This document shows positions 1 through 64,000 of a stretch of DNA of 64,000 bases, piece by piece. A model generated the notes under the pieces. The model ran no database searches. It saw only the letters and a program-made list of their open reading frames with translations, and had not been told where the DNA came from. The position numbers and the translations under genes were made by a program. Origin of the DNA: Pseudoalteromonas sp. R3 (lineage in GTDB: Bacteria > Pseudomonadota > Gammaproteobacteria > Enterobacterales > Alteromonadaceae); NCBI RefSeq assembly GCF_004014715.1, contig NZ_CP034835.1, positions 2,666,001-2,730,000 of the forward strand, in the 5' to 3' direction. Positions within the stretch are counted from its first letter, which is position 1; every line of letters begins with the position of its first letter.

Positions 1-2671
1 TTACCCGCATCGCAATTTCATAGGTGTCCTGCTCACCCTCAAGGCATGCTTCTATTTTCTCCTCCCAGGCAATGCAGTCCTTTGGATGTACGAACTGGTC
101 TATGTCCTCGACAGACATAGTTGCCTGATTCCTGCCATAATCGATGCGTGGCTTAACGCAATAGCGATACACTTTTTTGTCCTCAAGGTGCCAGTCCCAT
201 AACTCATCACCACTGGCCCACAAGCTCAGCTCAAGACGCTGTTGCAGCTCATTCATCACTCGGTTGTCATTCACCACCTGGCGGAAGCGCGCCTGCCGTT
301 GCCTGAACCACAAAGCGAAGCTCAGCGTTAGTGCAACAACATAAAACGTTTTGGAATACCAGTCCCACCACCAGGGCGCTTTAATACGTATGGTGAAACT
401 ATGAACAGGCGACTTTTGATTGAAACGATTAACTGTGTATGTTTGTACCTGATAGCTTCCAGGCTCAAGTTTTAGCAGATTGATTTGCCTTACCCCATCA
501 GCCAGCTTTAGCCACTGCTCGCTCAGCCCAACGATGCGGTAAAAAAAGTTTAAGCGCTCAGAGCCATAGTCCAGACTGGAATAGTGTAAGGAGATGATGT
601 CCTGATCATAATTCAGAGATAATTTCTCTGTGAGTTCTGGTGCCAAAGTCAGCTCGCTACTGGCCTCAGGGTGTAATACCTCTCCAAGCAACTCGATACT
701 TGAGATTAACAAAGGACGGATCCCAAACGCGATGCGGATTTGCTCAGGATAAAATTGATTGAATCCTTTTGCCCCACCAATAAATACCCTACCATCGGGT
801 GCCAGCCAGGCGGCATTATAATTGAATTCATTATCCTGCACGCCGTCAACAACCAGAAAGTTGTCAATATTGTGGTCATGTATATTGACCCGACTCAGGC
901 CTCCACTGGTACCAAGCCAGACGTGCTGCTGCTGATCAAATACCATAGCCCAGATGGCCTCATTGGCGAGCCCGTCGGCTATCTTTAACACCTTTTCAAC
1001 TTCAAACTGTTTGTTCAGGATACTGACTCCTGACTCGCTGGCGACCCAGACTGCGCCGAGTGTATCACGTGCAAGCATAAAGACGATATCTGATGCCAAA
1101 CCATTATTTGTGGTCAGCGATTTAATAGTCTGGCCATCATAATGGAACAGGCCATCACCCACACTGCCAAAGAAAAAGCCATCACCATCGATCAAAACTG
1201 ACGACACATGATTCGGTGCTGAAACCGATGGTGCAAAAAATGGCAGAAGTTTTTTCTGAGCCTCATCGTAATAAAGTAATCCTAATGTACGCGAGCTCAA
1301 TAAAACTTGCTGCTTAAACACGGTGATGTCGTTAAAACTTAATTCGGGACCATTACCGAAATCAGGCGTAAAGTGCATGACCTCTCCATTGGAGAGGTTT
1401 AGCCTGGCCACACCTGCACCGCGTGAAGTCAACCACACGTGCTCATTTACAACCTGCACTTTGGTAATAAAGCTATTTGAGAAAGTGGCAAGCTGAGGGT
1501 AGACCTGCTCTGCCTTAATGAACTGTTGCTGTTGGAAAATATAGACCCCGCTGGAAGTCGCAACCCACAAGCGATCTGATGCATCCAGAGCAAAGCTACG
1601 AACATCCGAGTTTGCCAGAGGTGCATTTGGGTAGTTATATTCTCCTACATGACCAAAAGTCTCACTGAGCTGGCTGATGAAGTGCAGACCTCGGGTTTCT
1701 GTTCCAATCCACAGGTCACTATTACTGTCTCTGAAAACCGAGAGGATGCTGCTGTCTTGTAACCCTGACTTATTATTGCCCCTTTTATACCAGCGCTTTT
1801 TAATCTCACCTTTCATGTTAAGCAGATATACGCCATGGCTCGTGGCGACAAATAACTCCCCTGCAGACGCAAACACCGAGTGTAATACCAGCTTAGAATC
1901 CGATGCAATGTCACTTTGCCACAGTGCTCGCTCAAACAAAGTGTCATAAACTGTTAGCTTGTTATCCTTACCAATTAAAAATGCCCGCTCTCCGCTGATC
2001 ATCAGCGACTTAAAATCACCCGCCAACAATAGTGTCGTCATATCTGTCTGGCGATTGTTAACCACCAGCCCCTCATCAGACAGGTAATAAACCAAATTTT
2101 TATATACCGTTACATATCGAATAAAGTCGCCTTTCAGTGCCAATTCTTGCGGTAACAGCGTTGCTTTATCTATTACATAGTAAAAACCGTCTTCTGTAGT
2201 GACAGAAATTGCACTGCCCTGACAACCAATAGACTGAACCCGATCGGAGGGGATCAAAGGGCTAAAATCACTTAAAAAGCTCTGGAAACGGCCCGTGACG
2301 GTATGATAAACGCTGAGCCCTGTGCTGGTACCTATCCATAATGACTCGCCGCTATGACACAGCGCCGTGATAAAGGCCCCCGCCAATGAAAATGGATCCT
2401 GCTGGCGACTCGTAAATTGCTTGAATGAATGGCCATCAAAGCGGTTGAGGCCCGCTTGTGTACCAATCCAGATATAACCGAGTTGATCTTCTTCAATCGC
2501 AGTTATACTGACTTGACTGAGGCCGGACTCATAATCATAGTGACGCATCACCTGCGCCGTGTCAGAAAATACGGGCACGGCCACTAAAGGAGCTGAATAT
2601 AACCAGATCATCATCAGGATCAGGAAACTCACGCTTAATTTTGTGTGTTTTAAATGTTGTTGCTGATACAA
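1..2671 (-). CDS. Beta-propeller/Y_Y_Y/PAS membrane sensor, C-terminus missing
   Basis: About 890 residues are visible and the frame is still open at the left edge. The order is a signal peptide or anchor (hydrophobic run SVSFLILMMIWLYSAPLVA), many propeller-type repeats (first one contains GYIWIGTQAGLNRFDG), a Y_Y_Y domain near residues 680-750 (YRIVGLSEQW, LEPGSYQV), a membrane helix near 767-787 and a PAS_3-like domain (ELWDWHL, then VHPKDCIAWEE). Family knowledge: proteins of this build sense periplasmic ligands and end in a GGDEF, GGDEF-EAL or histidine kinase module; the output domain lies outside the window, so which one is unknown. I chose TTG at 2671 because AAGGTG lies just upstream; GTG at 2680 is the alternative. 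No ATG gives a full signal sequence. Confidence 0.8.
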   Translation of the reverse strand, partial: MYQQQHLKHTKLSVSFLILMMIWLYSAPLVAVPVFSDTAQVMRHYDYESGLSQVSITAIEEDQLGYIWIGTQAGLNRFDGHSFKQFTSRQQDPFSLAGAFITALCHSGESLWIGTSTGLSVYHTVTGRFQSFLSDFSPLIPSDRVQSIGCQGSAISVTTEDGFYYVIDKATLLPQELALKGDFIRYVTVYKNLVYYLSDEGLVVNNRQTDMTTLLLAGDFKSLMISGERAFLIGKDNKLTVYDTLFERALWQSDIASDSKLVLHSVFASAGELFVATSHGVYLLNMKGEIKKRWYKRGNNKSGLQDSSILSVFRDSNSDLWIGTETRGLHFISQLSETFGHVGEYNYPNAPLANSDVRSFALDASDRLWVATSSGVYIFQQQQFIKAEQVYPQLATFSNSFITKVQVVNEHVWLTSRGAGVARLNLSNGEVMHFTPDFGNGPELSFNDITVFKQQVLLSSRTLGLLYYDEAQKKLLPFFAPSVSAPNHVSSVLIDGDGFFFGSVGDGLFHYDGQTIKSLTTNNGLASDIVFMLARDTLGAVWVASESGVSILNKQFEVEKVLKIADGLANEAIWAMVFDQQQHVWLGTSGGLSRVNIHDHNIDNFLVVDGVQDNEFNYNAAWLAPDGRVFIGGAKGFNQFYPEQIRIAFGIRPLLISSIELLGEVLHPEASSELTLAPELTEKLSLNYDQDIISLHYSSLDYGSERLNFFYRIVGLSEQWLKLADGVRQINLLKLEPGSYQVQTYTVNRFNQKSPVHSFTIRIKAPWWWDWYSKTFYVVALTLSFALWFRQRQARFRQVVNDNRVMNELQQRLELSLWASGDELWDWHLEDKKVYRYCVKPRIDYGRNQATMSVEDIDQFVHPKDCIAWEEKIEACLEGEQDTYEIAMRV

Positions 2672-2749
2672 CCCTATCACCTTTTGCGCAGGCTCTTTGT
2701 TGTAACTATAGCAAAACTTTAAAATCCAGCTGAGATGTCGAGTATTGGG

Positions 2750-4618
2750 TTAACAGCGCGCGTCATCGTGTTCAGATAACGCAAATTCTGTAACCTCTCC
2801 ATCTGCGCGTAATAAACGGTAGCGACTCAGTCTGCCTTGTTGTAACTCAACCAGGCTAATTGCAGATGCACTTACTAAGTAGCGTTTACCAACACTATCA
2901 CTGTGGTGCTTTCGTACCGATAATTGCCAGCGTTTGGTAAACAGGTTAAACGGACTCCAGGGAGCAAAAAGCCAGGTGTCCAGTTTTTCCAATACATGCA
3001 ACAGACGCTTTGGAAATTCATTTTTTATGCCAGAAGACGTAAGCTGCCAGATCCGATTGTCGTGCCGGCCAAAGCGCGCCGCGACTGAAAAGCAGAATGA
3101 GTAGTGCACATCACCAGAGAGAATAATGGTCTCACAAGGTGTATCCTCACGCTTGAAAATATCGATCAGTTTTTTCGCTGCGCCCTCATGAGCCATCCAG
3201 TTTTCAACATCGACCACCAAAGGATGACCACATGCGTTGAAAACTGCCTGTATTGTTTCTATCGCTTTGACGCCAAATACCGGTGCCGGGCTCACCAGCA
3301 AGACAGAATCCTGGTTCAGCATCTGCTCCTGCAATTCCATCAAGGTTTCCCAGTCCATCAGACCACTGGGTTCATTGAAGTCCTGCTCATTGCGCCAACG
3401 ATGGGTACGCGTGTCTAACACCACGACTTTTGGTTGAGTGTCGAGGCAATAATGCCACTGTGTAAACCGGTGCAATGCTTTGTCAAAGCTGGTCAGAGCC
3501 CATTTATTGTGAGCTGTAAGGCTTTGCGTAAACCCATCGATTAACTTACCAGTCGCGCACAGTGCATCATTACCTAATCCCTGAAACAACCAGTATGCAA
3601 TTAAGCCATTGGCTATGATCCGTCTACTTGCCGGAGAATTGGCAATATTTTGCTCCCATCTCGCAGTTAGGTTCCAGTCGTCTGTCACATCATGATCGTC
3701 AAACATCATTAATGTGGAGACGTTAGCAAACAGCCGCTGGGCCGCCGGCAAAGTTTCAATAAAGCCCTGTAAAGCGCGCTTATCCGCGGCAAATTCAAGT
3801 GCCTGGGCATGGCTAAGATCGTGTCCATGTAGCTGCGATAAATCGACCAATTGCCAGGCCTGATAACTAAAGTTAAGCAAGTAGCAGGCAATAAACTCCT
3901 CAAGCGTGATCAGGTGATTACCAGCCTTAACACTCGAGAAATGTACCTCATCTTTTTTAAGCCAGTGGCCTATCGTCCACTTACTGCGTTCCTGCCAGGG
4001 CGTTTTCGGTAACCAATGATGGCGCTGATAGAGCTGCTGCTGCAAGGACTCTGGCAAAGTCAGAGAAACATTGTCCTCGGGGTAAATGCCGAGTAACGAG
4101 ATCAACCTATGTGCAGCCATAAGCATCGGACCCGCCACATCATCCGCATAAATCTGATCTCCGGACATCAGTAACAGCGAGGGACGTTTTGCCTTGTCAT
4201 GTAACGTCTGACACAGATAATCATCCGCAGTTGCCAGAGAGTCCCGGCTGTGATGATGAGGATTGCGGCACGAACCGTGGAGCACGCTATGAATGGTTTC
4301 GGGCACCACAATCTTGGGTGAATCAGTATAGCTGAGTGCACTTAGATCCAGCCAACTGCCATCCGCTTTGATGCGATAACTCAGGTTGGTATCACATTCA
4401 AAATGGCCGTGATTCGGGGTGATCAGCAAATAGCACAGATATAAGTAGGTACCCAACCTGATGTCGCTTTGCTCAACTGACACCTCAATCCCGTCTATTT
4501 CGAGCTCGAATTGCGGCGTTGCCGTGGTAACAAACTGCAGGCAAATTTGTTTAGGTTCTGCCCGGCGCACCATAGGGCCGAGCAATAGATAGGGTAAATT
4601 AGAATCGTTAGCTGGCAT
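2750..4618 (-). CDS. PhoD-like metallophosphatase (alkaline phosphatase D family)
   Basis: A 622-residue protein with PhoD-type metal-site motifs: HGSCRNPHHH, LLMSGDQIYADD, MMFDDHDVTDDWN and, towards the C-terminus, ILSGDVHYSF. These Asp/His/Asn motifs bind the metal centre of a phosphodiesterase or phosphomonoesterase. I see no signal peptide or Tat motif, so unlike classic secreted PhoD it may act in the cytoplasm, or it could belong to a related PhoD-like branch of unknown substrate. The longest frame starts at a TTG (4639); the ATG at 4618 is preferred and overlaps the end of tatD by 11 bp, which suggests translational coupling. It is the last gene of the tmk-holB-pilZ-tatD run. Confidence 0.8.
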   Translation of the reverse strand: MPANDSNLPYLLLGPMVRRAEPKQICLQFVTTATPQFELEIDGIEVSVEQSDIRLGTYLYLCYLLITPNHGHFECDTNLSYRIKADGSWLDLSALSYTDSPKIVVPETIHSVLHGSCRNPHHHSRDSLATADDYLCQTLHDKAKRPSLLLMSGDQIYADDVAGPMLMAAHRLISLLGIYPEDNVSLTLPESLQQQLYQRHHWLPKTPWQERSKWTIGHWLKKDEVHFSSVKAGNHLITLEEFIACYLLNFSYQAWQLVDLSQLHGHDLSHAQALEFAADKRALQGFIETLPAAQRLFANVSTLMMFDDHDVTDDWNLTARWEQNIANSPASRRIIANGLIAYWLFQGLGNDALCATGKLIDGFTQSLTAHNKWALTSFDKALHRFTQWHYCLDTQPKVVVLDTRTHRWRNEQDFNEPSGLMDWETLMELQEQMLNQDSVLLVSPAPVFGVKAIETIQAVFNACGHPLVVDVENWMAHEGAAKKLIDIFKREDTPCETIILSGDVHYSFCFSVAARFGRHDNRIWQLTSSGIKNEFPKRLLHVLEKLDTWLFAPWSPFNLFTKRWQLSVRKHHSDSVGKRYLVSASAISLVELQQGRLSRYRLLRADGEVTEFALSEHDDARC

Positions 4619-5396
4619 TACCGCGCTGAGCCAGGCCAAACAAACGGTAGAAATTCTCCGTTGTGGCGCTAGCTAACTCCTTGTAGCTTATCCCTTTTAA
4701 ATCTGCGATAAAATAAGCAACATCCTGCACATAGGCAGGTTGGTTGGTTTTACCACGATGCGGCACAGGCGCCAGATAAGGAGAGTCTGTTTCAATTAAC
4801 AGTCTGTCCAAAGGCAAACGCCTCACAACATCTTGTAGCTCTGTGGCGTTTTTAAAAGTAACAATCCCAGAGATCGAAATATAGAACCCCATATCAATGG
4901 CCTGCTTTGCCATATCCCAGTTCTCGGTAAAGCAGTGCAATACACCACCGCATTGCTGTGCCTGATGTGCACGCATAATATCCAGGGTATCTTGTCTGGC
5001 ATCGCGAGTATGAATTATCAGTGGCTTGTTAAGCTCATTGGCAATATCAATATGCTGTGCAAAGCTGTCTCTTTGCACCTGATGCGTATCTTTTGAATAA
5101 TAATAATCCAACCCTGTCTCGCCGATTGCAACGACCTTAGGGTGCTGAGCAAGCTCTTTCAATAGCGCCGGGTCTAGCGCATCGTCCTGGTTTAACGGGT
5201 GTACACCGCAAGATGCTGACACATCCTCAAAGGGGAGAATTTTTTCCAGCATAGCCGGAAATTGAGCCAGGGTAACGCTCACACATAAAAAGTGTTCAAC
5301 CTGCTTAGCTCTGGCATCCGTGAGGATTTCAGGTAACCCTTTACCCAGTTTATCAAAGTCCAGTCTGTCAAGGTGACAATGAGAATCTACAATCAT
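4608..5396 (-). CDS. tatD: TatD family metal-dependent hydrolase/DNase
   Basis: A 262-residue TIM-barrel hydrolase, full length for the family. The N-terminal VDSHCHLD motif supplies metal-binding histidines; further markers are ETGLDYYY, IIHTRDA, HCFTEN and the C-terminal TDSPYLAP. Family members are Mg-dependent 3'-5' exonucleases involved in DNA repair and turnover; some act as D-aminoacyl-tRNA deacylases. It sits directly after the PilZ gene, in the common gammaproteobacterial order tmk-holB-pilZ-tatD, so it is probably co-transcribed with them. Confidence 0.93.
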   Translation of the reverse strand: MIVDSHCHLDRLDFDKLGKGLPEILTDARAKQVEHFLCVSVTLAQFPAMLEKILPFEDVSASCGVHPLNQDDALDPALLKELAQHPKVVAIGETGLDYYYSKDTHQVQRDSFAQHIDIANELNKPLIIHTRDARQDTLDIMRAHQAQQCGGVLHCFTENWDMAKQAIDMGFYISISGIVTFKNATELQDVVRRLPLDRLLIETDSPYLAPVPHRGKTNQPAYVQDVAYFIADLKGISYKELASATTENFYRLFGLAQRGNAS

Positions 5397-5404
5397 AACT
5401 ACTC

Positions 5405-5731
5405 TTACATGGTGTAGGTGGGCTTACCGGAGTTCAGCATAGTGCCCAGCATTTTTACTATTTTATCGTTCAGTAACTCGTCTTCTGCTTCAAACCCAAC
5501 TCCTATTCCCGGCGGGTTTGAGTTTTGCGCGCCCTGTGGTGTGATCCAAACAACCTTACCGGTCACTACATCTTCTTCGAGGGCATCGGGCAAAGTAATA
5601 CGTAACGTTAACGCCTGCCCCATTTCGAAGCGACTATTGGTTTGCACAAACAAACCGCCACTTTTTTGGTATGGCATGTAACTGCGATATAGTTCGTCGT
5701 TGTCTTCAAAATCGACTAGTAATTCTTGCAC
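5405..5731 (-). CDS. Type IV pilus-type PilZ domain protein
   Basis: About 108 residues, close to the size of PilZ of type IV pilus systems. It begins VQELLVDFED and carries GGLFVQT, LTLRITLP and GKVVWITP, the pattern of the PilZ beta-barrel. In Pseudomonas PilZ is needed for pilus assembly and often does not itself bind c-di-GMP; the arginine motif RxxxR is not evident here. The longest frame starts at 5770 and would overlap holB by 31 bp. GTG at 5731 is preferred because AGGAG stands five bases before it, leaving an 8-bp gap after holB. Confidence 0.85.
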   Translation of the reverse strand: MQELLVDFEDNDELYRSYMPYQKSGGLFVQTNSRFEMGQALTLRITLPDALEEDVVTGKVVWITPQGAQNSNPPGIGVGFEAEDELLNDKIVKMLGTMLNSGKPTYTM

Positions 5732-5739
5732 CTTGACTC

Positions 5740-6645
5740 CTATCTTAAGGTTTGCTGCAACTGATAGCATAATCGTGACAGACTCAGGGACAAGTTTAAG
5801 CCTAACACAGTATGCTGGTCTACTGAAAACCGCCTCACTATCGCAATGGCTGCCTGCGCTTTGCTAAAATCAAGTTGCCTTGCCACTATCTGATTGTTGA
5901 TGGCCGCCAGAGCAAATCCGCAAAATACCTTTACCAGGCTAGTGTCAGTTTGCAGTGCTTTTGCCAGTGTATCGCTATCAACGCCTTCGCTGAGACGCTG
6001 CGCGGTTTGCCACAAGTAATCAATATCCTTGAGTTGCTGCGTCTGTGACCACTTTTGTAATAATAGCGGCTGCGACATAAAGTTGCTGACCCAGGGAAAT
6101 TGACTGGTGAGGATCCCCTGCTGTGCAAGCCACGCTTCTACCGCGTTACCATCGAACACACCCACATTCAACTTGTTGCAGCGGCTCAAAACCGTCGCAG
6201 CCACGCGTGCACTGTCATTACACAGCAGCAACAGGTAGCGCCCACTGGCGGGTTCCTCAAGCGTTTTCAATAGCGCATTAGCAGCCGACTCAGTGAGCTT
6301 TTCAATGCCGTCGATAACAACAACCTTGTTTCCTCCTTGCTGAGCCGAGTGAAATATAAACTCATTCAAACCTCGGATCGCATCAACACTAATACTTTGA
6401 GTTTCAGCTGTTATCAGTAGTTTGTCCGGATGATTGTCAGCCTCAACAAGCAAACAGCTTTTACATTGTCCACAAGGAAATAGCGACGTACCAGCTTGTT
6501 TGCACAGCAGCGCTGCTGCAAGTGACTGGGCCAGCTCAAGCTTTCCAACACCGACCATGCCATAAAACAACTGAGCATGATGAAATCGCTGTTGTTGATA
6601 GCTCGTCTGTAGTTGAGTTAATACCGGTTCTAGCCATGGGTACAT
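5740..6645 (-). CDS. holB: DNA polymerase III delta' subunit
   Basis: A 301-residue AAA+ clamp-loader subunit. It shows a Walker-A-like GMVGVGK (about residues 29-36), a zinc-binding cluster (CKQAG...CGQCKSC), KTLEEPASGRYLLLL and an SRC motif (VLSRCNKLNV) that contacts neighbouring ATPase sites. Delta' completes the clamp loader with DnaX (52.5-55.1 kb here) and delta and helps load the beta clamp. It lies 13 bp after tmk and just before pilZ, as in many gammaproteobacteria. Confidence 0.94.
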   Translation of the reverse strand: MYPWLEPVLTQLQTSYQQQRFHHAQLFYGMVGVGKLELAQSLAAALLCKQAGTSLFPCGQCKSCLLVEADNHPDKLLITAETQSISVDAIRGLNEFIFHSAQQGGNKVVVIDGIEKLTESAANALLKTLEEPASGRYLLLLCNDSARVAATVLSRCNKLNVGVFDGNAVEAWLAQQGILTSQFPWVSNFMSQPLLLQKWSQTQQLKDIDYLWQTAQRLSEGVDSDTLAKALQTDTSLVKVFCGFALAAINNQIVARQLDFSKAQAAIAIVRRFSVDQHTVLGLNLSLSLSRLCYQLQQTLR

Positions 6646-6658
6646 ATCATCACACCAG

Positions 6659-7312
6659 TTAACTGTTGTTGTCTTGCTGACGGCTAGCCGCTACCAACGA
6701 ATCAACGACTTTTAAACATGCATTCAGCACAGTCTGTTTATCTTGCGATGCATCAATCACACTAAAGCGCGCTGGCTCAGCTTGTGCCTGGACCAGATAG
6801 CCTTGCCGTGCACGGTGCAAAAACTCCATTTTCTCATCTTCCATACGATCTAGCCCTTCGCCACGTTGATTCACGCGTGTTAAACCAAGTTCTGGGTCCA
6901 AATCCAAAATGATATTCATATCGGGTTTAAAGCCGCCCAGCGCCAATTCATTAATTGTCGTGATGGTCTTAAGGTCGATGCCTCGCGCATAATGTTGAAA
7001 GCTGAATGTCGCGGCATCAAAACGATCGGAGATCACAACCTTCCCCGCTGCTAGTGCCGGCAGGATCTTTTCTTCGACATGCTGTGCCCGTGCCGCACCA
7101 AACAGCATAAGCTCAGTGACAGAACCCATTTCGGGCGTGCTGGGATCTAAAATAACAGTACGGATCTTCTCACCTATTGGCGTACCGCCCGGCTCACGAG
7201 TCAGTACAACGTCAAAACCCTGTTGCTCAAGATAATCGGCAATGCCCTGAATCACGGTTGTTTTGCCTGCTCCATTACTGCCATCACAAACCAACATAAA
7301 ACCTTTATTCAT
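6659..7312 (-). CDS. tmk: Thymidylate kinase (dTMP kinase)
   Basis: A 217-residue kinase that converts dTMP to dTDP. The P-loop reads CDGSNGAGKTT near the N-terminus, followed by LTREPGGTPIGE and ISDRFDAATFSFQ (the DR[FY] substrate motif), then LDLDPELGLTRVNQRGE with the LID region. The longest frame begins at a GTG (7333); ATG at 7312, giving MNKGFMLVCDG, matches family length. It heads a minus-strand operon with holB, pilZ, tatD and the PhoD-like gene. Glycine-rich loop position 3 is Ser-Asn where E. coli has Leu-Glu, a mild variation only. Confidence 0.94.
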   Translation of the reverse strand: MNKGFMLVCDGSNGAGKTTVIQGIADYLEQQGFDVVLTREPGGTPIGEKIRTVILDPSTPEMGSVTELMLFGAARAQHVEEKILPALAAGKVVISDRFDAATFSFQHYARGIDLKTITTINELALGGFKPDMNIILDLDPELGLTRVNQRGEGLDRMEDEKMEFLHRARQGYLVQAQAEPARFSVIDASQDKQTVLNACLKVVDSLVAASRQQDNNS

Positions 7313-7455
7313 ACACACTCTCTGCGGTACCACTGAATACCGAATACAATTATCTGAAAATGAGCGCCATTATATCCGTTTCACGTCATCATCAGTAGGA
7401 TTAATTCGTTGAATAGTGTACCGTTTACTGCATTAATCGATTTTCGCAAGGAAAA

Positions 7456-8520
7456 ATGATGCAAATTGATCTTCATCACGCCATGACCTGGGTTGTGGCA
7501 CGAGATGCTGGCTTCTCTCCAGCTCAGGCCACCACCATAGCGCACGCCGCACAGTATGTAGACGACGCCACTAACTATGGCCACATTGAGTTTGACAATG
7601 GCGCCACTTATGAGCGGATAGCAACTGCACATAAAATGCTTGAGTATCGAAACCTGGATAGCCTCAAAAATATGAAAGTCTGGGTGCCATTTCATTTTTT
7701 GCCGGGCAACGGCGGCTTACCGGCAGGCGAAAACCCGAGCGGTAGCTTTATTCAGAAACTGGTGTGCCGTCCACATTCACATGTCGCAAAAGACATGGTT
7801 GCAGAGGTACTGGCAGATAAAGACCGCCCATATTCATTACACCGACTGGGGATCACGGCTCATGTGTTTATCGATACCTGGGGACATAGGGGCTTTGCGG
7901 GCGTTGATCATCCGGTAAACCATGTTCGCGACATCACAGATCATAATGGCCAGGTACATCATCGCCTGATTGATAAAGTCACCAACTATTTCGCCAATAT
8001 TCTGCAAGACAATATTCCAAGCCTTGGCCATGGTCAGGCGCTCTCTCACCCAGATCTTCCTCACCAGCATTGGTCTTATACAAACGGTCTGGGGGAGCGC
8101 ATTGAGCGCAACAACCCCAGTGACTTTTTGCAGGCGGCAGACGAGTTGTGTAAGGTTTTTCAAACTTATCTGGTAAAGCCCATTACCGGACTCTCACCAC
8201 AAGTACGCAAAGAGATTGCTCAGTGTTTTAACCAGTTTGTCAGCGATAATGGCGAAACACGTCATCAACAGTGGCTGGATGCGATTGCAAACGATCGTTT
8301 CGGTCTGGGTGCCCACCAACTCAGCTACATTGCAAAAGGTCATGGCTCATGGAAACACCTGGCACTTGGAACAACGTTGGAAAAAGGTGACGAGCGTTGT
8401 TACCAGTATCATTCAGGTTTTCTTAATTCTGACTGGAAACATTTTCATGATGCGGCGAAGAAACACCGTCAGAGCATCATTTTGGATATCCTGCCCAGAT
8501 ATGGTATTTGTGTCAGCTAG
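7456..8520 (+). CDS. DUF6765-type conserved protein
   Basis: A 354-residue protein of unknown function that I believe belongs to the DUF6765 group. It is rich in spaced histidines and acidic residues (DLHHAMTWVVARDAGF near the start, AQYVDDATNYGHI, HRLGITAHVFIDTWGHRGF, HPVNHVRD), which suggests a helical metal-binding fold like zinc-dependent phospholipase C or S1/P1 nucleases; that link is inference. No signal peptide is visible. It is transcribed divergently from tmk and has a good ribosome site (AAGGA) before two adjacent ATGs (7456 and 7459). A bidirectional hairpin follows. Confidence 0.7.
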   Translation: MMQIDLHHAMTWVVARDAGFSPAQATTIAHAAQYVDDATNYGHIEFDNGATYERIATAHKMLEYRNLDSLKNMKVWVPFHFLPGNGGLPAGENPSGSFIQKLVCRPHSHVAKDMVAEVLADKDRPYSLHRLGITAHVFIDTWGHRGFAGVDHPVNHVRDITDHNGQVHHRLIDKVTNYFANILQDNIPSLGHGQALSHPDLPHQHWSYTNGLGERIERNNPSDFLQAADELCKVFQTYLVKPITGLSPQVRKEIAQCFNQFVSDNGETRHQQWLDAIANDRFGLGAHQLSYIAKGHGSWKHLALGTTLEKGDERCYQYHSGFLNSDWKHFHDAAKKHRQSIILDILPRYGICVS

Positions 8521-8528
8521 AAAAAAGA

Positions 8529-8556
8529 TCACCGCGATCCAGGTTGATCGCGGTGA
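8529..8556. terminator. Bidirectional hairpin terminator
   Basis: Perfect 11-bp arms TCACCGCGATC / GATCGCGGTGA with a six-base loop lie between the convergent stops at 8520 and 8566. An A-run precedes the stem, giving a T-run for the minus-strand gene. Confidence 0.8.
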
Positions 8557-8565
8557 AATAGCAAT

Positions 8566-8997
8566 TTATTCAGGCTTGAGCGTGACTTCCTGATCTTTAA
8601 CACCTGCGTAAAAAACCACAATCTGTGCGGCTTCTTTACCAATATTTTTGCCCCAGTGCCAGGTATTGAGTACTTCGACTATGGTGTCGCCGGCCTTAAT
8701 ATGTAAGGTCTCACCGGTTTGTGTCTCAACCATTAGCTCACCTTGTATCATCAAACCAGCATTAATGTAAGGGTGCTTGTGGATAGGCAAAGTCTGTCCG
8801 GCAGGAATGGTAAAGCGCATGATCCGTACTTCCGGCTGGCCTTTTGGGTAGGCAGGCAGGGTTGCGCCGTTCCAGCTCTGATGCTGTTTTGTCAGAGTTT
8901 CTACTTTTATCTGCTCGGTGCTGTGCGCTGTTTCTGCACTGATACTCGCAAAACTCAACAGTAAAAAAGCCGGCAAGGTAAAAAGGGTACTGTGCAT
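8566..8997 (-). CDS. Periplasmic single-domain cupin protein
   Basis: A 143-residue protein with a signal peptide (MHSTLFTLPAFLLLSFASISA) and one cupin barrel. The metal-site motif is visible as IPAGQTLPIHKHPYINAGLMIQGE, shortened here to its core PIHKHPYINAG, followed by IKAGDTIVEVLNTWHWGKN. The double HxH...E then H pattern fits a metal-binding cupin. The substrate cannot be read from the sequence. It ends at the shared terminator 8529-8556 and its upstream region holds the MITE-like element. Confidence 0.78.
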   Translation of the reverse strand: MHSTLFTLPAFLLLSFASISAETAHSTEQIKVETLTKQHQSWNGATLPAYPKGQPEVRIMRFTIPAGQTLPIHKHPYINAGLMIQGELMVETQTGETLHIKAGDTIVEVLNTWHWGKNIGKEAAQIVVFYAGVKDQEVTLKPE

Positions 8998-9046
8998 ATA
9001 GGTTGATCCTTGTAAGTTTTTTGTATCCTAATACGACAATGTGACT

Positions 9047-9210
9047 TATACCAATTTGCTTAATTAAGTGTTCTATTTTGAGGCAAGAAAATATCGTCGA
9101 TAACAAGGCAGAAATTTTGCTATTTAGTTGTTCTAAATGATAAATTTCTAACACAGTTAGCGGCATATTTGCTCCTTCAAATTGAACAGGTATTAAATGA
9201 AATTGGTATT
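9047..9210. repeat. MITE-like foldback element
   Basis: About 164 bp bounded by imperfect inverted repeats. The left end reads TATACCAATTT and the right end, reversed, AATACCAATTT; similarity continues for roughly 50 bp each way (TGTTC[TA]ATTTG[A]AGG). The interior folds again on itself (ATTTAG...CTAAAT, AGAAATTT...AAATTTCT). It has no coding capacity. The outermost bases supply the TAA stop of the kinase gene that ends at 9209. I associate this kind of intergenic element with Pseudoalteromonas genomes; no second complete copy is in the window. Confidence 0.6.
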
Positions 9211-10078
9211 AGTGGAGCCCTGTCATCGTCAAAATATCACGCTGTGCAGACAAGCGTAGTTCAACGTCACACTGAGCGGGTAAAGTCTGGATCCCCCACT
9301 GAGTCAGACGCTGGAAAAACTGTACAAAATGCGTAATTTCCTGTTGTGACATACGCCGTGACTGCGCTCCCGACAAGCGCAGTTTTTGTTCTTGCTCAAG
9401 GCGCCAGCGAGCAACATGTGAAAAGTCCCCGGCATTGAGAAATATGAGTTTATCAAGCTGTGCAAACAAGGGCTGGTAATCTGCTTTGAGAAAGCGGTTC
9501 ACTGAATGCCTATACCTGCCATCAGGATCCTGTTCCTGCTCCAACTGATTAATCGGGCAGGTCAGGCTTTGTTCCGGCTGCTCTTTTATGCCCAAACACC
9601 AGCCTTCAAAAATCAGCACATCCAGGCTATTGCAGTGTTGCCATTGCGCAGACGAAAACGGCTCGTCCATAGATTTATCAAATCTAGGTAATATCACACT
9701 CTGCTGACCCCTAAATCGCGCCAGCACCTCCGCGGCCAGGGTGGTATCGTGCGTACCCGGTACACCTCGGGTCTGAAACAATGGGTGCATAGCACGAGCG
9801 CGCTTTGCCCGCTCAGCCCGGCTCAGGTAGAAATCGTCCAGTGACACACAATCAACACGCAACCCCTTTTGAACAAGCGCTGCTTTCAAATAACCAGCCA
9901 GTGTCGATTTGCCACTCCCCTGTGAGCCGCTTATACCCAGACACAAAGGTGAATTTTGCTCCGTTTGCTTCTGCAGCCACGCTGTAACAGGATCAAGTAA
10001 CTGAACATACTGCGTATCAAGGTTGTACGTCTCACAAAACTGGCGTTGCCAGGGTTCCATCAAAAAAGACTCTGCCAT
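9209..10078 (-). CDS. P-loop kinase, D-glycerate 3-kinase-like
   Basis: A 289-residue kinase with Walker A GISGSQGSGKST near residue 48 and the substrate-region signature VSLDDFYLSRAERAKRA, then HPLFQTRGVPGTHD. This pattern is that of the phosphoribulokinase/uridine kinase-like group that includes plant-type D-glycerate 3-kinase and yeast Tda10. Phosphorylation of glycerate is therefore likely but not proven. It starts 10 bp after the response regulator stop, so it appears to be the third gene of the kinase/regulator operon. Its stop codon lies in the end of the MITE-like repeat, so the last residues may have been altered by that insertion. Confidence 0.72.
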   Translation of the reverse strand: MAESFLMEPWQRQFCETYNLDTQYVQLLDPVTAWLQKQTEQNSPLCLGISGSQGSGKSTLAGYLKAALVQKGLRVDCVSLDDFYLSRAERAKRARAMHPLFQTRGVPGTHDTTLAAEVLARFRGQQSVILPRFDKSMDEPFSSAQWQHCNSLDVLIFEGWCLGIKEQPEQSLTCPINQLEQEQDPDGRYRHSVNRFLKADYQPLFAQLDKLIFLNAGDFSHVARWRLEQEQKLRLSGAQSRRMSQQEITHFVQFFQRLTQWGIQTLPAQCDVELRLSAQRDILTMTGLH

Positions 10079-10088
10079 ATCGGTCGGG

Positions 10089-10757
10089 CTAGATGTTCAG
10101 CTCATACTTATAGCCAGCCCCATATATGGAGTGAATGAATTCGCTGTCCGGTGAAAGTTGAGAAAGCTTCTTACGAATTTTTTTAATATGGCTATCAATC
10201 GTACGATCGCTAACAATCCGATCATCGTCATAGATACAGTCCATCAATCTGGAGCGATTGTAAATGCGCCCTGGATGTGCGACTAAGGTTTTCAGTAAAA
10301 CAAATTCCACCTGAGTGAGTTCTACAGAGCTGTTCTGATAGGTGACAAAGAGTGTATTTTCATCCAGTACCAGTTGCTCTGTCTGGAGGGGGGTTGCTCC
10401 TACGCGACGCAAAATAGCTTTTACCCGCGCCACCACTTCACGAGGGCTGTAAGGTTTGCAAACATAATCGTCCGCCCCCACTTCTAACCCTAGTAGCCGG
10501 TCAATTTCTTCCACCTTGGCAGTCGTCATAATAATGGGCACCATAGAGTGTCGCCTAACCTCACGACAAATTACGATACCATCAACATTAGGTAACATCA
10601 GATCGAGTAAAATTATATCTGGGTTAAAGGTGTTAACGGCGTTCAGAGCCTCGGCGCCATCATGAACCATCTGCAACTCATAGCCTGCCTGAGTGACATA
10701 TTTACCTAAAATGGTCGCAAGCTTTATTTCGTCTTCAATGATTAATACTTTTTGCAT
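10089..10757 (-). CDS. OmpR/PhoB-family response regulator
   Basis: A 222-residue two-domain regulator. The receiver shows the acidic pair (IIEDE), the phospho-acceptor Asp in IILLDLMLPNVDG, the Thr in MTTAK and the Lys in VCKPYSP. The C-terminal winged helix includes ELTQVEFVLLKTLVAHPGRIYNR cut here to VEFVLLKTL, then DRTIDSHIKKIRKKL. It resembles BaeR-type regulators. It is translated 73 bp after its cognate sensor kinase gene and is followed at once by the kinase gene. Confidence 0.9.
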   Translation of the reverse strand: MQKVLIIEDEIKLATILGKYVTQAGYELQMVHDGAEALNAVNTFNPDIILLDLMLPNVDGIVICREVRRHSMVPIIMTTAKVEEIDRLLGLEVGADDYVCKPYSPREVVARVKAILRRVGATPLQTEQLVLDENTLFVTYQNSSVELTQVEFVLLKTLVAHPGRIYNRSRLMDCIYDDDRIVSDRTIDSHIKKIRKKLSQLSPDSEFIHSIYGAGYKYELNI

Positions 10758-10830
10758 TTTCAGCGTTCACTTTCACCTTGGGTCTTCTACTTCCCAAAAT
10801 TAAGTGAAATGGCTTGAATTTACAACCCTT

Positions 10831-12441
10831 TTAGGAAAAGCGCATTACCACAGCCAGGCCACCAAGTTGACTTTGCTGCGCCGAAATAGTGCCGTTATGA
10901 GCCTGAACTATACTGGTACAAATCGCCAGCCCAAGGCCCGAGCCACCAGAAACACGATCTCTGGCCTGTTTGACGCGATAGAGACGGTCAAACAGCTTAT
11001 CTAACAACTCAGGTTCTACTCCCGGCGAGCTGTCCTGCCAAACAATCTCGGTTTGATCTCCCAGCTTCTTAATCGTCACCCGGATTTGGCCGGGACTGTG
11101 TTCCGTTGAATCGGTGTAACGCAATGTATTTTGCATTAAGTTACTGAATAATTGAGTCATGCGTCTGTCATCGCAGTCCATCAACAAAGTTTTATCTCCG
11201 TCCAGCTGCCACTCAAAGTGCTGATTCGTCAACTGAGCCTGATGATTACCGAATGTTTGTTCAACAATTTCACCCAAACAATTTGGTGACATCTCATAGC
11301 TTAGTGATCCTCTGTCCGACATAGATAACTGATGCAAATCATCAACCAGCTGAGTCAAACGGCTGATCTCCTCATGTAGAGAGTGAAGCTGCTCAGGGTT
11401 AGTTTCAATGACCCCATCAATCATCCCCTCCAGTTCAGCTTTAAACACAGCAATTGGTGTACGCAGCTCGTGAGAAATATCGGCAATCCATTGCTGCCTT
11501 GCTTGCTGGTTTTCTCGCAAGGTTTCTGACAAAGTGTTGAGGTCTCTTGCCAGCATACCTAATTCGTCGTTACTGTCAGCATTGAGGTTGCTCTGATAGT
11601 CACCTCTTGCCAGGCTTTGCGCCGCACGACGCAGCGCAAGTACAGGCGCAACCAGAAAATGACTAAATGGTATCGCCAGTAAGCTCGACGCTATCAGTGC
11701 CACGATGGCGATATACATAAACCAATTTTTTTGTCGTTCAGCAAACAAGCTGTCAAAACGGTTACTCATCACCAGGCCATCTTCCAGGCCTACATACCCA
11801 AGTAAAGGTGACGAAGGAGAATCGGACTGATGAACAGGCACCCATAAAGTCGTTCTGGTCGTCGTCAGTGAACCTATTACCTGCTCACCGGCCGCATTCT
11901 TATATACCAAACGGCCACTACCATTGTCTCCGTGCCCTCTGGGTGGCCTGCGTTTTTTCGGAGGATACGCCCCTCGCTCCCCTCTTAGTGGGCGCTCAGC
12001 ACCGGGTTGCGGACGTCTGTCAGATTGATACTGTGTCTGAGGGCGATGCTCATCACCCCTTTCCAAACCTATACTCTCCTCTGTCGAGCCTCTGTCAGCA
12101 TGCTCTGGTCGTCTATGAGGCCGCTGCATAGCAGGGCTGTCGTAACTGTCATAAGAGGGGGTTGCACTGGCTGAGGTCGCGGTTACAGAATTCCCGCGCA
12201 CTTCTTGTACCAGCTGATGCCAGGCCGGATGACGGTGAAATACCCATTCCTCACCGTAACGGTCGTAATTTTTTCGAATAGTCGGCATCAACGCAACCAG
12301 TCGTGCACGGCTATTTTGTTGAATATAGTCGCGAAAACTTCTTTCAAACGCAGCCTGGTTGGCAAAGTAAATCGCCATGATCAATACGGTGTTGACCAAC
12401 AGCAAAATAGCCAGCAGCTTGTGCCGTATTGTCAATTTCAT
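10831..12441 (-). CDS. Membrane sensor histidine kinase with Arg/Pro-rich periplasmic insert
   Basis: About 536 residues. There are two membrane helices (LLAILLLVNTVLIMAIYFA and MYIAIVALIASSLLAIPFSH), a HAMP domain, the H-box ISHELRTPIAVFKAE with the phospho-histidine, and HATPase motifs (LFDRLYRVKQARDR, GSGLGLAIC). The periplasmic part holds a low-complexity stretch rich in R, P, G, E and D (for example HRRPEHADRG, KKRRPPRGHGDNG), not typical of the BaeS family. It could be a disordered ligand- or metal-sensing loop. Start ATG at 12441 is chosen over an upstream start at 12471 because it places the charged n-region directly before the first helix. Confidence 0.9.
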   Translation of the reverse strand: MKLTIRHKLLAILLLVNTVLIMAIYFANQAAFERSFRDYIQQNSRARLVALMPTIRKNYDRYGEEWVFHRHPAWHQLVQEVRGNSVTATSASATPSYDSYDSPAMQRPHRRPEHADRGSTEESIGLERGDEHRPQTQYQSDRRPQPGAERPLRGERGAYPPKKRRPPRGHGDNGSGRLVYKNAAGEQVIGSLTTTRTTLWVPVHQSDSPSSPLLGYVGLEDGLVMSNRFDSLFAERQKNWFMYIAIVALIASSLLAIPFSHFLVAPVLALRRAAQSLARGDYQSNLNADSNDELGMLARDLNTLSETLRENQQARQQWIADISHELRTPIAVFKAELEGMIDGVIETNPEQLHSLHEEISRLTQLVDDLHQLSMSDRGSLSYEMSPNCLGEIVEQTFGNHQAQLTNQHFEWQLDGDKTLLMDCDDRRMTQLFSNLMQNTLRYTDSTEHSPGQIRVTIKKLGDQTEIVWQDSSPGVEPELLDKLFDRLYRVKQARDRVSGGSGLGLAICTSIVQAHNGTISAQQSQLGGLAVVMRFS

Positions 12442-12546
12442 GGTGTGATTACCCCTGTGAGCAGACTTCAAAACTTGTAAGACCAGATGCTAATCAGTAT
12501 GTAAGGTCAATGTGCAAATAGTGTGGAAGTGGAGACAAAATTTACC

Positions 12547-12577
12547 AAAGCAGGAACACGCCTGTGCGTCTGCTTTG
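12547..12577. terminator. Hairpin after the PilZ gene
   Basis: Arms CAAAGCAG and CTGCTTTG enclose an inner stem ACGC-ctgt-GCGT. It lies between the PilZ stop and the sensor kinase start. A T-run is weak, so termination is only probable. Confidence 0.45.
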
Positions 12578-12632
12578 TATAAGTGGTCCGTCACATGCAA
12601 CACGGACCGATAGTTGAACTAAATCAGGGGAA

Positions 12633-12926
12633 CTAATTAAACTGCACAATCTCGAGACCAAGCATATAACCTTCACCTTCGGTGTTGCTGCCGCAGCGGA
12701 TGACTTTGACATGGGCATTAAGAGGAGGAATAGACCCACCATGACTATCGATAAACACATCTAACATTTCGTTGATTTCAATTGGCTCCTCAACGATTAC
12801 CGACAAACCAGTAGCACTCAAGTCGTGGCAAGTACCTTGCAGTTTATGACCCGTAGACAAGACAGTTAATTGTGCCTGGGTATTGACCATCATGCGCATA
12901 AAGCGCCGTTTATCCTCATGTATCAT
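12633..12926 (-). CDS. PilZ domain protein
   Basis: About 97 residues with the PilZ pattern: DKRRFMRMMVN near the start (an RxxxR c-di-GMP motif), HDLSATGLSV (the D/NxSxxG motif) and EIVQFN at the end. Both c-di-GMP-binding motifs are present, so nucleotide binding is likely. GGAG stands six bases before ATG at 12926; the longer frame starts at a GTG (12938). It follows the lone receiver gene by 42 bp, so the two may act together in cyclic-di-GMP or chemotaxis-like signalling. A hairpin lies after it at about 12547-12577. Confidence 0.8.
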   Translation of the reverse strand: MIHEDKRRFMRMMVNTQAQLTVLSTGHKLQGTCHDLSATGLSVIVEEPIEINEMLDVFIDSHGGSIPPLNAHVKVIRCGSNTEGEGYMLGLEIVQFN

Positions 12927-12968
12927 GGCATGCTCCACTCATTATTATCATTGCTTGCCTGCAAAAAA

Positions 12969-13346
12969 TTACTTGGGAATAATTTGCACCATATTCTTTA
13001 TTTTTTCCGACAAAGATTGCATTGAAAAGGGTTTTACGACGTAAGCATCGCAGCCCGCATCAAAACCAGCCTGCTTCTCCTGTTCCGACTCCAAACCCGA
13101 TACCATCAATACGGGAATGTCTCGCGTTTCAGGCGTGTTTTTCAGCATTCGACACGTATCGTAACCATCCAGCCCAGGCATGCAAACATCGAGCAATATC
13201 ACGTCCGGTGGATCGGCAATCGCATTAGACAGACAGCTCTTACCAGATTCAGCGTAGCTGAATTTAAATGCGTCCGACAAAGCCATAGAGAGCATTTCAA
13301 AATTGAAATACTCATCATCAACCACTAAAACATGCGGCGTTTTCAT
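12969..13346 (-). CDS. Stand-alone response regulator receiver
   Basis: About 125 residues making a single receiver domain: VLVVDDEYFNFEM, the phospho-acceptor Asp in VILLDVCMPGLDG, Ser in MVSGLES and Lys in YVVKPFS. There is no output domain, so it works like CheY-type regulators through a partner. Start ATG at 13346 has GGGGAG four bases before it; longer frames begin at TTG 13397 or ATG 13367. The PilZ gene follows closely. Confidence 0.85.
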   Translation of the reverse strand: MKTPHVLVVDDEYFNFEMLSMALSDAFKFSYAESGKSCLSNAIADPPDVILLDVCMPGLDGYDTCRMLKNTPETRDIPVLMVSGLESEQEKQAGFDAGCDAYVVKPFSMQSLSEKIKNMVQIIPK

Positions 13347-13454
13347 CCTGCTCCCCTGTGTGGACATAGTCAATGCCGCTTCCTTTTCACAATCCAAAAA
13401 TAGTTTCCTCTTAATAAGGTAATTGCCCTAATGCAAATTGCAAGTCAAAACACA

Positions 13455-16400
13455 CTATTCGATCTCATTTAGCGCATTAGTGATCCGCTTTGCTGAAATC
13501 GGATAAGGTGTGCCTAGTGTTTGAGCAAATAAAGACACCCGAAGTTCCTGCTGCATCCAAAAAACTTCATCGAGGGCCTCTGGCATTGGCAGCCCTTTTG
13601 GCTGCTTATTACACTTATCTGTGTATGCAGTTGCTACTTTTTCGAGTTCCAGCACACACAAACGGTCACGATTTGGATCGACCGGCAACTTCTCAAGACG
13701 TTTTTCAATCGCTTTCATATAACGCAATAGATCAGACAACTTGTGTGCACCATGCTGGCTAACAAAGCCTTTAAAGATCAGACTCTCTAACTGAGACTTG
13801 ATATCTCCGTGCGCGGTGATCATGGTTAAATCAACCCGCCCTTTCATGCGCTTGTTAATGCCATGCGCAATACTTAGCACCTGCTCAACCGCCGACGCAA
13901 TATCTACCACTTTGTCTCCCAGTTCAGCCCGGACATATTCTTTGGCTTTTTCAAAATCCTGCTCAGAGCGGATCGCGGTGTAATCTCCCAGTAAGGCATC
14001 GATCCCCGCTGCGGTACAATCGTCGATCAGGTCGTTAATTTTACCAAACGGATTAAAATACAGCCCCAGCTTGGCTTTATTCGGCAAATGCTGCTGTAAA
14101 TATTTCACCGGTGAGGGCACGTTCAGCATCACCAGTCGACGTAAACCGAGGCGGTGGGCCTGTTGTGCCTTGAGCGGATGATCAAATAAACTGATTGAGG
14201 TGCTTTGCTTGTTGTCTACCAGCGCCGGAAACGCCTTGATCTCATAACCGCCCTGTTTTTTGGTGTATTCCTCAGGCAGGTCACCAAACGACCACTGCGT
14301 CAGCCCGTCCTGCTCTATGCCCTCTTCGGCCACCTTTGATAGCGTTTGAGTGACCTTGCCTTGTAATTTGGCTTTGAGTGCATCCAGGTCATAGCCATGC
14401 GCAATCACCTTATTGTGTTCATCCAGTACCTGAAACTGCATTTTTAAGTGCGATTCCAGTGCCCCGAGATCGAACGCCTCAGCATCAACTTTAACGCCCG
14501 TCATACGTAATAAGCGATTGGCCAGGGCTTCAAGAAAACCGCCCTGCATCGGCTCTATGGCAGCGAGTACCGCATCGGCATAGTTGGGCGCCGGGACAAA
14601 GTTGCGTCGCAGACTTTTTGGCAGGCTCTTGATCAAAGAGCAGATCAATTCATGGCGCAGTGCCGGAATATGCCAGTCAAACCCCTCATTAGCCACCTGG
14701 TTAAGCAGTGGTAAGGGGATGTTCACCATCACGCCGTCAACGGGCTGACCGGGCTCAAAATGATAGCTCAATGGCAACATCAGATTGCCCTGCTGCCACA
14801 CGTCTGGATAATCCAGCGCCGTAATGTGTGACGCTTCGTGCTGCATCAGAGCGTCTCTGTCCATATGCAAAAAGCGTTTGTCAGTTTTTTTCTTCTCTTT
14901 CCACCAGTGGTTGAACGCAGCCCGATTATTGACATCGGCCGGGATCCGCTGCTCGTAAAACGCCTGCATCATATGCTCATCGACCAGAATATCCCGGCGA
15001 CGCGCTTTGTTTTCCAGATCCTGAATATCTTCAATCAGGGCCTGATTATGCTTTAAAAAGGCCTCATTTTGACCCAGTTGCTGGGCAACCAGCGCTTCTT
15101 TAATAAACAGTTCACGACACAGCGCCGGTTCAATCTGGCTGTAAACCGTACGCTTTTTGCCAACTATGATGAGGCCATACAGGGTTTGCTGTTCAAAGGC
15201 GATGACACAGCCCTGCTTCTTTTCCCAATGCGGTTCACTGTAGCTGCGCTTAACCAGATGCTCCGCCAGCGGGGCAACCCAGTTAACATCAATTCTGGCA
15301 TTAATGCGGGCATAGAGCTTACTGGTTTCTACCAGTTCGGCCGCCATCACCCACTTGGGACTTTTCTTAAACAGGCCAGAGCCCGGGAAAATATGGAACT
15401 GGCTGTTGCGCGCCCCTTTGTAGAATTTTTTCTCGTCTTTTTGACCTATGTGGCTCAGCATGCCGCTGAGCAGCGCCTGGTGAATGGCTTCGAAGCTGGC
15501 GTCGTTACCTGAGGCTTTGAGGCCCATTTCGGTGCACACTGTGGTGAGCTGATAAACAATATCCTGCCACTCTCTGACCCGCATATAGGCTAAAAAGTCT
15601 TTCTGACATTGCTTTCTGAACTGACTGCGACTGAGCGCTTCCTGCTGCTCTTCCAGATACTGCCAGAGGTTTAAAAACGCCATAAAATCCGAGTCCGGAT
15701 CTTCAAATCGACCATGCTTTTCGTCGGCTGCGCCACGCTTTTCCTGCGGTCTTTCTCTGGGATCCTGAATCGACAGTACCGCAGCGATAATGATCACCTC
15801 ACGCAATGCCCCCAAAGGCGCTGCGGCCAGTACCATACGAGCCAGGCGCGGATCTATGGGTAAGCGGCTGAGCTTACGACCGGTCTGGGTTAGTGTCGTT
15901 TGCTCGCGCCTGGCGGCAGGTTTAACCGCGCCAAGCTCTTCAAGCAAGGTGACACCATCTGTGATATTGCGATTATCGGGAGCTTGTACAAATGGAAAAC
16001 GCTTGATATCACCCAGGCCCAGCGCCAGCATTTGCAAAATAACCGATGCCAGGTTGGTACGCAGAATTTCCGGATCGGTAAATTCCGGACGACCCAGGAA
16101 ATCTTCCTCCGAATACAAGCGGATACAGACACCCGCAGCGACCCGGCCACAGCGTCCCATACGCTGGTTAGCACTAGCCTGAGAGACAGCTTCAATAGGC
16201 AATCGCTGCACCTTAGTGCGATAACTGTAGCGGCTGATCCGCGCCGTGCCCGGGTCAATTACATAGCGGATCCCAGGTACCGTCAGTGAGGTTTCGGCCA
16301 CGTTGGTTGACAATACAATACGACGGTGGCTGTGTGCGGCAAAAATGCGATTTTGCTCGGCATTCGACAAACGGGCATACAAAGGCAGGATCTCAACCCC

Positions 16401-17339
16401 TTTGAGGTTACGCTTACTCAGCGCATCCGCCGTATCGCGAATTTCCCGCTCGCCATTCATAAAGATCAGGATGTCTCCGGGGCCTTCTGCACACAGCTCG
16501 TCTACGGCATCGAAGATCCCCTGTAGCTGGTCGTTTTCGGCTTCACTCTCATCCCCACTGGCATCAATCACTGGGCGATAGCGCACTTCTACCGGATAGG
16601 TGCGGCCCGATACCTCAATGATGGGCGCGTTATTAAAGTGCTTGGAAAAACGTTCCGGATCGATTGTCGCTGAGGTGATGATCACTTTGAGATCTGGGCG
16701 CTTAGGTAACAAATTTTTAAGATAGCCAAGGATAAAGTCGATATTCAGACTACGCTCGTGGGCTTCATCTATGATGATGGTATCGTACTGGTTCAGGTAT
16801 CTGTCTTGCTGGATCTCTGCCAGCAAGATACCGTCGGTCATTAATTTGATATAGCTCTTATCAGACACCTGATCGCTAAAACGGATCTTAAAGCCAACCT
16901 CCTGACCAAGCTCACAATTAAGCTCTTCGGCAATCCGGTTTGACACGCTGCGTGCGGCCAGACGTCGTGGCTGAGTGTGACCAATATAGCCATCAACACC
17001 ACGGCCCAGTTCCAGGCAGATCTTAGGTAGCTGAGTGGTTTTACCGGAGCCGGTTTCACCCGCGACTATTACCACCTGGTTCTCGGCAATGGCTTTTTTA
17101 ATGTCGTCTTTTTTCTGGCTAACCGGCAGCGACTCAGGATATTGCACCGCCGGCAGTTCAGCCAGGCGCTTCACTCTAAGCGTTTTACTGTGCTCTATGT
17201 CACGCGTTATCTGAGTAAGTACCTTTTGTTGTTTCGCTTCGTCTTTTATTTTTTTGACGCCCTGAAGACGTTTTTTAAAGAGAAACTGATCCTTTTTGAG
17301 GCAATCCGCTATGTTCGAATACAACGACTGCAAATCCAC
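13455..17339 (-). CDS. hrpA: ATP-dependent RNA helicase HrpA (DEAH box)
   Basis: About 1294 residues, matching the roughly 1300 of E. coli HrpA. Helicase motifs are I (GETGSGKTTQLP), II (DEAH in IIDEAHERS), III (TSATID) and VI (QRMGRCGRV), followed by the HA2/OB region and the long HrpA-specific C-terminal domain. HrpA unwinds RNA and resolves stalled or collided ribosomes. GTG at 17339 gives the expected N-terminus (VDLQSLYSNIADCL); the longest frame begins at TTG 17384. A GTCC-rich hairpin lies upstream at about 17402-17422. Confidence 0.95.
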   Translation of the reverse strand: MDLQSLYSNIADCLKKDQFLFKKRLQGVKKIKDEAKQQKVLTQITRDIEHSKTLRVKRLAELPAVQYPESLPVSQKKDDIKKAIAENQVVIVAGETGSGKTTQLPKICLELGRGVDGYIGHTQPRRLAARSVSNRIAEELNCELGQEVGFKIRFSDQVSDKSYIKLMTDGILLAEIQQDRYLNQYDTIIIDEAHERSLNIDFILGYLKNLLPKRPDLKVIITSATIDPERFSKHFNNAPIIEVSGRTYPVEVRYRPVIDASGDESEAENDQLQGIFDAVDELCAEGPGDILIFMNGEREIRDTADALSKRNLKGVEILPLYARLSNAEQNRIFAAHSHRRIVLSTNVAETSLTVPGIRYVIDPGTARISRYSYRTKVQRLPIEAVSQASANQRMGRCGRVAAGVCIRLYSEEDFLGRPEFTDPEILRTNLASVILQMLALGLGDIKRFPFVQAPDNRNITDGVTLLEELGAVKPAARREQTTLTQTGRKLSRLPIDPRLARMVLAAAPLGALREVIIIAAVLSIQDPRERPQEKRGAADEKHGRFEDPDSDFMAFLNLWQYLEEQQEALSRSQFRKQCQKDFLAYMRVREWQDIVYQLTTVCTEMGLKASGNDASFEAIHQALLSGMLSHIGQKDEKKFYKGARNSQFHIFPGSGLFKKSPKWVMAAELVETSKLYARINARIDVNWVAPLAEHLVKRSYSEPHWEKKQGCVIAFEQQTLYGLIIVGKKRTVYSQIEPALCRELFIKEALVAQQLGQNEAFLKHNQALIEDIQDLENKARRRDILVDEHMMQAFYEQRIPADVNNRAAFNHWWKEKKKTDKRFLHMDRDALMQHEASHITALDYPDVWQQGNLMLPLSYHFEPGQPVDGVMVNIPLPLLNQVANEGFDWHIPALRHELICSLIKSLPKSLRRNFVPAPNYADAVLAAIEPMQGGFLEALANRLLRMTGVKVDAEAFDLGALESHLKMQFQVLDEHNKVIAHGYDLDALKAKLQGKVTQTLSKVAEEGIEQDGLTQWSFGDLPEEYTKKQGGYEIKAFPALVDNKQSTSISLFDHPLKAQQAHRLGLRRLVMLNVPSPVKYLQQHLPNKAKLGLYFNPFGKINDLIDDCTAAGIDALLGDYTAIRSEQDFEKAKEYVRAELGDKVVDIASAVEQVLSIAHGINKRMKGRVDLTMITAHGDIKSQLESLIFKGFVSQHGAHKLSDLLRYMKAIEKRLEKLPVDPNRDRLCVLELEKVATAYTDKCNKQPKGLPMPEALDEVFWMQQELRVSLFAQTLGTPYPISAKRITNALNEIE

Positions 17340-17401
17340 TACACGACACCTTGTTACTGAGAAAATCGTCGCGTAGTCTAACAAAAAGCATGCAGTCAGC
17401 C

Positions 17402-17422
17402 CAGTCCCTTTGACAAGGACTG
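17402..17422. terminator. Hairpin between the CBS gene and hrpA
   Basis: CAGTCC-ctttgacaa-GGACTG forms a six-base stem about 110 bp after the CBS gene stop and before the hrpA start. It lacks a clear T-run. Confidence 0.35.
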
Positions 17423-17532
17423 CTACCTTAAAGATATTGTAGAATAGCTACCACACCGAATGGTGCCAAATATCGTCGACACCACCTTCATCAGGCATCG
17501 AAATATGCCCTCAGGAAAACGTGCATCAGAAC

Positions 17533-17961
17533 TCACACAAAGCGATGTCCCGATTCATAGGTATCGTGGAGGTGCTTATCAATGGCATAAAGTACGTGGG
17601 TACGACTAATCACCCCAACCAGTCGGCAGTCACTGTCACACACCGGATAGATTTTAGGTTTATCGGCGGTCATTCTGTCTGCCAGTTTTAGGATACTGTC
17701 GTCCGGGCTGACACACAAAGGCTCGGCATTCATCACGTCAGCTACTATGCTGTGAGATTCATTCTGATAAGTAGCTTCAAGCATAGTTCGGATACAGTCC
17801 TGCTCTGATAAAAAGCCCACTACACGCTGCATATCGTCGATCACGGGCCCTCCGGCCTGACCACTTTGCAGTAATTTTTCTACTGCCGACTCAATACGCA
17901 TGTCCGCTTTAAAGGTCACCGGACGATGATTAAGATAGTCTGCTACTTTGACAGATTGCAT
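17533..17961 (-). CDS. Tandem CBS domain protein
   Basis: A 142-residue protein that is essentially two CBS domains (residues about 8-62 and 76-132): VTFKADMRIESAVEKLLQ with GFLSEQDC, then CVSPDDSILKLADRM with GVISRTHVLYAI. Such pairs bind adenosine nucleotides and act as energy-sensing regulators, sometimes on partner proteins. No catalytic domain is attached. It is upstream of hrpA on the same strand. Confidence 0.85.
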   Translation of the reverse strand: MQSVKVADYLNHRPVTFKADMRIESAVEKLLQSGQAGGPVIDDMQRVVGFLSEQDCIRTMLEATYQNESHSIVADVMNAEPLCVSPDDSILKLADRMTADKPKIYPVCDSDCRLVGVISRTHVLYAIDKHLHDTYESGHRFV

Positions 17962-18048
17962 ATTTCATTCCCCTAAGAAAACACCAGCTTCATATTAAAT
18001 AGTAGCTGGCGTTACAAAAATTGCCTAAATTTGCAGACGTTAAGCAGA

Positions 18049-19098
18049 CTATTTAGAGGTGTCTTTGTCCTCAAAAATCCCCACATAGGTAGGCTGAGTG
18101 TTGGACTTGCTGGCCCGATACATGCCCTTGGTGTTAAATGGCATGCTGATGTTGCCCTTGGCATCTAAAATAATCACACCGCCGGTTCCGCCCGCGCGTA
18201 ACATCGGGCCAAAAATCACGTCCTGCCCGGCTTGCGTCACGGATTTGTCCTGATACTGTACCCGCGCGCAGATATCAGCGGCAACGTTATAGCGAATAAA
18301 GTACTCACCATGCCCAGTTGCTGACACCGCACAAGAATCATTGTCTGCAAAGGTCCCTGCGCCAATAATCGGCGAGTCACCAACACGCCCAAATCGTTTT
18401 GCTGTCATACCGCCGGTCGATGTGCCTGCGGCCAGGTTGCCCTGTTTGTCCAACGCAACGGCGCCCACTGTGCCCATTTTATATTGCTGCGGTAACTGTT
18501 GATGCTGTGCCTGATAGTCTTTGTTGCTCTGCTCAACTTGCTCCAGTTTCTTGCGTGCTTTTTGCCAGGCTTCATAACGATGCGGCGTGTCAAAATAGTC
18601 ATTGTTAACAAACGACATACCTTCACGCTTGGCAAACTCCTCGGCGCCTTCGCCACTGAGCATCACGTGCACCGATTTCTCCATGACCGCTCTTGCCAGC
18701 TCGATGGGATTTTTAACATGTTTAACACCGGCAACCGCGCCGGCCTGACGGTCTCGTCCATCCATGATCGACGCGTCCAGCTCATGCGCCCCTTCATAAG
18801 TATAAACCGCGCCTTTACCTGCATTAAAAAACGGAGAGTTTTCCAGTATTTTAATTGCCACAGTAATTGCATCCAGGCTTTCACCACCTTGCTCTAACAC
18901 GGCATAGCCCTGCTCAATGGCCGCTTTAAGCGTCTGTCTATAGGCTTTTTCCTGCTCGGGTGTAAAACGTGATTTTTCAATCGTACCGGCACCACCATGG
19001 ATAGCAATCGCGATGGGTGTCTCGGGTTGAGATGCACAAGTGGGATATGCTAAGCAGAGTGCAGCAAATAAGGATGAAGAAAATAGTAAACGGCGCAT
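18049..19098 (-). CDS. Isoaspartyl peptidase / plant-type L-asparaginase, exported
   Basis: A 349-residue Ntn hydrolase with a signal peptide (MRRLLFSSSLFAALCLAYPTCA). The precursor self-cleaves before Thr210 in MGTVGAVALD, the new N-terminal nucleophile, followed by GTSTGGMTAKRFGRVGDSP and GTFADN, both conserved. The alpha-subunit motif HGGAGTI is also present. Family members remove isoaspartyl dipeptides and hydrolyse asparagine; the signal peptide places this one in the periplasm. It appears to be a single-gene unit. Confidence 0.9.
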   Translation of the reverse strand: MRRLLFSSSLFAALCLAYPTCASQPETPIAIAIHGGAGTIEKSRFTPEQEKAYRQTLKAAIEQGYAVLEQGGESLDAITVAIKILENSPFFNAGKGAVYTYEGAHELDASIMDGRDRQAGAVAGVKHVKNPIELARAVMEKSVHVMLSGEGAEEFAKREGMSFVNNDYFDTPHRYEAWQKARKKLEQVEQSNKDYQAQHQQLPQQYKMGTVGAVALDKQGNLAAGTSTGGMTAKRFGRVGDSPIIGAGTFADNDSCAVSATGHGEYFIRYNVAADICARVQYQDKSVTQAGQDVIFGPMLRAGGTGGVIILDAKGNISMPFNTKGMYRASKSNTQPTYVGIFEDKDTSK

Positions 19099-19174
19099 GT
19101 ACAGTTCCTGTTGTTATTTTATTGTGGAACCAAGTTGCCGGATTTAAATTTCGGATACAAAAAAAAGCGATAAA

Positions 19175-19200
19175 AAAAGCGCCCCTAAGGCGCTTTCTTA
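19175..19200 (-). terminator. Intrinsic terminator of the SapC gene
   Basis: On the minus strand AAAGCGCC-ttag-GGGCGCTTT is followed by a run of T. It lies about 20 bp after the SapC stop. Confidence 0.8.
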
Positions 19201-19221
19201 CAATATGCTGTCGCTAGTGAC

Positions 19222-19932
19222 TTAGCTTGCCTGACGCTTAGCTTTCAGACGTGCCAAACGGCCAACCTGATGCGTTGAAGTCAGGAAAGAGAAGATAGGT
19301 GCCAGGTAACCACGCTTACGTAGTTCCAGATACTCTTCATCGCTTAGCTCGTTCAGCTTACGCTCGTCTACCAGGTAGATACCATTGATGTCTTTCTTCT
19401 CACCAGCGATTTCAACTGTCAGCGTTTGTTGTACAAGTAGCTCTTTCTCAGCCAGGTACTGTGTGAAAGCCTCAGTAACACGAGAAAACTCAATGTAGTT
19501 AACCAGTGCTTCTTTGCGGCGCTCAAGGTATTCTGTTTCTTTGCCATCTTCAAACAAAGCATTACCTTCTTCTTCACCAACCAGTGAACTCGCTTCGTCA
19601 ATCACGATGCCATATTGGTCTTGCTCTGGGTGCTTAACCAGACCAAACGGGTAACGAGATGCAGCCAGTGGCGCGATACCCGCAGTCCACTCGTCATCTT
19701 GTACAAACAGGTTTTCACCTGGCTCAAGGCCAAACAGCGCGACAGCCTGGAACTGACCACTTTCAGTGTTCTTAACAAATGCCATCGGGAATTCAGTCGC
19801 AACACGTGCAAACTCGTGCGCAACGACCGGGATCAAGTGCTGAGATTTCAAAAATTCTACGTTAATGCCATTTTTTACTTTAATGTTGGCATGTTTTTCG
19901 TTGTGTAAAGGCTGCACTTGTTGCTCCGCCAT
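19222..19932 (-). CDS. SapC family protein
   Basis: A 236-residue SapC-family protein (FLKSQHLIPVVAHEFARVATEFPMAFVKN shortened to IPVVAHEFARVATEFPMAF; EYLELRKRGYLAPIFSFLTS). The name comes from a Campylobacter surface-layer cluster, but the biochemical role is unknown. In many marine and aquatic proteobacteria SapC genes accompany TonB-dependent receptors and flavin halogenase-like genes in carbohydrate or oligomer uptake loci, exactly as seen here. It lies 86 bp after the halogenase gene and ends at a terminator. Confidence 0.85.
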   Translation of the reverse strand: MAEQQVQPLHNEKHANIKVKNGINVEFLKSQHLIPVVAHEFARVATEFPMAFVKNTESGQFQAVALFGLEPGENLFVQDDEWTAGIAPLAASRYPFGLVKHPEQDQYGIVIDEASSLVGEEEGNALFEDGKETEYLERRKEALVNYIEFSRVTEAFTQYLAEKELLVQQTLTVEIAGEKKDINGIYLVDERKLNELSDEEYLELRKRGYLAPIFSFLTSTHQVGRLARLKAKRQAS

Positions 19933-20018
19933 AATACTGCTCCGTTTTATCGTAAAGTTGTTATCTATATGCGTCCAAGGCTATAGCTTTTCAAGGTAAA
20001 AGAAAAGAAATATTGTCG

Positions 20019-21560
20019 TTAAATTCTTTGAAAGCCATATCTTGATGCTTTTGCAACCAGGTTGCTATGTGTATCCAACATGGTCCCAGCCTGAATTTGC
20101 CGCTGGGCTACCAGCTTTAACATAGCCTCCTGTTGTGACACTTGTTGTGGCGAAGGATATTTACAACGACTGGGATAGCCCATGCCGTATAATACATAGA
20201 GGTGATTCTCGAGTCTGAATACGTCCAAACTACTGACAAAATCATACTCGTTTGGAATGTCATTTCGCCATAATGCTAATTTCTGTTGCAGAGAATCGGG
20301 GATAGTTTCTGCAGCACGATTCATGCGCCAAAACTCACTGTCATCACGATTGGAAATGCAATAATGAAGCTTGATAAAATCGACTATTGATTGCCAGACA
20401 TGCGCCATATGCTGATTAAATTGCTTGGCAATTGCAGGCATTTCCTGTCGCTGAGTGGGAAGGCGCTTTGACAACATTCTGGCCGCTAAATCAAACACTA
20501 GCAGCCCTGTCGCTTCAAGCGGTTCAACAAAGCCTTGTGAAAGCCCGATACCGATACAATTTTTCACCCAAGCCTCTGCTCGAAAACCTACCTGCATTTT
20601 GATAAGCCGAGATTCGACAGCATTTTCAGACTTACCCAGGTAAGCACATAAATCACGATGAGCCTGCTCATGTGTTGTGAACTGATCACTATAGACATGA
20701 CCAACGCCCTTGCGGCTTTGTAAGCCAATATCCCAGATCCACCCAGCCTGCTGAGCTGTTGAAATAGTGTAAGGAGGAACTTCTTGTGCATGTTCATATG
20801 GAACCTGGGTAACCACAGCGTGGTTGGCAAATAACACGTCGCTTTTATCAATAAACGGCGTATTAAGCGCCTTACCAAGCAATAACGACTGGAAGCCACT
20901 GCAATCAATAAACAGATCGCCTTTAAGTACATCGCCTTGCTTTAGTTGTAATCCTGAGATAAATCCATCAGGCGCAATCTGTACTGATTCGACGTCGTCC
21001 TTTATATGATTTACCCGTCGATTTTTGACCGCATGCTCAGCTAATAACGCAGAAAACTTTCCTGCATCGAGGTGAAAGGCATAATTGATCATACGATCAT
21101 ATTCCGCATCGGTTATCAACTTAGGTGCTTTATTTTCCAGTGCAATATGCGTCTGAATAGAAACGCTTTGATCGAAGCGAGCTCTGGCCTCTGGTAACTG
21201 ATGCAACCAGTAAGGCAGCAGGTTAACCCCATTGACATTTGGGTCGTCAAAAGGATGAAAATAGCGATGGGGCTGCCCATTAACTGACTTGTTCCAGCCG
21301 ACAAAATGAATGCCATTTTTGAACGTAGCATCACACAAGCGAAATATATCAGACTCTCTGATCCCAAACTTTTTGAGGCTATCGACTATAACAGGTACAG
21401 TCCCTTCACCCACACCGATCGTGGGAATGTTAGGAGACTCAACTAGTGTAATAGTCACATCTTCAGCTACATCGACCGCCAAATGGTTCGCAGCCAGCCA
21501 ACCCGCCGTGCCACCGCCTACAATCACAATGTGTTTTATCTTGGTTTCTTCACCGTGCAC
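20019..21560 (-). CDS. Tryptophan halogenase family flavoprotein
   Basis: A 513-residue member of the FAD-dependent halogenase family. The dinucleotide motif GGGTAGWLAANHLA is at the N-terminus and ESPNIPTIGVGEGTVP follows. The halogenase signature WxWxIP appears as GWIWDIGLQ, without the proline, as in the many genomic homologues next to TonB receptors. Chlorination has not been shown for most of that group, so a halogenase activity is uncertain. Start is GTG 21560. It sits between the receptor and the SapC gene on the same strand. Confidence 0.82.
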   Translation of the reverse strand: MHGEETKIKHIVIVGGGTAGWLAANHLAVDVAEDVTITLVESPNIPTIGVGEGTVPVIVDSLKKFGIRESDIFRLCDATFKNGIHFVGWNKSVNGQPHRYFHPFDDPNVNGVNLLPYWLHQLPEARARFDQSVSIQTHIALENKAPKLITDAEYDRMINYAFHLDAGKFSALLAEHAVKNRRVNHIKDDVESVQIAPDGFISGLQLKQGDVLKGDLFIDCSGFQSLLLGKALNTPFIDKSDVLFANHAVVTQVPYEHAQEVPPYTISTAQQAGWIWDIGLQSRKGVGHVYSDQFTTHEQAHRDLCAYLGKSENAVESRLIKMQVGFRAEAWVKNCIGIGLSQGFVEPLEATGLLVFDLAARMLSKRLPTQRQEMPAIAKQFNQHMAHVWQSIVDFIKLHYCISNRDDSEFWRMNRAAETIPDSLQQKLALWRNDIPNEYDFVSSLDVFRLENHLYVLYGMGYPSRCKYPSPQQVSQQEAMLKLVAQRQIQAGTMLDTHSNLVAKASRYGFQRI

Positions 21561-21656
21561 AACTCACCCCGTAACCACTTAAAAGAGTACATTGGACAAA
21601 CACGCAATTTCTATTTTTACCCGAATGCCAGTGCTATCTTGCCATAAAGTAGGCAT

Positions 21657-21688
21657 AAAAAAGCCCCACTATTTAAGCAGGGCTTTTC
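21657..21688 (-). terminator. Intrinsic terminator after the TonB receptor gene
   Basis: On the minus strand AAAAGCCC...GGGCTTTTTT forms a stem with a T-run just after the receptor stop at 21701. It may reduce transcription into the halogenase gene. Confidence 0.75.
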
Positions 21689-21700
21689 CAAACAACAAAA

Positions 21701-24400
21701 TTAGAAACGTAAGTTTGCACCCAGTGCAATCTTGCGCTCACCTACATAGCTCCATGCAGGGAAATTGTGTTTTGTTTCTTCTTTCAGAAGACCGTCAGAA
21801 CCTGAGATACCAATCTGGTAGCTGTCTTCTTCAAGAATGTTTACAACTTCAAACGTAAGGCTAACGTTGTCGTTCACCTGATAGTTACCTGTGAAGTCCA
21901 AAGTACCGAAGTCCATGTGCTCACGTGACGAGTAGAAACCCGTTTCACGGATCATGAATTCAGAACGCCAGTTGTACGCCAGACGAGCGCCGAAGTCATC
22001 GTTCTCGTAGTAACCAACTAAGTTAACAGTATGGTCAGAACTGTCTGAGAAGCGGCCGATACGGTCGTCGAAGTTTGTTTCTTCTGACGAGCTGTCTGCA
22101 TAGGTGTAGTTAACAATCGCACCAAAACCATTGTCAAACGCGTGCTGAAGTTGAAGCTCAAGACCAATAACATCACCACCGTCGCCATTTACGCGGTTAA
22201 CAATGTTCCAAACGTCACAGTTACACGCAGGATCTTTGATACCAATTGACTGATTAGGTGTTGTTGACGATGTCACGAAAGTTTCAATGTCTTTGTAGAA
22301 GAAAGTCGCACTCGCAAAGTTACTGTCGCCGTAGTAATACTCGTAAGACACATCAAGTTGAGTCGCTTTGAACGGCTCCAGACCTGGATTACCGGTCACT
22401 TCCTGCTGGTCATTCGGGTTTTCATTGTCATACCCACTCAGGCTGGAACGAGCAAATACATCCTGATAGTTCGGACGGCTGATAACCTGTGCGATTGAGC
22501 CTCTCAGGATAGTATCTTCATCCAGGTCGTATGCGATGTTGAAGCTAGGCAGGATATCTGAGTAATCCGCTTCTTTGTTAGACAAAGTTTTCGCTTTTAG
22601 TGCATTACCACCGTAGAAGTTACCCGAATCAGTAATACCTGTTACCGTGATGTCTGAGCCATAGTAGTCACTGTTTACGTCTGTAGAGATGTAACGCAGA
22701 CCAAAGTTACCGCGGTAGTTTTCACCACTGAAATCAGCCATTACATAAAACGCAAAGTTTTCTTCTTCAAGTGCGGCATAACCACTGCGGTCACGCACAT
22801 ATTCGCTGAAGTTCTGCGCTGTGTGGTTAAACATCGCATCCAGGTGTGGACCTGGGATAGTGATATATTCGAAGCCTGCTTCGTTTACACCATTGCCATA
22901 TAGTTGTGCTGGTGCAATATCAGCAATATCAGCAATCACACTGGTTGGATCATTTTCATCACTCAGTACCGGCGCGCCATTCGCATCACGCTGAATGTTC
23001 GCCAGGCCTTTGAAGTTATCTTCTTCAACCTTGTGGTTAGTGAATCGTGCACCAACATGAACGGCAGTGATGATGTCATGATCAAGCATGAACTTAGTGT
23101 CAAGTTGTGCGTACGTCTCTTCATCCGTATTCGGCTGATTACGTACAGCCCATGCTGCTACGCCTGGGCTACCCTCATTCCAGTGACCAACGCGATAATC
23201 GTTTTCTTTTAGCTGGATTTTAATACGCTTTCCAGTCATGTCGATCATGCCGTAGCGATCTTCATGAGAACCGATCAAACCACCGTAGTTTGTTTGCGCT
23301 TCTGTACCACCAGTTGCTTCTGAACGACCAATACGACCAGAAATTTCAAACGTGTCACGTTTGAATTCAAAGCCAAAATCAACCGTTTCAGACTCCATCT
23401 TCGCACGACGTGCAAACGCCTGTAGCCAAGACGGATTATCAGTTGGTGTCGCCGCTGTAGCTTCAGATAGCATACATACGCCATCCGGGTTCTCACCTAA
23501 ACAGTTGGCACCGGCCTGGAAGATCCAGAAGCTGCTGTTGTTGTTGTTCGCTTCAAGCTCAAGGTTCATATAAGTCAGATCGAACGACAACTCGTCTGTT
23601 GGCGCGTATTGAAAAGCCACATTAGTCGCTGTTCTTTCACGCTCTTGCAGGAAGTAGTTAGCAGAAACTGCGCCATTCCAGCCTGCCAATGATTCGTTAC
23701 CACGACGAACATAATCTGTTTCTTGTACAGCCAAAGCTGCAAGTACACCAAATGTTTCGTCATCGTTTTTGTAGCTTGCAAGGCCACTGTAAGCAGGGTC
23801 CCACTGCTCAGACTGGCTTGAATATACGCTCTTAACAGAAGCGAAAACGGTTCCGGAATCCAGGTCTAGTGGTTTACGGGTTTTTACGTTAACAGTACCA
23901 CCAACACCACCTTCAACAATGTTTGCTTGTGAAGACTTGTATACATCGATGCCTGAGATAAGTTCAGGCGGCAACAATGTGTAATTGAAGCTACGGTCAA
24001 TAGCTTGCTCTGTATACCAACCTGTTGAAGCAACGTTCTGGCCATTCAGAGTTGTCAACGTTAGCTGACTCGATGCACCACGAATAGACACTTGCTGGCC
24101 CTGACCAAACTGACGGCTAACGGCTACGCCCGGGATACGACCTAAGGCTTCACCCACATCACTGTCTGGGAACTTACCGATATCTTCTGCGGATACCGCA
24201 TCCACAACGCTGGTTGCAAATCGTTTAGTATTAACAGCTTCGGCCAATGAGCGGCGGATACCACGCACCTCAATGACTTCAACGTCTTCTTTAACGCCAG
24301 TCTGGTTATCTTCAGCATACGCCACGCCTGTCACACCCGTACTCAGGATGAGGCCAACCTTAGCTGCCAGTAAGCTTTTTTTAAAATTATTAGCTAACAC
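21701..24400 (-). CDS. TonB-dependent outer-membrane receptor
   Basis: An 899-residue receptor: signal peptide (NNFKKSLLAAKVGLILSTGV...AYA), plug domain (EVIEVRGIRRSLAEAVNTKR, DVGEALGRIPGVAVSRQFG, VEGGVGGTVNVKTRKP) and a 22-strand-type barrel ending in the aromatic signature GANLRF. This long 'TonB-dependent receptor' subtype, next to halogenase and SapC genes, is usually tied to oligosaccharide uptake, though the substrate cannot be read here. Start is GTG 24400 with AAGGGG upstream. Two palindromic operators lie in the 720-bp leader region. Energy would come from a TonB complex such as the one at 62-64 kb. Confidence 0.92.
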   Translation of the reverse strand: MLANNFKKSLLAAKVGLILSTGVTGVAYAEDNQTGVKEDVEVIEVRGIRRSLAEAVNTKRFATSVVDAVSAEDIGKFPDSDVGEALGRIPGVAVSRQFGQGQQVSIRGASSQLTLTTLNGQNVASTGWYTEQAIDRSFNYTLLPPELISGIDVYKSSQANIVEGGVGGTVNVKTRKPLDLDSGTVFASVKSVYSSQSEQWDPAYSGLASYKNDDETFGVLAALAVQETDYVRRGNESLAGWNGAVSANYFLQERERTATNVAFQYAPTDELSFDLTYMNLELEANNNNSSFWIFQAGANCLGENPDGVCMLSEATAATPTDNPSWLQAFARRAKMESETVDFGFEFKRDTFEISGRIGRSEATGGTEAQTNYGGLIGSHEDRYGMIDMTGKRIKIQLKENDYRVGHWNEGSPGVAAWAVRNQPNTDEETYAQLDTKFMLDHDIITAVHVGARFTNHKVEEDNFKGLANIQRDANGAPVLSDENDPTSVIADIADIAPAQLYGNGVNEAGFEYITIPGPHLDAMFNHTAQNFSEYVRDRSGYAALEEENFAFYVMADFSGENYRGNFGLRYISTDVNSDYYGSDITVTGITDSGNFYGGNALKAKTLSNKEADYSDILPSFNIAYDLDEDTILRGSIAQVISRPNYQDVFARSSLSGYDNENPNDQQEVTGNPGLEPFKATQLDVSYEYYYGDSNFASATFFYKDIETFVTSSTTPNQSIGIKDPACNCDVWNIVNRVNGDGGDVIGLELQLQHAFDNGFGAIVNYTYADSSSEETNFDDRIGRFSDSSDHTVNLVGYYENDDFGARLAYNWRSEFMIRETGFYSSREHMDFGTLDFTGNYQVNDNVSLTFEVVNILEEDSYQIGISGSDGLLKEETKHNFPAWSYVGERKIALGANLRF

Positions 24401-24453
24401 AGGATTCCCCTTGAATCATTTTGTTGGTTTTTAAATCACTTCTGCCCAGTGAT

Positions 24454-24471
24454 GATGACAACGCTGTCATC
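24454..24471. promoter_or_regulatory. Palindromic operator, proximal copy
   Basis: GATGACAACGCTGTCATC has seven-base perfect arms around ACGC. It lies 54 bp before the receptor start. It is of the type bound by LacI-family repressors in Alteromonadales sugar regulons (family knowledge from memory). Confidence 0.7.
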
Positions 24472-24771
24472 TAATAACAAACCATACACCCAAAATTACA
24501 GATTCGCTACATCTTTTTGTGTGGCTAACATAAGATTTTTTCAACAAAAATCTAACCCACTGATATAGAAAGAATAAATAATTATCTGGTTATAGTTTGT
24601 TACAAACGAGGTGAATATATCACAAGCTATGCGCTTTTTGACAGTGATTGCGATGAGTTATGTAGAAGATTTGGACCTAATTAATAAACTAATCTAATGA
24701 GGATGATGTTTACTATCTGATTATTCCATAGACGTTCGGGCAGAAGCGTATTCAAGGTGATAATAGATCTC

Positions 24772-24789
24772 AATGACAACGCTGTCATT
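24772..24789. promoter_or_regulatory. Palindromic operator, distal copy
   Basis: AATGACAACGCTGTCATT repeats the same 16-base core as the proximal copy, 318 bp further upstream. Two identical cores in one intergenic region suggest cooperative binding or DNA looping by one repressor. Confidence 0.7.
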
Positions 24790-25069
24790 TTATCTTTTTC
24801 ATCATTGGTTTGTCCAGTGTATTTGTATGACAAATTCGCGACGGGCCCTTTAGTTTCGACATTTTGCGTCATTTGAATACTGTAAAACAAATACTTAACT
24901 CTGATCGAGAAGCTGAAAAATTATCACGTCCCTGTCATTTCTGGTTTGTTTTGGATGAAGCCGTCCCTTGGATGACAAGGAGCATATAAAGTACTCCCCG
25001 ACTTCGAAAGCTCAATCGTCTGGAATAAATAATATGATCTCACAGCGCTGTGGTCGCCATCTAACAAAA

Positions 25070-25098
25070 AAGCCCGGTTGAATAACTCACCGGGCTTG
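25070..25098 (-). terminator. Intrinsic terminator of htpG
   Basis: AAGCCCGGT...ACCGGGCTT stem with a T-run on the minus strand, 25 bp after the htpG stop. Confidence 0.8.
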
Positions 25099-25122
25099 TT
25101 ATTAAACAGAGCTGTTTTTCGC

Positions 25123-27039
25123 TTATTTGCTCAAATCAAGCATCAGCTTATTCAGACGAGCCACAAAGCCGGCTGGGTCTTTTAGGCTGCCGCGCTCTGC
25201 AAGCAGAGCCTGATCCAGTAATACTTCTGACCACTGTGCAAATTTGTCTTCGTCCTGTTCAACATTCAGGTGTTTAACCAACTGATGTTCAGGGTTCAGC
25301 TCAAAAATTGGCTTAGACTCTGGCGCAGACTGACCAATAGACTCCATCAGTTTCTGCATCTGTGAACTCATATCATGGTCATCTACCACAACACACGCAG
25401 GAGAGTCCGTCAGTCGGTGCGTAAAACGAACTTCTTTCACTTTATCGCCCAGCGCTTCTTTAATGCGCTCTACCAGACCTTCAACCTGCTTCTCGCTCTC
25501 TTCCTGTGCTTTTTTGCTTTCTTCATCTTCCATATCGCCCAGGTCCAGGTCACCACGGGTGATAGACTGGAACGGCTTCTCAGCAAATTCTGTCAGATGG
25601 CTCATCATCCACTCATCAACGCGGTCTGACAGTAATAGTACTTCGATGCCTTTCTTGCGGAAGATCTCAAGGTGTGGTGAACTCTTAGCCGCTTCAAAGC
25701 TGTCAGCAACCACGTAGTAAATCTTGTCCTGGCCTTCAGCCATACGCTCGATATACTGCTCAAGCGATACATTTTGGACGCTCTCGTCAGTGTGGGTAGA
25801 GCTGAAACGCAGTAACTTCGCAATCGCTTCTTTATTAGCAGCGTCTTCAGCCGGACCCTCTTTGATAACCTGACCAAACTCGTTCCAGAAAGTCTGATAG
25901 TCTTCCGGCTTGTTCTTACCCATGCGATCAAGCATCTTAAGGATACGAGACGTGCATCCTTTACGGATCGCCTGAGTGACTTTGTTATCTTGTAAAATTT
26001 CACGCGATACGTTCAACGGCAGGTCGTTTGAATCCAACAGACCTTTTACAAAACGCAGGTAGCTAGGCATAAACTGTTCTGCGTCATCCATAATGAACAC
26101 GCGCTGTACGTACAACTTCAGACCTGTCTGACGATCACGGTTCCACATGTCGAATGGCGCTTTCTTTGGAATATACAGTAGGCTGGTGTATTCCGTTTTA
26201 CCTTCTACTTTATTGTGTGCCCAGGTCAGTGGCTCTTCCCAGTCGTGGCCCACATGTTTATAGAACTCTTTATATTCTTCGTCGCTGATCTCAGACTTAT
26301 CGCGAGTCCACAGTGCAGTGGCACGGTTGATGCCTTCCCACTCGCCTGGCTGAGCTTCAATTTTCTCGCCATCCGGACCTTCTGATTCAGGTACCGGCGC
26401 TTTGAACATTTCTACCGGGATAGAGATGTGATCAGAGTACTTAGTCACGATTGAACGAAGACGGAAGTCATCGGCAAATTCCAGCTCTTCTTCACGTAAG
26501 TGAAGAATAATTTCAGTACCACGCTCTGCTTTTTCAATATCTGCCAGTGTGTATTCGCCTTCGCCTTTTGACTGCCACTCAACCGCCTGAGTTTCGCCTG
26601 CTTTACGGGTACGCACAGTTACCTCGTCAGCAACGATAAAGGCAGAGTAAAAACCTACCCCAAACTGACCAATCAGCTGAGAGTCTTTTGCTTCATCACC
26701 TGTCAGGTTCTTAAAGAATTCTGCTGTGCCTGACTTAGCGATAGTCCCTAATGAGCTGATCACTTCGTCACGAGTCATACCAATACCATTGTCAGAAATG
26801 GTTACCGTCTTCGCGTCTTTGTCGGCGCTGATACGTACGCGCAGCTCAGCGTCACCTTCGTACAGGTCGCCGTTTTGCAGCGCTAAGAAACGCAGCTTGT
26901 CTGCGGCATCCGACGCATTAGAAACCAGCTCACGTAAAAAGATCTCTTTGTTTGAGTACAAACTGTGGATCATCAGTTGAAGCAACTGCTTCGTATTGGC
27001 ACTAAATGAATGATTTTCTTTAGTATTTTCTGTAGTCAT
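25123..27039 (-). CDS. htpG: Chaperone HtpG (bacterial Hsp90)
   Basis: About 638 residues, full length. Hsp90 signatures are present: [27 protein letters not shown] form (TISDNGIGM), [11 protein letters not shown], and the middle-domain [19 protein letters not shown] in part. It is an ATP-dependent dimeric chaperone in the cytoplasm. ATG at 27039 is chosen over GTG 27048 because AGGG sits eight bases upstream. It follows recR on the same strand, as in E. coli, with its own promoter in the gap. Confidence 0.96.
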
Positions 27040-27109
27040 TTGGTACACCCTAACTTATTTGGTACACAATAGTAGTACATAGTTAATCAGTTAACTTGCG
27101 TTATGCTCA

Positions 27110-27139
27110 GGTATATTGTGCTGGGTAAGAATTTTTCAA
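27110..27139 (-). promoter_or_regulatory. Predicted promoter of htpG
   Basis: TTGAAA at 27139-27134, an 18-base spacer and TATACC at 27115-27110 fit a sigma-70 promoter. The upstream CCTTGAA context also resembles a heat-shock sigma-32 -35 box, but no convincing CCCCAT -10 is spaced correctly. Confidence 0.4.
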
Positions 27140-27191
27140 GGGGGAGAAATGAAAAAAGTTATGGATAGTATATTTCCGAACCCAAAAAACA

Positions 27192-27213
27192 TAAAAAGCC
27201 CTGGCGGGCTTTC
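27192..27213 (-). terminator. Intrinsic terminator of recR
   Basis: AAAGCCC-gcca-GGGCTTT with a T-run on the minus strand, starting directly after the recR stop. It separates recR from htpG. Confidence 0.75.
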
Positions 27214-27214
27214 A

Positions 27215-27814
27215 CTAAATCGCCTTTCGGCCACTAAAGGCATGCATCAGGGTCATACCATCGACCAGCTCCAGCTCACCGCCAACCGGCATTCCATGTG
27301 CGATCCGCGAAGCGGTCACGTTATGTTGGTGGCACATCTCACCAATAAAGTGTGCTGTCGCCTCCCCTTCGACCGTTGGATTCGTTGCAAGGATTACCTC
27401 ATTAATGTTGCCATTGGCCAGGGTTCTTTCCAGCACATCCATACCGATTTCGTTCGGGCCTATACCATCGAGGGGTGACAAATGGCCCATCAATACAAAA
27501 TATACCCCCTGATACTGACCGGTTTGCTCAATGGCCAGTACATCACTTGGAGACTCGACCACACACAATAGCCCGGTATCCTGACGTTTTACGTTGCTAC
27601 AGATATCACATACCGGCGTTTCTGAAAACGTACGGCAGGATTCGCAATGGCCAATTTTATCCATCGCCTGCAGCAGACTCTGCCCAAGTGCAGTGCCACC
27701 GCTGCGATCTCTTTCGAGTAAGTGAAAGGCAATTCGCTGAGCCGATTTAGGTCCAATGCCAGGTAAACAACGCAGAGACTCAACCAAAGCTGAAAGTGAA
27801 GGTGATAATTGCAT
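27215..27814 (-). CDS. recR: Recombination protein RecR
   Basis: A 199-residue full-length RecR: N-terminal HhH ([21 protein letters not shown], seen as [14 protein letters not shown]), a four-cysteine zinc finger (CESC...CDIC), and a Toprim domain ([15 protein letters not shown]). RecR works with RecF and RecO to load RecA on gapped DNA. Normally it follows ybaB directly; here ybaB is about 24 kb away on the same strand. Confidence 0.96.
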
Positions 27815-28005
27815 AGTAAAGCATTCTTAATCTTTGACAGTGTATCGATATAGCAAGCTGGGTACACGGGTGGCAACCGACCGACGTATATTACACTGTT
27901 CTAATTCGTTTAATGGTCGCCATCTTACTATGGCTGACATGACAGCGACAAGCCAAAGATACTAGATAAACCGGATACCGCTGAGAGAAAAAAGGCGGGC
28001 AATCG

Positions 28006-28062
28006 GAGAAGATTGGATCTCATGGGTAAGAGTGAATACCCGCCTGAAGGACGCAAATTGTG
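28006..28062 (-). terminator. Long hairpin after the MlaC-like gene
   Basis: On the minus strand AGGCGGG and CCCGCCT close a loop of about 40 bases, followed by TTTTTT. It sits in the 270-bp gap between recR and the MlaC-like gene, which otherwise shows nothing. Confidence 0.5.
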
Positions 28063-28084
28063 TCTTAAATTAAATCTGTAACAG

Positions 28085-28696
28085 TTAGCTCTTCGCAATC
28101 AGCTCTTTGCTTACCTGATCTATCCCTACTTCGCTGATCCGCGCTGTGATCTCTTTTTGCTTTGCACTGAGTAAAGAAATACTTTCAGCAACCAAATCAT
28201 ATACCTGCCACTCACCGGATTTGTTTTTACGGAACTTAAACACGATGTCGATAGTTGGCGCGTTGGGTTCAACGATTTCGGACTTGACCGATGCAAATTT
28301 GCTGTCACTACTTACCACCGGCTCGATAAAATTAACCTGTTGGCCCTTGTAGCTCATCAGTGCATTCGCATAAGTGTTTGCCAGGTACTGCTCTACCGCA
28401 TCAATAAAGGTCACTGCCTGCTCACGCTTGAGCCCACGGACATGTTTACCAAGCAATTTAAAAGACACGTATTTAATGTCGATATGTGGCATCAGTTGTG
28501 CGCGTACCAACTTTTTAAGCTCTGCTTTCTTCTGAGCCTCTTCCAGCGTATTCAACTTGCTAATGTCTACAAACAACTGATCGCCCACTGATTTGATCAG
28601 GCCATAAGGGTTGCTTTGTGTATCAGTCGCAGCAAAGCTGTGTAAGCTGCTAAACGTCAATAGTGCCACCAGCATAAGTTGCATTAGTCTTTTCAT
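28085..28696 (-). CDS. MlaC/Ttg2D-family phospholipid-binding protein
   Basis: A 203-residue periplasmic protein with signal peptide (MKRLMQLMLVALLTFSSLHSFA). The MlaC fold is indicated by VRGLKREQAVTFIDAVEQYL, ANALMSYKGQQV and the C-terminal WQVYDLVAESISLL. MlaC shuttles phospholipid between the outer-membrane MlaA complex and the inner-membrane MlaFEDB transporter. None of those partners is next to this gene, so it stands alone. It is divergent from the PagL-like gene, and a palindrome shared with the RND promoter lies between them. Confidence 0.85.
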   Translation of the reverse strand: MKRLMQLMLVALLTFSSLHSFAATDTQSNPYGLIKSVGDQLFVDISKLNTLEEAQKKAELKKLVRAQLMPHIDIKYVSFKLLGKHVRGLKREQAVTFIDAVEQYLANTYANALMSYKGQQVNFIEPVVSSDSKFASVKSEIVEPNAPTIDIVFKFRKNKSGEWQVYDLVAESISLLSAKQKEITARISEVGIDQVSKELIAKS

Positions 28697-28773
28697 GATC
28701 CGCTCCGGTATATGTTAATGGAGCAAGTTTAACGCTAACTTTGCAGATGAAAAACACACAAATTAGCACCATA

Positions 28774-28794
28774 TTAGTGCCACAACGGCACCAA
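28774..28794. promoter_or_regulatory. LysR-type palindrome, copy 1 (mlaC-like/pagL-like)
   Basis: GTGCCACAACGGCAC flanked by TTA and CAA, within the divergent promoter region 28697-28931. It differs from the RND/LysR copy (40904-40924) at only two central bases out of 21. Further half sites (TTAGCACC, TTAGTGCCA) flank it at about 28763 and 28829. Confidence 0.65.
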
Positions 28795-28931
28795 TTATTT
28801 TTTAATTAAAAATCAAACACCTAACCATTTAGTGCCATTTCAGCATCAATATCTTGTCATTTAGTGGCTGTTTATTGTCAATACATATGCCGACAATACC
28901 TGTATTCACTTATACTGAATTGGTTTTCATT

Positions 28932-29456
28932 ATGATCAGAACAACCCTATTCGTACTGGGATGTCTTATTTTCCTGACAGCCCCTGCACAGGCACAACAA
29001 CATGGCTACGCTATCCACTACATTCACGGCGAAGGCAGTGTCGACGGCATTAAACTGGCCTATCAATATCACCCCGAGCTAGACTTACCCCAAGCCTGGC
29101 GTCACTTTGATGTACACTTTGAAAGCAGTATCAACTTTTGGCGTTATGGAGAAGAGAATCATCACGATGGTAATTTTGTGCTAGCAGTATCACCGGTGAT
29201 CAGATACCCGTTCGCCACCTACCAGAATCATCCGATTGCAGTGGAGTTCGGAATTGGGCTCGCTTTGCTTGATGACACACAATTCGCGGGTAAGAATGTC
29301 AGTACACACTATCAGTTTGAGGACCGTATCGGGCTGGTATATCAGATGGACGGTGCTAATATCGCCATTCGCTACATGCATTACTCAAACGCCGGATTTA
29401 AGAGCCCTAACCCCGGGCTGGATTTCTTATCCCTGTCCTATTCGGCGTATTTTTAA
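28932..29456 (+). CDS. PagL-like lipid A 3-O-deacylase (acyloxyacyl hydrolase family)
   Basis: About 174 residues: signal peptide (MIRTTLFVLGCLIFLTAPAQA) and an eight-strand barrel pattern. The PagL catalytic His-Ser pair is visible near the C-terminus in RYMHYSNAGFKSPNPG, and the protein ends in an aromatic residue (SAYF), as outer-membrane barrels do. PagL removes the 3-O-acyl chain from lipid A, modulating immune recognition and membrane permeability. ATG 28932 is chosen so that the signal peptide is N-terminal; the longer frame from 28854 lacks support. Confidence 0.85.
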   Translation: MIRTTLFVLGCLIFLTAPAQAQQHGYAIHYIHGEGSVDGIKLAYQYHPELDLPQAWRHFDVHFESSINFWRYGEENHHDGNFVLAVSPVIRYPFATYQNHPIAVEFGIGLALLDDTQFAGKNVSTHYQFEDRIGLVYQMDGANIAIRYMHYSNAGFKSPNPGLDFLSLSYSAYF

Positions 29457-29471
29457 ATAGTTTGAGCTGCT

Positions 29472-29493
29472 GCCCGGCATTGCTTAGCCGGGC
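29472..29493 (+). terminator. Hairpin after the PagL-like gene
   Basis: GCCCGGC-attgctta-GCCGGGC, 15 bp after the stop, without a long T-run. Confidence 0.5.
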
Positions 29494-29727
29494 GTAGTTG
29501 TAACTCTCCCATGACATGCATAATGCACATGGTTTGTTCAATATAAAAAACGGTACAGATTTGAGAAAAGTAAGTGAAGCTTATGTCGAATTCAAGATGT
29601 CACGGATAAGCAATCAGCCGGAACAAAGTTTGGGTGTTAAGCAACCTGATACGATATTCAGCAAAATTATGAAGACCCTCCTTAATTTTGGCAAAAGTGT
29701 CGCACTTCAGAGTTGAATTCAATCCTG

Positions 29728-30216
29728 TTAGACTTTCTTGGTGATGGCTGGGCCTGTTGGTCCACAATGATATATTGATGTGCTTTTTGACTTATGCTTA
29801 CCCCAACCTTCTTCTACATCTTTGTATAAAATATTACATTTTTTCCCTTTCTTATATTGCTCTCCCTTATAGAACCATCTAGGTCCAGACTCGTATATAC
29901 CCAATGGAACCTCTCCAGAACCCTTAACCGAGTCAGGTACCTTGGCTTCTAATGCTGTATCATTCTGGATCTTATATTTAGCGCCCCATCCATCGTGGTA
30001 ATGTTTTCGAGCACTCGTCTCAACGATTTTACTCGTTCTTAATTGTAGGGGGAGAACGCCACTGCTTGTCGCTTCTTTTGATTTCCTTTGAGTGATAGCT
30101 TCAGGTCGATTATCCACAAGCCCAAAACCCTGCTTCTTGCTACTCTTCTTCTGAGTTGCAGTATTAGCCACGGTACCGCCTTTATTCACATGAGATTTCT
30201 CTATTTGTGTATACAT
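29728..30216 (-). CDS. Small protein with eCIS-associated leader motif
   Basis: A 162-residue protein of unknown function. Residues 31-46 read GFGLVDNRPEAITQRK, the VDNRPEA.xQRK leader that I know from the N-terminus of eCIS-core (DUF4157) proteins and other putative cargo of extracellular contractile injection systems. The rest (after SSGVLPLQLRTSK) is a lysine- and tyrosine-rich domain of about 105 residues with two cysteines (KKCNILY, YHCGPTGP) that I cannot assign. There is no signal peptide and no membrane helix. AAGG lies seven bases before the ATG. No eCIS structural genes are in the window. A toxin or cargo role is inference. Confidence 0.65.
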   Translation of the reverse strand: MYTQIEKSHVNKGGTVANTATQKKSSKKQGFGLVDNRPEAITQRKSKEATSSGVLPLQLRTSKIVETSARKHYHDGWGAKYKIQNDTALEAKVPDSVKGSGEVPLGIYESGPRWFYKGEQYKKGKKCNILYKDVEEGWGKHKSKSTSIYHCGPTGPAITKKV

Positions 30217-30409
30217 GTCTCAGCCTTTTTTAAATTTGAATGAGCAAGAACAGCCATTTATCTTTATCAACACTGTTGTAATAACAAAGCGTTAGCTCTT
30301 GATGGCTGTCCTCTATCGGCTTATATTGACTTAAAACTCAGACTGTTAACGTGCCATATGCAGCTTGAAATTAAAAGTGACCGTTCAATGTTGCTGTCAT
30401 CATTAAAAG

Positions 30410-31873
30410 CTAAACAAGTGCTTCAATTTGCTTATGCGAAGTTGCCAGCTGATTAACCGCATCAGTTAAATTGACGGATTGAATACGATCGTCAAGTTTA
30501 TACAGGCAAGATTCAAGCCCTTTAAAGTCTATCTTTTTCAAATCAAACTCAAACACTTGTGGCGATTGATACATGCGTACAGCAAAGGTGCGATTAACTA
30601 AGTCGGATACTGTCACCCACTGTGTATAATCGTGGACACTCTTTCCTCTTGAATCTCTGCTAGTACCAAGCGGAATATCAACAGTATTGAGGATATGAAA
30701 AGCCAAAGTGGTTGCATCAGCTTTACCAACAGCAATATCGGCATCAATCGGCGCTTGCCCCCCGTACATTTGCGCACAAGATGTGCAGCCTCTTTTTAAC
30801 TTGTTCGCTTCGTCAATTTCTTTTTGAGTGAACAATTGGAAGACCGGAAATGAGAAATTAGCCATCATCGCCGCACGGACAAAGCGGTCAACTGGCGTAG
30901 AACTGCCCGGTAACCCCGAAAACCCTGTCCCTTGAGCGTGTGAAAAGCACTGGAAGTTATGGGCTGCTCGCTTATAGACTTCAACACTCGGAGTGTCGGG
31001 TACACCTTCATCATCCTGAAAGTTAAATGGCACCACATTCACATAATTATTGATCACGTTCTCTTGCTGCCAGCCAATCAAGGGATCGTTTGTCAATGCA
31101 CGGATTGGGTTCAAATCAGTGATCTGCAATTGCCCTTTTACATACTCAAGTACAATGCTGTTGCCTAGTGCATCATGTACGGGAAAATGAAAATTCATTG
31201 CACTGGGCACTGTGTCTGGCTCAAAGGGGTTAGCAACCAAGATCTTATCTTTGTTCTCAACCTGACTCTCAACCAGCGATGAGCCATTCGCGTTTATGAT
31301 CAGCGAGCCATATTGTAGTGTATCAATCACATCCTGGCAGGTTGCACAATTGGATAGGATCCAGGTTGTAATGCTCTGATAAAACACGACACCTTTTGAA
31401 GGGACCGGTTTAGCGTCTTCATCAAATGGATCTTGATACACCGATTGAGCCAATACCATCGCGCCCGTTGTCAGTCCTTGGTCATTCATGCCATTTGTTG
31501 CAATACTTGCGTATAAATCATCGTCAATGCTTGTTTCAGTCATTTTCTGCAAGGCCTGAGTTATTTCTGTGGCAAAACCATTTAGTGCCATAAAGTTAAA
31601 TTTACCAGTCCAAGTGAGCAGATTAGGGATAATCCTGTTTAAATCGGCACGAGGAGTAAAAGGCTTTGGGTCCTCATCTTTCAATTTACATTTTTCAGGT
31701 TGTTTAAGTGAGTCAGCCACTACTTGCACCGCCAGCTGCTGGTATGAAAAGCCTTTCCCTCTGAAAAAGAGTTCAGACTTTAAGTTTGGACCGAGCTCCA
31801 TAGAGCGACCAATAACGGGGATGAATTTATTTGGATCTAACGTTCGCGCTTTAATTGAGAAATCAGTACACAT
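30410..31873 (-). CDS. Choloylglycine hydrolase-like linear amide C-N hydrolase
   Basis: About 487 residues. The reading frame gives MCTDFSIKA at ATG 31873, so after Met removal Cys2 becomes the Ntn-hydrolase nucleophile, as in penicillin V acylase and bile salt hydrolase; R (IGRSMELGP) and the Asn-Gly region (ATNGMNDQGL, INANGSSLV) also fit. AAGGAACG stands before that ATG; the longer frame from a GTG at 31948 would bury the cysteine. Gram-negative relatives often deacylate N-acyl homoserine lactones, but the substrate here is unknown. No signal peptide is seen at the chosen start. Confidence 0.85.
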   Translation of the reverse strand: MCTDFSIKARTLDPNKFIPVIGRSMELGPNLKSELFFRGKGFSYQQLAVQVVADSLKQPEKCKLKDEDPKPFTPRADLNRIIPNLLTWTGKFNFMALNGFATEITQALQKMTETSIDDDLYASIATNGMNDQGLTTGAMVLAQSVYQDPFDEDAKPVPSKGVVFYQSITTWILSNCATCQDVIDTLQYGSLIINANGSSLVESQVENKDKILVANPFEPDTVPSAMNFHFPVHDALGNSIVLEYVKGQLQITDLNPIRALTNDPLIGWQQENVINNYVNVVPFNFQDDEGVPDTPSVEVYKRAAHNFQCFSHAQGTGFSGLPGSSTPVDRFVRAAMMANFSFPVFQLFTQKEIDEANKLKRGCTSCAQMYGGQAPIDADIAVGKADATTLAFHILNTVDIPLGTSRDSRGKSVHDYTQWVTVSDLVNRTFAVRMYQSPQVFEFDLKKIDFKGLESCLYKLDDRIQSVNLTDAVNQLATSHKQIEALV

Positions 31874-32337
31874 AAATACGTTCCTTTTAAATGGACAGCT
31901 CAGGGCCATTAATAATCTGATAGCAAAGAAATTTCCCACACTTGCCACGCGTTATTTATATGTGCCCTGTCTTTGGCATTTGGCCTGAGCAAAGGTTAAT
32001 CAATTAACAGTGAAAAGGTATTACACATTATTACAAGCGACTGACAGCCAGGGACTACCTTGAGGCTGCATAATTCTGCTATTGAGCTGTACTAGGTTGG
32101 GGGAGGTTACACTGCTTATATGAGCGATCCGTTAAGCAACATTTACAGCAAAAGATGTGCGACGAACACAACGGGAAATACAGTAATAATATTTGGTATC
32201 GGTTGGCTAACCTGCTTTTTCCTTGCTGTTGGCATAGTCCATTGTCCTCGAGCCTTTGAGCGTGTTCTATGCGTACATACCTTTACAAAAGTACGCCATT
32301 TTTAGGTGGGTGTCGCTTGTTTTCTTTAGAAGTTTGC
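31874..32337. other. Intergenic region between amidase and cassette array
   Basis: About 460 bp. Apart from the palindrome above I see no gene, and no attC site that would close the last cassette. A 61-residue frame from 32120 has only a distant purine-rich site and no family resemblance. Confidence 0.5.
31994..32007. promoter_or_regulatory. Short palindrome upstream of the amidase gene
   Basis: GTTAATCAATTAAC has six-base arms around CA and lies 120 bp before the amidase start. Possible operator; no regulator is known. Confidence 0.3.
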
Positions 32338-32790
32338 TCACCTAGTGCTCCGACTTTCCCTTTTCGCGTCATGTGGGAAACAGTTTGTATACGCACGAGC
32401 GACATGACTGTTGCCATTGTCATCTATGACTACACAAACGAGATTGCACGGATTTCCCAATGCACTCCGCCAATTGTGATGACGATCCTCATATTCTGCT
32501 CCAAATTCAACATAAATGTATGCTGAGCGAACCCATTCAAACGGAATTGAATGTTTTACAAGCAACCCTTTAAACATCTTTGAATAGCGTTCAGTCATGA
32601 GGTCAAAGTGCGGGTAATGTGGAACAATCTGTTGGGAGCAAAGGTCTATTGAAACACACTTGCTTTGAAGGTGGTCTACGGACAGGTAAAGCTTACCGAT
32701 ACTCCAATAACCTTCAACATCATTGTTTCTACTCCGAAACGAGCCAATAATACCGCTTGCAATGCTACCTAGTTTTCTCCTGCGTCCCAT
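32338..32790 (-). CDS. Cassette gene 4: hypothetical protein
   Basis: A 150-residue protein with no family I recognise. It begins with a basic stretch (MGRRRKLGSIASGI) and has mixed alpha/beta composition without a clear signal peptide. TAGGA precedes the ATG by six bases. Upstream it abuts attC 1 (32806-32908), so it is the last cassette, but no attC follows its stop. The C-terminal end (KRESRSTR) may therefore be altered. Confidence 0.6.
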   Translation of the reverse strand: MGRRRKLGSIASGIIGSFRSRNNDVEGYWSIGKLYLSVDHLQSKCVSIDLCSQQIVPHYPHFDLMTERYSKMFKGLLVKHSIPFEWVRSAYIYVEFGAEYEDRHHNWRSALGNPCNLVCVVIDDNGNSHVARAYTNCFPHDAKRESRSTR

Positions 32791-32805
32791 ATTTATTCCT
32801 AAAAC

Positions 32806-32908
32806 TTCTAACGCCCCAATCAGGTTTTTTTAATCGTTGGCTATCATGTGAAGCGAAGCGGAACCCAGCCAACGATTAAAAGTCCCTGCCTGCATTGGCT
32901 TGTTAGTC
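32806..32908. repeat. attC recombination site 1
   Basis: Outer boxes CTAAC (32808-32812) and GTTAG (32902-32906). Next come CCAATCAGG and CCTGCATTGG, complementary except for one extra G, the extrahelical base typical of attC. The interior is a 14-base inverted repeat (TTTAATCGTTGGCT / AGCCAACGATTAAA). The gene at 32910 ends TGA just outside the box. Confidence 0.85.
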
Positions 32909-32909
32909 A

Positions 32910-33317
32910 TCACTTACTTAATGTCGGATTTTCTTTAACTATTTGTGTAGATACAACCTTCGAATAACCAACACCGCCAAAGTATAAAGGGTAAGAAACA
33001 ATTTCAGCTTCTAAGGTATATCCTTTTTTTAGCATATCGTGAGGGTTTTCGGGCCAGAGTTTGGCATGGTCTTCCCGCGAAATGTATAGAGGTGATTGGT
33101 CAATAATTCTGGCTACTCTATTTCCCATTAGCTCTTCGTATAGCTGCCGGTTGTTTAAGTTCAATTCTAAGAACTTATAGTGAACAATTCCTCTTGTAGT
33201 AATTAATTGGCCAGAAAAGCTCGTACGGTACAAAATCGAGCTAATAGAAAACCAACCAATTAAAACGGCTAAAACTCCGATTGATATCCACTTTAAAATT
33301 TTAAGTACAATGTTCAC
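32910..33317 (-). CDS. Cassette gene 3: membrane-anchored hypothetical protein
   Basis: A 135-residue protein with one N-terminal membrane helix (WISIGVLAVLIGWFSISSILY) and a polar domain of about 105 residues outside. I recognise no family. It starts with GTG only about ten bases into the cassette, so it has little room for a ribosome site. It lies between attC 1 and attC 2. Confidence 0.65.
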   Translation of the reverse strand: MNIVLKILKWISIGVLAVLIGWFSISSILYRTSFSGQLITTRGIVHYKFLELNLNNRQLYEELMGNRVARIIDQSPLYISREDHAKLWPENPHDMLKKGYTLEAEIVSYPLYFGGVGYSKVVSTQIVKENPTLSK

Positions 33318-33324
33318 AGGTGAT

Positions 33325-33383
33325 TTCTAACGCCTAAAGCACAGGCGCAGCTTTGCTGTGTCCTGTGCCTTTACTTGTTAAGT
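33325..33383. repeat. attC recombination site 2
   Basis: A short attC of about 59 bp. Outer boxes CTAAC (33327-33331) and GTTAA (33377-33381); inner arms TAAAGCACAGG and CCTGTGCCTTTA match except for one extra G. The stop codon of the next gene (TAA at 33371-33373) lies inside it. Confidence 0.85.
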
Positions 33384-34129
33384 GATCTTTTGGCATATAC
33401 TTTCAAAACCCACTGTATTAGCTGATAGAACCAGATACCAGGAACCACTACCCCGGCCAAACCTACCATAAAGTTACTCCAAGACGACATACTATAAAAC
33501 GCTGCATACAATATTAAGGCCTGAAATGTTAGAGCAGAAACCAAAGTTGCAGCACCTGCTTTACCAGATAACCAACGACCAAACCAGATAACTGACACAA
33601 CTAGACAGACTAAGGAGACTATTAGGCTTAGCCAATCAAGAGTTCGCCACATTAAATCACGTAAATATGCATCTCTTACTTCACCCTCCCAACCTTCTAC
33701 GATGGAAGACATACTATTGCCGGTTAAAACTTTCAGTTTTGGTTCAATATAACTATGCTTCGCTTCGTCTGATACGTAAGACAAGTACTCGTCGTAACTA
33801 TTAAATGTTGTTTTTCCAGACCAGTATCTAATTGGAATTGTTAGCTCAAATATTACACCACTTTCGATAGATTCATATTTCAAAACCTCATGTTCTAAGA
33901 CCTTTAAAGCCCAGCTAGGAGGGGTAATGATTGTTGGGCGACGCGAACAAGCTGTACTCGCCTTAACCTCATTTATATAAAGTATCTCTTTGCAACCATT
34001 CGAATTACATTCACCTATGATGCGATCGCTCATTGTTGCGCAAGACAATGCTAAGCATACATTTGGAGCCCATAGGAAAAATAACAAGGTTAATATGGAT
34101 GTATTGTTCAAGGTGCGCACTCTCTTCAC
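33371..34129 (-). CDS. Cassette gene 2: multi-pass membrane hypothetical protein
   Basis: About 252 residues. A signal peptide or first helix (ILTLLFFLWAPNVCLALS) is followed by a cysteine-bearing ectodomain of about 130 residues (CNSNGCKEI, ACSRRP) and about three C-terminal helices (LSLIVSLVCLVVSVIWFG, LVSALTFQALILYAAFY, VGLAGVVVPGIWFYQLI). No family is recognised. The start is uncertain: GTG 34129 is at the cassette edge; TTG about 34111 has GAAGAGAG before it. Confidence 0.6.
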   Translation of the reverse strand: MKRVRTLNNTSILTLLFFLWAPNVCLALSCATMSDRIIGECNSNGCKEILYINEVKASTACSRRPTIITPPSWALKVLEHEVLKYESIESGVIFELTIPIRYWSGKTTFNSYDEYLSYVSDEAKHSYIEPKLKVLTGNSMSSIVEGWEGEVRDAYLRDLMWRTLDWLSLIVSLVCLVVSVIWFGRWLSGKAGAATLVSALTFQALILYAAFYSMSSWSNFMVGLAGVVVPGIWFYQLIQWVLKVYAKRSLNK

Positions 34130-34229
34130 TTAACGCCTCGCTTAACCGGCGCAAAGTAGCAGGCTAAAATTAGCGACGAAGGAGCGCAAGCCTGCTGTTT
34201 TGCGTCCTTTGGTTTAAGCGTTTGTTAGG
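34129..34229. repeat. attC recombination site 3
   Basis: Outer boxes CTTAAC (34129-34134) and GTTAGG (34224-34229). Inner arms CGCTTAACC and GGTTTAAGCG pair with one extra base. The long middle folds through GCGCAAA/TTTGCG and AGCAGGCT/AGCCTGCT. About 100 bp, ending three bases from the TGA of the next gene. Confidence 0.85.
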
Positions 34230-34231
34230 TT

Positions 34232-34756
34232 TCAAATACACCGATTATCTATATTGAGATATCCCGATATATCGTTTTTGCCTAAGTGACTCATTTCATC
34301 TAACTCAGCGTTTAACTTGTCTAGCCACCAATGTGCTTCAGCTTTAGAAATTTCTATTAAGCCACCCCAAACAATAAAATATCGCGTGATGCCTTTTTCG
34401 ATTTTAATACTCCCCCATTTATCAGCATCGCCAGTCTTTTGACCTCCCATATAAAATTGAGCTTGAATATCATAAGCTCCAGGACAAAGGTTAAATGTTA
34501 CATAGTCTGCTTTATACAACTTAATCTTTGACGAAGGATAGAGGTTATTTAAAAACTCAATATTCTTAAAGTCTCCCCTTAGGGGCCCCCAATAAAAGGT
34601 TGGCGGATCTATTAGAACTAAATTGGCTAAGTTCTCAATTTTATGGTTTTTAAAATTAGAGCTAGGAGTGAAATGTTCCAACTTTGTAATTGATGGGCGA
34701 CTAAGCGAACAACCGCTAATCATTAAACCTAACAAAATTAAAATAGCTACTCTCAT
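34232..34756 (-). CDS. Cassette gene 1: lipoprotein of unknown function
   Basis: A 174-residue predicted lipoprotein: MRVAILILLGLMISGCSLSRP has a clear lipobox ending in Cys16. The remaining 158 residues contain LCPGAYDIQAQFYMGGQK and a tryptophan-rich stretch (YFIVWGGLIE, AHWWLDK); the middle recalls small beta-sandwich lipoproteins that respond to peptidoglycan or stress, but I assign no family. Low GC compared with flanking core genes. It begins within the first cassette, bounded by the box at 34769-34774. Confidence 0.65.
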   Translation of the reverse strand: MRVAILILLGLMISGCSLSRPSITKLEHFTPSSNFKNHKIENLANLVLIDPPTFYWGPLRGDFKNIEFLNNLYPSSKIKLYKADYVTFNLCPGAYDIQAQFYMGGQKTGDADKWGSIKIEKGITRYFIVWGGLIEISKAEAHWWLDKLNAELDEMSHLGKNDISGYLNIDNRCI

Positions 34757-34768
34757 TTTCGATAGAAA

Positions 34769-34800
34769 CCTAACAGCTTATTAGCGTGAATGCCGGTTAG
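34769..34800. repeat. Cassette boundary, attI-like or truncated attC
   Basis: On the minus strand CTAACC...GTTAGG spans 32 bp and provides the recombination box at the start of cassette 1. The interior is not self-complementary like the other three sites, so it may be an attI core or a degraded attC. Confidence 0.5.
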
Positions 34801-35262
34801 AACCAATCTCCAAAGCCCAACCACGCTACCACTAATAAAATTTATTTATAATAATTACAATAACCTACCACCATTGCTTTCATTGCTCAAGCCAAAACGG
34901 CTTTGTTGAAACCGAGCCTTGTTCATAGCGAGACTTGGGGTCTCGTTATGTAAAACTACTAACCTTTTGAATCTGATTAACTTAAATCGCTGCTTCACTT
35001 AAACGAGACCTTCAAGCCCGGAGAAAGCGAGAAATTTGACTTGGTAATTAGCCGCATTCACTTACACCTGTATAAATAAACAGCACTAGAGTGAAGATGT
35101 CTTATTCACTTTTTTGGAATCTGTCCGTATGAGCCTAGGACAAGACACTACAGCCTCAAAACAGAGAAAAGTTATCTGTACTGGATTAAAAATATTACCT
35201 CTGGCAGTGAAGACTTGGCCGCATTCATGCCAATTAATAGAAAACGTCAGGGAAAATAAAAG
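34801..35262. other. Intergenic region beside the cassette array
   Basis: About 460 bp of low-GC sequence. This is where an integron integrase gene might be expected, but no frame on either strand encodes one. The only structure I note is a small palindrome CGAGACTTGGGGTCTCG near 34939-34955. Confidence 0.6.
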
Positions 35263-35289
35263 CCCGGCTAACCTAGCCGGGCTTTGTAA
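35263..35289 (-). terminator. Intrinsic terminator of the oxidoreductase gene
   Basis: AAAGCCCGGCTA-acc-TAGCCGGGCTTT, a strong 12-bp stem with T-run on the minus strand after the stop at 35310. Confidence 0.85.
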
Positions 35290-35309
35290 CTCATAAATAT
35301 CGTGTCGGT

Positions 35310-36317
35310 CTAATCGTGCGTGATGCGGATCACTGGGCGTTGCTGGCAGGTTTTCCCAAGCAAGCAGCTTAGTGCGTCGCGCACGGTATCGACGCTAAAG
35401 TCGAGCAGTTTCACCTCGGGGGCTTTGATGCGGCCGTTGCTGACGTCATCAAGTAACTGGCGGCCCATAAAACACAGGTGCTGCTGGGCGCACAGGCTGT
35501 TGGCCATCCAGGCGCCGGCGACCGAGACCACGCCGATGTTGGGCGCTTTCTCAAACAGCAGCTCTTCGGGAATAGTGCCAAAGCCATTGAGGCAGGCAAT
35601 GCGGCCGCAAAACCGTAAATGACGCAGGTCATCCAAAAAGGAGTCGCCGCCTTGTGTATTCAGGATACAGTCAAAGCCGCCTGGGCCCATTTCTCGCTTG
35701 ATCTGTTCACATACCGACTCCGACTCGCAGTCGAACACCCAGTCTGCACCGAGTTTACTCAGTCTTTTGTGATGCTCTTTCTGTGCAAAGGCGAACACCT
35801 GAGCACCGCGCTGCTTGGCGTATTGCACGGCAAAGTGTGCAACAGCGCCTTGTGCGCTGTTGATGGCCAGCGAGTCGCCGTCCTGCACCTGCATTTTATC
35901 CAAAGCCAGCAGTGCCGCCATGCCCGCATTGGGCAATGACACCGCCACTTCGCCACTCATGCCATCGGGTACTTCCGACACCGCGTGACTGGGCACAACC
36001 GCGTACTCTTTCAGCATCCCCTGCTCTGCCAGACTGGCATTAAACAATACCCGGCTGCCTTTGGGGGGAAATACCCCTTTAGCAGCTGAGACCACAGTGC
36101 CGACGGCATCCAGTCCCAAAATGTGCGGGTATTGCCACTGGCAAAATCCGTCTTTCGCCATCCGTGCGTCCAGGTGATTCAGGGCCACATAATCTATGGC
36201 AACCAGTAACTCGTTATCTCCCGGCACTGGCATAGCGTGCTCTGCCATCGCTAAGTCAAACTCAGCGCCACATTGACGCAGCTCCAGTGCTCGCATGGTG
36301 GTTTTTTCGACTGACAT
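35310..36317 (-). CDS. Quinone oxidoreductase-like zinc-independent MDR protein
   Basis: About 335 residues of the medium-chain dehydrogenase/reductase superfamily. Seen are an N-terminal GroES-like part (VAIDYVALNHLDARMAKDG, LGLDAVGTVV) and a Rossmann part (LAINSAQGAVAHFAVQYAKQRGA, shortened to QGAVAHFAVQYAKQRGA). The catalytic zinc ligands of alcohol dehydrogenase are absent, so a NADPH-quinone or enone reductase role is likely. ATG 36317 has GGAG upstream. The start region is duplicated: a seven-residue block VEKTTM occurs twice, so ATG 36296 is also possible. Confidence 0.85.
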   Translation of the reverse strand: MSVEKTTMRALELRQCGAEFDLAMAEHAMPVPGDNELLVAIDYVALNHLDARMAKDGFCQWQYPHILGLDAVGTVVSAAKGVFPPKGSRVLFNASLAEQGMLKEYAVVPSHAVSEVPDGMSGEVAVSLPNAGMAALLALDKMQVQDGDSLAINSAQGAVAHFAVQYAKQRGAQVFAFAQKEHHKRLSKLGADWVFDCESESVCEQIKREMGPGGFDCILNTQGGDSFLDDLRHLRFCGRIACLNGFGTIPEELLFEKAPNIGVVSVAGAWMANSLCAQQHLCFMGRQLLDDVSNGRIKAPEVKLLDFSVDTVRDALSCLLGKTCQQRPVIRITHD

Positions 36318-36473
36318 GGTGGTTTTCTCCACTTTTCGACCCTTTTGAGGCCGGATTGCCCATAACTTTAACTTTCCGATTATGGGCAAAACTTCGCAAT
36401 TGTTGCTATTAAACCATCTTGGTCTCTGTCAAACAACTCAATATTGTGACAGGTGTTTAAATCCTGTTAACGG

Positions 36474-39400
36474 CTATTTTTCAATCACAGGTTCGTTTGC
36501 GCTGTCTTGCAAACCTTCCTTTGCCCTGTCGTTTAAGGTAAGCAGGCGATAGAACACGGGCGTGAATAGCAAGCCAAATACCGTTACCCCAATCATACCA
36601 AAGAACACCGCATTACCCATTGCCTGACGCATCTCTGCACCTGCGCCTGACGCCAGTACCAGAGGGACCACACCAGCTGTGAACGCAATCGAGGTCATCA
36701 GGATAGGACGCAGTCGTAAACGACACGCTTCCATGATGGCTTCCAGATGCGTTGCACCGGATTTATGCTTATCGCGGGCGAACTCAACCATCAGAATCGC
36801 ATTCTTCGAGGCCAGTGCCACCAGTACTATCAGCGCAATCTGAGTGAAGATATTATTGTCGCCGCCCAGCATGTACACACCCGCCAGCGCAGAGAATATC
36901 GTCATTGGTACTATCAATATAATGGCCAGTGGTAAACGCAGACTCTCGTATTGGGCTGCCAGCACCATGAAGACCAGTACTACCACCAGAGGGAACACAT
37001 ACACCATAGTATTGCCCGCCAGAATTTGCTGATACGTTACCTCAGTCCATTCATAGCTGATCCCTTCCGGTAAACTCTCGGCCAGTACAGATTCAATCGC
37101 TTCTTTGGCCTGATCTGAGCTGTACCCCGGCGCCGGGCTGCCGTTCAGTTCTGCGGTCATATAGCCGTTATAGTGCATCACCCGATCCGGACCTGTGGTG
37201 GGTGTCACCGTAACCACAGAGCCCAGAGGTACCATGTTGCCGGCAGCGTTACGCACTTTCAGGTTGTTGATCTGCGATTGCTTAGCACGAAATTCTGCAT
37301 CAGCCTGTGCTTTGACCTGATAAGTACGGCCAAACAGGTTAAAGTCATTCACATACACAGAGCCCAGGTAAATCTGTAGTGCATTGAACACTTCATCCAG
37401 CGGAATGCCCTGCAATAGTGCCTGCTCACGGTCAACGTTAATGTCCATTTGTGGCACCTGAATGCGGAAGCTGGAGTACAGACCCGTCAGTGCCGGATGT
37501 TGTTGCGCCTGACCAATGGTGTTCTGGAGCGCTGCAAACAAGGCTTCGAACCCTTTGTTTCCTCTGTCCTGAAGCTGTAATTTAAAGCCACCTGTGGTAC
37601 CCAGACCAAGAATTGGCGGCGGCGGGAACACCGCAACAAAAGCCTCATCTATCTCAGCAAAGCGCATGTTCAGCTGCATCGCAATCGCATGGGCGGACAG
37701 GCTGGGGTCCTGACGCTCAGAAAAATCAGCCAGTGGCGTAAACACAATGCCGCTGTTGGTGCTGTTGGTAAACCCATTCACCGACAAGCCCGGGAACGCC
37801 ACGGTATGTGCCACACCAGGTACTTCCAGCGCAATTGCCTGCATTTGTTTGACCACGGCTTCGGTTCTGTCCAGACTGGCCGCATCCGGTAGTTGCGCTA
37901 CCGCAACCAGGTATTGCTTATCCTGCTGCGGAATAAAGCCACCCGGCACTGAGTTGAACAAACCTACGGTTGAACCCACCAGCGCTAAGTACACCACACC
38001 CACGACCACACTCATGCGGATCAGTTTTTGTACCAGCTTCTCGTAACCCTGCGCACCTTTGTCGAACATGCGGTTGAAGGGTTTGAATAACCAGGTGCCA
38101 AACAGTTTGTCGAGCACGCGAGTCAGGCCATCTTTAGGCGCATCATGCGACTTTAACAGCAAGGCAGAAAGCGCAGGCGACAAGGTCAGCGAGTTAAAGG
38201 CCGAGATCAAAGTTGAAATGGTGATCGTCAGGGCAAATTGCTTGTAAAACTGGCCCGACAGTCCGGTAATAAAGGCCGTTGGAATAAACACCGCACACAA
38301 TACAAAGGCGATGGCAATAATCGGCCCGGTTACCTCAGTCATGGCAATCTTAGTTGCCTCAAACGGGCTGTAACCGTCGGCAATATTACGCTCAACGTTT
38401 TCGACCACCACAATAGCGTCGTCCACCACAATCCCGATGGCCAGCACCAGACCAAACAGAGACAGCGTATTAATCGACACACCCAGCATCTGCATGATGG
38501 CAAAAGTACCAATCAATGACACAGGCACGGCAATTAATGGAATGATAGACGCACGCCAGGTTTGCAGGAACACCACAACAACCACAACTACCAGCAAAAT
38601 GGCTTCCAGTAACGTCTGGATAACGGCGTCAATTGAGCCACGTACGAATACGGTAGGGTCATAAGCAATTTCATATGTCATGCCCGCTGGGAAGTCTTTC
38701 GCCAGACGCGCCATTGTCGCACGTACGTTGTCAGACAAGGCAATGGCATTAGAGCCCGGACGCTGGAATACCGGCATCGCCAGCGCTGGCTGGTTGTCCA
38801 GCATAGCGCGCAGCGCATAGTTTTCCTGACCCAGTTCAACACGCGCAATGTCCTGCAAACGTGTGATCTGGCCCTGCTCGCCCACTTTGATGATCACCTG
38901 CTCAAATTCATCAATCTGAGTTAAGCGCCCTTTTACATTTAACAATACCTGAAACTGGTTCTCATCCGGTGAAGGCTGAGCACCCAAAGAGCCTGCGGCC
39001 ACCTGCTGGTTTTGTGCACGTAACGCATTGATCACATCACCCGCAGTGAGGTTACGCGCTGCCAGTGCATCGGGATTTAGCCACACACGCATAGAGTATT
39101 TAGCACCACCGAATAGTTGCAAATCGCCCACTTCCGGCAAACGCTTCAGCTCATCTTTGATATAGATGTCGGCATAGTTAGCCATGTAAGAGGTATCCTG
39201 CTGACCATCCGGAGACACTAAATGCACCACCAGCGCCAGGTTAGGTGACGACTTTTGCGCTGTTACACCTAAGCGTTGTACTTCCTGAGGAAGGCGTGGC
39301 AAGGCATTGTTCACCCGGTTTTGCACCTGAACCTGTGCCTGGTCCAAATCTGTGCCCAAAGCAAAGGTCACAGTCAGGGTAAGACGGCCATCGCTGGTTG

Positions 39401-39650
39401 CCTGAGACGAATGGTACAGCATGTTTTCCAGGCCATTGAGCTCCTGCTCAAGCGGCGTTGCGACGGTCTGACCAATCACTTTGGGGTTGGCACCCGGATA
39501 GCTGGCGTTAACCACCACGGTTGGTGGGACAACTTCCGGGTATTCGCTGACCGGCAACTGAAACAGCGAGATAGCGCCGGTGATCACAAACACCAGCGAG
39601 AGCATGGCCGCAAAAATCGGCCTGCTAATAAAAAAGTGAGAAAAGTTCAT
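36474..39650 (-). CDS. RND multidrug efflux pump, HAE1 inner-membrane subunit
   Basis: A 1058-residue AcrB/MexF-type proton antiporter with twelve expected membrane helices and two large periplasmic loops. MNFSHFFISRPIFAAMLSLV starts the first helix (first part shown); the TM4 proton-relay aspartates lie in GIVVDDAIVVVENVERN; the porter motif PVSEYPEVVPP is present. It exports drugs, dyes or host compounds together with the adaptor encoded just upstream. No outer-membrane TolC/OprM gene follows, so a channel from elsewhere must be used. Confidence 0.95.
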   Translation of the reverse strand: MNFSHFFISRPIFAAMLSLVFVITGAISLFQLPVSEYPEVVPPTVVVNASYPGANPKVIGQTVATPLEQELNGLENMLYHSSQATSDGRLTLTVTFALGTDLDQAQVQVQNRVNNALPRLPQEVQRLGVTAQKSSPNLALVVHLVSPDGQQDTSYMANYADIYIKDELKRLPEVGDLQLFGGAKYSMRVWLNPDALAARNLTAGDVINALRAQNQQVAAGSLGAQPSPDENQFQVLLNVKGRLTQIDEFEQVIIKVGEQGQITRLQDIARVELGQENYALRAMLDNQPALAMPVFQRPGSNAIALSDNVRATMARLAKDFPAGMTYEIAYDPTVFVRGSIDAVIQTLLEAILLVVVVVVVFLQTWRASIIPLIAVPVSLIGTFAIMQMLGVSINTLSLFGLVLAIGIVVDDAIVVVENVERNIADGYSPFEATKIAMTEVTGPIIAIAFVLCAVFIPTAFITGLSGQFYKQFALTITISTLISAFNSLTLSPALSALLLKSHDAPKDGLTRVLDKLFGTWLFKPFNRMFDKGAQGYEKLVQKLIRMSVVVGVVYLALVGSTVGLFNSVPGGFIPQQDKQYLVAVAQLPDAASLDRTEAVVKQMQAIALEVPGVAHTVAFPGLSVNGFTNSTNSGIVFTPLADFSERQDPSLSAHAIAMQLNMRFAEIDEAFVAVFPPPPILGLGTTGGFKLQLQDRGNKGFEALFAALQNTIGQAQQHPALTGLYSSFRIQVPQMDINVDREQALLQGIPLDEVFNALQIYLGSVYVNDFNLFGRTYQVKAQADAEFRAKQSQINNLKVRNAAGNMVPLGSVVTVTPTTGPDRVMHYNGYMTAELNGSPAPGYSSDQAKEAIESVLAESLPEGISYEWTEVTYQQILAGNTMVYVFPLVVVLVFMVLAAQYESLRLPLAIILIVPMTIFSALAGVYMLGGDNNIFTQIALIVLVALASKNAILMVEFARDKHKSGATHLEAIMEACRLRLRPILMTSIAFTAGVVPLVLASGAGAEMRQAMGNAVFFGMIGVTVFGLLFTPVFYRLLTLNDRAKEGLQDSANEPVIEK

Positions 39651-39659
39651 AATTGCCTC

Positions 39660-40826
39660 TTAGTTTGCAGCGCTAAGCTGAGTATTGCGCTGTGCAATCA
39701 CAAGACGGGTATCATCCAGGTTCAGCGTCACCATGTTTGGGGTGATAGGCATGCCCGGACCAACACGTGCAGGACCATTGGCAGCGACTTTATCACCTGC
39801 TTCCAGACCCGATTTAATCGCACGGAATGCACCGTAGCGCTCACCCAGCTCTACCAGGCGGTATTGCAGCGTGTTATTGGCATCGACCGTCAGTACAAAG
39901 CGGTTTTTCAGATCCGTTCCAATGGCACGCTCAGGCACCAAAGGCATGGTTGCAGCATCAGCCGAGCCCAAAGAGATGCGCGCAAAGGCACCTGGTTTCA
40001 GGCCGTGTTGCTGCGCATCAAACACTGCGCGTACGCCTAAAGTGCCAGTATTGGGGTTAATTTCGTTATCGATAAAATCAACCACGCCAGGCACCGATGC
40101 GCCACCGTTGATACGCTGTAATTGCACGGTAACCGCATCGGTGGCATCCACACCGGCAAACTTGTCACTCCAGGTGCGCTCGTCCACATCAAAGTATGCA
40201 TAGATCTGCTGATCTGAGACTATGGTTGCCAGCGTGGTTTCACCGGCGCTCACATAATTACCTTTGGTCACGATAGCACGCGAAATCACGCCACTGATCG
40301 GCGCTTCAACCTGGCTGAACTCCAGATCCAGACGCGCTTTTTTCAGCTGTGCGGCGATAGCATCGCGGTTAGCCTGTGCCTGGCGCAATGTCGCCGCACG
40401 CTGCTCGGCAAGCTCGGTTGACATGGCTTTTTCAGCCACCAGCTGTTTGGCACGGCGTGCTTCGCTTTTAGCCTGCATTAAAGCCGCATCGGCACTGACC
40501 AGCTGTGCGTTCAGGGTTTCTACCTGCACTTCAAACGGGCGCGGGTCAAGTCTGAACAACGTCTGGCCCTTTTCAATTCTTTCACCTTCTTTGAATGTCA
40601 TCTGCTCTACCTGACCAGATACGCGAGGCTTAAGCACCACCCGCTCCGGCGCTTGCAAACGCGTGGTAAAGGTATGCCATGACTGCACCGGGGCCATTTT
40701 GACCTGTGCCACATCTATGGTCAGCGGCGGTGGCTGCTGCTGCCCTTCCTGTGCATTTGGCTGGCTACAACCGCTGAGCACCAAAGCAAGTGCGACCGCA
40801 CTGAGTGTATAGCTAATTTTATTCAT
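39660..40826 (-). CDS. RND efflux periplasmic adaptor subunit (MexE/AcrA-like lipoprotein)
   Basis: A 388-residue membrane-fusion protein. The lipobox VLSGC gives an N-terminal lipid anchor at Cys20. The lipoyl halves (LKPRVSGQVEQMTFKEGERI in part and APISGVISRAIVTKGNYVSAG), the coiled-coil hairpin between them and the beta-barrel (VPGVVDFIDNEINPNTGTL) are in order. It starts the pump operon; the RND gene follows ten bases later. The operon is divergent from a LysR regulator gene. Confidence 0.93.
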   Translation of the reverse strand: MNKISYTLSAVALALVLSGCSQPNAQEGQQQPPPLTIDVAQVKMAPVQSWHTFTTRLQAPERVVLKPRVSGQVEQMTFKEGERIEKGQTLFRLDPRPFEVQVETLNAQLVSADAALMQAKSEARRAKQLVAEKAMSTELAEQRAATLRQAQANRDAIAAQLKKARLDLEFSQVEAPISGVISRAIVTKGNYVSAGETTLATIVSDQQIYAYFDVDERTWSDKFAGVDATDAVTVQLQRINGGASVPGVVDFIDNEINPNTGTLGVRAVFDAQQHGLKPGAFARISLGSADAATMPLVPERAIGTDLKNRFVLTVDANNTLQYRLVELGERYGAFRAIKSGLEAGDKVAANGPARVGPGMPITPNMVTLNLDDTRLVIAQRNTQLSAAN

Positions 40827-40903
40827 GACATTCTCCGACAGTATGAGTTGCTATGATGGTACGAAGAATTACCGTGTAGAAAAATGGTAGTTTTTTAAAA
40901 ACA

Positions 40904-40924
40904 TTAGTGCCAGAATGGCACCAA
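40904..40924. promoter_or_regulatory. LysR-type palindrome, copy 2 (RND/LysR)
   Basis: GTGCCAGAATGGCAC flanked by TTA and CAA, in the 129-bp divergent region between adaptor and regulator. It is nearly identical to the copy at 28774-28794. LysR regulators commonly bind such dyad sites beside their own gene. Confidence 0.7.
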
Positions 40925-40955
40925 TAAACTTTTCTTTGTGTTGAAAGGACAGATT

Positions 40956-41909
40956 ATGGATACCACCAGCCGGTTGATTATGTTGCTCGAAGTTGTTGAG
41001 CAGGGGTCATTTTCTAAGGCAGCTGAACTAAGAAATATAGACCGTTCAGTGATCTCCAAACAGATAGGCAAGCTTGAAGAAGAACTGGGCGTGCGACTGC
41101 TCAACCGCACTACCCGATCATTTTCCCTGACCGCAGCCGGTGCTGAAATGGTAAAAAAGGCCGCAGATTTGCGCTTACTATTACAGGATACAGTGCAACT
41201 GGCAGAAAACTATCACCAGGAGCCTAGGGGCTTATTGCGCATCACCGCATCGAGCTATATCGGTCAACATTACCTGATGCCGGTCATCAACGATTTCCAG
41301 AAGCGCTTTCCTCAGGTCAGTGTTGAGATACGTATGGATGACCGGGTGGTGGATATGATCTCAGAAGGATATGATCTGGCGTTTCGGGTTGGAGAACCCC
41401 GCGACTCCTCTCTGGTAGCCCGAAAGATTGCCCGCAATAAAATGCTGATCCTGGCAACCCAACGCTTTATCGACACCTATGGCGAGCCAAAGACCATGGC
41501 CGATCTGGCAGACTTGCCCGCAGCCTCATACAGCAGCTCACACCTGCGCTTTGAAGCTATCAGCTACATAGATGAAGATGGCAAGCCACAGGAGCAGCCC
41601 ATTACGCCAGTGTTTCGCTCCAATGATGCAGAGGCCCTGATGAGCAAAGTACTATCACACACCGCGTTTTTTACTGCACCGGCCTTCTTCTTTGCCGACG
41701 GAGTAGATACCGACCAGCTGGTCCCCCTGCTGACCCATGTCAATCTGCCCGATTACAGTGCGGTGTATGCCGTTTACCCGCACCGGGATTTACCCGTCAG
41801 AACCCGATTATTTCTGGACGCGGCACGGCATTATATCGGCGAGCATAAGCCGCGCTGGGAGCTGAACATTCCCGGAATAGAGCAACTCTATCAGCCTAAA
41901 GCAAAATAA
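40956..41909 (+). CDS. LysR-family transcriptional regulator
   Basis: About 317 residues. The N-terminal winged helix is typical: MDTTSRLIMLLEVVEQGSFS, KAAELRNIDRSVISKQIGKLE (first 20 shown in parts), then LGVRLLNRTTRSFSLT. The effector domain follows (LLRITASSYIGQHYLMPVI, DLAFRVGEP). ATG 40956 has AAAGGA upstream; a GTG at 40938 is the longer option. It is divergent from the RND pump operon and is its likely regulator; by the shared palindrome it may also act on the MlaC-like/PagL-like promoters. Confidence 0.9.
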   Translation: MDTTSRLIMLLEVVEQGSFSKAAELRNIDRSVISKQIGKLEEELGVRLLNRTTRSFSLTAAGAEMVKKAADLRLLLQDTVQLAENYHQEPRGLLRITASSYIGQHYLMPVINDFQKRFPQVSVEIRMDDRVVDMISEGYDLAFRVGEPRDSSLVARKIARNKMLILATQRFIDTYGEPKTMADLADLPAASYSSSHLRFEAISYIDEDGKPQEQPITPVFRSNDAEALMSKVLSHTAFFTAPAFFFADGVDTDQLVPLLTHVNLPDYSAVYAVYPHRDLPVRTRLFLDAARHYIGEHKPRWELNIPGIEQLYQPKAK

Positions 41910-41988
41910 TAGCTCAGAACGGGTGCTTTTCTACTCATACGAAATTGTCAATAATGATAGTGGCAGAACACTGGTGAAAAGCATCTGC

Positions 41989-42015
41989 TTTGCGCTCCAG
42001 CACTGGAGTGCGAAA
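41989..42015 (+). terminator. Hairpin after the LysR gene
   Basis: Imperfect arms TTTGCGCTCCAG and CTGGAGTGCGAAA around a two-base loop, 80 bp after the stop. The rest of the 377-bp gap to 42286 is AT-rich with no gene; it must hold the promoter of the nucleotidase gene. Confidence 0.5.
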
Positions 42016-42286
42016 CATTCTCCGCAATTATCAACCACCGCCGCACTTTACTCTTATCAATAATGTTATTTCACAAAGAGTCATGATTCACCTCGCAAAA
42101 ACTAAAATTAGCTAATAAATATCATGTATTTAAACTAATTAGTCGACCACAGCTTAAAATGTTAACAGAAGAATGAAAGTCTTTTTTTAGCCATATATCT
42201 GGCACAGAGATGCCATTAATTCTTAGCCTCTTTGTCTTTTTTGGTTTCTATAGTACTGCCCCTGAAACAATTACAGAGTCAGGACT

Positions 42287-44434
42287 ATGAAATTAAAATT
42301 ACTAACACTCGCAATGTTTTGCGGCACAACCGCACTAATCACTGGTTGTTCGGATAACGATAACAAAGTTGTGATCAAGCCGCCGGTTAAAGAACAGCTG
42401 GCAGATGAAGACAAACAACCTACAGACGACCAACAACCGACCGATGATAAGCAGCCAGTAGACGATGATAAGCCTAAGGATGATGACAAAGATCCTGAAG
42501 AGCCTAAGATTGCCGAAGGCACTTTGCTTGAGTTGCGCATTATGGAAACCACTGACCTGCATGCGAACCTGATGAACTTTAACTACTTTTCGAATAAAGA
42601 AGACAATAAGGTCGGCCTGGTCAAAACCGCCACCTTAATCCGTCAGGCACGTGAGGCAGCTACCAACTCGGTTCTGGTTGATAATGGTGACCTTATCCAG
42701 GGAAGCCCGCTTGGCGACTATATGGCGAAAATTAAAGGCCTTAAAGACGGTGAAGTCCACCCGATTTATGGAGCGATGAATACACTGGACTACGATGTCG
42801 CCAACATTGGTAACCATGAATTTAACTTTGGCCTGGAGTTTTTAGACGAAGCCATAGACGATGCCAAGTTCCCGTATATCTCAGCCAATGTGTTTAAAGA
42901 TGATGGCGACGATGATCCAAGCAACGATGAGCCACTGTTCACACCTTACATTATTAAAGACAAACAGGTTGTTGATAAAAATGGCGACACACAAACACTG
43001 AAAATTGGTTACATTGGGTTTGTACCGCCGCAAATTATGCAGTGGGACAAAGCCAACCTGGAAGGTCAGGTCATAGCCAAAGACATTGTCGAAATGGCCA
43101 AACACTATGTGCCTAAAATGAAAGAAGCCGGTGCAGACATCATAGTGGCTATTCCGCACTCTGGACTGGAAACGGCAGAGAAAAAACCTCTGGCTGAAAA
43201 CGCCAGTTACTACCTGTCCAAAGTCGACGGCATTGATGCCATTATGTTTGGTCATGCCCATGCGAACTTCCCAGGTCCACGCTATGCAGGCCTTGAAGAA
43301 CATGGTGTCGACAATGAGAAAGGCACCATCAATGGCGTCGCTGCCGTGATGCCTGGTTTTTGGGGTAATAACCTGGGTATCATCGACATGACCTTAGAGT
43401 ACAGTGCTGAAGGTTGGCAGGTAAAAGACGCTCAGTCGACGCTGGATCCCATTTCTATCACCAACCCAGATCGCACTGTCACGTCTTTAGCCATTAACGA
43501 TGCACAGGTCGAAAACGCGGCAATGGCTGCACACGATGAAACCAAAACCTGGGTTAATGAGCCGTTTGCCAAAATCTCTGACGAGGTAAACAGCTACTTT
43601 GCACTGGTTAACGACGACCCGTCTATTCAGATAGTTACCGACGCACAACTTTGGTACACGCAGGCCATTGTAAAAGGAACTGAGCTGGATGAGCTGCCGG
43701 TACTATCAGCGGGTGCGCCTTTCAGAGCCGGCCGTGGTGGTGCCGATGACTTTACAGCGGTTGATAAAGGTGACATTGCTTATCGTAATGTAGCCGACCT
43801 GTATATTTATCCTAACGTGCTGAAAGTGCTCAAACTCAATGGTGCTGAAGTCAAACAGTGGTTGGAAATGTCAGCGGGTCAGTTCAATCAGATCACACCT
43901 AACACGGATACGGTTCAGGTGCTGGTCAATCCGGACTTCCCTTCTTACAACTTTGATGTCCTTGACGGTGTGAGCTATCAAATTGATGTCACAGAGCCCG
44001 CAAGATATGACACTAAGGGCAACAAGGTATCTGACGGAAACCGTATTAAAGCGCTTACCTATCAGGGCGAGCCGGTAACCGATGAGCAGGTATTCCTGGT
44101 GGCAACCAATAACTATCGTGCTTCAGGTGGTGGTAACTTCCCGGGGATCTCTGGTGAAAAAATCGCAGTAGACTCACCAAACGAAAACCGTCAGGTGGTC
44201 GCTGATTATATTTCATTGCAGTCAAACAAAACCCCTGAAACCGGCATGGACCCAAGCGCAGATGGTAACTGGTCATTTGCTCCGGTAGCGGGGGCTAACG
44301 TCGTGTTTTACAGCTCACCATCGGATAAGGCAACAGCATTCAGTGCGCGCTTTGCCCATATCACGCCTTTAAATCAAACCACAGAAAATGGTTTTGCAAT
44401 CTATCAAATCGACCTGACCCAGCCTGCAAACTGA
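42287..44434 (+). CDS. Surface lipoprotein 5'-nucleotidase / cyclic-nucleotide phosphodiesterase
   Basis: A 715-residue lipoprotein (lipobox LITGC, Cys21) with an acidic Asp/Pro/Lys/Gln repeat linker from about 30 to 75 (DDKQPTDDQQPTDDKQP). The metallophosphatase domain has TTDLHANL, VDNGDLIQGSPLGD, IGNHEFNFG, AIPHSG and GHAHANFP; the C-terminal substrate domain has AGAPFRAGRGGADDFT and NYRASGGGNFPG. This is the UshA/CpdB build, which releases phosphate and nucleosides from nucleotides outside the cytoplasm. A terminator follows. Confidence 0.92.
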   Translation: MKLKLLTLAMFCGTTALITGCSDNDNKVVIKPPVKEQLADEDKQPTDDQQPTDDKQPVDDDKPKDDDKDPEEPKIAEGTLLELRIMETTDLHANLMNFNYFSNKEDNKVGLVKTATLIRQAREAATNSVLVDNGDLIQGSPLGDYMAKIKGLKDGEVHPIYGAMNTLDYDVANIGNHEFNFGLEFLDEAIDDAKFPYISANVFKDDGDDDPSNDEPLFTPYIIKDKQVVDKNGDTQTLKIGYIGFVPPQIMQWDKANLEGQVIAKDIVEMAKHYVPKMKEAGADIIVAIPHSGLETAEKKPLAENASYYLSKVDGIDAIMFGHAHANFPGPRYAGLEEHGVDNEKGTINGVAAVMPGFWGNNLGIIDMTLEYSAEGWQVKDAQSTLDPISITNPDRTVTSLAINDAQVENAAMAAHDETKTWVNEPFAKISDEVNSYFALVNDDPSIQIVTDAQLWYTQAIVKGTELDELPVLSAGAPFRAGRGGADDFTAVDKGDIAYRNVADLYIYPNVLKVLKLNGAEVKQWLEMSAGQFNQITPNTDTVQVLVNPDFPSYNFDVLDGVSYQIDVTEPARYDTKGNKVSDGNRIKALTYQGEPVTDEQVFLVATNNYRASGGGNFPGISGEKIAVDSPNENRQVVADYISLQSNKTPETGMDPSADGNWSFAPVAGANVVFYSSPSDKATAFSARFAHITPLNQTTENGFAIYQIDLTQPAN

Positions 44435-44455
44435 GTGTCAGAACGATAAAAAATT

Positions 44456-44482
44456 AAAAGCCACGCATATGCGTGGCTTTTA
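44456..44482 (+). terminator. Intrinsic terminator of the nucleotidase gene
   Basis: AAAGCCACGCATATGCGTGGCTTT: a ten-base-plus stem with flanking A and T runs, 22 bp after the stop (sequence described in halves AAAGCCACGCA / TGCGTGGCTTT). Confidence 0.85.
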
Positions 44483-44707
44483 TATCGCGCCGTAATCACA
44501 GGCAGTATGCGGCAACTTCATATCAACCACCTGAACTCAATGTGCGACTTCGAGGCCAAAGGACTGTGTGCTTGCCAGGGAGACTTGGCGACTTAGTGAG
44601 TAGAATGGAAATGTTTAGCGACGTTCGCGACAATTTAGCTCTCTGAGTGAGCGCGCTTATAAGCCAGAGGTGGAAGGTCAGGTTGATATTCACAACGGGA
44701 ATTGATA

Positions 44708-46885
44708 ATGAAACTATCTAAACTCACAGTCTTAGGCCTTGGTGTAGCGTTTGCACTCTCAGCAACTGCTTTGCAAGCTGCCACACCGTATAACTGGAAC
44801 AACACCGCACCGGTTAAAGTACCGAGTGCACAACAAAGCAATGGCAAAACCGTATTATTCGACGTCTCACATGGCGGCGTTGAAGGTAATGCCGACTGGG
44901 TTATTGACGGCGCCTTTTCTGATTTCGCCGATGCTCTGGTCGCTGAAGGTTATCGTGTTGAAGAATATCGCGGCGTCGATTTAAACAATGACGGCAAAAT
45001 TCGCTTTTTTGACGATCGCAACATCTCAACTCAGGCAAACGAAGCCATCATTACTTACGATGCCATCAAACATGCCGATGTTTTTGTGCTCGCGGAAACT
45101 AACCGTCCCTTTACCCTTTCAGAGCAACAAGCACTAGAAACCTTTATTGCAGCGGGTAAAGGCATCTTCTTTGTCGCCGACCATTATGACGCAGACCGTA
45201 ACCTAAACACCTGGGATGCCACCGAAGTCTTCAACGGCTACAACCGTTCAGATCTAAGCAAATATAATCTGGGCGGCGCCTATGGAGACTGGCGTAACCC
45301 AAAAAGTGCACAGCAAGGCTGGCTGGTAGAAAACTTTGGTATTCGGTTTCGCTTTAACGGCGTGGACTACAAACAAGGTGTCAGTGGTGTTGAGCCGGCA
45401 TCTCAGACTGAGGGCCTGACCCAGGGTGTCGCACCCATTCTCATGGCTGCTGGTGCGACTCTGGCCATCGTTGATGGTCAAAAAGCCAAAGGCCTGGTTT
45501 ACTTTGCTGAAACAGACAATCCAACTAAATGGAAATATGCCAAAGACTCTGGCCTGTATTTTGGTGGCGAGGCCGAAGGCCCTTACGTTGCCATCGCTAA
45601 GTCTGGTGCTGGTAAAGCAGCATTCATTGGTGACTCCTCCCCCATCGAAGATGCAACTCCTAAATATCGTAGACAGGACAACGGGAACACCAAAAAAACT
45701 TACCCAGGCTGGACAGATCCAGGTCACGCCTCTGTCTTATCAGTCAATATCATCAACTGGCTGGCTACACCTGAAAGCTACACCCATTTCGATGGTGCCA
45801 ATGGCCGCACACCTGGTCGTGTCACGCCCGTACCGATGACCTCAGAAGAAATGTTCGACCCCAACAATGGTCAGCCCTGGAGTAATCCAAGTAACGGCTT
45901 TAACCCATGGGATACTGATACCTACAAAGACAACTCTTTCAATGCACCGTATGGCCAGGGCCAGGTTGACCCTGATCCTGACCCGGATCCAACACCAGGC
46001 ACTGCGGTGTCTGTTGCTGACGCATTGGCGGCGACAACCGGCACTGAGTTAGTTGTTCAGGGTAAAGTAACTGACGCCGTCAATGGTATCTATGGCCTGC
46101 TACTGACAGACTTAAATAATCCGGCTGTCAGCATCAACGTAAAGTTAGAGTCCAATCAACGCGCCGACTTCAACCCGCAATTGAACCCTGAAATTCTGGG
46201 TAAAACCCTGCTGGTAACGGGCAAGCGTAACAGCTACATGGGTGAGCCTGGGATCCGTTATGTCACCGACTTGGTCATTGCGCCCAGCGCATTGTCTGTT
46301 GCTCAGGCACTGGCAACAGCACAGGGCGAAACCATCACATTAACGGGCAAAGTCAAAGCGCCACTCAATAGCATCTATGCTCTGGTTCTGTCTGACTTAT
46401 CTGACGACAGCACGACTATCAACATCAAGCTTGAATCCAGCCAGCGCGCCGAGTTCAGCCCGCAACTGAACCCAAGCATACTGGATGAGACTTTGGTGAT
46501 CACAGGTAAGCGCGACTCGTACATGAGTCAGCCTGGTATCCGTAATGTCTCTGAAATAGCCAAGGCGTCGTCTACTTCACCAGACCCGGATCCTAACCTG
46601 GATATGACGGTTAGCGAAGTACTGGCAAAAAGCAATGGTACACCCGTTGTTGTGGCTGGCACCATTACCTCAGCCATCAACAACATTTACGCCCTGGAGC
46701 TGAGCGATCCAAACGCGCCAGGTAACAAGCTGTACATCAAGCTGGAATCATCACAGCGTGCGACATACAGCCCTCAGCTGAACCCTGCTTTATTGGGTAA
46801 AAAACTGCGTGTAACTGGTGTTAAAAATGACTACATGAGCCAGCCTGGTGTACGCAATGTCACCGAACTGACTCTGTTGGATTAA
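44708..46885 (+). CDS. Secreted GATase-like protein with three DUF6359-type repeats
   Basis: About 725 residues with signal peptide (MKLSKLTVLGLGVAFALSATALQA). Residues about 40-355 look like a class I glutamine-amidotransferase-like alpha/beta domain (VLFDVSHGGVEGNADWVIDG, GKGIFFVADHYD). A DPDPDPDPTP linker leads to three units of about 90 residues (near 434, 530 and 633), each starting with xVA[DQ]AL and containing INVKLES.QRA.[FY].PQLNP and YM..PGIR; this matches the OB-like DUF6359/YhcR family. Such domains in other bacteria accompany extracellular nucleases. The protein's enzymatic activity is not known. It follows a nucleotidase gene. Confidence 0.8.
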   Translation: MKLSKLTVLGLGVAFALSATALQAATPYNWNNTAPVKVPSAQQSNGKTVLFDVSHGGVEGNADWVIDGAFSDFADALVAEGYRVEEYRGVDLNNDGKIRFFDDRNISTQANEAIITYDAIKHADVFVLAETNRPFTLSEQQALETFIAAGKGIFFVADHYDADRNLNTWDATEVFNGYNRSDLSKYNLGGAYGDWRNPKSAQQGWLVENFGIRFRFNGVDYKQGVSGVEPASQTEGLTQGVAPILMAAGATLAIVDGQKAKGLVYFAETDNPTKWKYAKDSGLYFGGEAEGPYVAIAKSGAGKAAFIGDSSPIEDATPKYRRQDNGNTKKTYPGWTDPGHASVLSVNIINWLATPESYTHFDGANGRTPGRVTPVPMTSEEMFDPNNGQPWSNPSNGFNPWDTDTYKDNSFNAPYGQGQVDPDPDPDPTPGTAVSVADALAATTGTELVVQGKVTDAVNGIYGLLLTDLNNPAVSINVKLESNQRADFNPQLNPEILGKTLLVTGKRNSYMGEPGIRYVTDLVIAPSALSVAQALATAQGETITLTGKVKAPLNSIYALVLSDLSDDSTTINIKLESSQRAEFSPQLNPSILDETLVITGKRDSYMSQPGIRNVSEIAKASSTSPDPDPNLDMTVSEVLAKSNGTPVVVAGTITSAINNIYALELSDPNAPGNKLYIKLESSQRATYSPQLNPALLGKKLRVTGVKNDYMSQPGVRNVTELTLLD

Positions 46886-46905
46886 TCCGGTAGGTTAGAA
46901 AAATA

Positions 46906-46926
46906 GGCGACGCTTTATGCGTCGCC
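46906..46926. terminator. Bidirectional hairpin
   Basis: GGCGACGC-tttat-GCGTCGCC between convergent stops at 46885 and 46934. Confidence 0.75.
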
Positions 46927-46933
46927 AATTTGA

Positions 46934-47773
46934 TTACTCATCCTCGGCAAGAGATTCAATGTCGTCAATTAAGTCTTCCAGTTCCGCAACCAGCCGTTTT
47001 TTCTGTTTTTCGCTGAGGCTTTGATACACATCCAGCAAGTATTGATGGTTGGCTTTTCGGTTGTGCTCGTTGGCCTGGTTGAGCTGCTCTGAACGGAACT
47101 CCTCTGGTGTCATCAACAAGGTAGTCAACTTTGTTTTGAACATCTCGCCGCGCTCTGGCTGAGCAAACAGAGCTCTGAGTTCTTCCTGGTAGCGACCGCG
47201 ATACTCTGACCACAGGTCATTGGTACTCACCAGTTGCTCGTACAATTGTTCAATTCGTTGTTCCTGCGAAGCAGAGAGTTTACCTATCCAGCGTTTAAGG
47301 TTTGTCTTACGTTCTTTGAGCCAACGCTTATGCTTTTTCTGCTCAGAACGCTTCGCCCTTTTTTCTGCACGTTCAGCTTGTACCTGAGCAAGCTCGTCAA
47401 ATAATTCATTCACCTGCGCTTGCGTCAGCATAGGGGCCAGTTCTACCAGATCAGGGACAACCTTGCCACGTAAACGATACCAGTGATCCAGCATCAGTGT
47501 CTGGTGATACGCAATCCGCTCCGGTGTGATCTGGTCGTTCAGGATGTCTTGCTTTAGTGTCTTCAGCTGCCCAGCGTAGCGTGTCAGCTCCTGGGTTTTG
47601 TGCCAGTCCAGCCAGGCGAGTAAACGTTCATCAAATTGTGCTTCTTGCTCATCACTTAAAGACACATAATCGTCCAGATACCAATAGCTGAGCCAGTCCG
47701 CATTTTTGTAGATAAATTTTGTTGAGCAGCCAGTCATTGTGAGCAATACCAGCACCATCAAAAACTTTCTCAT
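46934..47773 (-). CDS. DUF6279 family lipoprotein
   Basis: About 279 residues with a lipobox (LLTMTGC). The N-terminal core STKFIYKNADWLSYWYLDDY is typical of DUF6279. The middle is a charged, lysine/arginine-rich helical region (AQVQAERAEKRAKRSEQKKH) that probably forms a coiled coil. Function unknown; it is likely on the outer or inner membrane facing the periplasm. ATG 47773 places the lipobox close to the N-terminus. Confidence 0.82.
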   Translation of the reverse strand: MRKFLMVLVLLTMTGCSTKFIYKNADWLSYWYLDDYVSLSDEQEAQFDERLLAWLDWHKTQELTRYAGQLKTLKQDILNDQITPERIAYHQTLMLDHWYRLRGKVVPDLVELAPMLTQAQVNELFDELAQVQAERAEKRAKRSEQKKHKRWLKERKTNLKRWIGKLSASQEQRIEQLYEQLVSTNDLWSEYRGRYQEELRALFAQPERGEMFKTKLTTLLMTPEEFRSEQLNQANEHNRKANHQYLLDVYQSLSEKQKKRLVAELEDLIDDIESLAEDE

Positions 47774-47989
47774 TGTCGTATCCATAGTCCGTGTTATTAG
47801 TCTCTTTAGTTAATACGGAATTTGTCAAAATGTGGACTAAAAAAGTGTCTGTAAATATTTCTTACGTTACAAACTGTGCCCGATACTCAAATCTTAGAAT
47901 AAGCCGATTTTCACATAAACTGCGCTCTGCTCTGTCCGGCGTCTTGCCTGCATACTGACTCCATACCACAAATTACAAGAGGAATAGTT

Positions 47990-48574
47990 ATGAGCCACTG
48001 GAATGACGAACATGCGATCAGCTACGACGAGCAATGGGGGGAGCTGGCGTTCCACCAGCAAATTCCACAACTTGCCAAAGTGCAACCCGGTTACAACATC
48101 ATAGAGGTTGGCTGTGGCGGCGGATTTTTGAGCCTGTGCCTGGCGCAGTCTGCAGACAACGTGCGTGTCACGGCGCTTGATCCAACACCTAAAATGATCG
48201 CTTTAGCAAAAGCGCGGCAGAAAAAAGCCGGACTTTCATTTGCTCAGCTACAATTTTTTGAGGCCGGTGCTGAAGCACTGGATGTCTCCGATAATACGCA
48301 AGACTTAGTCATCGCTGCATTTTCCGTCCACCATTGGCAAAACCCGGGTTACGCAATGGGACTGGTTTTCTCTGCACTCAAATCAGGTGGGCGACTATGG
48401 TTATGTGAAGATCTCAATGCACCAGCGGAGGGAGATATGGAGGTACATTCACAACTAAAGTCCCTCGATGGTATCAAAGCCTTGCTCAAAGACAGTGGCT
48501 TTTCTCAACTATCGCACGCAGTACATAGCACTCATGAAGGGGAGTTTTTGGTTGTTGAAGCACTAAAATGTTAA
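47990..48574 (+). CDS. Class I SAM-dependent methyltransferase
   Basis: A 194-residue Rossmann methyltransferase. The SAM motif I is YNIIEVGCGGGFLSLCLAQS, motif II/III are near TALDPTPKMIALAKAR and LVIAAFSVHHW. The substrate cannot be told. It has a good ribosome site (AGAGGA) and stands alone between opposite-strand genes. Confidence 0.85.
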   Translation: MSHWNDEHAISYDEQWGELAFHQQIPQLAKVQPGYNIIEVGCGGGFLSLCLAQSADNVRVTALDPTPKMIALAKARQKKAGLSFAQLQFFEAGAEALDVSDNTQDLVIAAFSVHHWQNPGYAMGLVFSALKSGGRLWLCEDLNAPAEGDMEVHSQLKSLDGIKALLKDSGFSQLSHAVHSTHEGEFLVVEALKC

Positions 48575-48581
48575 AGCAGCA

Positions 48582-48607
48582 GGTGCCCGGTGTTTTATCC
48601 GGGCACC
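48582..48607. terminator. Bidirectional hairpin
   Basis: GGTGCCCGG-tgttttat-CCGGGCACC between the convergent methyltransferase and DUF998 genes. Confidence 0.85.
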
Positions 48608-48615
48608 ATCATTCA

Positions 48616-49221
48616 TTACGCCAACATCAAAGAAAATACACTCAACCACATAAGTTGAGTCCAGTAGGACAAACGCTGGTACAAACCTGCCCCTTGCCTG
48701 GCTTTATATGCTTTAACCAACTTGATAGTGAAAAAAATCGATGCTAATACCACTGAAACAGAGAATACACGAAACCACGGCGTGATCAGTTCAGAGTCGG
48801 GACTGATTGTGATAATAACGGGCGCAACCAGCAAAGTTAACATCACGACTGAACCGGCCGTTGAGTGGATTTGACAATGTCGGCTCGGCGTAAGTGTATA
48901 GGGGTCTTTGTCCATGGGGAAATAGCCAGCGAACCAGGTACCTATACCGTGAAACACAATCAATCCGCCCGTAATATAAAACGCGATACTCGCGTCTGGC
49001 AGTTGAGTCACATGCCAGCCAAAAATCACAAACATCACGCTCAGTGGGTAGTTATTAATCCAGGGAGACAACTTTTGTGTCGGGCTTCCCGATGCACCCA
49101 GTTCGCTGCAGAACTGATTAAAGTGATCGTAGTCAGGGTAAAATCGACCAGCAATGTACACACCGAATGTAATCCAGACGGTCGCAACCAGGCCTAATAG
49201 TGCCGAAAAGAATTCAAACAT
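48616..49221 (-). CDS. DUF998 family multi-pass membrane protein
   Basis: About 201 residues with around six hydrophobic segments (LLGLVATVWITFGVYIAG, YPLSVMFVIFGWHV, IAFYITGGLIVFHGIGTWFA, VVMLTLLVAPVIITI, VFSVSVVLASIFFTIKL, MWLSVFSLMLA). The pattern fits DUF998, an inner-membrane family of unknown role. AAGGAGG six bases before ATG 49221 fixes the start. The upstream 377 bp (49222-49598) is AT-rich and holds no gene I can support. Confidence 0.82.
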   Translation of the reverse strand: MFEFFSALLGLVATVWITFGVYIAGRFYPDYDHFNQFCSELGASGSPTQKLSPWINNYPLSVMFVIFGWHVTQLPDASIAFYITGGLIVFHGIGTWFAGYFPMDKDPYTLTPSRHCQIHSTAGSVVMLTLLVAPVIITISPDSELITPWFRVFSVSVVLASIFFTIKLVKAYKARQGAGLYQRLSYWTQLMWLSVFSLMLA

Positions 49222-49598
49222 CCGCTTCCTCCTTGGTCCAGGTAAAGCTGTAAATGACAGATATGCGCTTTTTTTATTATTCTGCACTTATTCAATATTA
49301 ATTTGTTTAAATAGTGCTAATTAAACGTACCTAAAAACGAATCATTTTGCAAAAAACTGAGTCTTCAGCCACTTTCCGTCTCTATTACATAAAATTACAA
49401 CTGAAGGACAGAACAAAAATAAAATTCATTATCAAGCATTTGAAAAAATCTTTCAAAAAAGTGCTGCGAGCAAAATTAGTAGGTGGACAAAAACCAAACA
49501 GGTAACGTATTATTAATTTTGTTCACATTTAACGATACAAAATGACAAATATGTCGTTATCTGTGAAAGGAACAAAACAATGTATGAAGGAAACTAAA

Positions 49599-49829
49599 AT
49601 GAAAAAGCTTATAGCCTTGGCTGCTGTTGCAGCCTGTTTGTTTACACTCAGTACAACAACCCATGCCCGTGGCAGCAACCCGGGAGACTTCCGCTACTAC
49701 CACTTTCAATGTCTTGACAGCAATCAAGTTCAACTGTGGTTCAAAATTTCACAGACTTACGATCCAACACTTAGTGCTGCCTGTGAAAACGATGGTGGCA
49801 GACTCAAAGTTACAAAAGTGTTCTGGTAG
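49599..49829 (+). CDS. Small secreted protein with two cysteines
   Basis: A 76-residue precursor: signal peptide MKKLIALAAVAACLFTLSTT with cleavage near HA-RG, leaving about 52 residues with Cys in FQCLDS and AACEND that could form a disulphide. No known family. GAAGG stands before ATG 49599; the longer start at 49542 would bury the signal peptide. A hairpin terminator follows. It may be a secreted peptide or small envelope protein. Confidence 0.65.
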   Translation: MKKLIALAAVAACLFTLSTTTHARGSNPGDFRYYHFQCLDSNQVQLWFKISQTYDPTLSAACENDGGRLKVTKVFW

Positions 49830-49868
49830 ACAAACACATCACGAACTGATCAATTAGTAATGATAAGT

Positions 49869-49890
49869 ATGGCCACTCTAGTGGCCATTT
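49869..49890 (+). terminator. Intrinsic terminator
   Basis: ATGGCCAC-tcta-GTGGCCAT followed by TTT, 40 bp after the small secreted protein. Confidence 0.75.
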
Positions 49891-49980
49891 TCAGCATTAC
49901 GCTTCTTTGGAGCAGGCGTCTCACCGTCGACTTTTTTATCGTAACTGCGCTCTGAATCAACATTTTTAAGGCACTATGCT

Positions 49981-50115
49981 ATGCGCCGCGACGATAGTCA
50001 AAATGACACTGCCCACACTGAAGCTAAGAGCCGTCAGAGAGCACCGAGCAGGGTCTTTTTCACTATTAGCCTGAACATCATATTACTCTTATTATTCATT
50101 TATTCTTGTGGTTAA
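49981..50115 (+). CDS. Candidate 44-residue membrane protein
   Basis: A short frame with a charged N-half (MRRDDSQNDTAHTEAKSRQR) and a C-terminal hydrophobic helix (VFFTISLNIILLLLFIYSC). AAGG lies nine bases before the ATG. It is too short to recognise, and no homology can be claimed. The clean hydrophilic/hydrophobic split is the main reason to list it. Confidence 0.4.
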   Translation: MRRDDSQNDTAHTEAKSRQRAPSRVFFTISLNIILLLLFIYSCG

Positions 50116-50128
50116 TAACATACACGCT

Positions 50129-50431
50129 TCAATTATGCTTCTCATAACCAGAAATAATGCTGGTATGCGCAACAGATGCCTCAAAATACCGTGCCTTTAC
50201 TTCTAGATAATCCGGGTCAGAGAAAAACTCATCCGCGACTTCTTTGCTTGGAAAGTAAATGGTAAAAACTCTGTTGATAGGTTTATCTGTCTCTGACTTA
50301 AGTACTTCACTGACGATAAAATCGAATCCAAACCCTCCCCGATATCTGACTAGAATAGGCATCATCGCAGCACGGTACTGGCTGTAAACCTCATCATCAG
50401 ATACTTCTAACCCGACCAAATATTCATACAT
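50129..50431 (-). CDS. DUF1330 family protein
   Basis: About 100 residues of a ferredoxin-like (dimeric alpha/beta barrel) fold: YEYLVGLEVSDDEVYSQYRA, RYRGGFGFDF and VFTIYFPSKEVADEFFSDPDY fit DUF1330. Function unknown. AAGGA eight bases before ATG 50431 supports that start over ATG 50437. It is immediately downstream of the esterase gene (9-bp gap), so the two are probably co-transcribed. Confidence 0.78.
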   Translation of the reverse strand: MYEYLVGLEVSDDEVYSQYRAAMMPILVRYRGGFGFDFIVSEVLKSETDKPINRVFTIYFPSKEVADEFFSDPDYLEVKARYFEASVAHTSIISGYEKHN

Positions 50432-50446
50432 AATCATATTCCTTGT

Positions 50447-51250
50447 TCATAAGCGTTTCTGCTGTTGGTACTGATACAAGCCTTTTAACGCATTATATAA
50501 GCCCACAGCCAGTGTAAAATCGTGCGGCTCATCATCAAACTCATCTAACTGCAGTCGTGAGTCTAAATGACGATTTCTTAGTATTGCTTGTGCCAGAGAG
50601 TCATAGACCTCACGCATTTCACCGCCTTCACTTCCTATGCTCATATAGAGATAACTTTGCACCCGTCTTTTTGAAGAAACATATTTCTTTGTTGCTTCAG
50701 CTGTTTCACGAGCTCCCCACCAAACAGCGGGACTAAATGCAAAATAGCTTTGAAATAGTGCTGGTCGAGAGTGAAAGCTATGGATCACCAATAGGCCCGC
50801 GATAGAGTGTCCGGCAAGCGAGTTGAATTGATCCGTGCGGTATTTTTTAGCGATAGCTGGCATGAGCTCTTTTTCAATGAAGTCTAAAAAAGCATCTCCC
50901 CCCCCACCTTCACCAACAGGTCCTCTCGGGTCATGATTCACAGTTGGTGCAAAATCCCTCAAGCGATTTTGACTGGTTATACCAACAATTATGTGTTCGT
51001 GAGATCCATTTGATGCGTGCAGCCTTTGCATCATGCCGTGTACTAATTCACCATTCAGTTCACCATCAAGCAAGTAAAGCACGGGATATCTTTTGCTCGG
51101 ATGTGAGGAATATGAAGCGGGTAATGCAACCGTGATCTTAGGTGCTTCCACAAGGTACTTCGACTTGGGCATTTCCATAGCGTTAAAACTAGCGGCATTA
51201 GTCACAGATGACATTAAAACAAGCAGTATGACAATACTCACTCTCAACAT
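50447..51250 (-). CDS. Exported esterase D-like alpha/beta hydrolase
   Basis: About 267 residues with signal peptide (LRVSIVILLVLMSSVTNA). The nucleophile elbow GHSIAGL, an upstream VLYLLDGELNGELVHGMM and the C-terminal His in EFDDEPHDFTLA fit the esterase D / IroE group, which hydrolyses acyl esters or siderophores. AAGGAG before ATG 51250 sets the start. It is followed by the DUF1330 gene. Confidence 0.85.
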   Translation of the reverse strand: MLRVSIVILLVLMSSVTNAASFNAMEMPKSKYLVEAPKITVALPASYSSHPSKRYPVLYLLDGELNGELVHGMMQRLHASNGSHEHIIVGITSQNRLRDFAPTVNHDPRGPVGEGGGGDAFLDFIEKELMPAIAKKYRTDQFNSLAGHSIAGLLVIHSFHSRPALFQSYFAFSPAVWWGARETAEATKKYVSSKRRVQSYLYMSIGSEGGEMREVYDSLAQAILRNRHLDSRLQLDEFDDEPHDFTLAVGLYNALKGLYQYQQQKRL

Positions 51251-51499
51251 ATAAAACTCCTTTTGCGACTGAGTTCCGTCACAACACATAATCTAAACTT
51301 TTAATTCGAGCCGAAACACTACTCACTCTCGGCCTGAACTGCTTTTAAAAATCTATTAGAGCCACTTTTTTCATGCGTTACAAGTTGTTATGGTACTTAC
51401 GATACCAAGTTTGCCGTACTTATGGGTAAATCAGGGATTGTCGCCGTCACTGCAATCTGGCTATTTTGTAACTCAAAGCGCGGCCAATAAACCGTATCT

Positions 51500-52081
51500 C
51501 TACTTTTTCAGCACACTCTTGCGACTAGCCCTGGTCAAATAAGCCGCGCCCAGCCCGCTGATAAAACCAAAGATATGGCTCGAGCTGCTGGTCTGAGCAG
51601 AGAAATCGAACAAAGTCGCTAAAAAGCTGATGTTGGCATAATAGGTGAGCACCAGTAAGGCAATAAAACTGAGCACGGCCAGTACGTTGCGATTAAACAA
51701 TGCGGCACCAAGCAACAGACCAAAATATCCCATGACCAGACCGGATGCGCCAATGTGATTGCCTGAGCCGGCAAACAGCCAGACGAGTGCCCCCGTGGCA
51801 ACAATAATTAACACGCTTGCCCTTTTGAACTTGGGCATTCTTGCCGCCAGATAGCCACTTATAGCCAGGCCCAGCAAATTGCTTATTAAGTGACCCCAGC
51901 TGCCATGCACAAAAGGAGCGGTGATGATACCACTCAGATAGTATTCATTATGTGGGATGATGCCAAATCGACCCACCGGCAAACCAACCAAGCTCCCCAA
52001 CAGCTGTACTAAAACCATCACTGCCATTGCATATAAAACCAGCTTAAAATTGGGTGGAAAAACCAGCGCACGCGTACTCAT
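51500..52081 (-). CDS. Rhomboid family intramembrane serine protease
   Basis: About 193 residues with six membrane segments. The catalytic Ser is in GASGLVMG and the His in SSSSHIFGFISGL, with the upstream HGSWGHLISNLLGL forming the conserved rhomboid helix. It cleaves membrane-tethered proteins within the bilayer. The longer frame from 52141 is less likely because ATG 52081 starts just before the first helix. It lies downstream of ybaB, where recR would normally follow. Confidence 0.9.
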   Translation of the reverse strand: MSTRALVFPPNFKLVLYAMAVMVLVQLLGSLVGLPVGRFGIIPHNEYYLSGIITAPFVHGSWGHLISNLLGLAISGYLAARMPKFKRASVLIIVATGALVWLFAGSGNHIGASGLVMGYFGLLLGAALFNRNVLAVLSFIALLVLTYYANISFLATLFDFSAQTSSSSHIFGFISGLGAAYLTRASRKSVLKK

Positions 52082-52126
52082 ATATTTCCCTATGACTTTC
52101 TGTTGAAAGTTGTCATATTTTAAGCA

Positions 52127-52156
52127 AAAAAATAGCGCCAAATGGCGCTATTTTTC
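52127..52156. terminator. Hairpin between ybaB and the rhomboid gene
   Basis: AAATAGCGCC-aaat-GGCGCTATTT with A and T runs on both sides, just after the ybaB stop. Confidence 0.85.
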
Positions 52157-52168
52157 TTTAATTTTCAA

Positions 52169-52495
52169 TTAGAAAGGCATCTTGAAGCCCGGGGGCATCT
52201 GCATACCACCTGTGACATCTGCCATACGCTTTTGTGATTCTTCACCTACACGACGTACAGCATCATTCACTGCCGCTGCGAGCAAGTCTTCGATCATGTC
52301 TTTGTCGTCTTCCATGAGGCTTTCGTCGATCTCTACGCGGCGCACATTGTGGCTACCCAGCATAGTGACTTTAACCAGACCTGCGCCTGCTTCACCAACG
52401 ACTTCGAGGCTTTTAATCTCTTCCTGGGCTTTTTCCATGCGCTCTTGCATTTGCTGCGCCTGCTTCATGATATTGCCCATTCCACCTTTAAACAT
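52169..52495 (-). CDS. ybaB: YbaB/EbfC nucleoid-associated protein
   Basis: A 108-residue protein matching YbaB/EbfC in length and sequence: [20 protein letters not shown], then [18 protein letters not shown] pattern ([19 protein letters not shown]) and [20 protein letters not shown] [20 protein letters not shown]. It binds DNA as a dimer. It lies directly after dnaX as in E. coli, but recR is missing downstream. Confidence 0.94.
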
Positions 52496-52562
52496 AGTCT
52501 GCTCTCTTACACTTCAAAAATTAAAACTCTATGGGATACAAGATAAGGGCTTACTTGCCTAA

Positions 52563-55052
52563 TTACAATGCCCTTACCGATTTTTCATCTACTGAGGCCT
52601 CAAACTCGCGAGCAAAGGCCTGGATTACGGGGTCGTTATTAACCGCTTCGACCGCCTGAAGATATCTTTGCTGATCTATATCCTGCTGGATAAGAAACGG
52701 CGTATTAGTCACTGCATCAACAAATTCAATATTGAGCTCAACCGATTCGCTTAAGCTTTCAATCAGGCTCTCGTGTAGTTTTTCTCTCAGCATATTTGAA
52801 TCCAGATGCTGCTGGCTCTGCTCAACCTGCAAAGTACATTGCTGGCCCTGACGATTGAACATGGCGTGCAGCGCAAACTGCCTTACCCGACCGCCCAGCT
52901 GCATTTTTTCAATCATCTGCGCCCAATCATCTTTTTGATGCGCGTATTTAATATCGCTGATAGGGCTAACGAAATTCTCTGGGGCAGGAATAATGACTGT
53001 ACTTTCATGACCCTGCTGCTCGCCCGTAACCTGAGGTGCTAACTGCTCCAATAATTCTGGGGCAAGTTTGCTCTCATCTTTTTTAAAGCGCTCAGCCATA
53101 TCTGGCTTTTTGGCTTTACGCTGCGGTGTAGCAGGCTGGGCAGCTTGCTGTACATGAGGCATTTGCGCATGCCCTTGGGCTTCATTTGCTTCACTAGTCT
53201 GGCTATTAGCCGGCTGCGAGACTGGCGGAAAAGTTCTGCCTGACGCAACAGCGCTAGGTGCAGCACCTCTACCCTGCTGCGGCTCAGACTTTTTTGCTTC
53301 ATCATCTCCTGCAAGCAGCTTTCCAGCACCTGAGATTTGTCGGTTTTGCAAAATTCGGGCAATAGCCGACTGCGCTTGCTGTTGCTTTTGCACCAACTGT
53401 TGAACCGGTGTATGTGTTTGCTCGCCCTGATGGGGCGCCTCACCATGTTGAGGTGGCATAGCCTGAGACTCCGGCTCGTTATGGTGTTGCTCATACCCTT
53501 GTGACTCAGCCTGCGCCATAATGTCCTGATACTGTTGTTCAATCGAGACATCCTCAGGTGATGGTTGAGAGGCTGAAGGAGAAGGCGGCTGCGAAGCCGC
53601 TTCTGCATGTTGTGCAGGAGGTGCAGATGTTTGCGTTGCGAGCCGCGATTCTGGTATTTGCTGCACAGGGCTCGTTGCCTGCTGAGCTGTACTCTGAGCC
53701 GGGGCTTGCTCCATAGGCTCCCCCTGTTGAGAAGGCGCCCTACTCTGCACTGGGGTAACCACAGGCGTGTTCTGTTGAACAGGCACAGATTGGGGTTCAG
53801 GTGAAACGGTCTGATTGTGCGTGGTTTGTGGCTGGCGTTCTGGTGCTGCCGCGCTCGTCTGAGCTTGCGGGCCACGCTGTTTTATACTCAGCATATCTCT
53901 GAGTTTTCCAACCTTATCCGGATTCTTTGCAGCTGCCGCAGGCGACGGGCCGGAGGCTTGACTGAAATCAGCTTGCTCAAATGCCAGCAACCGCAACATA
54001 ATCATTTCGAAGCCCAGCTTAGGCTCAGGTGCCCAACTGAGATCTTTCTTACCAGTAAGCAGTAGCTGATACATAAACTGGGTGTCTTGGGGCGACAACT
54101 GCTGAGCCAGCGCTTTTACTTGCTCGGCCTCAAACTGACCAAAATTAGCTGCCTGTGGCACCAGTTGGGTTAATTGCACCAGGTGTAACAGGCTAATGAG
54201 ATCATCCAGCACACTCGAGAAGTTACCATTTTTCAGGGCGATGTCGGCGACTTCTGCCAGCAGGGTTTCGCCCTCTTGTGCCAACACCGCAGCCATCAGC
54301 AAAACAGCGTGACTGCTATCCATCAAGCCAAGCATCTGCTGTACGGCTGGTAAGGTCAGCTCACCATTGGTCTGTGCAATGGCCTGATCGGTAAGACTCA
54401 GTGCGTCACGCATACTGCCGTCTGCCGCCTTGGCCAGAACTTCCAATGCAGTCTCTTCAAAATTGACAGATTCTTGAGGCAAGATCTGCGACAATTGAGC
54501 CACTATTTGGCTCTGTGCCATGGCATTGAGATTAAACTGCAAACAGCGCGATAAAATCGTGATCGGTAATTTTTGTGGATCTGTCGTCGCCAGCAGAAAC
54601 TTAACATGCTCAGGCGGCTCTTCCAGAGTTTTTAACAATGCATTGAAGCTGTGCTTGGACAGCATATGCACTTCGTCTATCAGGTAGACCTTGTAGCGAC
54701 CGCGCGTTGGGGCATATTGCACATTGTCCAGAATTTCTCTGGTATCTTCAACCTTAGTACGAGATGCAGCATCAATCTCAATCAGATCAATGAATTTGCC
54801 AGCTTCGATCTCTTCACACGCACTACATTGACCGCACGGGGTGGAGGTGATCCCCACCTCACAGTTCAGGCTCTTGGCGAAGATCCTGGCAATAGTAGTT
54901 TTGCCCACTCCCCGAGTACCAGTGAACAGATAGGCATGATGCAGACGTTGCTCATTCAGAGCATTGATGAGTGCCTGCTTGACATGCTCCTGTCCCATCA
55001 TCTCGTGGAACGACTGTGGACGCCATTTACGCGCCAGAACCTGATAACTCAT
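52563..55052 (-). CDS. dnaX: DNA polymerase III tau/gamma subunit
   Basis: An 829-residue clamp-loader ATPase. Walker A is GTRGVGKTTIARIF, zinc cysteines lie in CEVGITSTPCGQCSACEE, Walker B is YLIDEVHML and the sensor 1 motif TTDPQKLP. A long Pro/Gln-rich linker (about residues 370-660) leads to the tau C-terminal domains. Within the linker the slippery site at 53289-53295 supports production of a shorter gamma product of 589 residues. It makes up the clamp loader with HolB (5.7 kb) and HolA. Confidence 0.95.
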   Translation of the reverse strand: MSYQVLARKWRPQSFHEMMGQEHVKQALINALNEQRLHHAYLFTGTRGVGKTTIARIFAKSLNCEVGITSTPCGQCSACEEIEAGKFIDLIEIDAASRTKVEDTREILDNVQYAPTRGRYKVYLIDEVHMLSKHSFNALLKTLEEPPEHVKFLLATTDPQKLPITILSRCLQFNLNAMAQSQIVAQLSQILPQESVNFEETALEVLAKAADGSMRDALSLTDQAIAQTNGELTLPAVQQMLGLMDSSHAVLLMAAVLAQEGETLLAEVADIALKNGNFSSVLDDLISLLHLVQLTQLVPQAANFGQFEAEQVKALAQQLSPQDTQFMYQLLLTGKKDLSWAPEPKLGFEMIMLRLLAFEQADFSQASGPSPAAAAKNPDKVGKLRDMLSIKQRGPQAQTSAAAPERQPQTTHNQTVSPEPQSVPVQQNTPVVTPVQSRAPSQQGEPMEQAPAQSTAQQATSPVQQIPESRLATQTSAPPAQHAEAASQPPSPSASQPSPEDVSIEQQYQDIMAQAESQGYEQHHNEPESQAMPPQHGEAPHQGEQTHTPVQQLVQKQQQAQSAIARILQNRQISGAGKLLAGDDEAKKSEPQQGRGAAPSAVASGRTFPPVSQPANSQTSEANEAQGHAQMPHVQQAAQPATPQRKAKKPDMAERFKKDESKLAPELLEQLAPQVTGEQQGHESTVIIPAPENFVSPISDIKYAHQKDDWAQMIEKMQLGGRVRQFALHAMFNRQGQQCTLQVEQSQQHLDSNMLREKLHESLIESLSESVELNIEFVDAVTNTPFLIQQDIDQQRYLQAVEAVNNDPVIQAFAREFEASVDEKSVRAL
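53260..53310 (-). promoter_or_regulatory. dnaX: dnaX programmed -1 frameshift signal
   Basis: Three parts are in place on the minus strand. AGGAG (53310-53306) stands ten bases before the slippery heptamer A-AAA-AAG (53295-53289), which is in the right frame (GCA AAA AAG). Eight bases on, GCAGCA and TGCTGC form a six-base stem with a nine-base loop (53280-53260). A -1 slip gives ...AKKV then TGA at 53286-53284. This copies the E. coli arrangement. Confidence 0.85.
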
Positions 55053-55058
55053 AGTCGG

Positions 55059-55604
55059 TTACTCGCCGTCGAATTCGACCAGTTTTAATACTTTGATACC
55101 CATGTCTGCGACACGCTTTTCACCGCCTAACTCAGGCAGTGAAATCACGAAAGCAGCATCGGTAGCTTTGCCGCCGAGGCGCTCTACCAGCTTTGCGGTT
55201 GCTTCAATAGTGCCGCCGGTTGCCAATAAGTCGTCAACCAATAAGACTTTATCACCCTCTTCGATGGCATCAACATGCAGCTCCAGCACATCTTCTCCAT
55301 ACTCAAGTTGATAAGACTGGCTAATCACTTCACGTGGTAATTTACCTGGCTTACGAACTGGAATAAATGGTAAGCCCAGCTCATAGGCAAGTGGTGCACC
55401 AAAGATAAAACCACGTGACTCTGTACCAATAATTTTTGTGAAGCCCTGCTCTTTATAGGCTTCAACCAGACAATCCATAGTTGCTTTAAAGGCTGCAGGG
55501 TTAGCTAGCAAGGTAGTCACATCGCGAAACATGATCCCTTCTTTAGGATAGTTAGGAACCGTGGCGATGCTGTCTTTAATCAGTGACAAATTTGCTTGTG
55601 TCAT
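55059..55604 (-). CDS. apt: Adenine phosphoribosyltransferase
   Basis: About 181 residues, the usual size. The PRPP-binding motif [13 protein letters not shown] is present, as are [14 protein letters not shown] and [20 protein letters not shown]. It converts adenine and PRPP to AMP in purine salvage. ATG 55604 ([12 protein letters not shown]) is preferred to the upstream 55634. It precedes dnaX on the same strand, seven bases away, as in E. coli. Confidence 0.94.
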
Positions 55605-55720
55605 AATCGATTGCTTAATAAGTTTAAATATCAAAGAGCTCGATTATAACAAGAAAGCAACCACATGAAATGCTAGCGAGGCAGATTTCACAATAAATTA
55701 GTGATGTTCGGATAGAAAAA

Positions 55721-55748
55721 AACCACCCTGGGTGTGGGTGGCTTTTTA
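55721..55748. terminator. Intrinsic terminator of the 40-residue gene
   Basis: On the minus strand CCACCC-acaccca-GGGTGG followed by TTTTTTT. It lies 33 bp after the stop at 55781. Confidence 0.85.
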
Positions 55749-55780
55749 ACTCTGTATGACCAGAAGGTTATTACCGGCGA

Positions 55781-55903
55781 TTAAGCGCTAAGTGCCGTCG
55801 CCCAGCCCAGAATTGCATTCAGGCAACCGATGCCAGCAAATACAGCAACAAAAGCCAGGAAATACTTAGCGTTAAACGGATCTTTGAAATCACCTTTAGA
55901 CAT
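55781..55903 (-). CDS. 40-residue membrane protein
   Basis: A short gene: start MSKGDFKDPFNAKY, then one membrane helix (FLAFVAVFAGIGCLNAILGW) and a short tail. AAAGG precedes the ATG by about eight bases and a strong terminator follows the stop, so it is well supported despite its size. Family unknown to me. It lies between apt and the hvf operon on the same strand; it could be the last member of that operon or a separate unit (148 bp gap). Confidence 0.72.
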   Translation of the reverse strand: MSKGDFKDPFNAKYFLAFVAVFAGIGCLNAILGWATALSA

Positions 55904-56051
55904 ATTAATACCTTTATTTTTAAGCGCTGGGTGCGCAAGCAGCTTAGTCTGAGGTTTGGCTCATCAGTATCCGCCGCTTGTCTGCCACTCAGCATAAGCA
56001 CGACAAAACGGCGCTCATAATAATCGAACTTAGATGCCTGATAAAGGGGTA

Positions 56052-56798
56052 TTATGCTTTTTTATCGACCAATATGCCGAGGCGAACAAACTGGCTCAGG
56101 GTTTGGACTGCCCCATTAATCAGGGTTTGCTCGTCAAACTGGCTAAACTGTTCGGCCAGTTGCTTAGCCAGCGCCCCTATGGTTATTCCAGGATTAACAA
56201 CAATATTTTGAATCAAAAGCGCGGTCATTGGATTTGTTTCGATGAATTGTACTTCAAATGTCCGGTCCCGATAAACAATAAAGCAATGGGGTCCTGACGG
56301 TTCATTGGGTTGATGGTCAATGCTTATCTGATGTACCGGATACTGGTAACTAACACTACGTGCGCTCTGAGCAAGATGCAACCCTGACAATTCTGACAAA
56401 GGCAGTGGTATAGGTGCCTCTTCCGTTGCTTCCTGAGCAATGGCTACTTCCAGCTCCGTCCATTCATAGTGAGCCAGTTCAAGCATGAAGGGAGGATCAG
56501 ACTGAGTTGCTGTATACTCTTGTTGCAAAAAGAACAAAAACTCGCGACTTATATCTAAAAAATAAGGAGACTGGCAATCATGCTGACTGAAAAATTCGCG
56601 CACCAAAGTTAACCAGGTTTGCTCCTCATATAGACTCTTTAATACGGGAAAAGTCGAAGCAACAAACCCCTCAATGTTATTAAAAAACAATTCCCTGTAA
56701 ATCTGCATACGACGATCTTCAATGCCCTCAGGCGCTGAATGGACATCTGGATTTTTAATATGAGCCATGAACTCAGCCTGAATTTGCTGAAACGACAT
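56052..56798 (-). CDS. hvfC: HvfC/BufC-type partner of an MNIO enzyme (DUF2063-like)
   Basis: A 248-residue protein starting [14 protein letters not shown], then IYRELFFNNIEGFVASTFPV, which fits the DUF2063/HvfC N-terminal domain, and a C-terminal winged-helix-like part (LIQNIVVNPGITIGALAKQL). It overlaps the HvfB stop by one base in TGATG, so it is translationally coupled. Known role of this family: recognition element that brings the precursor peptide to the MNIO enzyme. No catalytic motif of its own is seen. Confidence 0.88.
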   Translation of the reverse strand: MSFQQIQAEFMAHIKNPDVHSAPEGIEDRRMQIYRELFFNNIEGFVASTFPVLKSLYEEQTWLTLVREFFSQHDCQSPYFLDISREFLFFLQQEYTATQSDPPFMLELAHYEWTELEVAIAQEATEEAPIPLPLSELSGLHLAQSARSVSYQYPVHQISIDHQPNEPSGPHCFIVYRDRTFEVQFIETNPMTALLIQNIVVNPGITIGALAKQLAEQFSQFDEQTLINGAVQTLSQFVRLGILVDKKA

Positions 56799-57634
56799 CA
56801 GGCGATCCCCCTTTTGAGCTTATCAATACTCTGCACAGTATGGATCTGGTCAACTTCCTCAAGTAGTTGAGGTAATGGAGGAATATTAAAATCGCGTTCC
56901 AACAAGGTTGGAAACACACCATGTAGGCGGTAGGCTTCTTGCAATAATTGCCAAACAGGGTCGCACACCGCATCGCCATGGGTATCTACAAGCAAATCTT
57001 CTGCCTCAACATAATGCCCGGCGATATGACCATAAGCGATACGCTCACTGGGCATCGCCGCTAAAAATGCACCGGCATCATAACCATGATTAATTGAATT
57101 GACGTAGATGTTATTCACATCTAAGAGCAGATCACAGTCAGCTTCTTCGAGCACTGCTAAGGTAAAATCCTGCTCAGATAACTGCTGACCAGGCGCAGCA
57201 TAATAAGAGACATTCTCCACAGCTATACGACGCTCCAGTCTGTCTTGCACTTCTTTGATCCTTGCAGCAGTGTGCTTTACCGCCTCCTCTGTGAAGGGAA
57301 TAGGCATAAGGTCGTACATATGACCATCCCCGGAACAATAACTTAAGTGTTCGCTGTAGCAACGAATGTTATGTGTCGAGAAAAAGGTTTTCAGGTCGCT
57401 TACAAACTCAATATCTAATGGTGCAGGTGAACCGAGTGATAATGACAATCCATGGCAAACAAATGGGTGTCTCGCAGTCAACTCCGAAAACTGAGCAGCG
57501 AATTTGCCACCGAGCGTCATCCAGTTTTCGGGCGCGACCTCGTAAAAATCGACCTGCTGAGGGGGAGTAGCCAAAATATCATCTAACATTTCTCGCCTAA
57601 GGCCCATGCCAACCCTGCCAAACGGTTTATTCAT
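56798..57634 (-). CDS. hvfB: MNIO (DUF692) oxidative peptide-modifying enzyme, HvfB/BufB type
   Basis: About 278 residues, full length. MNIO family motifs in order: [70 protein letters not shown] and VDTHGDAV. These carry the His/Asp/Glu/Asn ligands for two or three iron ions in a TIM barrel. MNIO enzymes oxidise cysteine in RiPP precursors to heterocyclic groups. ATG 57634 has AAGGAG five bases upstream. It lies between the precursor and HvfC genes. Confidence 0.9.
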
Positions 57635-57659
57635 TATCACTCCTTAGCCAGGTTAGCTG

Positions 57660-58133
57660 TTAAGCGTGACCGCCGCACTTACCTTCGCCGCACTTGCCTT
57701 CTTTTTTAGCTTTACCGCCACATTTACCTTCGCCGCATTTGCCTTCTTTTTTAGCTTTACCGCCACATTTACCTTCGCCGCATTTGCCTTCTTTTTTAGC
57801 TTTGCCGCCACACTTGCCTTCGCCGCACTTGCCCTCTTTTTTACCTTTCGCGTCGCCGCCGCATTTACCTTCTCCGCATTTTCCCTCTTTTTTGCCTTTC
57901 GCGTCACCGCCGCATTTACCTTCTCCGCATTTTCCTTCTTTTTTGCCTTTAGCATCACCGCCGCATTTACCTTCTCCACATTTTCCTTCTGCGGCGTCTA
58001 ACTGGTAACCCGCCGTCATTTGCTCAAAGCTAAACGGATTCGCCGCCGCTTCAGGAGCGCTAAATGTTGCGGCAGTCACTACAGCCGCGCCCAGTGTCAT
58101 TGCAAGTGTGTTAGTTTTCTTTACTGATTTCAT
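57660..58133 (-). CDS. hvfA: HvfA-like RiPP precursor with 14 EGKCG motifs
   Basis: A 157-residue precursor: signal peptide (MKSVKKTNTLAMTLGAAVVT, cleaved near AAA-NPF), a short region, then seven units from about residue 49 to the end. Each unit is EGKCGEGKCGG plus a spacer: DAKGKK in units 1-3, KAKK in units 4-6 and a terminal HA in unit 7. That gives 14 cysteines, all in EGKCG. HvfA and bufferin precursors carry the same motif, whose cysteine is the site of MNIO modification and metal binding. ATG 58133 is the natural start; the longer frame to 58178 would bury the signal peptide. Confidence 0.88.
   Translation of the reverse strand: MKSVKKTNTLAMTLGAAVVTAATFSAPEAAANPFSFEQMTAGYQLDAAEGKCGEGKCGGDAKGKKEGKCGEGKCGGDAKGKKEGKCGEGKCGGDAKGKKEGKCGEGKCGGKAKKEGKCGEGKCGGKAKKEGKCGEGKCGGKAKKEGKCGEGKCGGHA
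57663..57989. repeat. Tandem repeats in the HvfA-like coding region
   Basis: Seven consecutive units, three of about 51 bp and three of about 45 bp plus a short last one. They differ by silent changes (for example cgccgcatt versus cgccgcact), so they are not newly duplicated as one block but remain similar enough to recombine. This is protein-coding repetition, not CRISPR. Confidence 0.8.
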
Positions 58134-58298
58134 GTTGTTCTCTCTCAATCGGTAGCAATAAAAATGAATGATTCGCATAGTAGACCACGGACCGAAGATA
58201 TTTATTTCAGTGTTTGAGAAATTTTTATCTCCATTTCCCTATTAATAAATCACCTTCTCTCGTATAGAATAGCGCGAATTTTTTCTGGTGCGGTAATA

Positions 58299-59291
58299 AT
58301 GAAACTATTTTTAGCCCCGATGGAGGGCGTTGTCGACTTCAAAATGCGTGAACTACTCACGGACCTGGGTGGGTTCGATATGTGTGTCACTGAGTTTATC
58401 CGCGTGGTAGATTTAACCTTACCTCGTCGTGTGTTTGTTCGTTATTGCCCAGAACTGCTTAATGGCGGCCTGACACGAGCCGGTACACCGGTGCGCATTC
58501 AGCTGCTCGGTCAGGTACCTCATGCACTGGCAGCCAATGCCAGAAAGGCCGTAAAATTAGGTTCTCATGGCGTTGATCTTAACTTTGGCTGTCCAGCAAA
58601 AACCGTCAACAAGAGTAAAGGCGGTGCAGTATTGCTCAAAGAACCGGAACAAATCTATCAGATTATACGTGCTGTACGTGAGGCTGTCCCTCAGGAACAT
58701 GAGGTCAGTGCGAAAATTCGTCTTGGGTTTGATGACGACGCAAACAGCACAGAAATCGTCGATGCTGTTCAAAGCGCAGGAGCATCAAGTTTGGTGATCC
58801 ATGCCCGAACTAAACGCGATGGTTATAAACCACCGGCCTATTGGGAAAAAATCCCTCCGCTGTTGCAACGACTGACTATTCCTGTGGTTGCCAATGGCGA
58901 AATTTGGCAGGTAGAAGACGCCATGCGTTGCCAAAAACGTAGTGCCTGCGACAACCTGATGCTGGGACGCGGTGCCCTGGCGACGCCGGATCTGGCTGCA
59001 AAGATCAAAGCGCATGTGGAAGGTCGTGATTACCGACCACTTGAATGGCAGGAGGTGGTTTATCATATTTTGCACTCTTCAATGCACCAGGATCCCGAAG
59101 TCGGCGAAAAATATTTCTCATCTCGCACCAAACAGTGGCTTGGTTACTTAAAGTTACAGTACCCTCAGGCCCATACTTTATTTGACGAAATAAAGCGCCT
59201 GAAAAGTAAAGATGACGTGGTATCTGTGCTGGATAAATACGCAAAGTCTCCAGCGCTTGATTCAAATCATAACAATGAGCCTGCTGCCTAA
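58299..59291 (+). CDS. dusC: tRNA-dihydrouridine(16) synthase DusC
   Basis: A 330-residue flavoprotein. MKLFLAPMEGVVDFKMRELL, the catalytic Cys in DLNFGCPAKTVNKSKGGA and the FMN motifs (VIHARTKRDGY, VVANGEIW, MLGRGAL) fit the DusC branch of the Dus family. It reduces U16 in the tRNA D-loop using NADPH. It stands divergent from the HvfA-like gene. Confidence 0.93.
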   Translation: MKLFLAPMEGVVDFKMRELLTDLGGFDMCVTEFIRVVDLTLPRRVFVRYCPELLNGGLTRAGTPVRIQLLGQVPHALAANARKAVKLGSHGVDLNFGCPAKTVNKSKGGAVLLKEPEQIYQIIRAVREAVPQEHEVSAKIRLGFDDDANSTEIVDAVQSAGASSLVIHARTKRDGYKPPAYWEKIPPLLQRLTIPVVANGEIWQVEDAMRCQKRSACDNLMLGRGALATPDLAAKIKAHVEGRDYRPLEWQEVVYHILHSSMHQDPEVGEKYFSSRTKQWLGYLKLQYPQAHTLFDEIKRLKSKDDVVSVLDKYAKSPALDSNHNNEPAA

Positions 59292-59326
59292 TAGATAATG
59301 GATGCTCAGAAAAGGAGAAGAGCGCC

Positions 59327-59680
59327 ATGAATGAGAATTTAAAAAACCACTATCAGGTAAAGTTGCAGACTGAGCTCGACCAGATCCGGCACGAGTTCCT
59401 TGCGGACCTGAAGCAAGCTAGTAATCACGTAACCGAGGCGTTGATCGATACCTTACAATCATCACCGCCACATGAGTGGGTTGATATCGCAACCGATCGC
59501 ATCTGTCCCGGACAGTTTCCTAATTTTGAGCGTCTGGTAAAAGTTGAGGCCGCAATTTGCCAGATGGACATTGGTCAATTCGGCTATTGCTGCGATTGTG
59601 AAAAGAAAATAGAAGACACCTTGCTTGCCACAGACCCTGCTGCGCAAAGGTGCCTGGAATGTGTCGCTAAGCAGAAGTAA
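59327..59680 (+). CDS. DksA/TraR-family C4 zinc-finger protein
   Basis: A 117-residue relative of DksA with a helical N-terminal half and the C4 zinc finger formed by CCDCEKK and RCLECVAKQK at the C-terminus. The coiled-coil tip DxxDxA of DksA is not clearly present, so it may be a regulator of RNA polymerase of the shorter type or a DksA-like protein of other function. It starts 35 bp after dusC and overlaps the opposite-strand gene end by 14 bp. Confidence 0.82.
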   Translation: MNENLKNHYQVKLQTELDQIRHEFLADLKQASNHVTEALIDTLQSSPPHEWVDIATDRICPGQFPNFERLVKVEAAICQMDIGQFGYCCDCEKKIEDTLLATDPAAQRCLECVAKQK

Positions 59681-60686
59681 CAGAGTCTAGCAATACAAAA
59701 CTGGTTGCAGGAAAGAAAAGGATATTCTTAAGCACGACGAAGGCCTGGTCTTCATTCAGCGCTAACCTTGATTGCAGTGCCAACAGAGCTTGTTTCTGCG
59801 ACCAGGCAAAGTAGTGTATACCCAAATCAACTTCCATCATCGACAATGCGAATTGAGTTTCGCTTTTTGTCAGTACCTTTTGACATTGTTCAGCTGTTTG
59901 TCGCAAAGAAATAAACCCGTCTCTCCAGTTTAACCCGGGAACTTTATTACAAGCTTCCAGCAACTGAAGTGCAATTGGATCATGTACACCTGTGCTAATT
60001 TTGATTGGCGTGCTAGTCGCTTCAGCTGCCACAGATTGCAATTCGCTAAACAAAGCTTCCGGCGCCCGAACAGAGCCACTATAAAAATTTAATTTGCTTT
60101 GATACCACTCTTTTCCGTTAGGCAACTGATACATCCCTAATGACGATCTGACCCGATAGCTTTCCAAATAAGTTACAAGCTGCTGTCCCGCGTTTGTGAG
60201 TCTGCTTACGTCAGGTGTTAGATAATCAATTAGCTGTTGCTTTTCTATCCGGTTAAGTACGATTTTACTTTCCCGAGCTTCTTTTAAACGTAACTCGACA
60301 TACTTGTACCAATTATCTAACTGCTCTGAGTTAAGCCGTTGCTGCGCTATTTTTGCGATATTTAGATGGGCTGGCCAGGGCAAGAATCGCTCAGGATATC
60401 GCTGTTGTATCGACAGGTATTGTAATTCCTGCTGTGCAGACTCGGTGAAGCTTTCCAGATCAGCACTTGCTAGCAGGTCATGCCTAAGTTCGAGATAACG
60501 CTCTGTAAAAGGCAACTCCAGAAGCTGGTCTGTCTGCACTGAGCTACTTTGATAAGCAAACCAATGAAGCTCTTTCAGCTGTTTTGACAGGTTTTCATAT
60601 GAGATTTGAACCTGTGGCTCTACACAACCAGCTGTCATCGTTAGTGCTACTAGCGCTGAAAATATATTACGCCGGGAGATTTTCAT
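59667..60686 (-). CDS. Lipoprotein resembling a short DUF885 protein
   Basis: A 339-residue predicted lipoprotein (lipobox MTAGC). GMYQLPNGKEWYQSKLNFYSG and, near the end, MEVDLGIHYFAWSQKQALLA match in order the DUF885 pattern (LPNG.xYY.xxL; DxGxHxxxWs..qA). DUF885 proteins are usually near 600 residues and include an GEGWA-like metalloprotease region; that region is not seen here. I infer a reduced, possibly non-catalytic relative; function unknown. Confidence 0.5.
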   Translation of the reverse strand: MKISRRNIFSALVALTMTAGCVEPQVQISYENLSKQLKELHWFAYQSSSVQTDQLLELPFTERYLELRHDLLASADLESFTESAQQELQYLSIQQRYPERFLPWPAHLNIAKIAQQRLNSEQLDNWYKYVELRLKEARESKIVLNRIEKQQLIDYLTPDVSRLTNAGQQLVTYLESYRVRSSLGMYQLPNGKEWYQSKLNFYSGSVRAPEALFSELQSVAAEATSTPIKISTGVHDPIALQLLEACNKVPGLNWRDGFISLRQTAEQCQKVLTKSETQFALSMMEVDLGIHYFAWSQKQALLALQSRLALNEDQAFVVLKNILFFPATSFVLLDSVTSA

Positions 60687-60862
60687 TTACGTTTATCCAA
60701 TCTTGTTCAACTATGCGGACGTACGCCCAATACTCGGGTCCAAATGTAATTTGATTATACCAAAATTGATAGGAGGTTTTATTATTTAAATCAAAGTTCT
60801 ACTAGAACTCTTGACGGGTAAAGAAAATAGATATTGATTTAATTTGGTTGGAAATAAACAGC

Positions 60863-60884
60863 AAAAAGCCCCTTTCGGGCTTTC
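60863..60884 (-). terminator. Intrinsic terminator of the TonB operon
   Basis: AAAGCCC-gaaag-GGGCTTT with a T-run on the minus strand, just after the TPR gene stop at 60888. Confidence 0.8.
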
Positions 60885-60887
60885 TAA

Positions 60888-62150
60888 TTAAAGGCTGATG
60901 CCTTTACGCTGTGCTTTCTCTTTGATGAAAGAGGCCCAGCTGCGAGCGAATTTGCGCGTTCTAGGATCTTCCTGAGCCTTAACAATCGCAGTATATGCTT
61001 GCTTATACTTTTCCTGATAGAGGTAAGCTTCCGCTAGGTCAGAGTAGATTGTACCCTGCTTCTTAGACCCCAACTCTAGTGCCTTGTTCAAACGAACTAC
61101 GGCTGCACTATACTGCTGGTCCTGAAGTAGCAAACTACCTGCTTTACGGTATAACTCAGCATCTTCATCAAACTTTGCTGCTTCTTCATAGTACTTAGCA
61201 GCATCACTGATGTGCTTAGCCTGATGATAGTAGCTGGCAATTGCCGTGACATTTTGCTTAGTTCGCTTGACCTTCTCCTCTTTGACTGACTTTTCCATTA
61301 CCTTAGCGGCTTTGTATGGAATTTCATTCAATGAGTAGTAGCTGCTCAGTATTTTATAATGGTTCTCTTTCTCAAAATAACCATTCGCGTAAGCCACTTC
61401 CATAACGGTTTGACCTTTTTTATAGTCTTCCGTTTGCATGTAGAAGGAGCCCAACTGAGTCCACATTTTAGGATCTTCTGGGAATAACTTAACCAGTTCT
61501 TCAGCCACCTTAACGGCGTTTTTGAACTGCTTCAGCTCAAAGTAAGAACCAATCTTAAGCATATAGAATGACTTATTTGGTTCTTCTTTGTTTAACGCGA
61601 TAGCTTGATCTGCTGGCTCAATCACATCTCTGAACTTCTTCAGTTCATAGTTGGCTTGAGCGATACGACCGTACACTTTCGCATCTTGCTCGCCAGTAAA
61701 GTCCATCCAGTCATAGTAAGCTTTCTTGGCGCCTTCATATTGCTCAGTACCAATCAGAAGGTCACCCAACAGCTTAATCAAGTCGCCCTGATCTTTAAAG
61801 TTCAATACGTCTGGCGCAATCGCCTGACGGATGTACTTAATCGCTGTTTGATACTCTTCTTTTTGAGCATATAAGTTACCCAGATAACGGTTTACCGTAG
61901 CGCGGTCGAAGTCATCAGAAGCATCGATTTCAAGCAATAATGCGATTGCTTCGTCGACTTTGTCTTCATTGTACAGGTCAAACGCTTTGATTACCTTTTT
62001 ACCAACTCGCTCGCCCATAACCTTGGTTTTGGCGTTTTTGCGCGCTTCAATCTTTGCAGGATCCGGAGCGGCAAATGCTGCGGTGCTAAGCGCACCGCCA
62101 GCCAAAGACATCATCAGAGCAAGAGCTGTTGCTTTAGACATTTGCTTCAT
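60888..62150 (-). CDS. TPR-repeat periplasmic protein of the TonB operon
   Basis: A 420-residue protein with a signal peptide (ATALALMMSLAGGALSTAAFA) and about ten TPR-like helical pairs (for example AVNRYLGNLYAQKEEYQTAI pattern, MWTQLGSFYMQTEDYKKGQT, VRLNKALELGSKKQGTIY). It comes right after tonB, 12 bp away, and belongs to the operon. Its homologues in marine gammaproteobacteria accompany the TonB2-type systems and are thought to help energy transfer or cell-envelope contact; the exact role is not settled. Confidence 0.88.
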   Translation of the reverse strand: MKQMSKATALALMMSLAGGALSTAAFAAPDPAKIEARKNAKTKVMGERVGKKVIKAFDLYNEDKVDEAIALLLEIDASDDFDRATVNRYLGNLYAQKEEYQTAIKYIRQAIAPDVLNFKDQGDLIKLLGDLLIGTEQYEGAKKAYYDWMDFTGEQDAKVYGRIAQANYELKKFRDVIEPADQAIALNKEEPNKSFYMLKIGSYFELKQFKNAVKVAEELVKLFPEDPKMWTQLGSFYMQTEDYKKGQTVMEVAYANGYFEKENHYKILSSYYSLNEIPYKAAKVMEKSVKEEKVKRTKQNVTAIASYYHQAKHISDAAKYYEEAAKFDEDAELYRKAGSLLLQDQQYSAAVVRLNKALELGSKKQGTIYSDLAEAYLYQEKYKQAYTAIVKAQEDPRTRKFARSWASFIKEKAQRKGISL

Positions 62151-62162
62151 ACCTTACTCCCC

Positions 62163-62780
62163 TTAGTCTTGGTTAAGTTTAAAGTCAAGTTGTACAGTAA
62201 TACCAGGTTGCTTTTGCGGCTTACCATCAACAATTTTAGGTCTGTATTTCCACTTGCGAAGCGCTCGTTTTGCTTCACGGTTGAAAATACGCTTTGGTTC
62301 AGCATCGATGATCTCAATGTCATCTACACCGCCCAGCTCATTGATAGTGAAGCGCAGCTGTACCCAGCCTTCTTTACCATCACGCGCTGCTTGAGGCGGA
62401 TACTTAGGTTCGATACGAACGATAGGTGTTGCTTCACCGTCACGACCGAAATCACCAGGACCACTTAAACCACCAGCTGTGCCACCGATATCGATGCTAG
62501 GCATGTTAAAACCAATTGCACCTGCATTCGGGTTAGCATTCTCAGGCTGAGGCGGCTGCGGTTTAGGCGGCTGCTTTGGCGGTGGAGGAGGTGGAGGCGG
62601 TACACGCTTCCTCTCCTGCACATCTGATTCAGGCGGATTCGACATAATCTCGACTATGATCTCTTCCTTCTTATTATCAGCCCTATCCGCTCCTCCTGAG
62701 ATAAGATAGGACATAAAGAAGAATAAGCCGAAGGTTACTGCCCCACCTGCAAGAAGTGAAAACAGAAATCGAATCATCAC
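62163..62780 (-). CDS. tonB: Energy-transducing protein TonB (TonB2 type)
   Basis: A 205-residue TonB: one N-terminal membrane helix, a proline-rich rod (RVPPPPPPPPKQPPKPQPPQ) and the C-terminal domain ending in IFNREAKRALRKWKYRPKI. It delivers proton-motive energy from ExbB/ExbD to outer-membrane receptors. Overlaps the exbD stop by four bases. Confidence 0.93.
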   Translation of the reverse strand: MMIRFLFSLLAGGAVTFGLFFFMSYLISGGADRADNKKEEIIVEIMSNPPESDVQERKRVPPPPPPPPKQPPKPQPPQPENANPNAGAIGFNMPSIDIGGTAGGLSGPGDFGRDGEATPIVRIEPKYPPQAARDGKEGWVQLRFTINELGGVDDIEIIDAEPKRIFNREAKRALRKWKYRPKIVDGKPQKQPGITVQLDFKLNQD

Positions 62781-63181
62781 TTAGCTCCAGCTATTGAAAT
62801 CTTCAAGGCGTCGTCAGTTGCCTTAATCTGGTCCATTACCTTAACAACTACGCCGTGTTTCGCGCCTTTATCCGCCTGGATAATAACGGTCTCAGTTTGT
62901 TGCTCAGCTAACAGATTTTCAAGGTTCGCACTTACACGCTCAACATCAACCTGACGCTTGTCCATCCAGATCTCACCGTTTTCACGGATAGCGATAAAGA
63001 TGTTCGCATTCTTAGTTTGTTGTGCCTGTGCAGCTTTTGGCTTTTTAACTTCAATACCGGCCTCTTTAACAAAAGAGGTGGTAACGATGAAGAAGATCAA
63101 CATGATGAATACGATGTCTAGCATCGGGGTCATGTCTACTGCTGCTTCTTCTTCCTCACGAAAACGTTGTTTACGTGCCAT
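62777..63181 (-). CDS. exbD: Biopolymer transport protein ExbD
   Basis: A 134-residue ExbD with an N-terminal helix containing the proton-path Asp in VDMTPMLDIVFIMLIFFIV and a periplasmic C-terminal domain. It forms the proton channel with ExbB. Lies 14 bp after exbB. Confidence 0.93.
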   Translation of the reverse strand: MARKQRFREEEEAAVDMTPMLDIVFIMLIFFIVTTSFVKEAGIEVKKPKAAQAQQTKNANIFIAIRENGEIWMDKRQVDVERVSANLENLLAEQQTETVIIQADKGAKHGVVVKVMDQIKATDDALKISIAGAK

Positions 63182-63195
63182 AATAAAATCTCTCT

Positions 63196-63720
63196 CTAGT
63201 GATGTGGCAAGCTATCAATTAGTTTTTCTTTAGCCATCTTAGCTCTCGCTTCCAGACGGGTACTAAAGAATACACCTGATAGTGCCGCAACCATTCCAGC
63301 CATTGTTGGTATCGTTGCCATTGAGATGCCTGAGGCCATCAATCGAGGGTTACCAGTACCTTGTGTAGCCATGGTTTCGAATACCGAAATCATACCTGTC
63401 ACTGTACCTAGTAGACCGATTAACGGACACATTGCAACCAATGTTTTGATAATCAACATGCGCTCATCTAATTTTTCAGACGCTTCAGAAATCCATGCAT
63501 CGCGGATTCTGTGTGCGTACCAAGATGTAGTATCTTGGCGGGCATCCCATCTGCTTACTATTCCCTTTTTAATTTTAGGAAATTCAGCCAATAGGAACCA
63601 ATAGCGCTCAATCATTAATACCCACATTAGAAAGAGTGCTATCGCGACCACGTATAATACATCGCCGCCTGTAGCAACAAAATCCCTGATAGATTCCCAC
63701 GTCTCCACCAGGACTAGCAT
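63196..63720 (-). CDS. exbB: MotA/TolQ/ExbB family proton channel protein ExbB
   Basis: A 174-residue ExbB with three hydrophobic segments. The conserved core is LIGLLGTVTGMISVFETMAT and GISMATIPTMAGMVAALSG (first part). The start overlaps the stop of the next upstream gene by one base. The N-terminal segment (VLYVVAIALFLMWVLMIERYWF) forms the first helix. Confidence 0.92.
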   Translation of the reverse strand: MLVLVETWESIRDFVATGGDVLYVVAIALFLMWVLMIERYWFLLAEFPKIKKGIVSRWDARQDTTSWYAHRIRDAWISEASEKLDERMLIIKTLVAMCPLIGLLGTVTGMISVFETMATQGTGNPRLMASGISMATIPTMAGMVAALSGVFFSTRLEARAKMAKEKLIDSLPHH

Positions 63721-64000
63721 TATGCTCTCTCCTTCTCCGCGTGCGCAGCAACGATACCCGCGCTTTGCTCGTCAAGAATGTGTAGGATAGATTTACTACG
63801 ACCCGCAACGATAGCGTGAAGTAGGATTAACGGTAGCGCAGCAATTAGACCAAGCGCAGTAGTAACAAGAGCTAGAGAGATGTTACCTGCCATGATCTTA
63901 GGATCACCAGTACCAAATAGTGTGATTGATTCGAACGTCAGGATCATACCAACAACCGTACCTAGTAGACCTAGTAGAGGTGCGATAGCTGCAAGGATCT
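63720..64000 (-). CDS. Second MotA/TolQ/ExbB protein (TtpC-like), 5' end missing
   Basis: The last 93 residues are visible and the frame continues past the right edge. LLGLLGTVVGMILTFESITL and NISLALVTTALGLIAALPLI are the ExbB-type core helices. The position before exbB in a TonB2 operon corresponds to TtpC in Vibrio, a longer ExbB paralogue required for some TonB2 transport. An internal ATG at 63947 is not the true start. Confidence 0.85.
   Translation of the reverse strand, partial: ILAAIAPLLGLLGTVVGMILTFESITLFGTGDPKIMAGNISLALVTTALGLIAALPLILLHAIVAGRSKSILHILDEQSAGIVAAHAEKERA

Follow-up and report, generated by a model that had tools for sequence, protein, structure and literature searches.

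What kind of element is a row of cassettes that has no integrase beside it? Integrons are usually described as an integrase gene (intI), an attI site and a cassette array in one place, and arrays of attC sites lacking an integrase (CALINs) are regarded as probable leftovers. The window, a 64,000-nucleotide stretch of the genome of Pseudoalteromonas sp. R3, holds such an array, and an earlier note on this DNA called it a CALIN. The question is whether these cassettes strayed to their present place or stand where an integron once was and, in the latter case, whether the site could still have been used after its integrase was lost.

The attC sites of the array

A covariance model, R1, was trained on 26 attC sites from nine loci in other genomes of the genus, with none from the R3 genome. 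Its E-values, which refer to a 230-kb search space, are only rough, since the model was calibrated briefly; an in-house scanner had picked the training sites. The sites are as follows.

34128–34230, minus strand: attC1 (R1, 82.3 bits, rough E-value 2e-18)
33325–33383, minus strand: attC2, short, 59 nt (R1, 32.6 bits, rough E-value 2.5e-5)
32806–32908, minus strand: attC3 (R1, 68.5 bits, rough E-value 8.6e-15)

The earlier note had placed three attC sites within one base of these positions and had made its reading depend on an attC model finding them; R1 recovered all three. In each of them the end boxes are paired, the hairpin is imperfect and the orientation is that of the genes, while the single extrahelical base ascribed to each is too simple a picture of folds with several unpaired positions. 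Folding of the plus strand as single-stranded DNA gave z = -2.44, -4.02 and -4.66 against shuffles for attC1, attC2 and attC3, respectively. Rfam at gathering thresholds gave no match. A first palindrome scan returned many false matches inside coding genes, and the covariance model was used in its place. Genome-wide attC pattern searches found the known sites amid chance matches (17+14 and 20+18, against 14+14 and 19+13 in controls). Of 1,262 candidates in the whole-genome R1 search, 150 were scored; the sites at 33325 and at 1.1516 Mb were missed, so that genome-wide attC counts are lower bounds.

The cassettes and their genes

Four minus-strand genes alternate with the attC sites, just as had been noted from the letters, and are arranged in these units.

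34134–34773, minus strand: cassette 1, with a gene for 174 aa (34232–34756); borders from the R′ boxes
33331–34133, minus strand: cassette 2, with a gene for 252 aa (33371–34129); borders from the R′ boxes
32812–33330, minus strand: cassette 3, with a gene for 135 aa (32910–33317); borders from the R′ boxes
32326–32811, minus strand: cassette 4, truncated, with a gene for 150 aa (32338–32790)
32113–32325, no strand: at the cut point of attC4, a fragment of a repeat that goes with a REP-associated (IS200-like) transposase

The starts of cassette 1 (GTTAGGT) and cassette 2 (GTTAAGT) are exact complements of their own R″ boxes (ACCTAAC and ACTTAAC), and that of cassette 3 (GTTAGAA) is complementary to its R″ box (GACTAAC) at five of seven bases. 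Stop codons had been said to fall within a few bases of the attC boxes; they lie 2 bp before R″ at attC1 and attC3, but at attC2 the stop is 13 bp inside R″.

Judged by eye, the gene 1 product has an N-terminus resembling a lipoprotein signal, the C-terminal half of the gene 2 product is hydrophobic, and the gene 3 product begins with a hydrophobic stretch. None of the four products gave a match over the cut-off in Pfam or any match in PADLOC and NCBIfam. A protein search, which reaches only relatives with short exact words in common, returned a single relative of the gene 1 protein (97% match, on a 1,041-bp JGI contig) and only the window's own protein for gene 2. Gene 1 is present in one of 108 genomes of the genus, that of R3 itself, and neither gene 1 nor gene 3 has a plasmid match. 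A consensus scan of the minus strand from 32000 to 35400, covering one promoter type, found no sigma-70-like promoter.

The fourth gene belongs to a cassette truncated partway through its attC, of which the R″ box is reduced to six of seven bases (32331–32326). The best three homologues of this cassette are all from Vibrionaceae, with 87.8–92.1% DNA identity, and the one in Vibrio tapetis (L076) runs on via TTCTAAC into a weak attC match (E 0.029). An attC match (E up to 0.1) lies at most 40 bp from relatives of gene 4 in 10 of 29 loci. Eight plasmid records hold relatives of the gene; one of these reaches 83% and the other seven stay below 37%. Four other genomes of the genus have relatives at 30–34%. 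Pieces 79–83% identical to the repeat at the cut point recur in three loci (L063, L064 and L066), with ends within 3 bases of 32325. The name of the REP-associated transposase was given by its look, because the gene beside the repeat in L064 has a Y1_Tnp match below the cut-off only.

The head of the array

The recombination point, G^TT, falls between 34774 and 34773 with the array on its left, and the following features stand on its right.

34774–35085, minus strand: attI leader of type B, a predicted docking platform, from homology to locus L074 of genome G059
35068–35083, no strand: candidate LexA-type SOS box CTGTATAAATAAACAG upstream of intI (pattern CTGTN8ACAG)
35097–35190, plus strand: frameshifted 5′ stub of intI of about 31 codons, resembling the L074 intI as far as 35190
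35191–35257, no strand: 67-bp segment that separates the stub from the dehydrogenase flank, with only a self-match in the loci compared
35259–35285, minus strand: terminator of the dehydrogenase gene (35310–36389), from a terminator scan

Positions 34772–35190 are 83% identical over 424 bp to the attI and intI start of the sister genome G059 (L074, 8256–8677), and this match begins within 2 bases of the crossover point. Further copies of the type B leader are found in the same genome and in the genus. The LexA-type box is weak evidence by itself, because its pattern occurs three times in the window against 1.28 expected by chance; L074 has a LexA-type box in the same place before its intI. The conserved border of this variable locus is at 35258, where the alignments of seven of eight close sister genomes start (the eighth starts at 35276), and two more distant genomes align only from 35463–35464.

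That no integrase gene is nearby, as the earlier note stated, is right for a gene but overlooks the stub. The name CALIN likewise describes the array in part: three attC sites are clustered without an integron integrase gene nearby, and no working integrase is present in cis, but the array is still joined to attI, the LexA-type box and the stub. Compared with a complete integron, attI stands at the array head, as judged by homology, and a functional intI is missing. Because the attI leader, the LexA-type box and the intI stub adjoin cassette 1, the locus is read as a decapitated integron. The label CALIN is incomplete; in sequence terms the locus is a recognisable integron that has lost its integrase.

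Integrase genes in R3 and its clade

A family search of the whole R3 genome, which the earlier note had proposed, found no intact intI and one other copy, which is broken: it covers model positions 1–92 and 169–315 in two frames at C2:1150353–1151019, and nothing rises over the cut-off. At about 150 kb, the match nearest to the window is a recombinase that falls short of the family cut-off. The same genome holds further attI-headed arrays.

A stop-free full-length intI is present in four of nine clade genomes (G033, G036, G041 and G100); it is of type A in G033 and of type B in the other three. The other five (G000, G044, G059, G122 and G123) have copies only with stops, frameshifts or gaps; that of G044 is stop-free and lacks model positions 212–237. 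Since these five have no unbroken intI, any action in trans is past or uncertain in them, including G122, which hosts the solo attI L184 discussed below.

attI leaders across the genus

By homology, predicted attI leaders recur in the genus and are mostly without intI. In nine close genomes the type B leader was found in at least 47 places, of which at least 12 reach query position 391 or beyond, into intI; these counts are lower bounds, with up to 6 candidates scored per genome. Sixteen of the 47 end at query positions 309–314. A neat 312-bp mobile unit was considered for the leader, an idea weakened by an internal intI segment in two copies (L181 and L185) and by stubs elsewhere (L061, L066, L183, L187 and L201), and since such remnants are kept, deletion from fuller copies is likelier.

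All of the 74 distinct attC sites found around 36 leader copies (a set of 20, with matches counted within 5 kb and coordinates from hit tables, plus 16) are on the array side, and the other side has none. At least one attC of its own accompanies 30 of the 36, and the remaining six (L178b, L180, L188, L201, L202 and L205) have no such match. At L190 an array-side match on the opposite strand is 6.2 kb away, beyond the 5 kb counted. A broken intI persists in two copies (L074 and L021), and tblastn or blastn finds a stub, a fragment or nothing of intI in the other 34.

In four sets of orthologous loci the junction of leader and flank is preserved together with the right flank (77–93%), and the cassette sides have only short or displaced pieces in common. 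A two-gene block of 2,213 bp is shared, with 99.5% identity, by the solo attI L184 of G122 and by L067, which is the dehydrogenase locus in G033. It runs from GTT to GCGTTA in both, the DNA outside is unrelated, and both loci are integrase-less. As the two species are 89% identical in the dehydrogenase gene and 86% in the L184 flank, this cassette arrived after the shared junction. At the place of the window locus itself, the stub is of type A in G044 and G122 and of type B in R3, so that the history of the locus is not one of simple descent.

Origin of the array

We consider it quite probable that the locus is a decapitated chromosomal integron whose solo attI stayed usable and was served in trans. 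The window holds attI, an intI promoter region with a LexA-type box, the stub, three complete cassettes and one without its attC, and the first half of this account draws on the attC sites, the attI homology, the stub, the cassette borders and the lack of an intact intI in the genome. The local intI would have been almost wholly deleted, and attI would have remained a docking site, like many solo attI of the genus. The second half is that, after intI was lost, cassettes may have been added, removed or swapped there by an integrase whose gene stood at another place in the same cell. As no intact integrase is left in R3, its array is probably frozen and would remain so until the strain acquired one. 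On balance we lean slightly towards a wider scheme, a distributed integron, in which one or two intI genes and solo attI platforms on both replicons would form one system: the platforms would be stocked in trans with different cassettes and inherited in place by sister species, and loss of intI would freeze all of them at once, as in R3.

Each solo attI might instead have been a complete integron that captured its cassettes in cis, lost intI separately and has been inert since. That fuller copies once stood at several of the loci is indeed shown by the stubs and the internal intI segments kept there. However, orthologous loci share an intI-less junction between species while their cassettes differ, and two species that are 86–89% identical have the L184/L067 cassette at 99.5% identity, which makes this history unlikely. 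Homologous recombination is common in bacteria, and exchange of whole arrays between strains with attI and flank kept would mimic cassette turnover; it could also account for the array differences at the four orthologous sets, the L184 cassette excepted. That 2.2-kb block lies at different loci with both outer sides unrelated, and we regard array exchange, too, as an improbable general explanation.

An ordinary CALIN, with cassettes inserted at an arbitrary chromosomal attG-type site and never part of a local integron, would suit the window, which has no intI gene, and Loot et al. are said to have reported attG-type insertion of cassettes in 2024. But at the head of the array stand attI, a LexA-type box and 5′ coding sequence of intI, which a random attG would lack; cassette 1 borders on an attI and not an attG, and the attI and stub homology largely refutes this reading, leaving it very little probability. 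It is hardly credible that the genes are ordinary and the hairpins either terminators, which the earlier note had named as a refuting outcome, or palindromes that arose by chance: the loose first scan did mark palindromes inside coding genes as well, but the sites match a model trained elsewhere, R″ boxes and cassette starts are complementary, relatives of gene 4 have attC matches close by, and related sites recur between cassettes of other species.

Comparison with known systems

CALINs are defined by at least two attC sites without an integrase gene nearby (PMC9024848), as found in the window, and can be mobilised in trans by a functional IntI (PMC12444791). The window differs in keeping attI and a 5′ intI stub, so that degradation is directly visible and the target in trans would be a solo attI. 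Insertion at attG is discussed in PMC12444791 and PMC12901181; cassettes away from intI are common to both cases, but the acceptor in the window is a full attI leader. Sedentary chromosomal integrons of the genus (L074 of G059, with one stop in intI, and L070 of G039) have attC sites of the same type and orientation as the window, and G059 has the same attI type, whereas the window has no complete intI and few cassettes.

Shewanella has CALINs and lone attC sites (SALINs) in scattered positions (PMC9229058), and in Xanthomonas seven chromosomal loci carry CALINs (PMC12444791). These clusters, too, lie away from intI and partly at conserved places, but the covered text of the two papers describes no attI head. 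The open-licence literature, within the text covered, yielded no description of solo attI throughout a genus. The nearest case is Shewanella prophage M16-3, with a complete integron and a CALIN each headed by the same attI (PMC9892861), so that an array lacking an integrase to itself has an attI in front and a complete integron for company. M16-3 is one pair in one cryptic prophage, whereas Pseudoalteromonas has many loci, two attI types, many species and, at loci shared between species, cassette turnover.

Implications for the genus

The sequence of the window locus shows how an integron turns into a CALIN, and many arrays in these genomes that would count as CALINs are attI-headed. Should solo attI sites prove to be used in trans, a single integrase could supply many loci with cassettes. 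The capacity of a genome for docking them would then exceed what its number of intI genes suggests, and attI would be worth searching for alongside intI.

An attI Leader and an intI Stub at the Head of the Array

The earlier note had described the array as a CALIN (a cassette array without an integrase) with three attC sites alternating with four minus-strand genes. The sites are borne out by a covariance model built from 26 training sites at nine loci of other genus genomes with intact or broken intI (window left out), which matches all three (E 2e-18, 8.6e-15 and 2.5e-5); 19 of the 26 pairs in its consensus show changes on both sides with pairing kept. The lack of an integrase holds in that no intact intI is found in the genome, and has to be amended in that an attI leader and an intI stub head the array:

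35097-35190: start of intI (stub), frameshifted, ending at 35190
35068-35083: LexA-type box, within the stretch matching L074
34774-35085: attI leader of type B, beside cassette 1 (crossover G^TT at 34774/34773)
34128-34230: attC1
33325-33383: attC2
32806-32908: attC3
32338-32790, minus strand: gene 4, with no attC after it

When the 554 bp before cassette 1 were aligned with the loci fetched at that stage, one strong match was obtained, between 34772-35190 and positions 8256-8677 of L074, a locus of the sister genome G059 (83% over 424 bp). It covers attI and the intI start and begins no more than 2 bases from the crossover; the other matches were to the dehydrogenase border and, weakly, to further intI starts (L070, L071, L083). 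Between the stub and the terminator of the dehydrogenase gene lie 67 bp for which the loci fetched by then gave no match other than the stretch itself. Judged from its sequence, the window array is a decapitated integron that has lost nearly all of intI, because attI and a LexA-type box are followed by a frameshifted intI start ending at 35190.

The window corresponds to C2:2666001-2730000 of a genome of 5.82 Mb in two contigs (4.50 and 1.33 Mb), a layout resembling the two replicons of Pseudoalteromonas. This genome was compared within a genus set of 108, itself included. Nine of these, again counting it, are close kin, their dehydrogenase copies next to the array showing 97-100% identity against at most 76% in the rest of the set. 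Integron integrases score above the curated cut-off in 69 of 99 genomes (relatives plus own), and the family search found none above it in the own genome. Below the cut-off, this genome has Xer-like and other recombinases and one intI copy in two frames (C2:1150353-1151019) missing about 76 model positions. Four of the nine (G033, G036, G041, G100) have an intI of full length and free of stops; that of G044 is stop-free and without model positions 212-237, and in G000, G059, G122 and G123 every copy has stops, frameshifts or gaps.

Cassette Borders and the Cut attC of Cassette 4

The borders follow cassette logic, the bases past each G^TT cut being part of the next cassette. In cassettes 1 and 2 the first bases are perfectly complementary to the R″ box of the same cassette, and in cassette 3 they are complementary at 5 of 7 positions. 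Three of the four products look membrane- or envelope-associated by eye, from signal-like or hydrophobic stretches, an impression shared with the earlier note; that of gene 4 does not.

Relatives of gene 4 comprise 38 proteins with up to 89% identity over full length (protein search) and 87 encoding stretches in genome contigs (80 retained), from several phyla by record titles. An attC match (E up to 0.1) lies within 40 bp of the relative in 10 of 29 loci (L075-L103, covariance model). Against the closest three, all Vibrionaceae, the DNA is 87.8-92.1% identical over a stretch that sets in 13-15 bp ahead of the start codon and extends as far as the stop. Past the gene, the Vibrio tapetis locus L076 runs on through TTCTAAC into a weak attC match (E 0.029), and the window has TTCTAA and is then broken off, no more than 3 bases from the point where a repeat connected with a REP-associated transposase begins; from this comparison, cassette 4 is cut inside its attC. 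The repeat fragment at the cut spans 32113-32325, with similar pieces in sister loci L063, L064, L066 and L067.

Elsewhere in the window, 56052-58178 holds a Cys-rich repeat protein (GEGKCGG repeats) and then two genes resembling a DUF692 enzyme and its partner by eye, an arrangement like that of copper-binding peptide clusters.

The Dehydrogenase Locus in Sister Genomes

Alignment with the close sisters has its border at 35258 in seven of eight and at 35276 in the eighth, and from this border to about 29,500 the window has only attC and repeat pieces in common with them. Abutting the terminator in G044 and G122 is a stub, codons 1-69, that belongs to a different type of intI, and the end of an IS91-like cassette is found in five others (G033, G036, G041, G059, G123). 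Matches to attC at E <0.01 occur in G033, G041, G044, G059 (partial site), G122 and G123; none was found at this threshold in G100, nor any in the 1.8 kb visible in G036. Defence families are matched in G033 (L067:9603-11729) by a TIR protein of the CAP12 type and by a protein with a RelA/SpoT domain, and in G059 (L064:10282-10908) by a DndB/DpdB-like protein, which suggests phage defence cargo at these loci; the other three of six sister genes submitted to PADLOC gave no model match. A 162-aa gene adjoining the variable locus (29728-30216) has no Pfam match above cut-off.

Solo attI Leaders in the Genus

Across the nine close genomes the type B leader gives at least 49 rows and no fewer than 47 places, lower bounds as at most six candidates were scored per genome. 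Twelve places extend to query position 391 or further, whereas 16 stop at 309-314, immediately ahead of the start codon of intI. Weak matches come from ten more genomes, in six of them across the start of intI and in four as short pieces. In the own genome, type B occurs at four more places, among them a partial and a badly decayed one, besides a marginal 62-base match, and the second leader kind, type A, occurs at five.

From 36 leader copies fetched, 20 (including the window, L074 and L021) have 39 attC matches (38 distinct) on the array side, on the expected strand and within 5 kb, and the 16 copies resembling type A, drawn from 11 genomes, have 36 more, with three further calls that are mirror-strand versions of the same sites; the other side, short (<2 kb) in some loci (L061, L066, L189), has none in either group. 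At least one attC of its own accompanies 30 of the 36; no such match was found for L178b (whose counted match sits past the next leader), L180, L188, L201 (which stops about 150 bp after the leader), L202 and L205. Among the 16 type A-like copies, tblastn found an intI stub in one, L201.

Further attC clusters or single sites lie in the own genome at C2:2.059-2.065, 2.484-2.504, 3.019-3.025 and 3.332 Mb and C1:0.822 and 1.004 Mb, five of the six (not C2:3.019-3.025) with a type A or B leader and none with intI by tblastn. A second, larger array (L156 and L157, C2:2.544-2.558 Mb), at the site where G059 has intI, adjoins a kinase-like gene and a gene reading like glnS, with a contractile-tail-like cluster nearby (by eye); neither intI nor an attI leader was found there.

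Proposed Cassette Turnover and Capture in trans

Within four orthologous sets (L178b/L188/L189; L182/L184/L186; L181/L185; L183/L187/L180), the leader-flank junction and right flank are common at 77-93%, the L180 leader itself being partly deleted, and on the cassette side (4-4.5 kb) common pieces are only short or displaced. Whole-array exchange by homologous recombination is a possible explanation at places other than the block in L184, a solo attI locus of G122. This 2,213-bp two-gene block is 99.5% identical to one in L067, the dehydrogenase locus of G033, in which no intI was found; between these genomes the dehydrogenase gene is 89% and the L184 flank 86% identical. Both copies open with GTTATAAG, preceded in one locus by attI and in the other by an attC-like end, and both close at GCGTTA, beyond which the DNA is unrelated. 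Since L182 and L186 have the same intI-less junction as L184, the L184 cassette should have arrived after local intI loss, and the case for capture in trans, by an integrase encoded elsewhere in the same cell, is built chiefly on this presumed late arrival.

In G059, a 2.38-kb unit (L074:5881-8258, L182:5306-7683; 97.5% identical) carries genes for an IS91-family transposase and for a tyrosine recombinase. It begins exactly at the attI crossover in both loci and has a 53-nt attC-like hairpin at its other end, which gives this transposon the build of a gene cassette. A decayed copy lies in the own genome (L157:348-1573), and the hairpin of the copy in L064 folds barely better than shuffles (z -1.34).

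In the literature, CALINs are treated as degraded integrons mobilisable in trans (PMC9024848, PMC12444791), an attI-headed CALIN lies next to a complete integron in a Shewanella prophage (PMC9892861), and CALINs occupy conserved chromosomal places in Xanthomonas (PMC12444791); the open-licence literature searched gave no account of many solo attI platforms with cassette turnover. The window array is one member of this solo attI set. Because attI and the cassette borders look regular, the array is predicted to be open to the action of a type B integrase; since the own genome is without an intact-looking one, the array is probably a frozen platform.
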